A stretch of DNA of 35,547 nucleotides, taken from contig CAMVHE010000027.1 in assembly GCA_947167215.1 (NCBI GenBank), positions 1 to 35,547 of the forward strand. Reading direction: 5' to 3'. The DNA comes from an uncultured Clostridia bacterium (GTDB lineage: Bacteria > Bacillota > Clostridia > Christensenellales > Aristaeellaceae). Every line of letters starts with the position of its first letter. Position 1 is the first letter of the stretch. The notes under the pieces were generated by a model. It ran no database searches and was not told the origin of the DNA. It was given only the letters and a program-made list of their open reading frames with translations. The position numbers and the translations under genes were made by a program. This document shows positions 1-35,547 of this stretch, piece after piece.

Positions 1-193
1 AAAATGAGAAGCCAGGCAAAGGAAAGTAGAATCAAGCCTCCCGGGACAACAAATTAAAAAAATAGGGTTTGTTAAGCAGACACTAAGTATATCTGAAGCA
101 TTTTACGCTCTTCACTGCTGATATAATCATCCAGAATACTTTTGCATAAAATGGTTTTCTAATATAATAATCCATTCCCCAACGAATAAAAAA

Positions 194-209
194 TGTTTCA
201 CGTGAAACA
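194..209. other. parS: parS site 1 (exact consensus)
   Basis: Perfect 16-bp palindrome TGTTTCACGTGAAACA, identical to the Bacillus-type ParB (Spo0J) binding consensus. AAAA/TTTT flanks extend it to a 24-bp palindrome (190-213). It is the outlying member of the cluster. Confidence 0.9.
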
Positions 210-357
210 TTTTGGGGAATCCGATGACTGCTTCGAGTTTCATTGGATTCAAAACTGTTTTTTAATCGCATATTTCATTTTTTTGATCTTGGTATATTCA
301 TACGGTAGAAGCATCCTCTTCCCTACCGTTATTCGATATATCTGAAGCATCCTGGCT

Positions 358-449
358 ATCAGTAATATCTTTAAGTCTTTCCAGGTACTAGCACTCCTGT
401 CACAAGAGGTTACTGTTCCTGCTTCTGTAGGATATTACTGATTTTTTTT
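358..449 (+). terminator. Long-loop inverted repeat with T-run
   Basis: Perfect 12-bp arms at 358-369 (ATCAGTAATATC) and 431-442 enclose a 61-nt loop, followed by eight T's (442-449). Read on the plus strand this looks like an intrinsic terminator or the 3' end of a structured small RNA whose start lies to the left. A second stem, ACGGTAG/CTACCGT (302-308/323-329), lies just upstream. No gene that it would terminate is visible in the window. Confidence 0.5.
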
Positions 450-510
450 GTACTGTATGTAAGCTACTTTAACCAAGGATTACAACAGGTTTTCCCGGAA
501 CAGGTAAGAT

Positions 511-540
511 ACAAAAAAGAAAACTCCCGAAGGAGTTTTC
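511..540 (-). terminator. UUCG-loop intrinsic terminator on the minus strand
   Basis: On the minus strand the stem GAAAACTCC, loop TTCG and GGAGTTTTC (519-540) are followed by a T-rich run (511-518). The 9-bp stem with a UUCG tetraloop is typical of an efficient terminator. The nearest minus-strand gene is mnmE, about 1 kb upstream across the parS array, so the mnmE transcript or an unseen small RNA may end here. Confidence 0.65.
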
Positions 541-757
541 ACATATAAGGAACACAATGCCACTGTTCAGGATTACTTCTTTGCTATATGTTTCGTGTGA
601 CAAAAGCAGGATTTCTCACCTCACCATTCAGACCACTGAAAACAATCCAAGGTTATCTGTTCTATGTCTTATACATCAGTGGTACAGCCATCAGCCATCT
701 GGTAAATGATTTTTTGACTGGAAAATTTCCATTTTGCAGGCAATGCAAACATATGAT

Positions 758-773
758 TGTTCAACGTGAAACA
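758..773. other. parS: Degenerate parS site 2
   Basis: TGTTCAACGTGAAACA differs from the consensus at positions 5 and 6; the right half is intact. It lies 49 bp before the next exact site and outside the regular spacing, so it may be a weak or decayed site. Confidence 0.55.
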
Positions 774-806
774 TTTACACTTTTCTGACGTCCTTTCCGG
801 TTAAAT

Positions 807-822
807 TGTTTCACGTGAAACA
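807..822. other. parS: parS site 3 (exact consensus)
   Basis: Perfect TGTTTCACGTGAAACA followed by TTTT. First of five sites spaced 175, 174, 194 and 179 bp apart. Confidence 0.9.
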
Positions 823-981
823 TTTTTAATTTGCTGATCTCCGAAGGAACCCCAATTAAAGATTTATCATTTCCCAGAAATAACAAGCGGATGTTTCTTC
901 TTCCTATGCTGCTTTCTGCTTTATCGATACTTTTTTAAGTAGAAACAACCTGCTCTTTTGGAATATCTGAATTGACATGAT

Positions 982-997
982 TGTTTCACGTGAAACA
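982..997. other. parS: parS site 4 (exact consensus)
   Basis: Perfect 16-bp parS palindrome followed by TTTT, 175 bp after the previous exact site. Confidence 0.9.
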
Positions 998-1155
998 TTT
1001 TGTCATTGCTTCAGACTTAAGAACGGTTACTACTGATTTGTTTTTGCCTCTATGAAAACACTTGTCTTGTCCATTTGTATTTACTCTCAGATAAATTTTC
1101 AATTCTTATAGAACACTTTTTAAAGAGCTAGACACTGCATAAAAGCCGGATTGAT

Positions 1156-1171
1156 TGTTTCACGTGAAACA
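1156..1171. other. parS: parS site 5 (exact consensus)
   Basis: Perfect 16-bp parS palindrome followed by TTTT, 174 bp after the previous site. Confidence 0.9.
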
Positions 1172-1349
1172 TTTTCTGCCGTAAGTATTCTGTTGAACAA
1201 ATCTTTTCTTTCCCTTTGAATTACAAAGATAGTAAGGTCTTTGCTTCCATGAAGGCTTATAGATGTTTTCATCCAAGAACAAATAGCACAATAAGCTTTC
1301 GGTAACACAGAGTTGTCCCCTATCAGCAACTTTTGCCGGTTCATAAGAA

Positions 1350-1365
1350 TATTTCACGTGAAACA
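1350..1365. other. parS: parS site 6 (one mismatch)
   Basis: TATTTCACGTGAAACA has one mismatch (G to A at position 2) and keeps the CACGTG core. It is followed by TTTT and keeps the array register, 194 bp after the previous site. Confidence 0.8.
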
Positions 1366-1528
1366 TTTTTCCGTCTTTTTATCAAATACTTTTACAGAAT
1401 TTGAGTCTCTGTTCTTCAATGTTGGTTCTGGAAATATTATCTTTTTAAAACTCAAAATGTCTCCCGCAGTTGAATTACTGTAAACTGATGCTATAGGGAT
1501 TATTTTCTGTCGTCTGTCAGAGTTAAAA

Positions 1529-1544
1529 TGTTTCACGTGAAACA
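1529..1544. other. parS: parS site 7 (exact consensus), abutting mnmE stop
   Basis: Perfect parS. With AAAA/TTTT flanks it forms a 24-bp palindrome (1525-1548) whose last base is part of the mnmE stop codon, so the array begins exactly where mnmE ends. Confidence 0.9.
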
Positions 1545-1547
1545 TTT

Positions 1548-2888
1548 TTATTTTCCCACACAGAATCGGGAGAATACTTCATCGATGATCGTATCGTTTA
1601 CATTATCTCCGATAATAGAAGATATTTCCTGAAGAGCATTTTCCAGATCAACACCTATCAGTTCAAGCGGTAAATGATTGCTTATCGTTTTCTGCGCTTC
1701 CTGAAGAGCATCACAGGTCCTCTTTGCTGCCAGTATATGCCGATGCTGAGATAAGATGCCTGTTTCGATGTTCTGCGCTTTCACGATGTCATAAAGCGCG
1801 TTTTTGAATTCTTCGAGGCCCTGTTTCATTTCTGCACTGATCTGTAATATGGGGATACCTTCATACTTCTCCTGTAAAGCAGTAAAAGAAACCGGCCCGG
1901 TAATATCATTTTTATTAATCAGAATCAGATCAGGCTGGGTATATATATCATTAAGATCGTCAAAATTAGATCCATCAAGCACAAGGACTTTGACATTCGC
2001 ATTTTGAATAGCATTCTGGGAACGTTCAATACCAATTTTTTCGACAATGTCATTGGATTCCTGCAAACCGGCAGTATCATAAAAGGAAAAGGAAATACCG
2101 TGAATTTCAATGGTTTCCTTCAGAATATCCCTGGTTGTTCCGGGAACAGAAGTAACGATAGCGCGATTTTGGCGAACCATCGCATTGAACAGCGTGCTTT
2201 TGCCTGCATTCGGTTTTCCGAACAGAACGACGCTTACACCCTCGTTTTCAACATATTCCTTTCTTTCATTGCATTCCTTTTTGATTCGGGTGACCAGTTG
2301 GTCTATCTGATTATAGAGCTCATCTGCGGAAATATCTTCATCCACTTCATCCGGAAAATCAATGACAGCAGCAACAGTTGAAATCATATCCAGAATATTC
2401 TCTCGAATTTCATAGATAAAGGAAGATATTCCCCCATTAAGCTGACGTAGAGCATTCACCCTGGAAAACTCATTTTTAGAAGAAATTATTTTCATAACGC
2501 CTTCTGCCTGTGCAAGGTCCAGCCTGCCATTTACAAAAGCGCGATATGTAAATTCACCGGCTTCTGCCGGCCTTGCTCCATTGGCAATAATCAGAGAAAT
2601 GATCTGTCCGACAATAAACTGAGAACCATGGCAATGTATTTCCACTACATCTTCTCGGGTGTATGTCTTCGGCTTATTCATGACCACAGCCATGCATTCA
2701 TCAATAGCTGTCTCTCCATCGTATATTTTCCCATAAACCATCATATGATCCTTCAGCATATCGGAAGGATGAAAAATGGACTTGGCGATTTTTATACTCT
2801 CCGGTCCGCTGATTCGTACAATTGCAATACCGCCCTCTCCGGGAACTGTTGCCTGGGCTACAATCGTATCATTTGTTTGAAAAATCAT
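1548..2888 (-). CDS. mnmE: tRNA modification GTPase MnmE (TrmE)
   Basis: MnmE works with MnmG to install the carboxymethylaminomethyl group at U34 of certain tRNAs. The 446-residue product is full length. It has an N-terminal formyl-THF-binding-like domain, a helical domain and an inserted G domain: GKPNAGKS at about 224-231, VPGTTRD near 248-254, DTAG at 271-274 and NKND at 325-328. It ends with the catalytic C-terminal motif CVGK. I chose the ATG at 2888 (MIFQTNDTIVA), which has GAGGA upstream. A GTG four codons earlier is in frame but would overlap that site. The usual neighbours (mnmG, rsmG, yidC, rnpA) are not beside it here. The gene diverges from guaA and its stop touches the last parS site. 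Confidence 0.97.
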   Translation of the reverse strand: MIFQTNDTIVAQATVPGEGGIAIVRISGPESIKIAKSIFHPSDMLKDHMMVYGKIYDGETAIDECMAVVMNKPKTYTREDVVEIHCHGSQFIVGQIISLIIANGARPAEAGEFTYRAFVNGRLDLAQAEGVMKIISSKNEFSRVNALRQLNGGISSFIYEIRENILDMISTVAAVIDFPDEVDEDISADELYNQIDQLVTRIKKECNERKEYVENEGVSVVLFGKPNAGKSTLFNAMVRQNRAIVTSVPGTTRDILKETIEIHGISFSFYDTAGLQESNDIVEKIGIERSQNAIQNANVKVLVLDGSNFDDLNDIYTQPDLILINKNDITGPVSFTALQEKYEGIPILQISAEMKQGLEEFKNALYDIVKAQNIETGILSQHRHILAAKRTCDALQEAQKTISNHLPLELIGVDLENALQEISSIIGDNVNDTIIDEVFSRFCVGK

Positions 2889-2905
2889 GGTTGTCCTCAC
2901 ATTCC

Positions 2906-2934
2906 TTGATTTTGTTTCCTGTATCCTGTAAAAT
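2906..2934 (+). promoter_or_regulatory. Likely guaA promoter
   Basis: TTGATT (2906-2911), a 17-bp spacer and TAAAAT (2929-2934) fit a sigma-A promoter, with a start expected near 2941 and a leader of about 30 nt. It lies in the short gap between divergent mnmE and guaA. No purine riboswitch is visible, and the gap is too short for one. Confidence 0.5.
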
Positions 2935-2970
2935 ACGCAATGCTATTCTAGGACAAGGGGGAATTTCTTT

Positions 2971-4518
2971 TTGAAAGGCATTCAGAAAATACTGGTTTTT
3001 GATTTTGGTGGACAGTACACACAGCTGATCGCCAGACGGATACGCGAAATGCATGTATACTGTGAAGTAGTTCCATATTCTGTTTCAATGGATGAAATCT
3101 TGTCACATAACGCACAGGGCTACATCTTTTCAGGGGGACCTGCTTCCGTTCTGGATGCAGACGCTCCTTCCATTAACCCTCGCATCTTTGAACAGAATGT
3201 TCCCATTTTGGGAATCTGTTACGGAATGCAGCTTACTGCCCACTTATTAGGAGGAACTGTTGAAAAAGCCGCTCATCGGGAATATGGAAAAGTCACTGCC
3301 CATTTTAATGTTTCTCCTCTATTTAAAAATATGCCTAAGGAATCCATAGTCTGGATGAGTCATACTTTTCAGGTAACAAAAGTCCCTGAAGGATTTGTTT
3401 CGATTTCAACCAGTCAGAATTGCCCTTTCTGCGCCATGCAGAACGAAGAGAAAAAAATCTATGCGGTCCAGTTTCATCCGGAAGTGACCCACACTCAGAT
3501 GGGAAATACTCTTTTGCATAATTTCCTTTATGAAATTTGCGGATGTGTCGGAGATTGGACGACTCAGTATTTTATCGACCAATCGGTTGAATCCATTCGG
3601 GAAAGGGTTGGCGACGGCCATGTTCTTCTGGGACTCTCCGGAGGAGTAGACTCTTCTGTTGCCGCAGCGCTGCTGTATAAAGCCATTGGAAATCACCTTG
3701 TTTGTGTTTATGTGGATCATGGTTTCATGCGTAAAAATGAAACCGAAGAAGTCCGTGATGTATTTACCCGGGTGTTTCCTGTAAACCTTGTAACAGTAGA
3801 TGCAAAAAAACGTTTTCTGAATGAACTCAGAGGGATCACCTATTCCGAAGAGAAAAGAAAGATAATCGGCAAAGAGTTTGTTGCCTGTTTTGCAGATGCA
3901 GCAAGACAGCTGCAGGATGTTACTTTTCTGGCGCAGGGCACAATCTATCCTGATGTCATTGAATCCGGTTCAAACAAAGGGAGCGCTGTCATCAAATCCC
4001 ATCACAATGTAGGCGGTCTTCCAAAGGATGTAACCGACAAATTTACAGGCGGCATTCTGGAACCGCTGCGGATGCTCTTTAAGGATGAAGTACGGGAAGT
4101 CGGCACTGCACTGGGTTTGCCGAATTCGCTCGTATGGCGTCAGCCTTTCCCCGGCCCCGGCCTGGCAATTCGGATTATGGGAGAAATAACGGAAGACAAG
4201 CTTTTTATCGTCAGAGAAAGCGATGCAATATTGCGTGAGGAATTTGCCGTAAACGGTTTGGATCGCAAAGTAAATCAGTATTTTACGGTTCTGACGAATA
4301 CGCAGACTGTCGGCGTTATGGGAGATGAAAGAACCCTTGAAAATGTATTGGCGGTCCGTGCCGTTTCCACTTCAGACTTCATGACTGCAGACTGGTATAA
4401 AGTTCCTTATGATGTACTGGAAAAAGTATCCACACGCATCATCAATGAAGTCCCCCATGTCAATCGTATTGTATATGATATTACTTCCAAGCCTCCGGCA
4501 ACGGTTGAGTGGGAATAA
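2971..4518 (+). CDS. guaA: GMP synthase (glutamine-hydrolysing)
   Basis: Converts XMP to GMP using ATP and glutamine. The 515-residue protein has both halves. The class I glutamine amidotransferase domain has nucleophile Cys83 in GICYGMQ and His169/Glu171 in QFHPEVTH. The ATP pyrophosphatase domain has SGGVDSS at about 223-229. The C-terminal dimerisation domain ends TVEWE. The start codon is TTG, supported by AAGGGGG at 2955-2961 nine bases upstream and by the family's usual N terminus (KILVFDFGGQYTQLIARRIRE). A hairpin terminator follows about 180 bp downstream. Confidence 0.98.
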   Translation: MKGIQKILVFDFGGQYTQLIARRIREMHVYCEVVPYSVSMDEILSHNAQGYIFSGGPASVLDADAPSINPRIFEQNVPILGICYGMQLTAHLLGGTVEKAAHREYGKVTAHFNVSPLFKNMPKESIVWMSHTFQVTKVPEGFVSISTSQNCPFCAMQNEEKKIYAVQFHPEVTHTQMGNTLLHNFLYEICGCVGDWTTQYFIDQSVESIRERVGDGHVLLGLSGGVDSSVAAALLYKAIGNHLVCVYVDHGFMRKNETEEVRDVFTRVFPVNLVTVDAKKRFLNELRGITYSEEKRKIIGKEFVACFADAARQLQDVTFLAQGTIYPDVIESGSNKGSAVIKSHHNVGGLPKDVTDKFTGGILEPLRMLFKDEVREVGTALGLPNSLVWRQPFPGPGLAIRIMGEITEDKLFIVRESDAILREEFAVNGLDRKVNQYFTVLTNTQTVGVMGDERTLENVLAVRAVSTSDFMTADWYKVPYDVLEKVSTRIINEVPHVNRIVYDITSKPPATVEWE

Positions 4519-4900
4519 GTGCCAGAAAGGCAAACCCCCTTATGCCACAACGCATTCATCCCTCTTCAAAGTGAATCCGATAAAGAAATGTAAAGCTTTC
4601 CAAGAATATTTTACATTGATCCTGCATCCAGTGGTTGTGGGGTTGAGAAACCGAAAACGAAAATAGAATCAGAAAAAACTACAGATTTGTATGTTTCAGC
4701 TCTCCGCTGTGGATTCCGAAACTCGGAGAGCTTTTCTTCGACTTCCTGTGTTCACATTCTTCTTTGTGTGCCCGGAGTGGAAAAGATTCATTATTCGTTC
4801 ACATTTTGGGGATACTTCCTTTAAGGATCATTTTAGGATTCAGATGTATTCTCTGATTGTCGAAGGAAAACAGTGAGCTTCGACAGAAGAGGAGATGCAG
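4519..4900. other. Intergenic stretch after guaA, no gene seen
   Basis: Contains the probable guaA terminator (4698-4735) and an 8-bp inverted repeat TGTCGAAG/CTTCGACA (4858-4865/4878-4885) just before the ribosome binding site of the broken gene that follows. The repeat could be an operator or mask translation. Short open frames here have no supporting signals. Confidence 0.5.
4698..4735 (+). terminator. Probable guaA terminator
   Basis: AGCTCTCCG (4698-4706) pairs with CGGAGAGCT (4724-4732) across a 17-nt loop, followed by TTTTCTTC. Confidence 0.65.
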
Positions 4901-5222
4901 ATGAAGAAACACGCTCTGATCATAAATCTTCTGAACGATTTGCTGATAACCGTATAAACTCTGGTTGTGTTTTGTTCCACCATGTGCTGCTCCGGCAGCA
5001 GCAAGCTCTTTGCTTTCGTGGAAGCATCCGAAAACAAGTCCGCCACAGGCATCGTCGCTGCCGGATATGAACCCGGTGTTCTCTACAAGGGTCTTGGCAC
5101 GGAACAGATTTTTTATCAAGCAATTGCACTTTATCAGAAAACCGCAGCGTATGAAAGAGGATGCCATCGATGCGCTTGTTCGGCTGAATATGACGAATGG
5201 AATTTCCAAGGAACTGGAGTGA
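4901..5222 (+). pseudogene. Broken small lipoprotein-like gene
   Basis: An ATG at 4901 behind AGAGGAG starts MKKHALIINLLNDLLITV and meets a TAA at 4955. Reading on in the same frame gives a hydrophobic, cysteine-containing stretch (TLVVFCSTMCCSGSS), then a plausible globular part (KLFAFVEASENKSATGIV, then YEPGVLYKGLGTEQIFYQAI). Near 5150 the sensible reading moves by one base to MKEDAIDALVRLNMTNG, ending at TGA 5220-5222, seven bases before the next ATG. One stop plus one frameshift would rebuild a protein of about 107 residues with a signal-peptide-like start. I do not recognise the family. Sequencing error is an alternative, but two independent lesions make decay more likely. Its end overlaps the ribosome binding region of the next gene, suggesting they were one operon. 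Confidence 0.5.
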
Positions 5223-5228
5223 TTCTAC

Positions 5229-6689
5229 ATGACTCGATCCCGAAAAAATACCCTGCAGGCACTGTATTGTCTTCTGCTCTCCTGTGGAGTATTGACTATC
5301 TGTTCAAAAAATTCTTTCCTGTATCCGCTGAACGATTGGGTGGATGTCAACTGCTTTTTCACGATCGGCCGCGGAATACGTCACGGGCTCGTACCTTATC
5401 TGGATCTGTATGATCAGAAAGGGCCGCTGCTGTATTTTGTCTACGCGTTGGCAGCCCTGATTTCCGAGAACAGTTTTCTGGGTGTCTTTTTGATCGAAGT
5501 AATCCTGTATGCCTTCTTTCTCTTTTACAGCGGCCGCATCGCAGAGACGCTTTCCGGTTTCCCGGCGGCTTTCTTCCTCACAGCTGCCGGAACCGGGATC
5601 GCCGTTCCGCTGACGCCAGCGTTTTCTCACGGCGGAAGCGCGGAGGAGTTTTTCCTGCCTGTGCTTGCAGCTTCCCTGTACCTGGTGCTGAAAACCGTAC
5701 GGGAGAGAACGCCCATGAACTGGAAGCAGGGAGTGCTGATGGGACTTTTTGCTGCAGCCGCATTTTGGACCAAATACACCTTCTGTGGACTCTTTGCCGG
5801 CCTTGCGGCTGCCGTGCTGATTATTTATCCGGTTGAAGGCAAAACCAAAGAGCTGCTGAGGCTGATCCTCTGCTTCCTGGCGGGATTCCTCTCCCTCTCC
5901 GCCGTCATTCTCCTCTGGTATCTGGTCCGCGGAGGCTTGCCGGCCCTGTGGAATGCCTATTTTATCGACAATCTGACCAGCTACTCCCATAATATCCGCG
6001 GCGGGAATTATCCGGATCCCCTCCCGAATCTGCTGAACAATCTTCCCTGGTCCATACCTCTGTTTCTGGGGCTGACGGCGCTGCTGCTGCAGATTCGGAA
6101 ACAATGGCGTGAATTTCTGGCGGTTCTTCTCAGCTCCGTCGGGTTGTTTGTCTTCACTTACTGGAGCGGCAGAAAGTACCCCTACTACGCACTGGTCATG
6201 GCTTCCTTCGCACCCGTCGGATACGGAATGATGTTCCAGTTGATTCCGGACGCGGTGAAAACAAAGCGAGGATTCAGACGCGCCGTGGCAGGAGCGGCAG
6301 CGCTGATTGCGGTGCTTAGTCCATTCGCAGCCCGTGCCTGGAGCAGAAATATCTATCTGATGAAAATTTCCAAGGAAGACACTCCCCAGTACCGTTTCGG
6401 GAAAATCATCAGCGCATCGGAGGATGCAACACTCCTGAATTACGGATTCCTGGATGGCGGTTTTTATTTTGCTTCGGGTTCCCTGCCGGTCACCCGTTTT
6501 TTCTGCACCCTGAACAATGATCTCCCCGAGATGGAAAGGGAGCATAGCACTGCCATCGCGGAGGGAAAAACCAACTATGTCATCGTCCGTGGCAAACGAA
6601 AGGGCCTGGAAAACTACCAGCTGATTGATGAATGCAGCATGTTCTTCGAGGGCTGGGAATGGACCTATTATCTGTACCGCCGGCCCTGA
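5229..6689 (+). CDS. GT-C-like polytopic membrane glycosyltransferase
   Basis: A 486-residue membrane protein with about ten hydrophobic segments and a soluble C-terminal tail. Near the N terminus, about residues 37-68, it has an acidic loop, DWVDVNCFFTIGRG, followed by PYLDLYDQKGPLLYF. This is the layout of the catalytic Asp loop in GT-C enzymes (ArnT/PMT-like) that use lipid-linked sugars at the outer membrane face. A loop with TSYSHNIRGGNYPDP follows later. By eye its DNA is richer in G+C than the flanking genes, hinting at a separate origin. GGAG lies at a suitable distance before the ATG. The donor and acceptor cannot be inferred. The family level is fairly firm; the enzyme activity is inferred. 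Confidence 0.75.
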   Translation: MTRSRKNTLQALYCLLLSCGVLTICSKNSFLYPLNDWVDVNCFFTIGRGIRHGLVPYLDLYDQKGPLLYFVYALAALISENSFLGVFLIEVILYAFFLFYSGRIAETLSGFPAAFFLTAAGTGIAVPLTPAFSHGGSAEEFFLPVLAASLYLVLKTVRERTPMNWKQGVLMGLFAAAAFWTKYTFCGLFAGLAAAVLIIYPVEGKTKELLRLILCFLAGFLSLSAVILLWYLVRGGLPALWNAYFIDNLTSYSHNIRGGNYPDPLPNLLNNLPWSIPLFLGLTALLLQIRKQWREFLAVLLSSVGLFVFTYWSGRKYPYYALVMASFAPVGYGMMFQLIPDAVKTKRGFRRAVAGAAALIAVLSPFAARAWSRNIYLMKISKEDTPQYRFGKIISASEDATLLNYGFLDGGFYFASGSLPVTRFFCTLNNDLPEMEREHSTAIAEGKTNYVIVRGKRKGLENYQLIDECSMFFEGWEWTYYLYRRP

Positions 6690-6769
6690 TCGGCAAAACA
6701 ACGATGCCTCAGAAATTCATTGAGGAAAAGGCATATCATCCGGCTGCATTGAATGGAAAACAATATCTC

Positions 6770-6808
6770 AATCCCAGAATTTATGACTTCTGGGATTATT
6801 TTATTATT
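6770..6808 (+). terminator. Intrinsic terminator
   Basis: AATCCCAGAA (6770-6779) and TTCTGGGATT (6788-6797) form a perfect 10-bp stem with an 8-nt loop, followed by ATTTTATTATT. It closes the unit containing the 5229 gene. Confidence 0.8.
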
Positions 6809-7057
6809 ACATAAAAAATAAATAACCAAATAAATCATTTAAGAGAGCATGATCCCCTGCCGCATGCTGCACACAGACTGCTCTGTTTATTCCGATATAA
6901 AGATTCGCCATTGATTCATATAAGATTCTTTTTCTGCCTGTTCTCTGCAGGCACATGGATTCTATCAAATCTTATTTGGCATGTAAAGATGGATTCTTTT
7001 GCTTTTTTGTTGTATACTGCATTAGATTTCTTTTTTACACTTACAGGAGGAACTTCC

Positions 7058-7633
7058 ATGTTTTCTCTTTTTAATGGATTCTTCGACCTTGCCCCGCAGA
7101 CTACTCCAAGACTTCTGCTGCGGAAAATGACGATGAAAGATGCACAGGATATTTTTGCTTACAGCCAGGATCCTGAAGTTGCAAGACATGTGCTGTGGGA
7201 TGCCCAGAAATCACTGAATGAAGCAAAAGACTATATCCGCTATATGCGCAAAAGGTACTTTTACAATCAGCCTTCCAGCTGGGGAATCATCTATCAGAAA
7301 ACCGGCCGACTGATTGGTACCATCGGATATATGGATTATGATGAGAATAACAGCACCGTAGAGGTCGGATATTCCCTCTCCCGCCATTACTGGAATCAAG
7401 GTCTCATGACCGAAGCTTTGCAGAAAGTCATAGAAGTCAGCTTTGAAGAACTGGAAATACACCGTATTGAAGCACAGCATGAAATCGACAATCCTTCTTC
7501 CGGCCGGGTCATGGAAAAGTGCGGCATGAAGAAAGAAGGCGTCCTGCGGGAGCGTCTTTATAATAAAGGAAAATATGCCGATATGGTACTCTATTCCATC
7601 TTGCGTAATGAATATGACAGAAAGGCTTTATAA
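7058..7633 (+). CDS. GNAT acetyltransferase, RimJ/RimL type
   Basis: A 191-residue GCN5-related N-acetyltransferase of the ribosomal-protein/protein N-acetyltransferase class. It begins MFSLFNGFFDLAPQTTPRLL and has the typical TPRLLLRKMTMKDAQDIF opening, a central sheet with IGTIGYMDYDENNSTVEVGY, an acetyl-CoA loop region (NQGLMTEALQKVI) and the end SGRVMEKCGMKKEGVLRERL. I use the ATG at 7058, because ACAGGAGG lies six bases upstream; the longer frame from 6911 adds a sequence without family resemblance. Its stop overlaps the next start (TAATG), so it is translationally coupled to two GT-C-like genes. It may acetylate an amino sugar or a protein; the substrate is unknown. Confidence 0.85.
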   Translation: MFSLFNGFFDLAPQTTPRLLLRKMTMKDAQDIFAYSQDPEVARHVLWDAQKSLNEAKDYIRYMRKRYFYNQPSSWGIIYQKTGRLIGTIGYMDYDENNSTVEVGYSLSRHYWNQGLMTEALQKVIEVSFEELEIHRIEAQHEIDNPSSGRVMEKCGMKKEGVLRERLYNKGKYADMVLYSILRNEYDRKAL

Positions 7634-9120
7634 TGCAAAAAGAAAAAAAGATTCTGTTAATGCTGCTGCCTTCTTTTGTTTTATCCCTCTGCTTTTCCTT
7701 GTTTTTTTTCTATTGTAACAGTCCTTTGCATCCCACCATTGGCAGCGATAATGCGATGTACCTGACCATGGGCACCGCCCTTTCCAGAGGATACGCACCC
7801 TATACACAGATTTTTGACCATAAAGGCCCTGTTCTCTTCCTGATAGAATGGCTCGCACAGGCCTTTACCTCCGGATACAGTCTTACTAGTGTATTTATTC
7901 TGGAAGTCCTGTCTCTTACCGCTTCCGGAGTATTGATTTATTACCTTGCAGATAAGCTTTCCATTTCCTACATTGTTCTCCAGACTGCTTTTTTTGCCAT
8001 TCTCTCTCCCATGACCTGCGGCGGAAATCTTTCGGAAGAATATACCCTTCCCCTGACACTTTCAGGCTTTCTGATAACCTTTCTTCTGTTTAAAGAGGAC
8101 GGATTTGAAAGATTGCCAAAGCGTTATTTCCTGCCTTCTTTGCTGCTTGGCCTTCTTACCATGACCTGCTTTCTTACCAGAGCTAACAATGCTCTCCCTC
8201 TGGCTGCCCTGACCGGCGCCTTAACCATTTTATTCTGTATAAAGAGAAAATGGCAGGGATTATTATGGTGCATGCTGGGCTTTGCTGCAGGGTGCCTGAT
8301 CATCGCCGTGCCGATCATGCTCTGGCTTGCATCCAAAGGAGCATTGTCTGATGCATTCTACGGTGCTTTTATTCACAATTTTCTCTATTCTTCCACCAGT
8401 GATGACTTCGGAAGAATCTATTATCTGTTCCATTTTCCGTATGGCTGGATTTCCATGTTCATGGCTTTTCTAGTATGTCTTGCCGGTCTTCTTCTGACTA
8501 TCCGAAAAAAGAAATTATCCTACCTTTTTGTCGCATTATGCATTGCCGCTGCAGGCTGCCTGGCTGGATTCATTTCCCATAAATTCTACTTTCACTACCT
8601 CATGATTGCCGTACCTGCAGCCATTCTTGGCATAGCCATTCTGCTGTCCTGTATACGGAATAAGAAAGCCAGATTTATCCTTTACGGAGTCTGTGTTCTT
8701 ATTTCCTGCCTCGTTATTTTTATCGAAGGAAAAGAAACTAAAAAAATCATTGACAGTGAAACCGCTACCCTTCCCGAATTTACAAAGGATGCGCAGACGT
8801 TGGCTTCCTATGTGCCTGAAGAAGACAGGGATTCTTTCCTCGCTTATCGCGTAGAACCCAAATGGTATGTGGCTGCCGGAATGCTGCCCTGCATGCGCTT
8901 CTACTTTCTGCAGGAAATCCTTGCGGATGCCAATCCTGCTATTATGGATGAAATTGTCGACACCCTTCATTCCGAACCACCTGAATGGTTGGTGATTTAT
9001 AATGAAAAGCGTGTTTTCAGTCCTCCATATGATCCCCGGGTTAGCGATATTTTCTCAACACGCTATCATTTTGTTGCTTCTGCCGGCGAATATCAACTTC
9101 TGAAATACAACGAGGAATGA
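7633..9120 (+). CDS. GT-C-like polytopic membrane protein
   Basis: A 495-residue protein with an N-terminal anchor, roughly ten further membrane segments and a soluble C-terminal domain from about residue 370. The loop after the first segment (SDNAMYLTMGTALSRGYAPY, then TQIFDHKGPVLF) matches the acidic GT-C loop of the 5229 product, so the two look like distant paralogues. The start is fixed by the one-base stop/start overlap with the acetyltransferase gene. The end overlaps the next gene by four bases (ATGA). A role in transferring a lipid-linked sugar to a cell-surface glycan is inferred. Confidence 0.75.
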   Translation: MQKEKKILLMLLPSFVLSLCFSLFFFYCNSPLHPTIGSDNAMYLTMGTALSRGYAPYTQIFDHKGPVLFLIEWLAQAFTSGYSLTSVFILEVLSLTASGVLIYYLADKLSISYIVLQTAFFAILSPMTCGGNLSEEYTLPLTLSGFLITFLLFKEDGFERLPKRYFLPSLLLGLLTMTCFLTRANNALPLAALTGALTILFCIKRKWQGLLWCMLGFAAGCLIIAVPIMLWLASKGALSDAFYGAFIHNFLYSSTSDDFGRIYYLFHFPYGWISMFMAFLVCLAGLLLTIRKKKLSYLFVALCIAAAGCLAGFISHKFYFHYLMIAVPAAILGIAILLSCIRNKKARFILYGVCVLISCLVIFIEGKETKKIIDSETATLPEFTKDAQTLASYVPEEDRDSFLAYRVEPKWYVAAGMLPCMRFYFLQEILADANPAIMDEIVDTLHSEPPEWLVIYNEKRVFSPPYDPRVSDIFSTRYHFVASAGEYQLLKYNEE

Positions 9121-10610
9121 AAAGATTGAAATTGAAAAATATATCCATCAGAAAAGGGATCCTGCTGACCGGCATGGCCCTGCTGCTTCCCTGCCTGCTG
9201 TTTACTGCAGCCAATATACTCTTTTCCACCTGGCCTCTTTATAATCGGAATCATCCTCTGCTGATCGGTCTCTATGCTCTGGCTTTGCTGCTTTTCTTTC
9301 TCCTGATGAAAGGAAGCAAGAAGTTTCTTCCCCTCTATTGCCGGCATGAAAAGACCGTGTTTATCGGTTTTATCCTTTTGTTTCTTATCTGCCAGATCGT
9401 ACTCGGCATTCAGTTGATTCACGACCCCATGACAGATGCAGAACAGGTCTATACTGCCGCAAAAAATCTGTCTGCCAGCGGCCATTTTGAAAACTCTGAA
9501 AGGTCCTTTATCTATTTTACACGGTACCCTCATAATCTGGGTTCTGTATATCTTCTGGCACTGATTTTCAGACTGTTTCCTTTTGTAAATCCTTACATCC
9601 TCTGCATCTTATTAAGCAGTCTGCTGTTCTCAGCAGGTTATGCATGTACCGGAAGATGCGCCGGAATGCTGTCCGGAAAACTGGCTGAATTGCGTTTCCT
9701 CCTCTTTTCCCTTACCTGTCTTCCCTTCTTTTACTGCAGTGCCGAACTGTATACGGATGTGCTCGCACTTCCCTTCTCTTCCATCATACTGTACTTCTTC
9801 CTGAAGGCGGATACCGTTACCGGAAAGAAAAAATGGCTGTTTTTCCTTCTGTTCTCCCTTTTTTCCTTCATAGGTTCTTTTCTGCGTGTAACAACCGTCA
9901 TCATCAGCATCGCCTGCCTGATTGCTCTTCTGTTTCGTCATCCAAAGCAATTTCTGCCGGCTGTCCTTCTTTTTCTGATGCTTTTCATTCCCGGCCGTTT
10001 CCTGAATCAGAAGCTCAATAATCATTACCTTGGAAAAGAGAATATCGATAAAAATGCTTTTCCGGTTTATCACTATATTGCCATGGGACTTCCGGTGCAG
10101 GAAGATGAAGGATACGGGCAATACGGCTATGGAGGATGGCTCCTTTTTTCCACATCTTTTGATAATCCTGTGGAAAGAGATGCCGCGCTTAAGTCCGAAA
10201 TCAAGGACCGGATCTATGCCATGCGAAAACCCAGGGTAATGCTGAGTGTCATGTCACGGAAAAATCTTTCCACCTTCGGAAATGGCACATTTGATCTTGG
10301 TACCCTCATTGAAGCAGATAAACATGAAATGAACCTTTTCCTGAAAAAATGGATTTTCCCGGATGGTCCCTATTTTCCCTTCTATTATCATCTGACTACT
10401 GCCATTTTCATTGCCCAGATTACCCTGTGCATCTGCAGCGGATTTCTGATCATTCAAAAAAGACAGGAGGCTTCAGCTCCTGTCATGATTGGAATTCTTG
10501 GCGCATTCCTTTATTTATGCTTATGGGAAACCAACGGCCGTTACTTCTTCCAGTATGAGATGCTGCTGTTGTGTCTTGCTTCCCTGTTTCCGGATTCAAA
10601 GAAAGGATAG
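9117..10610 (+). CDS. GT-C-like polytopic membrane protein
   Basis: A 497-residue polytopic membrane protein, the last gene of a coupled three-gene unit. After two N-terminal segments it has HDPMTDAEQVYTAAKNLSAS, then YFTRYPHNLGSVYLLALIFR. This resembles the first extracytoplasmic loop of ArnT/PMT_2-like glycosyltransferases, with Asp/Glu residues followed by a short amphipathic helix. It has about eleven segments and no strong internal motif beyond this. The ATG overlaps the preceding TGA. A strong bidirectional hairpin follows directly. Function in surface glycan assembly is inferred from the fold and neighbours. Confidence 0.7.
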   Translation: MKRLKLKNISIRKGILLTGMALLLPCLLFTAANILFSTWPLYNRNHPLLIGLYALALLLFFLLMKGSKKFLPLYCRHEKTVFIGFILLFLICQIVLGIQLIHDPMTDAEQVYTAAKNLSASGHFENSERSFIYFTRYPHNLGSVYLLALIFRLFPFVNPYILCILLSSLLFSAGYACTGRCAGMLSGKLAELRFLLFSLTCLPFFYCSAELYTDVLALPFSSIILYFFLKADTVTGKKKWLFFLLFSLFSFIGSFLRVTTVIISIACLIALLFRHPKQFLPAVLLFLMLFIPGRFLNQKLNNHYLGKENIDKNAFPVYHYIAMGLPVQEDEGYGQYGYGGWLLFSTSFDNPVERDAALKSEIKDRIYAMRKPRVMLSVMSRKNLSTFGNGTFDLGTLIEADKHEMNLFLKKWIFPDGPYFPFYYHLTTAIFIAQITLCICSGFLIIQKRQEASAPVMIGILGAFLYLCLWETNGRYFFQYEMLLLCLASLFPDSKKG

Positions 10611-10636
10611 AGTTCTCTCTACCCTTTCTTTTTTAT
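10599..10636. terminator. Bidirectional terminator between convergent genes
   Basis: A 14-bp stem with one mismatch (10599-10612 with 10617-10630) and a TTCT loop overlaps the stop codons of both convergent genes. The plus-strand side carries a clear T-run; the minus side is weaker. Confidence 0.75.
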
Positions 10637-11704
10637 TCTGTTTCTGACGCAATCACATAAATATCCGACAATACAGGAAAATGCTATTCCCGTAATAACA
10701 TAAAGGACAGCCCATTCTGCATGGCCGGCCGGCGCATAGGCGTATCTTTCCACGGTTCTGAGAGAATGCACGCTGAAATCAGAAGCCCCAAGCCCGAACT
10801 TATTCAGCAGCAGGAAAAAGAAATTCGTCATCCAGATTCCCATACCGTGATGCATCATGATATCAAAGGTATGGCGGCTAATGAACAGCATGGTACGGGA
10901 TCTTTCCACAAAGGGTGCAATACAGCGGGAGATCCGAAGATAAAAGAGGATGGAAAGCAATGCTCCCGCATAGACGCCAAAGGCATCGCAGGGAAAATAA
11001 GTGCAGTTTGAAAGCAGATATGCAAGATTCTCGTAACGGGAAGAAAGCAGGAGACGCAGCAGAACAATAACAAGAAGATATGGAAAAGAAGGTAATGTAT
11101 CATGCTGTTCAAGCTTTTCCCTATATAGAACGCCAAAGGCATAGCCAGGCAGCAGAATCATGCTGCGGACAAGGAAGAGCGGTAAGAACTCACTCTGTCC
11201 TTCATGGCATTTCTGCACGGCAATGACGCCCAGAATCAATGAAAGGAACATGTTTACCAGAGCTTTATGCTTCCCCGGAATAAGATTGATCAGGCGGTAA
11301 AGGCACTTGGTGAAGAAGAGCGCAGACAAAAACCAGACACTCAGGTTGTAAATAAAATGCTGGCCGTCCGTAACCGGAAGAAGAAAAAGAGAAGACAACG
11401 ATATTTCAGCACCAAGGGATGCTCCAAAGAATTTTCTCAGAAAAGCGGAAATCAGACCATATACCAGGTTCCAGAAATACAGCGGCAGCAGAATCTTCCG
11501 GACATCATGCAACAAGCCTTTTATGATGGAATCCGAATGGAAAAAATATCCGGAACCAAAGGCAAACATCATCAGATGAAAGGAATAATAACGAAAGAGT
11601 CCTGCAAAATTCAGTATTTCTCCTTCCAGCGGGATGTGTCCGTCCACTACGAACAGGATAGCCAGAAAATAAAATGCCCTGAAAGTCATATTTTCTTTTT
11701 TCAT
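10619..11704 (-). CDS. Acyltransferase family 3 membrane protein
   Basis: A 361-residue integral membrane protein with about ten segments, typical in length for acyltransferase-3 proteins (OatA/WecH-like) that O-acetylate glycans or lipids. The N-terminal signature RAFYFLAILFVVDGH carries the expected conserved His (about residue 23), and FHLMMFAFGSGYFF matches the family's second motif. There is no extracellular SGNH domain attached. A separate SGNH-like protein is encoded nearby at 13640-14668, so the two might cooperate. The start is supported by GAAGGAG eight bases upstream and lies three bases after the rsmF stop, so it is probably in the rsmF operon. The acyl acceptor is unknown. Confidence 0.85.
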   Translation of the reverse strand: MKKENMTFRAFYFLAILFVVDGHIPLEGEILNFAGLFRYYSFHLMMFAFGSGYFFHSDSIIKGLLHDVRKILLPLYFWNLVYGLISAFLRKFFGASLGAEISLSSLFLLPVTDGQHFIYNLSVWFLSALFFTKCLYRLINLIPGKHKALVNMFLSLILGVIAVQKCHEGQSEFLPLFLVRSMILLPGYAFGVLYREKLEQHDTLPSFPYLLVIVLLRLLLSSRYENLAYLLSNCTYFPCDAFGVYAGALLSILFYLRISRCIAPFVERSRTMLFISRHTFDIMMHHGMGIWMTNFFFLLLNKFGLGASDFSVHSLRTVERYAYAPAGHAEWAVLYVITGIAFSCIVGYLCDCVRNRIKKKG

Positions 11705-11707
11705 GCT

Positions 11708-13015
11708 CTATCTCCTTCGCAGCCCCTTGGGATAATGATTTTTAATGACATGGTCCACACATTTTCCCCAGCCCATGGAAATACCATGATAACAAATCAG
11801 TACCCAACCGCGGCAGTTGCTATCCGTATGCAGTACCTCACCCTTGATATAATTTACGGCGTCTTCCTCAGAAATATCGATATGCGGATAATCATCGGGA
11901 GTTAATGCCATAGCCAGCGCATGATCCGGTTCAGGCGTCTTTCCCTTCTGCGAGGCAAGATGAAGCCCCTGGCGAAGGACCTTCAGTTTCAGAAGAGCAC
12001 CCTCTGTATCCGCAGAAAGGGTTTTCGGCCATGCAAAAATCAGATCTTTCTTTTGACCGAGAGGATAATCCTTATAAACCTCCGGAACAAAATCCGGAAG
12101 GATAATTCTGCTGCGCGTCGTTTTAACGGAAAATGATGAAGCACTTCCTTCTTTTACCATTTTAGCCAGAAAATGCCCCTCACCGCGAATGACGTGCGGA
12201 TAAAGGTGAAGTGAACCATTTTCGGAAATACCCGCACCGGGCAGTTCAAAATCGGAAACATGCATTTCCGGATGTGCTCTGCAGAAAGCCGATACGACAT
12301 TTTCATTTTCTGTTGCATTAAAAGTACAGGTGGAATATACCAGCGTACCGCCATCTTTCAGCATTTTCACCGCGGACTCCAGGATCAGAAGCTGCCGTTC
12401 TGCACATCGTGAAGGGGCATTTTCGTCCCATTCAGAGATTGCTCCGGGATCCTTGCGGAACATTCCTTCCCCTGAACACGGTGCATCCACCAGAATGCGA
12501 TCAAAGAAAGAAGGAAACGCAGAAACCAGATGTTCCGGATGCTCGTTCATGACGACCGCATTCTGAATTCCCATCCTCTCAATATTCCTTGAAAGAATCT
12601 GCGCTCTGGACGGATTAATTTCATTGGAAAAAAGAATTCCCTTTCCCTGCATTGCAATGGCAATCTGTGTACTCTTTCCTCCTGGAGCTGCACACAAATC
12701 CAGTATGTTTTCTCCCGGTAAAGGGGAAAGAACAGCAACGGCACTCATGGCACTGGGATCCTGAAGGTAATACAGACCTGCTTCATGATAGGGTGAAAGT
12801 CCCGGCTGTCCTCCATTGACATAATAAGCATCTTTGCACCACGGTATCTTTTCACCGATGGGAAGAACAGACAGATCAAAATCAGAAGGAACTTTCAGCG
12901 TATTCAGACGAAGTCCCTGTTCTGGTTTTTTATTAAAAGATTCAAGATATTGAAAAAAGCCTGCTTCACCCAGCAGACTTTTCATATTCAAAACAAATGC
13001 ATCCGGTAATTGCAC
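11708..13015 (-). CDS. rsmF: RsmF-like rRNA/tRNA (cytosine-5) methyltransferase
   Basis: A 435-residue NOL1/NOP2/Sun family methyltransferase. The SAM-binding motif LDLCAAPGGKSTQ is at about 106-117. The two catalytic cysteines are Cys180 in DAPCSGEGMFRKDP and Cys230 in STCTF. The C-terminal PUA-like extension ends GWGKCVDHVIKNHYPKGLRRR, as in RsmF (YebU) and relatives. The start is GTG, with AAAGGCGG seven bases upstream, 14 bases after the preceding small gene. Exact target (16S m5C1407 or another site) cannot be told from sequence. Confidence 0.92.
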   Translation of the reverse strand: MQLPDAFVLNMKSLLGEAGFFQYLESFNKKPEQGLRLNTLKVPSDFDLSVLPIGEKIPWCKDAYYVNGGQPGLSPYHEAGLYYLQDPSAMSAVAVLSPLPGENILDLCAAPGGKSTQIAIAMQGKGILFSNEINPSRAQILSRNIERMGIQNAVVMNEHPEHLVSAFPSFFDRILVDAPCSGEGMFRKDPGAISEWDENAPSRCAERQLLILESAVKMLKDGGTLVYSTCTFNATENENVVSAFCRAHPEMHVSDFELPGAGISENGSLHLYPHVIRGEGHFLAKMVKEGSASSFSVKTTRSRIILPDFVPEVYKDYPLGQKKDLIFAWPKTLSADTEGALLKLKVLRQGLHLASQKGKTPEPDHALAMALTPDDYPHIDISEEDAVNYIKGEVLHTDSNCRGWVLICYHGISMGWGKCVDHVIKNHYPKGLRRR

Positions 13016-13029
13016 TGATTTGCCGCCTT

Positions 13030-13434
13030 TCAGGTGTTATTTTCCCCTATTATATCATTTCGAAGCAGCACAGCACAAATTCTTCGGCTATTCCCCGTCC
13101 CGGATTCCACCACATACATCTTTTCAACCATGCATGCAGAATTAAAAACGGATTCCTTTGTAGATAAAATACAGAATATATTCTTCGATGATTTTGAAAT
13201 CATGTTCCGGAATATCACATTAGGAGGATTTAATCCTTCGTGAAACATTTTTTTAGCAAAACGTTTGAATGTCGTATTTGCTTTAGATGGATCATGAAAT
13301 ATCTCAGGAGACAAAATTAGCTTACAACAACCTTTTTCAATCGTACTGGATGTTTTATAGCGTCCTTCCCATTTTAGATTTTCCGGCCAAGCAATCACAT
13401 CTACAGTTGTTTTTCCCGCCTCAATCGTACGCAA
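13030..13434 (-). CDS. Unidentified 134-residue protein
   Basis: I do not recognise this family. The product is basic and probably soluble, with no membrane segment. It opens LRTIEAGKTTVDVIAWPENL and contains KANTTFKRFAKKMFHEG. I prefer the TTG start at 13434, because AAGGGAGGG lies five bases upstream; an in-frame ATG at 13452 has only a poor site. It is first in an apparent operon with rsmF and the acyltransferase gene. It is driven by a promoter with exact consensus -35 and -10 boxes, so it is probably a real, expressed gene. It could be a small regulator or a fragment of a larger family; neither is supported by a motif. Confidence 0.6.
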   Translation of the reverse strand: MRTIEAGKTTVDVIAWPENLKWEGRYKTSSTIEKGCCKLILSPEIFHDPSKANTTFKRFAKKMFHEGLNPPNVIFRNMISKSSKNIFCILSTKESVFNSACMVEKMYVVESGTGNSRRICAVLLRNDIIGENNT

Positions 13435-13491
13435 AGGTAACCCTCCCTTCATCTCTCAATCTTTTTTATTTGTTAAATAAATGGTTAATTA

Positions 13492-13520
13492 ATTATATGA
13501 TAATAATAAATCTTTGTCAA
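13492..13520 (-). promoter_or_regulatory. Perfect sigma-A promoter
   Basis: On the minus strand TTGACA (13520-13515), exactly 17 bp, then TATAAT (13497-13492): both boxes match consensus. The predicted start is near 13485. An 8-bp palindrome TTAATTAA (13485-13492) sits over the -10/+1 region and could be an operator. Confidence 0.9.
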
Positions 13521-13606
13521 TAAAATCTTTGTATTATTTTAAAAAATTATTTTTAGCAGATTTTGAAAATATTTGTTTTATTATTATATATATTGATATG
13601 CATAAT

Positions 13607-13640
13607 AATTTCACTTCTGACGTACAGAAGTGAAATTTTT
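13607..13640 (-). terminator. Hairpin downstream of the SGNH-like gene
   Basis: A perfect 13-bp inverted repeat (AATTTCACTTCTG, 13607-13619, with 13625-13637), loop 5 nt, begins right after the stop of the minus-strand gene. The run following it on the minus strand (ATTATTATG) is only moderately T-rich. Read on the plus strand the stem is followed by TTTTTA. Confidence 0.6.
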
Positions 13641-14668
13641 TATTCATATTTTTCAGCAAACTCCTTCACTGCTTGTATTATCACTTCTTCATTTTCTTTC
13701 AATTCGGAAAGAGTCCTTATTCTACCGTCATCTTCTGACATCGCTTTCATGATTTCATTGCTGATTTTCGTACTGTGATGGGAAAAATCAAAATATTCAT
13801 CCAGATTCTGAATCCACGAAAGACAGGAAGAATAGTCAAACAGACGGACATTGTCATAGGAAAGCAGCTTTTCCGCCACGAGCTCCCTCGAATGAAACTG
13901 CTGGGTATAGAGACCTCCCCGGACAACCTGATACCAGTATGCCACCGAATACGGTGGAAAATAGAGATAAAAAGTGGTTTCGGGATGATCGCGGACAGCA
14001 CTTTCAAGATGTCTTGTTATATTTTCAATGGTTCTTTCTTCCCTGTACAGCGGATTCATCGGTGTCTGCTGTGCTGAAAATTTCACGGAATTCAGAACAC
14101 TCTGCTCGGAAAAAACAACATCCGTCCACATGTACATTTCATCTCTCTTGGAAGACAGGGATTTTCCCCTGTTTTTCAGCATTGCGGGAACCTTGACCAG
14201 CAGAACGTCCCGATTGAGAAGATAATAAACATCATCCATTAAATCATCATTCCAGAGGTAATCATATATTTCTTCCATGTCATCAACCGGTCCCTGAAGA
14301 CTGTAGGCATCAATGGCAAGCACTGCCATCTTCAGATCCTGTTTTTTAAAAATATGGGAAAGCTGCCATCCCATCTGAGCTGTATGGGAACCCCTCATGG
14401 GAAGCTTGACAGTTGAAACGGAAAACAGCTGATCCACAACCGAAGGCATGCTCATTTCAACCATGGATGTTCCAAGAATGGCAGCGTTGTAATCATAGTT
14501 TCTGGCTATTCCTGGATTATTGTAGCTTTCCTGATCATACAGCGGCAAAATGGAAGATTCACGGTAATGTTCAAAAGGATCCACAAAAAAGGTCACCAAT
14601 GCACAGGTTATCAACAATAGGTAAAACAGGAAAATGGATGCTATTACCCATTTTTTTGCGTTCTTCAT
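13640..14668 (-). CDS. SGNH/GDSL-like extracytoplasmic protein
   Basis: A 342-residue protein with one N-terminal membrane anchor (about residues 8-28) and an extracellular domain. It carries VDPFEHYR, then IARNYDYNAAILGTSMVEMS. GTSM (Ser68) sits where SGNH hydrolases have their GDSx serine, and FDFSHHS near the C terminus fits the Asp-x-x-His block. DltD/AlgX-like proteins of this kind act in O-acylation of surface polymers; catalysis here is inferred. I use the ATG at 14668, which has GAAGGA eight bases upstream; the frame is open to a TTG at 14707. It diverges from deoD. Confidence 0.7.
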   Translation of the reverse strand: MKNAKKWVIASIFLFYLLLITCALVTFFVDPFEHYRESSILPLYDQESYNNPGIARNYDYNAAILGTSMVEMSMPSVVDQLFSVSTVKLPMRGSHTAQMGWQLSHIFKKQDLKMAVLAIDAYSLQGPVDDMEEIYDYLWNDDLMDDVYYLLNRDVLLVKVPAMLKNRGKSLSSKRDEMYMWTDVVFSEQSVLNSVKFSAQQTPMNPLYREERTIENITRHLESAVRDHPETTFYLYFPPYSVAYWYQVVRGGLYTQQFHSRELVAEKLLSYDNVRLFDYSSCLSWIQNLDEYFDFSHHSTKISNEIMKAMSEDDGRIRTLSELKENEEVIIQAVKEFAEKYE

Positions 14669-14814
14669 CTTAACTGTTCCTTCGTTATTAACATTTGAAT
14701 GTTTCAACAGTCTGTGGAAAACTCTGTTGGAAACTGTCGCGGGATAAAAAAAGAATAATCATTCGAATTTTCTCTTCTGTTTTTTACATTTGTTTTTATC
14801 TTTTTGTTAAAACT

Positions 14815-14844
14815 TTGCTTTTCACTGCACAATGGGTATATAAT
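14815..14844 (+). promoter_or_regulatory. Likely deoD promoter
   Basis: A consensus -10 TATAAT (14839-14844) has TTGCTT (14815-14820) 18 bp upstream. The ribosome binding site GGAGG follows at 14858-14862. Confidence 0.55.
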
Positions 14845-14869
14845 GAGGAAAAAAGCTGGAGGTATCCCT

Positions 14870-15577
14870 ATGTCTTCCATTCCCACACCTCATATTATTG
14901 CCAAAAAAGAAGATTTTGCAAGAACCGTTCTTATGCCTGGGGATCCGCTCCGCAGTAAGTATATCGCAGAGCATTATCTTGAAAACCCGGTTCTCATCAA
15001 TAACGTCCGCGGTGTACAGGGATATACCGGCGAATATCATGGAAAACGTGTTTCCGTGATGGCCTCTGGTATGGGTATTCCTTCCATTGGAATCTATTCC
15101 TATGAGCTTTACAACTATTATGACGTTGAAAATATTATCCGCATCGGTTCCGCAGGCGGTATCTCTGACAATATTCATCTGAGGGATATTGTCATTGCGA
15201 TGAGCGCATATACGAATTCCAACTACGGTTCACAATTTGGCTTTAGCGGACATCTTGCTCCCTGCTGTTCCTATAATCTGCTGGTATCCGCCGTTGCAGC
15301 GGCAGAAAAAATAGGAGTCTCCCCAAAGGTCGGTTCTATCTTTTCCACAGATACCTTTTATGATGAATCCGGAAGTATCGGTACGATGAAAAAACTGGGC
15401 GTACTGGCTTCGGAAATGGAAACTGCCGGCCTTTACCTGAACGCTGCCCGTGCAGGTAAAAATGCTCTGACAATCTGCACCATTTCAGACCATATCTTTA
15501 CCGGAGAATCGCTTTCGGCAGAAGACCGCCAGAATACTTTCACCCAGATGATGGAAATTGCTCTTGAAATTGCTTAA
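14870..15577 (+). CDS. deoD: Purine nucleoside phosphorylase, DeoD type
   Basis: Cleaves purine (deoxy)nucleosides with phosphate to free base and (deoxy)ribose-1-phosphate, for purine salvage. The 235-residue length is exactly that of hexameric DeoD enzymes. Landmarks are the N-terminal MSSIPTPHIIAKKEDFA, phosphate-binding MPGDPLRSKYIAE, RIGSAGGI, EMETAGLY and the active-site Asp in TISDHIFTGE. The start at 14870 has GGAGG seven bases upstream; a longer open frame from 14804 lacks that support. It is followed after 11 bases by a D-aminopeptidase gene in the same operon. Confidence 0.96.
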   Translation: MSSIPTPHIIAKKEDFARTVLMPGDPLRSKYIAEHYLENPVLINNVRGVQGYTGEYHGKRVSVMASGMGIPSIGIYSYELYNYYDVENIIRIGSAGGISDNIHLRDIVIAMSAYTNSNYGSQFGFSGHLAPCCSYNLLVSAVAAAEKIGVSPKVGSIFSTDTFYDESGSIGTMKKLGVLASEMETAGLYLNAARAGKNALTICTISDHIFTGESLSAEDRQNTFTQMMEIALEIA

Positions 15578-15588
15578 GGAGAAGGATT

Positions 15589-16401
15589 ATGAACAAACTT
15601 TTCATTTCTTCCGATATAGAAGGAACCTGCGGCATTACTCACTGGGATGAAACCCAGCTTGGAAAACAGGAATATGAAAATTTCCGCCGGCAGATGTCCA
15701 GAGAAGTTTCTGCCGCGTGCCGCGGTGCACTTTCCGGAGGATTCTCGGAAATCCTCGTAAAGGATGCTCATGACAGCGCCAGAAATATACTGCCGGAAGA
15801 ACTGCCGGAAGAAAATGTACGCATTTTCCGCGGCTGGGGTTCCGACATTCATTCCATGATGTCCGGACTGGATTCCAGCTTTTCCGGAGTCATGTTTACC
15901 GGATATCATTCCTCCTCCAACACGGACGCCAATGCCCTGTCTCATACAATGAATACCCAGAATACCTCCATCCGCATCAATGGCATTCAGGCCAGCGAAT
16001 TTCTCATTAACACCTATGCGGCAGCCATGTACGATGTTCCCGTTCTCATGATCACCGGTGATCTCGGCGTCTGCAATCAGGCAAAAAGCCTCAACCCGCA
16101 TATATATACGGTACCCGTCAATGTGGGACGCGGAAACGGAGTCATTGCCATCCATCCCGCAAAAGCAGTCTCCCTGATTGAAGAAACTGCTGCCAAGGCT
16201 GCTGCGGATTTTGCCGCTTCACCGGAAAAATTCTTTAATCCGCTTCCTTCCCTGTTTGATGTGGATATTGAATTTGTCCATCACAGCAAGGCAAGAAGAG
16301 CTTCCTTCTATCCAGGCGTCACCCAGACCGGTCCCCGCAGCATTCATTTCCATTCAGACGCCTATTATGACGTCCTGAGGCTGTTCATGTTCTGCTTGTA
16401 A
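15589..16401 (+). CDS. M55 family D-aminopeptidase (DppA-like)
   Basis: A 270-residue zinc-dependent D-aminopeptidase of family M55, releasing D-amino acids (D-Ala in Bacillus DppA), perhaps from peptidoglycan-derived peptides. It shows ISSDIEGTCGI with the Asp/Glu metal ligands, KDAHDSARN, GYHSSS with the second His block, and ASEFLINTYAA. AAGGAGAAGG precedes the ATG, 11 bases after deoD. Its last 48 bases overlap the convergent HAD gene. The family assignment is firm; the exact substrate is not. Confidence 0.93.
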   Translation: MNKLFISSDIEGTCGITHWDETQLGKQEYENFRRQMSREVSAACRGALSGGFSEILVKDAHDSARNILPEELPEENVRIFRGWGSDIHSMMSGLDSSFSGVMFTGYHSSSNTDANALSHTMNTQNTSIRINGIQASEFLINTYAAAMYDVPVLMITGDLGVCNQAKSLNPHIYTVPVNVGRGNGVIAIHPAKAVSLIEETAAKAAADFAASPEKFFNPLPSLFDVDIEFVHHSKARRASFYPGVTQTGPRSIHFHSDAYYDVLRLFMFCL

Positions 16402-16986
16402 GGAACGGATAATCTTACCGTTCTTCAGGATAAAACCTTTTTCTGCCAGAGATAGAAGTGGTCCGTCCGCCACATCATCATCCGTATACATTTCTTCAAC
16501 CGGTACATTTCCGTACTGTTCCCGGATACGCCGGATTTTTTCCTGGCTCTTGCAGTTGCTTCCTATAATCTGCTTTTTCTTTTCATCCCATCGGGTGCAG
16601 ATAAGGGAATCAGCTCCAAGCATCCGGAACGGATAAGCAAGTTCAAAATCCGGGGATGCCGAACAGATAATATTAATTCTGTCCGGTTCATGACGGATTA
16701 AATCCGGATAAAGCCTGGCGATGGTTTCCGGATCTTTCCAGAAACGTTCCGCCTCCCTGGAAAGATCAAAATGCCTGCACAGAATGCGGAATATACCGCT
16801 TTTCAGCCTGGCAAGATCCCGATGGAACAGGAATCCTGTCAGAACAGGGATCATCCTCCAGGCAGAAAGAAGAATCCTTTTATTTTCCGAGATGCAGTAA
16901 AAGATATAATCCCGGGTGGAATCTCCGCGATAGAGAGTCCCGTCAAAATCATAAACGATCAGTTTCTTTTCCAATTTTATTCCCAC
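16354..16986 (-). CDS. HAD-superfamily phosphatase, subfamily IB-like
   Basis: A 210-residue HAD hydrolase resembling SerB-like phosphatases. It has motif I DFDGTLYRGDST (Asp13/Asp15), motif II Ser in CSASPDFE, the lysine-containing region around CKSQEKI, and motif IV YTDDDVADGPLL. The helical cap follows motif I. The start is ambiguous: GTG at 16986 or TTG at 16974, both just before KKLIVYDFDG. Its 3' end runs 48 bases into the 3' end of the convergent peptidase gene. The last ~16 residues, after GFILKNGKI, are probably a dispensable tail encoded in the overlap. The substrate is unknown. Confidence 0.85.
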   Translation of the reverse strand: MGIKLEKKLIVYDFDGTLYRGDSTRDYIFYCISENKRILLSAWRMIPVLTGFLFHRDLARLKSGIFRILCRHFDLSREAERFWKDPETIARLYPDLIRHEPDRINIICSASPDFELAYPFRMLGADSLICTRWDEKKKQIIGSNCKSQEKIRRIREQYGNVPVEEMYTDDDVADGPLLSLAEKGFILKNGKIIRSLQAEHEQPQDVIIGV

Positions 16987-16997
16987 TTTCCGCGTTC

Positions 16998-17020
16998 AAT
17001 AATATGAATCTCATATTATT
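16998..17020. repeat. Perfect inverted repeat between divergent genes
   Basis: AATAATATGA (16998-17007), loop ATC, TCATATTATT (17011-17020). It lies in the 72-bp gap between the divergent HAD and MBL-fold genes, so it may be an operator for one or both. Confidence 0.45.
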
Positions 17021-17058
17021 CCATTAAATTGCATGATTAGAAAGGATGCATTCATCTC

Positions 17059-17766
17059 ATGAAAAGTTTCTCGGTTGAATTTCTGGGAGGCAGTGGATTT
17101 TTTGTAACCCATAATGACTGTGGATTTCTATTTGATGCAAGCCTCAATGGAAACGATGAACGCATTTTCCCGGATCCAGAGTCTCTTTCCTCTCTCAATC
17201 ATCTTTATCTCTTTATTTCTCACCATCACGGCGACCATTATGATCCTTCCATCCTTGACCGCTGCCCGATGGGGAGAACTACGATTTTTATGGGATTTGA
17301 CATTATTGACCATTCCGAAGGCATTCGTCTGCGTCCGCTGGATCAATTTTCCTCCCGATACATTGAAGTGCGTGCCTTTGGCTCCACGGACGACGGCATC
17401 TCTTTCTTTGTAAAACATGAAGGATTGACTCTCTTCCATGCCGGTGACCTCAATCTGTGGCACTGGAGAGATACCAGCACCGTTGCGGAAATCGAAGAAG
17501 CTGAAAAACTGTTCACGGCCTGTGTGGAGCCCATACCGAAAGATGAAATAGACCTGTGCTTTTTCCCCGTGGATCCACGTCAGGGAACCATGTATGATGC
17601 AGGTGCCGGTTATTTTATCATGTCAAAAAGACCGAAAGTCATGATTCCCATGCATTTCCACGGAAGGACCGATGCCGCTCTTCGTTTTGCGCTTACCGGA
17701 GAAACCCCCTACACCAAAGTGATTGCCATGGAACATCCACAGGATACCGTTCAGATTACCCTGTGA
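17059..17766 (+). CDS. MBL-fold metallo-hydrolase
   Basis: A 235-residue metallo-beta-lactamase-fold protein. The metal site reads SHHHGDHYD (His55, His57, Asp59, His60), HAGDLN around 140, and IPMHFHGR near the C terminus, which fits the single-domain UlaG-like group of cytoplasmic hydrolases. It opens with FSVEFLGGSGFFVT, the usual first strand. The ribosome binding site AAAGGA is rather far (12 bases) from the ATG. It diverges from the HAD gene. The substrate cannot be inferred; MBL folds hydrolyse many esters, lactones and phosphodiesters. Confidence 0.85.
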   Translation: MKSFSVEFLGGSGFFVTHNDCGFLFDASLNGNDERIFPDPESLSSLNHLYLFISHHHGDHYDPSILDRCPMGRTTIFMGFDIIDHSEGIRLRPLDQFSSRYIEVRAFGSTDDGISFFVKHEGLTLFHAGDLNLWHWRDTSTVAEIEEAEKLFTACVEPIPKDEIDLCFFPVDPRQGTMYDAGAGYFIMSKRPKVMIPMHFHGRTDAALRFALTGETPYTKVIAMEHPQDTVQITL

Positions 17767-17828
17767 CATGCATCTTCAAGTATATCATAAAATGATGTTC
17801 TTCCCAATTTCTCGTTTTAAAACTTTTG

Positions 17829-17837
17829 TGCTATAAT
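17829..17837 (+). promoter_or_regulatory. Extended -10 promoter upstream of dnaN
   Basis: TGC followed by TATAAT (17832-17837) is an exact extended -10 element; the -35 is poor. It lies about 220 bp before dnaN, so a long leader would result. A weaker TATACT at 18026-18031 is nearer. Confidence 0.5.
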
Positions 17838-17935
17838 ACGTAAATCTCCTTTTTTCAGTTTTAAACAGACTTTCTGAAAAGTACTTTTTAATCATTATTT
17901 CTTTTTTGAAAATCGTCTTTTTCCTTTTCCATTTT

Positions 17936-17944
17936 TTGTCCACA
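17936..17944 (+). promoter_or_regulatory. DnaA-box-like site
   Basis: TTGTCCACA differs from TTATCCACA at one base. Confidence 0.4.
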
Positions 17945-17987
17945 GCTGTTTTTTAATCAATATTGACTTTTAAACAGTTTTCCTAAC

Positions 17988-17996
17988 TTTTCCACA
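17988..17996 (+). promoter_or_regulatory. DnaA-box-like site
   Basis: TTTTCCACA differs from TTATCCACA at one base and is in the same orientation as the site 52 bp upstream. A reverse-oriented copy of the same 9-mer is at 14713-14721, between the SGNH-like gene and deoD. Confidence 0.4.
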
Positions 17997-18059
17997 CGCC
18001 TATTACTCCTACTGTTTTATCTATATATACTTCTTTAATATCATGGAGAGGAGTCCGTC

Positions 18060-19163
18060 ATGAAATTCTCTTGCTCAACTGCAGATCTGAATAACGCCAT
18101 TTCCACTGTATCCCATTCTTTGCCAGTTCGTTCTCCAAAGCCTATCCTTGAAGGTATACTGATTGAGTCGCAGGACAATGAAATCAAGCTGACCTGTACG
18201 GATTTGAACCTCAGCATCGAGACGGTTGTTCCCGCAATCATTACCGAGGAAGGACGCGTTGTCCTGCCAGGCCGTTTCTTCGCGGAAATTATCCGCAAAC
18301 TTCCCGGAGCAGAGGTTTCCGTTACGGTAGGCGAACGTTTTCATACTACTATTATCAGCGGTTCATTCAGGACCACCATTTCCGGCATGAATGCCATCGA
18401 GTACCCGGAACTGCCGGAAGTAGACGGTACCACCAAGATTAATCTGCCCCAGCATACGCTGAAGAGAATGATAGATGGTACGCTTTTTGCAGTTGCTGCA
18501 GATGAAAGCAAGCCTGTTCTGACCGGCTGCCTGCTCGATGTGGATCATGAGAAGGTAAACATGGTTGCGCTGGACGGATTCCGTTTTGCTCTGATTCAGC
18601 AGACGGCGGAAAATTCCGGAGAAACCTTTTCTGCCGTGATTGCAGGAAAGATGCTCGGCGAAATCGGAAAAATCCTGACGGACAGCGAAGAAGAAATCGC
18701 AGCGATTACGGTCAGCGCCAATCATGTGAAGATGATATTGAACAATACCATCGTCATTGTTCGGAAGCTGGAAGGCGAATTCGTCCGGTACCGCCAGATC
18801 ATGCAGACCAATTACATCACCATGATTACGGTCAATAAAAAGGCCCTGAGTGATGCAGTGGACCGTGCAGGACTTATTGCAAAAGAAAACAAGAGCAATC
18901 TGATCTGCATGAAGATTGAAGATGACCGCATGGTGGTAACCTCAAATTCGGATAACAGCGATATGGAAGAAGTGCTTCCTGTCGTCATGACAGGAAAGGA
19001 TATGTTTATAGCTTTCAACATTCGCTATCTGACGGATGTTATGAAAAATATTCCTGATGAAGAAATCAATATGCGCTTTAACAGTAATATCAGCCCGTGC
19101 GTTATTACTCCGGTACAAGGAGAAGAATATATCTACATGGTGCTGCCGGTTCGCGTATTCTAA
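18060..19163 (+). CDS. dnaN: DNA polymerase III beta sliding clamp
   Basis: The processivity clamp that rings DNA and tethers polymerase III and other partners. At 367 residues it is full length with the three repeated clamp domains. It opens MKFSCSTADLNNAISTVSHS, contains VVLPGRFFAEIIRKLP and PVLTGCLLD, and ends YMVLPVRVF. GGAGAGGAG precedes the ATG. It heads an operon with recF 15 bases downstream. dnaA, normally just upstream, is not in the window, and a gene for an MBL-fold hydrolase lies there instead. Confidence 0.98.
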   Translation: MKFSCSTADLNNAISTVSHSLPVRSPKPILEGILIESQDNEIKLTCTDLNLSIETVVPAIITEEGRVVLPGRFFAEIIRKLPGAEVSVTVGERFHTTIISGSFRTTISGMNAIEYPELPEVDGTTKINLPQHTLKRMIDGTLFAVAADESKPVLTGCLLDVDHEKVNMVALDGFRFALIQQTAENSGETFSAVIAGKMLGEIGKILTDSEEEIAAITVSANHVKMILNNTIVIVRKLEGEFVRYRQIMQTNYITMITVNKKALSDAVDRAGLIAKENKSNLICMKIEDDRMVVTSNSDNSDMEEVLPVVMTGKDMFIAFNIRYLTDVMKNIPDEEINMRFNSNISPCVITPVQGEEYIYMVLPVRVF

Positions 19164-19178
19164 AGCTTTGAGGAGCAT

Positions 19179-20282
19179 ATGTGGGTCAAATATCTTGAAA
19201 TTAATCAGTTCAGGAATTATGAAAAAGAGTGCATCAAGCCCGCAAAGGGAATTAATGTCTTTGTGGGCGAAAATGCACAGGGCAAGACCAATTTCATTGA
19301 ATCCCTAAACCTGTGCTGTGTCGGCAGGAGCCATCGCACCAAGCGGGATGAGGAACTCATCCGCTGGGGAGAGAGCTTTGCCAGAGTCCACGTGAAGGCA
19401 GAACAGGAAGACGGAGAACATGATGTTGCCATTGTTCTCAAAAAAGCAGATAAAAATAAGAAAATCATCAAGATATGGGATAAGCAGGTTTCAAAAATCG
19501 GTGAACTGATGGGGCATGTTTTCGGAGTCATGTTCTGCCCTGAAGACATGCAGATGATAAAAGGGGGACCATCTGAGAGAAGAAGATATATTGATATGCT
19601 GCTTTCTCAGATATACCCCTCTTATTTTTATGCACTGCAGAGCTATGTCAAGACTTTAAATCAGCGCAATAATCTGCTTCGGCAGATTGATATGAACAGA
19701 AGTCTGCTTCCCACGCTTGAAATGTGGGACGATATGCTGATCGAAAAGGGAGCTGTCATCTATTCCTACAGAAAAAAGGCCATTGAGGAGATCAATGCCA
19801 TTGCTTCCGAGGAGCAGCTCCGCATTTCCGGCGGCCATGATCTGCTCAGCATCCAGTACCTTTCCGATGTGGAAAAGGATGAAGATCCGGAAAAGAAATA
19901 TCGTGCAAAGCTTTTAAAAAACCGGGAAGACGATATTAGAAGGGGATTTACATCTGCAGGCATCCACCGGGATGACATGCATATCCGCATCAATCAGAAA
20001 GATGCAAAAGTATATGCATCCCAGGGGCAGCAGAGAAGCATCGTGCTCTGCCTCAAGCTTGCCCAGATGGAAGTCTATCGGAAAATCAAGGGGGAAAACC
20101 CGATTCTTATCCTGGATGATGTAATGAGCGAACTGGATGTAAACCGGAGAAATGAGCTGGTCAACCGTATTGACCAGATTCAGACTTTTATTACATGTAC
20201 GGACATGTCCGATCTCGGCAATGCCAGAACGGACCAGGTATATCAGGTTTCCGAAGGAAAAATTATCTCAACAGCGTCGTAA
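19179..20282 (+). CDS. recF: DNA repair and recombination protein RecF
   Basis: An SMC-like ATPase that helps load RecA at single-strand gaps with RecO and RecR. The 367-residue protein has Walker A GENAQGKT at 30-37, the ABC-type signature region SQGQQRSIVLCLKLAQ near 285 and Walker B ILILDDVMSELD near 310. GAGGAG precedes the ATG. Its gap to dnaN lacks yaaA (S4-like RNA-binding protein), and gyrB does not follow, so the common dnaA-dnaN-yaaA-recF-gyrB order is broken. Confidence 0.97.
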   Translation: MWVKYLEINQFRNYEKECIKPAKGINVFVGENAQGKTNFIESLNLCCVGRSHRTKRDEELIRWGESFARVHVKAEQEDGEHDVAIVLKKADKNKKIIKIWDKQVSKIGELMGHVFGVMFCPEDMQMIKGGPSERRRYIDMLLSQIYPSYFYALQSYVKTLNQRNNLLRQIDMNRSLLPTLEMWDDMLIEKGAVIYSYRKKAIEEINAIASEEQLRISGGHDLLSIQYLSDVEKDEDPEKKYRAKLLKNREDDIRRGFTSAGIHRDDMHIRINQKDAKVYASQGQQRSIVLCLKLAQMEVYRKIKGENPILILDDVMSELDVNRRNELVNRIDQIQTFITCTDMSDLGNARTDQVYQVSEGKIISTAS

Positions 20283-20293
20283 AGAGGAAAAGG

Positions 20294-21484
20294 ATGGACA
20301 GAAAAAGAAGAACAAGTTCATATATGAGGCCTTCTTCTGCGACGGCGGGAACATACCGGATCGGAGATCGCAAGAAGAAGCGGAAAAGGAATATCATTTC
20401 CTATCTGGTGCTGACAGTGGTGCTTGCAGTCATCGTTGCCGGTATTCTGTTTGCAGCCAGTTTTCTTGGGGATACCGGCCGGAAGGATATTGGAAGGGTA
20501 AACCGGATTGGCGCCACGCTGAATCAGAATATAACGCCATTTGGAAATAATGTCATTTTCTATGACGGCACTACCCTTCACTGCGTAGCAGCCACGGGCG
20601 GAAATGAATGGAGCTATCAGATCGGATCCAATGCAGACTATGATGCCACGGACAGCAAAGTGGTGGCATGGTCAGGAAATGATCTGTATATTCTGAATGA
20701 AAAAGGCCGTCTGATCTACAATAACAAGATGACCGACAACATTCAGTTCGCAAGCGCCGGCAATGAATATGCAGCCGTCTTTGTAGGAGAATCGGATAAA
20801 GGCGTGATATCGGTTATCAACAGTTCAGGACAGATTGTTGATAACGTGGCCGTTTCCAACCAGACTGTACTGAAGATCGGTTTTTTTGAAACCACAACCA
20901 CGGGAACACAGAGAGTGGAACTCATGTGGGTGCTGGGAATAAACACTTCCGGAACCGTTATTTCGACGGAATTGCAGACTTTCCAGCCGGGGCGCCTTTC
21001 AACGGGAAAGAGTTCCCTGGGAGAACATATTGCCTATAAGGTCTATGATGTAAACGGGATTCTCAACGTGGTAACCACGAGACAGATACTTCACTATAAC
21101 TATCGTGTGCTTGAAAATGGCAGCCCGACGCTGATCTACGGGTATACGGTGGAAGATGTGAAAAAGGTGGACAATACTACCTATCAGCTGCTGATTCCTT
21201 CGCAGGAAAAGAGCAACGGAACCCAGATCAGCAATATTCGCATCATGTACGGCGCCATGGACCGGATGATTCATCTTCCCAGTGAATGCCTGGCGGTGAA
21301 GCTGGGAACGAGAAGCATATATGGTTTTTCACAGAATAAGGTATATGCCTGCCGGTACGGAGAAACAACTTTTTCAGAGTTTCCCCTTTCAGTCAAAATA
21401 ACGGCCGTACTTGGGATGATTACGGATAACCGTGCCGTGGTTGCCTCCGGATCAGAAATCTACATCGTAGAATTACCTATGTAA
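20294..21484 (+). CDS. DUF5711-like membrane-anchored beta-propeller protein
   Basis: A 396-residue protein with a very basic cytoplasmic start (MDRKRRTSSYM..., DRKKKRKR), one membrane segment (about residues 35-57) and an extracytoplasmic domain. That domain has repeated beta-strand-like units such as VVAWSGNDLYILNEKGRLIY, suggesting a PQQ/WD-like propeller. This matches what I know of Clostridia/Erysipelotrichia DUF5711 proteins; the role is not known. The start at 20294 follows AGAGGAAAAGG, 11 bases after recF; an earlier in-frame start would overlap recF by about 90 bases. It sits between recF and cvpA in a tight operon. Confidence 0.65.
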   Translation: MDRKRRTSSYMRPSSATAGTYRIGDRKKKRKRNIISYLVLTVVLAVIVAGILFAASFLGDTGRKDIGRVNRIGATLNQNITPFGNNVIFYDGTTLHCVAATGGNEWSYQIGSNADYDATDSKVVAWSGNDLYILNEKGRLIYNNKMTDNIQFASAGNEYAAVFVGESDKGVISVINSSGQIVDNVAVSNQTVLKIGFFETTTTGTQRVELMWVLGINTSGTVISTELQTFQPGRLSTGKSSLGEHIAYKVYDVNGILNVVTTRQILHYNYRVLENGSPTLIYGYTVEDVKKVDNTTYQLLIPSQEKSNGTQISNIRIMYGAMDRMIHLPSECLAVKLGTRSIYGFSQNKVYACRYGETTFSEFPLSVKITAVLGMITDNRAVVASGSEIYIVELPM

Positions 21485-21495
21485 GGAATTATCAT

Positions 21496-22194
21496 ATGAA
21501 TATAGTGGATATCATCATTTTGGTGATCATTGGCGTCAGCATCATTCTAGGGATGCACAGGGGCTTCATCAATGGAGTTCTGAGTATGGCAGCGCTGATT
21601 CTGGCACTGTTTATTTCCTTTTCGGTCAGCGGTGAGATCAATGATCGTCTTCAGGAAAACAAAACGCTGGTCAACACGCTTTCCTATTACACGGATGCTA
21701 CCAGCAAAATCGGGGACATTGATCTTTCCATGACCGCTTTATCGGATGTCAATCAGAATGTTATTACGTCGCTTCTGGAAAAAGTGGATTTGCCTGAGGT
21801 CATTGAAAAGATTTTTGTGGGAGAAATCAAAGCAGTCGGCCAGAGGCGCGGAACTCTTGCCGATCTGTTAAACCGTACCATTGTGGATGTCACCATCGCG
21901 ATCATAAGTTTCCTGATCTGCTTCTTTGTCAGTTATGTGATTCTTCTGATCCTGGTGCATATGATTGTTTACGTTTTTGAATTACCCATTCTGCGCCATT
22001 TTGACACCCTTATCGGCGGCATCTTCGGTTTTATCCGCGGCGTGCTGTACATTTTTATTATTTCCACCCTGGTTCCTGTTGTGATGGCGATTGCCCCCAT
22101 CCCCCAGATTCAGGAAGTTTATGAAGGATCTCAGCTGATGCCTCTCTTTGACAGCAGTATCGTCATGATGATACTGAATCAGATTTTCGCCTGA
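21496..22194 (+). CDS. CvpA-family membrane protein
   Basis: A 232-residue integral membrane protein. It starts MNIVDIIILVIIGVSIILGM then HRGFINGVL, the classic CvpA opening of a hydrophobic helix followed by a G-F-x-x-G motif. It has two further central segments and the conserved GGIFGFIRGVLYIF near 172-187. Family members are linked to colicin V production in Escherichia coli and to envelope processes elsewhere; the biochemical role is unclear. AAGGAATT precedes the ATG, and 11 bases separate it from the DUF5711-like gene. Confidence 0.85.
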   Translation: MNIVDIIILVIIGVSIILGMHRGFINGVLSMAALILALFISFSVSGEINDRLQENKTLVNTLSYYTDATSKIGDIDLSMTALSDVNQNVITSLLEKVDLPEVIEKIFVGEIKAVGQRRGTLADLLNRTIVDVTIAIISFLICFFVSYVILLILVHMIVYVFELPILRHFDTLIGGIFGFIRGVLYIFIISTLVPVVMAIAPIPQIQEVYEGSQLMPLFDSSIVMMILNQIFA

Positions 22195-22208
22195 CAGGAG
22201 TAAGAAAT

Positions 22209-24128
22209 ATGGGAATTTGGATTTATACCTTGCTTTTTCTCTTTTTCGGCATCCTTTTAGTCAGTGCATTTACACAAAAGAAGAAGGTTACAGAAAAGAT
22301 ATGGCTTGGAATCGCATTCGGAATCCTTCTTGAAATGTGGATTCCAGCCATTTTTGCTTATTTTTTTGATTTTACCATGAAGGCACATATCGCTGCCCTG
22401 CTTTTTATGCTGGCAGTGACCATCCCGGTATCGATTCGGTTCAAGGATAGGATTCTTGAAAAAGATGCTGAAATGGAAACCAGAAAGTGGATCGCTGCAC
22501 TTCTGGTATTGGGAATTCCTTTTTTAATCTGTTCCATATGGCTGCAGTATACCCATATGCTCATGCCCGCAGAAGACGGTTCCTACTGGTGCGGACAGTC
22601 CACCTACGGGGATCTCTGCATGCACCTGTCTTTTATGACATCCATTAAAAATGCATCTTTTCCTCCGGATTACAATCTGCTTTACGGCACAAAGCTGTCT
22701 TACCCCTATCTGGTGGATTCCCTGGGAGCAACTTTCCTGCTCTTCGGATCATCCATTCAGATGGCCGTGGCAGTTCCCGGCACGCTGCTCATGGAACTGA
22801 CCTTTGTAGGATACATGATGCTTTGCAAAAAAGTTCTGAAAGAAAAAAACAGAGCTATTGTAGTTGCAACGCTTCTTTTTTTTCTGAATGGCGGACTTGG
22901 ATTTATTTACGATTTTGATATGGCCTTCAGAGACCAGTTTATGAAAATCCGGGAAATCTTTGAAGGGTTTTATAAAACTCCCGCCAATCAGCCCGATTTC
23001 AATCTGCGGTTTTCCAATGTAATAGCAGACCTTATGGTTCCGCAGCGTTCTCTCCTTGCAGGATGGGCTCTGGTGCTGCCGGTTTTTTACCTTCTCCTGG
23101 ATGCTTATGAACATCATTCCCTGAAGGAAACGGTTTTCCTGGCTGTCTGGGCAGGTGCGCTGCCGCTGGTTCATACACATACTTTTCTGGCTTTGGGGAT
23201 TTTTTCCGGCGGCTATATCATAGGCCGTCTGATCGTTGATCCGGAAAACAGGAAGGACATCCTCCTGAGGTCTTTGATCTATCTCCTTATTGTACTTGCA
23301 ATGGCGGCCCCTCAGCTGCTGGGAGGCGCTATCCGTCAGACGGTTGAAGGAGGCTCCCTGAGAATTCAGTTCAACTGGGTCAATAACAGCGGCGGCAGAG
23401 GGTTTATCGATGAATACTTCTGGTTCTGGATTAAAAATGCAGGAATTGCTTTCCTGCTGGTGATCTGCGGTATTCTTGCATGCAGGAAAAGAGGACGCCT
23501 TGATATTGTCCTTGGCATGATGAGCATTTATGCAGTGGCAGAGATTATCCTCTTTCAGCCCAATGAATATGACAATAACAAGCTGTTTTATATCTGGTAC
23601 ATGTTTGCCATGATCATCGCGGCAGATTATCTTGAAATGATGCTTGTAAGGCTCCAGGGACTGCCGGGACGCAACCTGCTGTTTGTTATTTTCATGGCTG
23701 TTTCTGTCTGTTCAGGTTCCCTTTCCCTGGCCAGAGAATGCATTTCCTCTTATCAGCTGTTTTCCAAATCCGCTGTGGAAGCGGGAAACTGGATTGAGGA
23801 GAACACAGAAAAAACGGATGTGTTTATGACGGGGCAGCAGCATATCAATCCTGTCTGTTCTCTGGCAGGCAGGCAGATTATCTGCGGAAGCAATCTGTAT
23901 GTTTTCTTCCATGGGCTCAATTACAGGGCTCAGGAATGGGATTGCAGAGAATTCTATGAAGATCCGTTAAATCACCTGGATACGCTTCAAAAGTATAACG
24001 TCAGGTACATCTATTTAAGCGATTACGAGAAAGCAGAAATGGAAGTGGATGAGGAAGCACTGAGTGAGTCTTTTGACGTGGTTTTCCAGAACCGGGATGT
24101 AAAAATTTTCGAAGTTTCCACCCAATGA
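22209..24128 (+). CDS. Large polytopic membrane protein, GT-C-like
   Basis: A 639-residue protein with about 13 membrane segments. After the first segments an extracytoplasmic loop reads WCGQSTYGDLCMHLSFMTSI, then NASFPPDYNLLYGTKLSYPY. The GDLxxH arrangement resembles the acidic loop of GT-C or DUF2298-like enzymes. A soluble C-terminal portion contains GNWIEENTEKTDVFMTGQQH. I cannot assign a specific family, and sugar transfer is only inferred. ACAGGAG precedes the ATG; the gene ends the dnaN operon, and no clear terminator follows before the next promoter. Confidence 0.65.
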   Translation: MGIWIYTLLFLFFGILLVSAFTQKKKVTEKIWLGIAFGILLEMWIPAIFAYFFDFTMKAHIAALLFMLAVTIPVSIRFKDRILEKDAEMETRKWIAALLVLGIPFLICSIWLQYTHMLMPAEDGSYWCGQSTYGDLCMHLSFMTSIKNASFPPDYNLLYGTKLSYPYLVDSLGATFLLFGSSIQMAVAVPGTLLMELTFVGYMMLCKKVLKEKNRAIVVATLLFFLNGGLGFIYDFDMAFRDQFMKIREIFEGFYKTPANQPDFNLRFSNVIADLMVPQRSLLAGWALVLPVFYLLLDAYEHHSLKETVFLAVWAGALPLVHTHTFLALGIFSGGYIIGRLIVDPENRKDILLRSLIYLLIVLAMAAPQLLGGAIRQTVEGGSLRIQFNWVNNSGGRGFIDEYFWFWIKNAGIAFLLVICGILACRKRGRLDIVLGMMSIYAVAEIILFQPNEYDNNKLFYIWYMFAMIIAADYLEMMLVRLQGLPGRNLLFVIFMAVSVCSGSLSLARECISSYQLFSKSAVEAGNWIEENTEKTDVFMTGQQHINPVCSLAGRQIICGSNLYVFFHGLNYRAQEWDCREFYEDPLNHLDTLQKYNVRYIYLSDYEKAEMEVDEEALSESFDVVFQNRDVKIFEVSTQ

Positions 24129-24150
24129 AAGATTTTAATCTTCCCAGTAC

Positions 24151-24178
24151 TTGTGTTTTTGAAACGATTTGATATAAT
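24151..24178 (+). promoter_or_regulatory. Promoter of the M23-like gene
   Basis: TTGTGT (24151-24156), 16 bp, and TATAAT (24173-24178) with an extended TGA just before the -10. Confidence 0.7.
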
Positions 24179-24249
24179 AAGGGCAGAATATGCATTTTGA
24201 AGCGGTAGCCCTTGTGTTGCATGCTTACATCAACAATATGGAGGAGTAT

Positions 24250-25266
24250 ATGAAGAAGTTTACAGTATGGACTTTGGCTTTTATGCTGCTCATCAGTGCA
24301 GTAGCCGCATTTGCGGAAGAAGAAGCACTTGAAACCACTACAGCTTATCGCTATTTTGTGAACAGCTATCGCAATGTACGCACTGTCAAGGTGATCTATT
24401 ACGATAATGTATACGCTTATAATCATGGGGATTATTACATGACTCCCTTTGATTCCAATGTACCTGCAGAATACTTTGTAAAGGATGCAAACGGTAATCT
24501 GTGTATTGCACCTATCGTTCTGGATGTTACAGATGCAATGCGTATCCGCCTCTATGGTGAAGATGTAGGCGAGACAGCCATGTATTATGGACAGTACTGT
24601 GAACGGATCAATGGCAAAAGAGGAAAATCCGGATTTTCCGGTATTCACGAAGGCATTGATTTTGTAAGCTATAAGGGCTCCGACCTCCATGCCATTCTGG
24701 GCGGCGAAGTTACCAAGGCCGGAGACAGCAATGGAACTATCGGCATCTACAATGAGGATTATGACATTACCCTGCTTTATCTCCACTGCCAGAACATCAA
24801 GGTAAAGCGCGGTCAGGTTGTTGAAGCCGGAGATCTGATCGGAGAAGAAGGCGGAAAGGCTATCTATGCCGGAAGAGACATTAAAGTACTCTATATGAAG
24901 AACGGCTGGAAGCATGTACATACTTCTCATTACACCCATGTGGAAATGCGCATCGGACGGCACACTTCTTCCAACAAATATCGCAATGCCAAACTGGAAA
25001 GCGACTGCCCGTATGAAGTGATGAAAGAGGCACTTGAAGTTGTGGAATCCGGCCGTCAGCCCATCTCCGATGCTGCTGTTCGTGAAGCGCAGCGCATCCG
25101 TGAGGAAGAGCTCCTCAAGCTGGAAGCTACTCCGGAACCCACTCCTGAACCTACGCCGGCCATTACGGTTGTAGATGAAGTTCCGGAGAGTGCAGAAGGT
25201 TATGGATTTGCAGAAGAAGCTGCTGAAACGCCGGCTCCGGAAGCAACCCTTCCTCCTTCCATGTAA
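24250..25266 (+). CDS. Secreted M23 (LytM) peptidase-like protein
   Basis: A 338-residue exported protein. It has a signal peptide (about residues 1-22, cleavage after AFA), a unique N-terminal region, a LytM/M23 domain (about 125-240) and a Pro/Thr/Glu-rich tail (EATPEPTPEPTPA). M23 enzymes cut peptidoglycan cross-bridges. The metal motif HEGID gives His133 and Asp137; LYLHC gives His179. The last motif, normally HxH, reads HYTHVEMR, so His230 is present but the catalytic-base position is Tyr228, with His227 one residue off. The enzyme may be altered or inactive. GGAGGAG precedes the ATG at 24250; the frame extends upstream to 24190 without a signal-like start. Confidence 0.88.
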   Translation: MKKFTVWTLAFMLLISAVAAFAEEEALETTTAYRYFVNSYRNVRTVKVIYYDNVYAYNHGDYYMTPFDSNVPAEYFVKDANGNLCIAPIVLDVTDAMRIRLYGEDVGETAMYYGQYCERINGKRGKSGFSGIHEGIDFVSYKGSDLHAILGGEVTKAGDSNGTIGIYNEDYDITLLYLHCQNIKVKRGQVVEAGDLIGEEGGKAIYAGRDIKVLYMKNGWKHVHTSHYTHVEMRIGRHTSSNKYRNAKLESDCPYEVMKEALEVVESGRQPISDAAVREAQRIREEELLKLEATPEPTPEPTPAITVVDEVPESAEGYGFAEEAAETPAPEATLPPSM

Positions 25267-25284
25267 AGAACAATCAAAAAACAA

Positions 25285-25317
25285 AAAGAGATTGCAGCGC
25301 GCAATCTCTTTTCTTTT
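25285..25317 (+). terminator. Intrinsic terminator
   Basis: AAAGAGATTGC (25285-25295) pairs with GCAATCTCTTT (25301-25311), loop 5 nt, followed by TCTTTTT. Confidence 0.85.
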
Positions 25318-25508
25318 TACAGGATTCTTCGTTTTGATCAACTTCCGGCCTCCTTTCAAGTTTTTTATCTCATTCCATGAGGCCTGGTCTAGTGGACAAG
25401 TATTGGCGAGCATTTGTGCTTTCTTATCTTTTCCATTTTATTCCCGAAAAAGGCATGGTTTAGCCTTTGGTCTAGCTTTTGGAGTGGGAAAAGAGGCAAA
25501 GTAACGGA

Positions 25509-25547
25509 AACAAAAAAGAAAGCCATGACATTTCGATAATATCATGA
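25509..25547 (-). terminator. Terminator of tRNA-Thr
   Basis: On the minus strand TCATGATATT and AATGTCATGG pair over 10 positions (two G-T) with a 5-nt loop (25523-25547), followed by CTTTCTTTTTTGTT. The 190 bp to its left, up to the preceding terminator, hold no recognisable gene. Confidence 0.7.
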
Positions 25548-25555
25548 CCTTTTTA

Positions 25556-25631
<76 letters not shown>

Positions 25632-25641
25632 AACAGGGAGT

Positions 25642-25670
25642 ATTCTATCAGAAAGCAGAAAAAAAAGCAA
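25642..25670 (-). promoter_or_regulatory. Promoter of tRNA-Thr
   Basis: On the minus strand TTGCTT (25670-25665), 17 bp, TAGAAT (25647-25642); the tRNA begins 11 bases after the -10. Confidence 0.7.
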
Positions 25671-25907
25671 GAGGAAAATGAAAAGTTTTTTAATGAAATA
25701 CAGAATGCCATAATTTTAATTATTATAATAAAAATGGAGAAAAAAACAGGAGATTTGGAAAAAATATTTTTATTTTTTTCGATCAGGCAAAATAATAGAT
25801 GCCTGAAGGGCTTGTCTCTATCCTGTTTAAAGCACTGTTTCGGGAATTTAAATAAAACCTTAACAGAATATATCCGATGTGTTAAACGGAGGAAAAGGAA
25901 TGGATAC
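25671..25907. other. AT-rich intergenic stretch, no gene seen
   Basis: Runs of A and T, and an imperfectly explained hairpin TCAGGCA/TGCCTGA (25783-25789/25800-25806) that lacks a T-run on either strand. No T-box motif precedes leuS. Confidence 0.5.
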
Positions 25908-25936
25908 TTGACTTTTAAGAATCTGTTCGCTAGAAT
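25908..25936 (+). promoter_or_regulatory. leuS promoter
   Basis: TTGACT (25908-25913), 17 bp, TAGAAT (25931-25936). The leader of about 70 nt shows no T-box antiterminator, so this leuS is probably not T-box controlled. Confidence 0.75.
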
Positions 25937-26014
25937 GAACGCTGTTTTGAATCGATCTTAATTGGATTTCAAATATTTTTTTGAAGCCATAGGATTACAC
26001 AGGGAGGGATACGT

Positions 26015-28426
26015 GTGAGCGAGCCTTACAATCCAAAAAAAATCGAACCCAAATGGCAAAAAAAATGGGCAGATTCGCACTGCTTCGAAGCAGAGGCAAG
26101 TCATGACAAGCCTAAGTACTATGCTTTGATTGAGTTTCCATATCCATCCGGACAGGGATTGCATGTCGGACATCCCCGCAGCAACACGGCGATGGATATT
26201 ATTTCGAGAAAAAGAAGAATGGAAGGTTACAACGTTCTTTTTCCGATCGGCTGGGATGCTTTTGGCTTACCTACGGAAAACTATGCGATTAAGAATCATG
26301 TGCATCCTGCTGGTGTAACGAAGGCCAATATCAATCATTTCCGGGAGCAGCTCCAGAAGATAGGTTTCTCCTTTGATTATTCCCGGGAAGTAAACACCAC
26401 GGATCCAAACTATTTCAAATGGACGCAGTGGATTTTCCTGCAGCTTTACAAACATGGTCTTGCCTATAAGACTGAAATGCCGGTAAACTGGTGCCCAAGC
26501 TGTAAGTGCGGTCTGGCAAATGAAGAAGTTGTGGCAGGAAAGTGCGAGAGATGCGGTACGGAAGTCATTCGCCGGGTCAAAAGCCAGTGGATGCTGAAAA
26601 TCACAGCATATGCCCAGAAGCTTCTGGATGGTCTTGACGATATTGATTTTATCGAGAAAGTCAAGACGCAGCAGCGTAACTGGATTGGACGCAGCGAAGG
26701 TGCTGAGGTGGAATTCCAGATTGCTGGCACGGACCAGAAGCTCAAGGTATATACCACCCGTCCGGATACCCTCTTTGGTGCAACCTATATGGTTGTAGCT
26801 CCTGAACATTCCGTAGTGGACGAACTGAAGGATCGTATCACCAACTGGGATGAAGTTGTGGCCTATCGGGAACAGGCAGCAAAGAAGAGTGATTTTGAGC
26901 GCACGGAGCTGGTTAAGGAAAAAACCGGTGTTGAAATTAAGGGAATCAAGGCCATTGATCCGGTAAACGATAAGGAAATTCCTGTTTTTATTGCGGACTA
27001 TGTCCTCTCAACTTATGGAACCGGTGCTATTATGGCAGTTCCTGCTCATGATAGCCGTGACTGGGAGTTTGCCAAAAAGTATAATCTTCCCATTATTGAA
27101 GTGGTCGCAGGCGGCGCCGATGTGCAGCAGGAGGCATTTACCGATGTAGAGACCGGAACCCTGATCAACAGTGGATTCCTCAACGGTCTTTCCGTGGCAG
27201 ATGCAAAGAAGACCATCATCAACTGGCTTGCAGAGCATCACATTGGTGAAAAGAAGGTAAACTACAAGCTTAGAGACTGGGTCTTCTCCCGTCAGCGTTA
27301 TTGGGGTGAGCCGATTCCGCTGATCTATTGTGAAAAGTGCGGATGGCAGCCTGTTCCGGAAGATCAGCTCCCGGTACTTTTGCCGGAAGTAGACAACTAT
27401 GAACCTACGGATTCCGGTGAAAGCCCGCTCTCCAAGATCGAGTACTGGGTGAATACCACCTGCCCCTGCTGCGGCGGCCCGGCAAAGAGAGAAACAGATA
27501 CGATGCCTCAGTGGGCAGGATCTTCCTGGTATTTCCTGCGTTATGCAGATCCTCACTGTGATACCGCACTGGCCAGATTCGAAGAGCTCAAGTACTGGAT
27601 GCCCGTTGACTGGTACAATGGCGGCATGGAACATACTACGCTGCATCTGCTCTATTCCCGTTTCTGGAATCTTTTCCTCTATGACATTGGTGCCATTCCG
27701 AACAAGGAAGCATACCAGAAGCGCACAAGCCATGGAATGATCCTGGGCGCCAATGGCGAGAAGATGAGCAAATCAAGAGGCAACGTGATTAACCCGGATG
27801 ATACCATTGATGAAATCGGAGCAGATGCTTTCCGGCTTTATGAGATGTTCATGGGTGCCTTCGATCAGGCTATTCCGTGGTCAACTGAAGGTGCAAGGGG
27901 ATGCCGTCGTTTCCTTGATCGTGTATGGCGTCTTCAGGATATTCTGGTTGAGGATAACGGGGAACGTCATGATATGGAAGTAGCAGTCAATGCTATGATC
28001 AAAAAGGTTTCCACCGATTATGAAAGGATGAAATTCAACACGGCGATTGCAGCCATGATGAGCTTTGTCAATGAAGTTTATAACAAAGGCAGCATCACCG
28101 TGGATGAAATGAAAGGGCTCCTGCTCTGTCTGAATCCTGTAGCACCGCATATTACTGAGGAAATGTGGGAAGCCAACAACTTTGGCGCACCGATCTATAC
28201 GCAGAAGTGGCCTTCCTGGGATGAGTCCAAGCTGGTGCTGGATGAAGTGGAGATTGCAGTACAGATCCGTGGAAAAGTACGCGGCAAGATCATGGTCTCG
28301 ACTTCCCTGACCAAAGACGATGCAGATAAAGTCCTCGAAAATCCGAAAGTCAAAGAATTGGTTGGAAATGCCCAGATTAAGAAGGTTATTTTCATTCCTG
28401 GAAGACTGATCAATATCGTTTGCTAA
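26015..28426 (+). CDS. leuS: Leucyl-tRNA synthetase
   Basis: A class I synthetase charging tRNA-Leu. It is full length at 803 residues. The HIGH motif is HVGH at 50-53, the KMSKS motif is at about 583-587, and the CP1 editing domain lies between (TTRPDTLFGATYMVVAPEH). Two Cys clusters, CPSCKCGLANEE...CERCG and CEKCGW...CPCCGG, look like zinc knuckles. WAGSSWYFLRY precedes the catalytic half. The GTG start has GGGAGGG at a good distance. It is monocistronic: its own promoter lies upstream and a strong hairpin follows 10 bases after the stop. Confidence 0.98.
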   Translation: MSEPYNPKKIEPKWQKKWADSHCFEAEASHDKPKYYALIEFPYPSGQGLHVGHPRSNTAMDIISRKRRMEGYNVLFPIGWDAFGLPTENYAIKNHVHPAGVTKANINHFREQLQKIGFSFDYSREVNTTDPNYFKWTQWIFLQLYKHGLAYKTEMPVNWCPSCKCGLANEEVVAGKCERCGTEVIRRVKSQWMLKITAYAQKLLDGLDDIDFIEKVKTQQRNWIGRSEGAEVEFQIAGTDQKLKVYTTRPDTLFGATYMVVAPEHSVVDELKDRITNWDEVVAYREQAAKKSDFERTELVKEKTGVEIKGIKAIDPVNDKEIPVFIADYVLSTYGTGAIMAVPAHDSRDWEFAKKYNLPIIEVVAGGADVQQEAFTDVETGTLINSGFLNGLSVADAKKTIINWLAEHHIGEKKVNYKLRDWVFSRQRYWGEPIPLIYCEKCGWQPVPEDQLPVLLPEVDNYEPTDSGESPLSKIEYWVNTTCPCCGGPAKRETDTMPQWAGSSWYFLRYADPHCDTALARFEELKYWMPVDWYNGGMEHTTLHLLYSRFWNLFLYDIGAIPNKEAYQKRTSHGMILGANGEKMSKSRGNVINPDDTIDEIGADAFRLYEMFMGAFDQAIPWSTEGARGCRRFLDRVWRLQDILVEDNGERHDMEVAVNAMIKKVSTDYERMKFNTAIAAMMSFVNEVYNKGSITVDEMKGLLLCLNPVAPHITEEMWEANNFGAPIYTQKWPSWDESKLVLDEVEIAVQIRGKVRGKIMVSTSLTKDDADKVLENPKVKELVGNAQIKKVIFIPGRLINIVC

Positions 28427-28435
28427 ATACAATTA

Positions 28436-28468
28436 TTAGCACTCGTTTTAAACGAGTGCTATTTTTTT
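28436..28468 (+). promoter_or_regulatory. CIRCE operator that doubles as leuS terminator
   Basis: TTAGCACTC (28436-28444), nine bases, GAGTGCTAT (28454-28462) matches the CIRCE consensus TTAGCACTC-N9-GAGTGCTAA at 17 of 18 positions; CIRCE is bound by the HrcA heat-shock repressor. The same inverted repeat (AGCACTCGTTT/AAACGAGTGCT) is followed by seven T's (28462-28468), making a textbook terminator 10 bases after the leuS stop. The htpG -35 box begins two bases after the T-run. Confidence 0.88.
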
Positions 28469-28469
28469 A

Positions 28470-28498
28470 TTGACAAGCAGATTAAAGAGCGATACAAT
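28470..28498 (+). promoter_or_regulatory. htpG promoter
   Basis: TTGACA (28470-28475), 17 bp, TACAAT (28493-28498): near-perfect sigma-A promoter directly downstream of the CIRCE element, so HrcA binding would be expected to hinder polymerase. Confidence 0.88.
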
Positions 28499-28532
28499 AC
28501 TTATCGCATTCAACCTTAGGAGGTTTATGATT

Positions 28533-30482
28533 ATGGAAAAAATAAATGGAAATGTGTCTATTGAGGCACAAAATATAATGCCGGTAATTAAAAAATGGCT
28601 CTATTCTGATAAAGATATTTTTATCCGGGAGGTTGTTTCCAACGGAAGCGATGCCATAACAAAACTCCGCATGATTGACTTTTCGAAGGCACAGAATTGC
28701 TCTATCCATGTGGAAGTGGATAAAGACAAGCGCGAACTCCGCTTCATTGATGACGGCATCGGAATGACGGCGGAAGAAGTGAAACAGAATATCAATCAGG
28801 TAGCTTTTTCCGGAGCAAAGGCATTCCTGGAGGAATACAGCAAAACAGAAGGACAGGAAGATGCAGGCATCATCGGACATTTCGGTCTTGGATTCTTCTC
28901 TGTGTTCATGGTATCCGATCAGGTAACCATTGAGACCCTTTCCTACAAAGAGGGATCTGAGCCTGTATGCTGGGAGAGCACGGACGGCATGTCCTTCTCC
29001 ATGAAAGATGGTACCCGTACAGAACACGGAACCACCATTATTCTTCATATTGCAGAAGCAGAAGATGAGTTTCTGGATCTGTGGCGCGTACGTCAGGTGC
29101 TGGATCGTTATTGTTCCTTCATGCGTGTACCGATCTATCTGAAGGACTGCAGCAAGAAAGAAGAAGAGCCGAAGGATCAGGCTTCAGAAGAAGCAGAAGA
29201 GAAAGCAGAAGAGGAAACCAAAGAAACGCCGATTAATGATGTACAGCCGCTGTACGCAAAAGCGCCGCAGGATTGTACAGATGAGGAATATAAAGAGTTT
29301 TACAAGAAGACCTTCCATGAGTATGATGATCCTCTTTTCTGGATCCATCTGAATGTGGATTATCCTTTCAAAATGAAAGGCATCCTTTATTTCCCGAAGC
29401 TTCATGAACAGTTTGGCGGAATTGAAGGACAGATCAAGCTCTATTCCAATCAGGTTTTTGTTGCGGACAACATTAAGGAAGTTATCCCGGAATTCCTGAT
29501 GCTTCTCAAGGGTGTTATTGATTGTGCTGATTTTCCGCTGAATGTTTCCCGTTCTTTCCTCCAGAATGACGGTTATGTAAAACGTATAAGCAATCATATT
29601 ACCAAGAAGGTTGCGGACCGTCTTACCGGAATGTTCAAGACGGAACGGGAGAATTACGAGAAATTCTGGCCGGACATTCATCCGTTTATCAAGTATGGAA
29701 TTATGCGCGATGAGAAGTTCGCAGAACGTATGAAGGATTATGTCCTTTATAAGACTACGGATAACAAGATGGTTACCCTGCAGGAGTATCAGGATAAGAA
29801 TAAGGAGAAATTGCCGGAGAAAGTTATCTATACCACGGATCCTGCCCGTCAGACAGCAGCAATCAAGATGTTTACTGATAACGGCATGGATGTAGTGGTG
29901 CTGGATCAGGTCATTGACGTGAACTTCATTTCCTATATGGAATACTCTGCCGGTGAAGATAAAAAGATCAAGTTCTGCCGTGTGGATTCTGAACTGGACA
30001 GCCTGGTTTCCAAGGATGAGGAAGCAAATACTGTCAATTATGATAAGCTTTCGGAGATTTTCAAGGCAGCAGCTAACAATGATACTGTCAATGTGGAACT
30101 CAAACCGATCGCGGATGTGGATGTTCCGGTAATGCTGGTGGAAGAAGAACAGTCTCGTCGTTTCAATGATATGAATCGTTATTATGGCAGAGATTCGTTC
30201 AATATGCCCACTAAGTGTGATATTGTGCTGAACAGCAAGAATTCCATTATTGAAAAAATTTCGAACATGGATACAGAAGATGGAAAACTGATTGCAAAGC
30301 AGCTCTATGATCTTGCGGAAATGTCCAGAAAACCGCTTGAAAATGACCGGATGGCTGAATTTATTAAGCGTTCTTTGTCAATCGTAAATATGGCGATGGA
30401 CAACGTAAAGGCATCCAGTGATGTTACCATTGAAACAGAATCAGCAGAAAAGAATGCTGAAGACCAGCAGGAAAACGCTTAA
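28533..30482 (+). CDS. htpG: Molecular chaperone HtpG (Hsp90)
   Basis: An ATP-dependent Hsp90-family chaperone, cytoplasmic dimer. It has 649 residues with the N-terminal GHKL ATPase (EVVSNGSDA around 33-41, DDGIGM at 73-78, GHFGLGFFSVFMV near 115-127), a middle domain (DPLFWIHLNVDYPFKMKGIL) and a C-terminal dimerisation domain. It is somewhat longer than typical bacterial HtpG. Between N and M domains (about 207-232) it carries a Lys/Glu-rich linker (SKKEEEPKDQASEEAEEKAE), and the C terminus is an acidic tail. I use ATG 28533, nine bases after AGGAGG; an ATG six bases earlier would be too close. Heat-shock control by HrcA is inferred from the CIRCE element upstream. Confidence 0.97.
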   Translation: MEKINGNVSIEAQNIMPVIKKWLYSDKDIFIREVVSNGSDAITKLRMIDFSKAQNCSIHVEVDKDKRELRFIDDGIGMTAEEVKQNINQVAFSGAKAFLEEYSKTEGQEDAGIIGHFGLGFFSVFMVSDQVTIETLSYKEGSEPVCWESTDGMSFSMKDGTRTEHGTTIILHIAEAEDEFLDLWRVRQVLDRYCSFMRVPIYLKDCSKKEEEPKDQASEEAEEKAEEETKETPINDVQPLYAKAPQDCTDEEYKEFYKKTFHEYDDPLFWIHLNVDYPFKMKGILYFPKLHEQFGGIEGQIKLYSNQVFVADNIKEVIPEFLMLLKGVIDCADFPLNVSRSFLQNDGYVKRISNHITKKVADRLTGMFKTERENYEKFWPDIHPFIKYGIMRDEKFAERMKDYVLYKTTDNKMVTLQEYQDKNKEKLPEKVIYTTDPARQTAAIKMFTDNGMDVVVLDQVIDVNFISYMEYSAGEDKKIKFCRVDSELDSLVSKDEEANTVNYDKLSEIFKAAANNDTVNVELKPIADVDVPVMLVEEEQSRRFNDMNRYYGRDSFNMPTKCDIVLNSKNSIIEKISNMDTEDGKLIAKQLYDLAEMSRKPLENDRMAEFIKRSLSIVNMAMDNVKASSDVTIETESAEKNAEDQQENA

Positions 30483-30486
30483 TCGC

Positions 30487-30516
30487 TTGACATACGGTTA
30501 AACGTTGAACTATAAT
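30487..30516 (+). promoter_or_regulatory. tRNA-Ser promoter
   Basis: TTGACA (30487-30492), 18 bp, TATAAT (30511-30516): both boxes are consensus. A leader hairpin GCTGTCTTT/AAAGACAGC (30519-30541) follows. It now reads first into a truncated tRNA copy. Confidence 0.85.
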
Positions 30517-30544
30517 AAGCTGTCTTTGCCGAAAAGACAGCTAT

Positions 30545-30586
30545 GGAGCGGTATCGAAGTGGTCATAACGGCCCTGACTCGAAATC
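30545..30586 (+). pseudogene. Truncated tRNA-Ser (5' half)
   Basis: Forty-two bases match the first half of the complete tRNA-Ser(CGA) downstream with a single difference (T at 30560, C at 30742). They run from the acceptor strand through the anticodon loop and stop two bases into the anticodon 3' stem. The sequence then becomes unrelated. It lies directly behind the tRNA promoter and is best read as an attachment-site half left by integration. Confidence 0.85.
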
Positions 30587-30656
30587 GATCCATTCACGCG
30601 GCACACCCTTTTCGGAAGTCCTTGCACCACAAGGGCTTCCGGATGCCCCCGGGCGA

Positions 30657-30690
30657 AAGTGGGGCAAAGTTCTCTCCAAAAGTTCTCTCC
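30657..30690 (+). repeat. Left arm-type repeats near tRNA-Ser
   Basis: AAGTGGGGCAA (30657-30667) then AGTTCTCTCC twice (30668-30677, 30681-30690). The same three blocks occur in inverted orientation to the right of the tRNA. They are probably binding sites for the integrase N-terminal domain. Confidence 0.6.
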
Positions 30691-30726
30691 ATTTTCCAGG
30701 AGACGAATTTGGGGGGAAATCTACCT

Positions 30727-30815
30727 GGAGCGGTATCGAAGCGGTCATAACGGCCCTGACTCGAAATCAGGTGTACGGCAACGTACCGTGGGTTCGAATC
30801 CCACCCGCTCCGCCA
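30727..30815 (+). tRNA. tRNA-Ser (CGA)
   Basis: A complete class II tRNA of 89 nt. The acceptor GGAGCGG pairs with CCGCTCC, discriminator G and encoded CCA (30813-30815). The anticodon loop CTCGAAA gives anticodon CGA for UCG codons. It has a long variable arm (GTACGGCAACGTAC) and T-arm GTGGGTTCGAATCCCAC. The host promoter is about 210 bp upstream behind a truncated copy, so expression must read through the intervening 140 bp or use another promoter. Confidence 0.96.
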
Positions 30816-30823
30816 ATGCCCGA

Positions 30824-30854
30824 CCCGCATGAACCCAGCGTTCATGCGGGTTTT
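30824..30854 (+). terminator. tRNA-Ser terminator
   Basis: CCCGCATGAA (30824-30833), 7-nt loop, TTCATGCGGG (30841-30850), then TTTT. Confidence 0.85.
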
Positions 30855-30930
30855 CACGTTTTGGGGTCAATTTGCGTTTTCGAACTTACGCCCGGTAGTC
30901 GCTTTCTTTTTCGGCAATTTGGCCGTTTCA

Positions 30931-30993
30931 GGAGAGAACTCGCGAGAGACCCATGGAGAGAACTCACCATCGTCGGAAAGCGTTGCCCCACTT
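30931..30993 (-). repeat. Right arm-type repeats near tRNA-Ser
   Basis: GGAGAGAACT (30931-30940 and 30955-30964) and TTGCCCCACTT (30983-30993). These are the inverted counterparts, in the same order, of the left arm blocks. They lie between the tRNA and the integrase gene. Confidence 0.6.
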
Positions 30994-31077
30994 GGTTTTC
31001 GGACCCCGTCAGAATCTGCAGCCTGAACAGAATTGCTGGGGAAACAGCCATTTTCTTGCACTTTGAGCTGTTCATGC

Positions 31078-32238
31078 TCACGGCTGCATCTTCAGCCCGG
31101 TCAGGATCGCCTCCGCTGACGTGATCTTGGAGTGGTAATCCAGATGCGCGTACACATTGGCCGTGGTGGAGAAGTCGCTGTGGCCCAGCCATTCCTGGAT
31201 CTGCTTCATGGGTACGCCGTTGGCCAGCAGCAGGCTGGCACAGCTGTGACGCAGATCGTGGAAGCGAATCCGCCGCATGCCGTGCTGCTCCAGAAAGTTG
31301 GGGAACCCCGACGTCAGGTAGCTGCACTTGATGCGCTCCCCCAGGGGATTGACGCAGATGTAATCCAGGTAGTCCGTGCAATAGCTCCGCCCGCAGACCC
31401 TGCGGTATTCCTCCTGCTGCGCCTTCTTGCGCAGCAGCAGCTCCTTGAACTGCGGCACCAGCGGCAGCGTGCGCAGGCTGGATTTGGTCTTGGTGGTGTC
31501 CGATGCCATCTCCACCTTTTTGCCGTCCATCTCCACGGCGGTCACGGTGTGGTCGATGGTGATGGTGTCCTTCTGGAAGTCCACCGCGCACCATCTCAGA
31601 CCAATCACCTCGCTTCGCCGAAGCCCGTAGAAGGCTGCCAGCTTGACCGGCAGCTCCAGGTCAGTACCTTCCACCAGTTCGAACAGACGGCTGATCTCGT
31701 CCCCGTCGTAGTAACCGGAGAGGAACTTTTCCTTCTTGGGCAGCTCCACCCGATCCGCCGGATTGGCGTTCAGCAGTTCTACCTTCACGGCGTATTTCAG
31801 CGCCTTGTGGATTACGGCATGGTAGTGGATGACGCTGTTGGGAGAGACCCGCTCCAGCTGATCCGTGTAGAACTTCTGAATGTGCACCGGCTTGAGGCCG
31901 CCCAGGGTGAGCCCCTTCTCCTCGAAGTACGGCCTGATGGGAAACTTGACCATGGAAGCGTAGCTTGCCAGCGTGGCAGGGCGAACCGAACCTTTGACGA
32001 TCTTGAGCCATTCCTCCAGGAATTCGCAGAAGGGCATGTCGCTGTGCATCGCGCCTCGCTCCACCGGCGGTTTGAAACTTTCGCGGGCTTCCATCAGCAG
32101 CTTCTCCGCTCGCTTCTTGTTCCCTTTAACCGGCAGATTGGTCGGAATCCACTTGGTTTTCCGCTTCTTGTCAACGTCCTGATAACTGAGTACGATATAG
32201 AAAAGACCTTTCTTTTCCTGCAGGTGTCCTGCTACCAT
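31078..32238 (-). CDS. int: Tyrosine-type site-specific integrase
   Basis: A 386-residue tyrosine recombinase of the Tn916/Tn1549-like class. It has an N-terminal arm-binding region (about 1-60), a SAM-like core-binding domain (about 68-165) and a catalytic domain. Catalytic residues are Arg207 in YGLRRSE, the Lys in TKTKSS (near 252), His327 and Arg330 in FHDLRHSCA, His353 in WLGHS, and nucleophile Tyr363 in NVYAHLDY, all present. I use the ATG at 32238, preceded by AAAGGAGG; the upstream 25 codons look non-coding. It lies beside tRNA-Ser, its probable target. Confidence 0.95.
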   Translation of the reverse strand: MVAGHLQEKKGLFYIVLSYQDVDKKRKTKWIPTNLPVKGNKKRAEKLLMEARESFKPPVERGAMHSDMPFCEFLEEWLKIVKGSVRPATLASYASMVKFPIRPYFEEKGLTLGGLKPVHIQKFYTDQLERVSPNSVIHYHAVIHKALKYAVKVELLNANPADRVELPKKEKFLSGYYDGDEISRLFELVEGTDLELPVKLAAFYGLRRSEVIGLRWCAVDFQKDTITIDHTVTAVEMDGKKVEMASDTTKTKSSLRTLPLVPQFKELLLRKKAQQEEYRRVCGRSYCTDYLDYICVNPLGERIKCSYLTSGFPNFLEQHGMRRIRFHDLRHSCASLLLANGVPMKQIQEWLGHSDFSTTANVYAHLDYHSKITSAEAILTGLKMQP

Positions 32239-32330
32239 ATGTCCTCCTTTCGCAGCCGGATCCGAACCTGCCGTTGACAAGATCAGTTTACACGAATCTT
32301 GCCAGCGGCGCAAGGTTCGAACCCAAAGAT

Positions 32331-32546
32331 TTACGCTGCGTTCGTCAGTTTCAAATAGGCCAGAACGTGCATCTTGGGAATCCTGTAGGCGCGGCCCACC
32401 TTCAACGCTGTGATCTGCCCGCTTTTAATCAGCTTGTAGCCGGTCTTTTCGCTGATGCGCAGCGCCCGGCACATGGTGCCGATGTCCATGATGTCCGGGT
32501 ATTCCTTCAGCACCATGCTGTAGATTTCCCTGGCGGTGTAATTCAT
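32331..32546 (-). CDS. Excisionase-like HTH protein
   Basis: A 71-residue winged-helix protein of the excisionase/MerR-like HTH_17 group. IGTMCRALRISEKTGYKLIK forms the helix-turn-helix, and VGRAYRIPKMHVLAYL is the typical C-terminal wing and helix. GCAGGAGG sits seven bases before the ATG. It lies upstream of int on the same strand with a 92-bp gap, as expected for an Xis that bends att DNA and biases recombination toward excision. Confidence 0.85.
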   Translation of the reverse strand: MNYTAREIYSMVLKEYPDIMDIGTMCRALRISEKTGYKLIKSGQITALKVGRAYRIPKMHVLAYLKLTNAA

Positions 32547-32635
32547 CTTCTATCCTCCTGCGGCGTCGTTTTGCTCACTCTGTTTGGTTTTCGGGAAAGC
32601 CTGTGACGCATATAGCGCTTTTTCCTCGTTTTGAT

Positions 32636-32702
32636 GCGTCCATGCGTCCGGTGAGCCGGCTCCTTTTGTGTTTCTGCTGTCCGTTTCCGGACGCATGGAC
32701 GC
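32636..32702. repeat. 16-bp perfect inverted repeat made of GCGTCC units
   Basis: GCGTCCATGCGTCCGG (32636-32651) and its exact reverse complement (32687-32702) flank 35 bp. Each arm holds two GCGTCC hexamers, so four iteron-like units occur in 67 bp. It is located just 3' of the helicase gene and 5' of the HTH gene. It lacks a T-run, so a simple terminator is unlikely. It may be a replication origin or an operator. Confidence 0.6.
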
Positions 32703-32724
32703 TTTGATTCGGAGAAAAGTTGCT

Positions 32725-34101
32725 TTATGTCTCTCTGAACGGATTGTCCTCAGGGTCTACTTTCTGCCAGCCTCCTGGTGTCATGCTGGACAGATGAACC
32801 AGCGACCCAATCCCCTTGAAACCTCTGACCTCACGGCCTGCACTGTTGATGAGATGCGTGGTGTATCGGATGCCGAATCTCTCCTCATTGTTGCTGAGAA
32901 ACTCCACGAATGTCTTTCGCTTCATCGGCGGGTAGGCGTTCTCATCACACCAGGTGCAGTAGACGGCGTACAGATCCTTGGAGCTGATCGTCAGTTCCGG
33001 TGAGCAGACAATGTAGCCCTTCGACTGCAGGAACAGCTCCACGTTGTTGGCATCCCGCTTCACCATCTCTCGGTTATGCTTTGCCTGATCGCTTTCCGTG
33101 AATCGGAAGCTGTTGTTCACCAGACGCTGCAGCCCTTCAAAGGCCCAGAGAAAGATGCCGCCCAGTTCCTCACAGAGCTTTTCGGAGAGATCAGGATCGT
33201 CCTTTCTGTCCGGATGTCTCCGCTTCGTCGTCAGGATCAGCTGCCGGCGGAAGAAGCCGTCGCTGCGGTCGTAGAGGGAGATCAGATCGCCGTTGGAGAA
33301 GGCCAGGATGCGGGCATACATGTAGCCCTGATAGCTCTGCTTGCCCTTTCGCTCCAGATCCATCTTGCCTTTCGCGGTCACAATGGACTTCACATAGTTG
33401 GTCTGCTTCAGCGCTTCCAGCCGCATGTCATCGTCGATCATCAGGTGAATGTGCTCCAGGTCGGCCCGTGCAAAGGCGTTTTCCGAGACCTTGCCGACGC
33501 TGCCATCCTTGGCGTATGCGCCGAACAGTCTGGCCAGCACATGACCGATCTGGCTCTTGCCTTCGCCGCCATTTCCCTTGATCACCATCATTCGCTGACC
33601 GGCATTGCTGGGAATCAGGCAGTAGCCGATGAACTCCTGAAGGGTCAGGATATCCTCCGGCGAGAGCAGCTCAGAGAGAAACTGCAGCCAACGCTCCGGT
33701 GACTTTGCCTCCGGATCATAGCGCACCTGGAACCGGCTTCTGACAATTTCGGTCTTCTCCTCCGTGAATGTTCCGTCCAGGAACAGTGTGCCGTTCTGGA
33801 CATGAATGCGGTCTGTCTGTGGCAGCAGCTCCTTCACCTGGGCCTTGATCCGCAGATCCTTGATGATGTCATCCACCTTTTTGCTTACACTGGTGACGAC
33901 GAAGGGCTCAATCAGCTGATAGACCGCCGAGCGCAATGCGTTCTCATCCGTCACTTTTCCGTTCACGGAGAAGAAAGCATTCTCGGTGTAGGCCAGCTGA
34001 TGCTTCTCCAGAAACTCCCGGCAGAAGATCGGCTCATTGACCGTCTTGCCGGTGAACCATTCCGGCCACCAGTCAAGCCTTGTGATCTTGTTCTCTGCCA
34101 A
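32725..34101 (-). CDS. D5/P4-type SF3 helicase
   Basis: A 458-residue protein with a D5_N-like domain (about 80-165) followed by an SF3-type ATPase. Walker A is GNGGEGKS at 176-183, Walker B is LMIDDDM at 220-226, followed by sensor-like ILAFSNGDLIS and the arginine-rich DRSDGFFRRQL. The C-terminal part (about 350-440) looks like a winged-helix domain. There is no primase-polymerase domain, which longer P4-alpha-like proteins have. It probably unwinds the excised element for autonomous replication. The start is TTG, with GCAGGTG seven bases before it. Confidence 0.88.
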   Translation of the reverse strand: MAENKITRLDWWPEWFTGKTVNEPIFCREFLEKHQLAYTENAFFSVNGKVTDENALRSAVYQLIEPFVVTSVSKKVDDIIKDLRIKAQVKELLPQTDRIHVQNGTLFLDGTFTEEKTEIVRSRFQVRYDPEAKSPERWLQFLSELLSPEDILTLQEFIGYCLIPSNAGQRMMVIKGNGGEGKSQIGHVLARLFGAYAKDGSVGKVSENAFARADLEHIHLMIDDDMRLEALKQTNYVKSIVTAKGKMDLERKGKQSYQGYMYARILAFSNGDLISLYDRSDGFFRRQLILTTKRRHPDRKDDPDLSEKLCEELGGIFLWAFEGLQRLVNNSFRFTESDQAKHNREMVKRDANNVELFLQSKGYIVCSPELTISSKDLYAVYCTWCDENAYPPMKRKTFVEFLSNNEERFGIRYTTHLINSAGREVRGFKGIGSLVHLSSMTPGGWQKVDPEDNPFRET

Positions 34102-34626
34102 TGTGCTTCACCTGCTTTCTTTCGTCCGTTCGGCAATGGATGGTTGTGGGGGTTGCTTTCCTGTTCATTGAATTCTTCTTCCTCCTGGTACTGTGAAACA
34201 TAATGTGCTTTCCTGCCATGTGTCCGATCACACAGTCAGGAGGGGAAACTGCCGCTCTGCGTTCGGATCATGCTTCGCGACGGCATGACGCAGAGTGGCT
34301 TTATGTGAACGTGCAGGATAGCTTTTCCTGCGCGGAAATCTCATAAGTGCGACGATTACAGTTCCGGAGTGTAGTGGCAAGCAATGCAAACCTGCTAGGA
34401 TTTGCAGAATGCTTGTTGGTTGGCGCCGCCCCCAAGCCCCTGAAAACCATCGCATAGCGCTGTGGTTGTGCAGGTTCCCTGCGTTTTGTCTTCGCCTTGC
34501 CCGGTGATAAAGGAGGAAATCGCAGTCATGGTCATACGAGCAAAGGCGAATCTGACGCATGGCACACCTTGCTGAAAGCACCGCATTGGCCGCGAAGCTG
34601 ACGCCAGGGATTTCGCGTGCTGCCGT
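34102..34626. other. Non-coding stretch where a relaxase gene would be expected; oriT candidate
   Basis: No long open frame resembling a relaxase is found on either strand. The stretch holds a nested hairpin (34251-34299: 12-bp outer stem with one G-T pair, 5-bp inner stem). It has an inverted repeat GCAGGA/TCCTGC (34313-34331) whose minus strand contains TATCCTGC, the core of the IncP-type nic site. An imperfect repeat lies at 34378-34415. These fit an origin of transfer, but no relaxase or experimental support is in view. Confidence 0.45.
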
Positions 34627-34977
34627 TCAAGGGATCTCAGATATGCGGTACAGCCGTTCAATCATTTGCCACAGCATTTCCGATATCTCCTGTTCATTCC
34701 GAATGATTTCATCCAGTTCCGTTTCATAGATGTTTCCCTTTTCGTTCATGCGCAGCGCGATCTGATTCACGTTGTTGGAAAGACGGCTGATCAGGCGAAC
34801 GAGTTTCCGAAGCTCAGGGAGATCGAGCCGCAGGAGATATCCGTTCAATACCATGGCACGGAAGAAGGCAGATTTGTTTTTCAACCCGGCAGCTGCCATC
34901 TTCTGCTTGATGATATCCGCTTCGTCCGGCGTCACATCGAAGCTGCAGTGGATCGTCCGATTTTGCTCTTCTCTCAT
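34627..34977 (-). CDS. mobC: MobC-family mobilization protein
   Basis: A 116-residue relaxosome accessory protein with an N-terminal ribbon-helix-helix type segment (RTIHCSFDVTPDEADIIKQK), then GLKNKSAFFRAMVLNGY. The conserved C-terminal MobC core LPELRKLVRLISRLSNNVNQIALRMN is followed by a helical tail. MobC binds oriT and helps the relaxase nick. AAAGGA precedes the ATG at a slightly long distance. Normally a relaxase gene overlaps or follows mobC, but here none is seen downstream. Confidence 0.88.
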   Translation of the reverse strand: MREEQNRTIHCSFDVTPDEADIIKQKMAAAGLKNKSAFFRAMVLNGYLLRLDLPELRKLVRLISRLSNNVNQIALRMNEKGNIYETELDEIIRNEQEISEMLWQMIERLYRISEIP

Positions 34978-35294
34978 TTATTAACCATCCTTTCTGATCC
35001 CGTTGTGGACTGTTGAGGTTGCCCTCCAACTCCCTATGCAAAATCTCAGGTGTTTTGCCCAAAGTCATTGAGACTTTTTTGGTAAGCATCGAACGGTGTC
35101 ATGATCATCGTTCACCCTCCTATGTCCAAATCAGCGGAAAGTGGAAACACTTTTTTGAGATTTCTGAAGCGGCTGTCAGACAAATCTCTGAGACACGGAT
35201 CAGCCGCTCCATCTGCCTATGTAAAAATCAAGGCAATTTGGCTAAAGAATCAGAGATTTTTCTCCACAGTCATCGCTGAATGATCAATGCGAGC

Positions 35295-35318
35295 AAAAGA
35301 AAAAGCCTCCGAAGAGGC
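35295..35318 (-). terminator. UUCG-loop terminator on the minus strand
   Basis: Minus strand GCCTC, TTCG, GAGGC (35305-35318) followed by TTTTTCTTTT. It would end a minus-strand transcript starting to the right, for which no gene is seen in the 210 bp available. An untranslated RNA is possible. Confidence 0.65.
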
Positions 35319-35328
35319 GCATAGAAAT

Positions 35329-35359
35329 GGACGCTCCGGTACCAGCGCCAGGAGCGTCC
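35329..35359. repeat. Inverted repeat GGACGCTCC/GGAGCGTCC
   Basis: Nine-bp arms (35329-35337, 35351-35359) with a 13-nt loop, immediately upstream of the minus-strand terminator in transcript order. Together they would form two successive hairpins in a minus-strand RNA. Confidence 0.5.
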
Positions 35360-35530
35360 CCAGTCATTTCATCCTGTCATATTACGTGTAAAGACGCGGT
35401 TGAATGTGATATACTTAAGCTGGTTTCTTGTTCAGCATAATCTTTGGAAAGAAATCTGCTGCATGCAAGAAATAGCATCTATGCTACGTCTTTATAATTG
35501 AACCCCAATAAACTCAAGGAGGACAATACC

Positions 35531-35547
35531 ATGAAAAGATGGCTACT
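35531..35547 (+). CDS. Start of a gene cut by the window edge
   Basis: AAGGAGG lies just before an ATG at 35531, which begins MKRWL. A basic start of this kind suits a signal peptide or membrane anchor, but only five full codons are present. TATAAT at 35493-35498 and an extended -10 TGATATACT (35407-35415) are possible promoters. It is unclear whether it belongs to the element or to the host chromosome. Confidence 0.5.

Follow-up and report, generated by a model that had tools for sequence, protein, structure and literature searches.

The DNA that separates leuS from htpG on a contig of an uncultured Clostridia bacterium raises the question of whether one palindrome can serve two genes, as a DNA operator for the gene that follows it and as an RNA terminator for the gene that precedes it. 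The initial annotation had proposed this arrangement for a site in the window, the 35,547-nucleotide stretch of DNA analyzed here. The upstream gene, leuS (26015..28426, plus strand; start as called with the open reading frame), encodes leucyl-tRNA synthetase (Pfam tRNA-synt_1_2, tRNA-synt_1, and Anticodon_1), and its transcript is predicted to be ended by a hairpin at 28437..28461. The downstream gene, htpG (28533..30482, plus strand), encodes Hsp90 (Pfam HSP90, E 6.4e-56) and gives the only HSP90 match in the whole genome assembly. We prefer ATG 28533 as its start for its distance from the ribosome-binding site AGGAGG, read off the sequence at 28518..28523 (plus strand), with ATG 28527 as a possible alternative. 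Beyond htpG, window positions 30544-30586 hold 43 nt that match the 5' half of tRNA-Ser(CGA) at 98% and break off within the anticodon arm; this near-copy is preceded by a 12/12 consensus promoter (30487-30516) and an inverted repeat (30518-30542), lies 182 nt before an intact tRNA-Ser(CGA) gene (30726-30815), and is possibly a duplication or integration scar.

The palindrome itself is a CIRCE operator, TTAGCACTC-N9-GAGTGCTAT, at 28436..28462 (no strand assigned), and a predicted binding site of HrcA. Against the consensus used, TTAGCACTC-N9-GAGTGCTAA, it has one mismatch in 18 positions, a T for A at the last base. At up to three mismatches this is the only match in the whole window, with 0.00 expected by chance and none in 100 shuffles, which bears out the 17/18 agreement claimed earlier for this site. 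The initial annotation had also made its case dependent on an hrcA gene; the same genome encodes one (PF01628, E 2.4e-59), and with a match to the HrcA DNA-binding domain marginally above the cut-off, both HrcA domains are present. Six CIRCE sites (up to three mismatches) occur in the genome, the one at htpG included, and a reversed control pattern gives none. They precede groES-groEL, hrcA-grpE, htpG, two hsp20 genes, and a lon-like protease gene, the last with three mismatches. One genome thus holds three CIRCE geometries: the operator may follow the -10 within the leader (groESL, hrcA), enclose TTGACA (hsp20), or precede the -35 entirely (htpG). At the two hsp20 loci (L005, L006) TTGACA lies inside a CIRCE with one mismatch, and a -35 embedded in CIRCE also occurs at htpG of L058, L083, and L086. 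The degenerate CIRCE of the lon-like gene (L007) lies immediately before that gene, and a congener (L212) has a one-mismatch CIRCE at the same position.

A consensus scan places the htpG promoter downstream of the operator, with the -35 hexamer TTGACA at 28470..28475, 7 nt from CIRCE, and the -10 hexamer TACAAT at 28493..28498 after a 17-nt spacer (both plus strand). The hexamers are near-consensus (11/12 matches), and the -10 hexamer is identical in all five aligned relatives with leuS next to htpG. The classic geometry, in which the operator overlaps the promoter or start site, is not found at htpG, where CIRCE ends 7 nt before the -35; the location of the operator off the promoter is a variant geometry, not a defining trait of CIRCE. 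A second promoter 5' of CIRCE, which would make CIRCE part of a leader, was considered at TACAAT 28428 and rejected: this hexamer has no good -35 and, judged by eye, is not conserved among the five leuS relatives.

The same DNA has the form of an intrinsic terminator. A consensus scan and folding both identify a terminator-like stem-loop of 11 bp with a 3-nt loop at 28437..28461 (plus strand), with an energy of -15.5 kcal/mol (z -6.5), a stability reached by none of 200 shuffled sequences. The CIRCE spacer, GTTTTAAAC, is itself palindromic and extends the stem beyond the operator arms. A T7 tract (28462..28468, plus strand), the predicted 3' end of the leuS RNA, abuts the stem directly; its first T (28462) is the sole CIRCE mismatch, so that the departure from consensus at the last base lets the T run begin right at the stem. 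A stable stem-loop is therefore followed at once by a T-tract, as expected of an intrinsic terminator, and the consensus scan of the plus strand from 28427 to the start of htpG finds no other terminator-like site. There are 9 nt between the leuS stop and CIRCE (28427-28435) and 10 nt between the stop and the stem, and TTGACA begins two bases past the end of the T7 tract.

We consider it probable, on these features and on the comparisons below, that the one palindrome acts both as the DNA operator of htpG and as the RNA terminator of the gene upstream. As double-stranded DNA, the 27-bp palindrome would be the htpG operator, with HrcA seated at about -70 to -43, just upstream of the -35; by analogy with the CIRCE/HrcA family, bound HrcA would exclude RNA polymerase from the htpG promoter until heat titrates HrcA. 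In the leuS RNA, the palindrome would form a hairpin of 11 bp with a U-tract behind it, and the transcript would stop a single base short of the htpG -35. What we infer here is that HrcA binds, that termination takes place in vivo, and where transcription starts. Double use would be possible because the htpG CIRCE precedes the -35 and stays outside the RNA made from the htpG promoter. With a longer stem and a T-tract, a CIRCE in a leader would cut short the very transcript that carries it; at groES and hrcA both features are nearly absent.

In its 9-9-9 palindrome, its regulator, and the heat-shock gene downstream, the site resembles class I HrcA/CIRCE systems (groESL, hrcA-grpE-dnaK). Class I sites, however, belong to the transcribed leader, where they come directly behind the -10 and precede CAA, whereas at htpG the whole site is upstream of the -35 and T takes the place of CAA. 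In L. plantarum, for example, CIRCE is described as beginning 3-4 nt downstream of the start site (PMC1676014). CIRCE control of htpG had been put forward as noteworthy by comparison with Bacillus subtilis; the hsp90 of that species is indeed placed in another class (PMC8336468), but the same account reports CIRCE upstream of hsp90 in C. cellulovorans and, as cited there, in C. acetobutylicum. A CIRCE control site before htpG is thus not new, being in print for clostridia. Those sites likewise stand before the Hsp90 gene, and the available text of that account gives neither a position relative to the -35 nor a terminator. The htpG gene of C. botulinum is heat-induced, in an account the accessible portion of which draws no tie to CIRCE (PMC3806222). 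The CIRCE of Mycoplasma gallisepticum is described for Mollicute genes (clpB, dnaK, lon, and dnaJ_2), with no mention of a terminator role in the text available. With ordinary intrinsic terminators the site shares a hairpin flush with a T-tract soon after a stop codon; it differs in that the outer nine base pairs on each side are set by the repressor, leaving only the spacer and the T-tract tunable. In terminators formed by DNA-uptake signal sequences, the DNA role is uptake and not repression of the next gene. These sequences set a precedent for a single inverted repeat with two roles, DNA signal and terminator stem (PMC1852404). A description of CIRCE as a terminator was not found in the literature searched, coverage of which was thin for subscription journals.

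Turning to relatives, CIRCE (up to two mismatches, within 450 nt of the gene) precedes htpG in 53 of 80 related loci, a few of the 80 having no upstream DNA. Judged from these matches, a CIRCE ahead of htpG is widespread among clostridia, in agreement with the published account as available (PMC8336468). At 106 htpG sites unselected for spacing, the gap from CIRCE to the -35 is 7 nt in 80 and 5, 6, or 8 nt in 8, with 18 giving no promoter call. The CIRCEs of groES and hrcA are built differently: in 53/54 the site begins 4-16 nt past the end of a -10-like hexamer, CAA follows in 41/54, and TTGAC stands just downstream in 2/54. The initial annotation had suggested looking for the same arrangement in relatives, and all six leuS-adjacent loci in the set (the window and five relatives) have three spacer pairs and at least four T in the first five positions. 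Two further features of these loci were observed. An element [CT]TGACC lies within 30 nt upstream of CIRCE in 24 htpG loci, nearly all congeners, whatever the upstream gene (L008-L011, L095, L097, L102, L104, L114, L119, L121-L124, L127-L129, L131, L133, L135-L138, and L176), and is absent from the window, L125, and L126. In a few cases (matches in G623, G667, G612, and G081), a single CIRCE is flanked on either side by TTG at a distance of 7 nt, which would suit an operator shared by two promoters pointing away from each other.

Use as a terminator predicts that the spacer is self-complementary and followed by T only where the upstream gene runs into the site. The CIRCE arms are uninformative on the conservation of pairing because they are nearly invariant. 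We scored the spacer, counting Watson-Crick cells at its three pairs over unique spacers against 3' halves re-dealt among sites. A T-tract was defined as T in at least four of the first five positions. The first set comprised 98 sites and the enlarged set 230 htpG sites from 366 loci, many of them metagenome assemblies: 238 sites were assigned to htpG, 8 that lacked TTG at the expected position were excluded, and duplicates in site and flank were removed. The CIRCEs of groES and hrcA (n=54) served as leader-located controls. To call upstream genes we used a home-made score of codon usage, blind to the CIRCE features and trained on 121 stretches, which replaced an earlier version trained on 13 GC-rich genes only; 47 of the 230 sites, for which the upstream DNA was too short or gave no confident gene, were tallied separately. 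Two other ways of calling upstream genes were set aside: rough open reading frame length mislabelled GC-rich loci, though it pointed in the same direction (fully paired 21/43 vs 14/58), and BLAST of conserved open reading frames left many loci unresolved and was used as a guide only.

Spacer pairing depends on the orientation of the neighboring gene. Behind co-directional genes that end no more than 60 nt away, 158/264 cells are paired against 80.5 expected (z 10.0), and the signal falls to 47/114 (z 2.7) behind those that end farther off. Divergent neighbors give a value close to chance (51/147 vs 45.2 expected, z 1.1), sites without an upstream call stand at 45/138 (z 1.0), and groES and hrcA fall below chance (32/162 vs 45.0 expected, z -2.5). 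All three pairs form in 30 of 88 unique spacers behind nearby co-directional genes, where 9.2 were expected and 0 of 5000 shuffles reach this number; divergent loci have a mild excess (9/49 vs 4.6 expected, reached by 157 of 5000 shuffles). Sliding the partner by 1-3 columns, which preserves relatedness, lowers pairing from 64% to 24-26% at co-directional T-tract sites, compared with 35% true and 12-27% slid at divergent sites and 20% true and 17-20% slid at groES and hrcA. Pairing is thus kept while the letters vary, a further property expected of an intrinsic terminator.

Counted by site, the contrast is present in both sets, although for the strict palindrome it weakened on enlargement. All three flanking pairs occur in 23/39 co-directional (up to 60 nt) versus 3/27 divergent sites of the first set (p 9e-5) and in 36/94 versus 9/50 of the enlarged set (p 0.014). 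The same classes also differ in the T-tract (77/94 vs 22/50, p 8e-6), in pairing and T-tract together (32/94 vs 5/50, p 0.001), and in hairpin energy (p 1e-6). Co-directional genes more than 60 nt away are followed by 8/39 paired sites and 31/39 with a T-tract; the corresponding figures are 6/47 and 24/47 for sites with no call or too short, and 1/54 and 0/54 for groES and hrcA. Within the genus of the window, fully paired sites number 10/13 behind co-directional genes at any distance, 3/12 at divergent loci, and 0/1 without a call.

These counts also bear on a rival explanation, which we regard as unlikely: that CIRCE is an operator and nothing else, the long hairpin and T7 tract arising by chance or aiding the promoter as A/T-rich DNA upstream of the -35, while the leuS RNA ends elsewhere or continues into htpG. 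The T-tracts before the -35 in 22 of the 50 divergent loci are what such an explanation would lead one to expect; they make the T-tract alone weak evidence, and some of the T bases may be there for the promoter. Many co-directional spacers, moreover, are only partly paired, the complete set of three occurring in the 36/94 noted above. Chance, however, does not explain the pairing at co-directional T-tract sites (z 10) or the result with slid partners, and at the locus itself the plus strand offers no other terminator-like site before htpG.

The signal recurs in loci added later, once the hypothesis had been formed, for which the selection required a perfect CIRCE and TTG 7 nt beyond it and ignored spacer and T-tract. 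Of these, 60 were returned by searches and 80 were hand-picked for genus spread, a choice that was not blind because the spacer and T-tract letters were visible. With one repeat removed, the later loci give 93/168 cells (z 6.7) for co-directional and 17/63 (z -1.0) for divergent neighbors, compared with z 7.0 and 2.7 in the earlier loci. The 57 search-returned sites give z 5.9 co-directional and 1.0 divergent (n=8), and the 75 hand-picked sites z 3.4 and -2.2; in the latter, despite the cell count, there is no excess of spacers with all three pairs (3/27 vs 2.2 expected). Related sequences are not independent. Thinning to at most 75% HtpG identity leaves a mean z of 5.3 for co-directional versus -0.1 for divergent sites (20 draws); thinning at 65% left too few rows. 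One site per upstream-gene family, over 43 families, gives a mean z of 6.0 (30 draws), and 14 of the 43 families include a fully paired site with a T-tract. Phylogenetically independent pairs scored for both features run 5.2 for and 0.7 against, of 17 (median p 0.125), which is not significant in a test that was underpowered in both sets (78 and 209 tree rows, with 7 pairs in the smaller set).

An improbable alternative is that the palindromic spacer and T-tract act in DNA alone and not in RNA, improving HrcA binding or DNA bending where CIRCE precedes the -35. Such a function would account for fully paired spacers in 35/101 htpG sites versus 1/47 groES and hrcA sites, and for the mild excess of fully paired divergent sites. 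Yet divergent htpG sites occupy the same position relative to the -35 and have a cell count near chance, overall and in the later loci; dependence on the orientation of the neighboring gene is unexpected of a function in DNA alone and counts against it. That the hairpin chiefly guards the upstream mRNA against exonucleases attacking its 3' end, rather than ending transcription, is very improbable, since although a strong hairpin past a stop codon would suit either role, pairing at nearby co-directional sites tracks the T-tract (137/213 cells with it, z 10.1; 21/51 vs 16.3 expected without it, z 1.4), a signature of intrinsic termination.

Returning to the palindrome as operator and terminator, the comparative pattern suggests that this double use has been selected for, rather than being coincidental, where a co-directional gene ends close upstream. 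The original claim that both elements reside in one palindrome has gained compatible features at the locus and a comparative signal of selection, and the interpretation as a whole is partly supported. A further step, in which the palindrome would be a switch coupling leuS and htpG, appears unlikely: bound to CIRCE, HrcA might form a roadblock and so displace or impair the leuS 3' end, and polymerases leaving leuS might evict HrcA or, paused at the T7 tract, occupy the htpG promoter. If true, this coupling would link upstream transcription to Hsp90 induction in clostridia, with many genes as the upstream partner.

The sequence evidence points to a repressor operator recruited as an intrinsic terminator behind many different upstream genes. 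It suggests a rule whereby an operator upstream of its promoter may turn terminator, while one in a transcribed leader must not. The finding bears on the packing of signals in compact genomes, on the prediction of operon boundaries, and on possible coupling between the elongation of one gene and the repression of the next, for which the HrcA system is small and easily tested.
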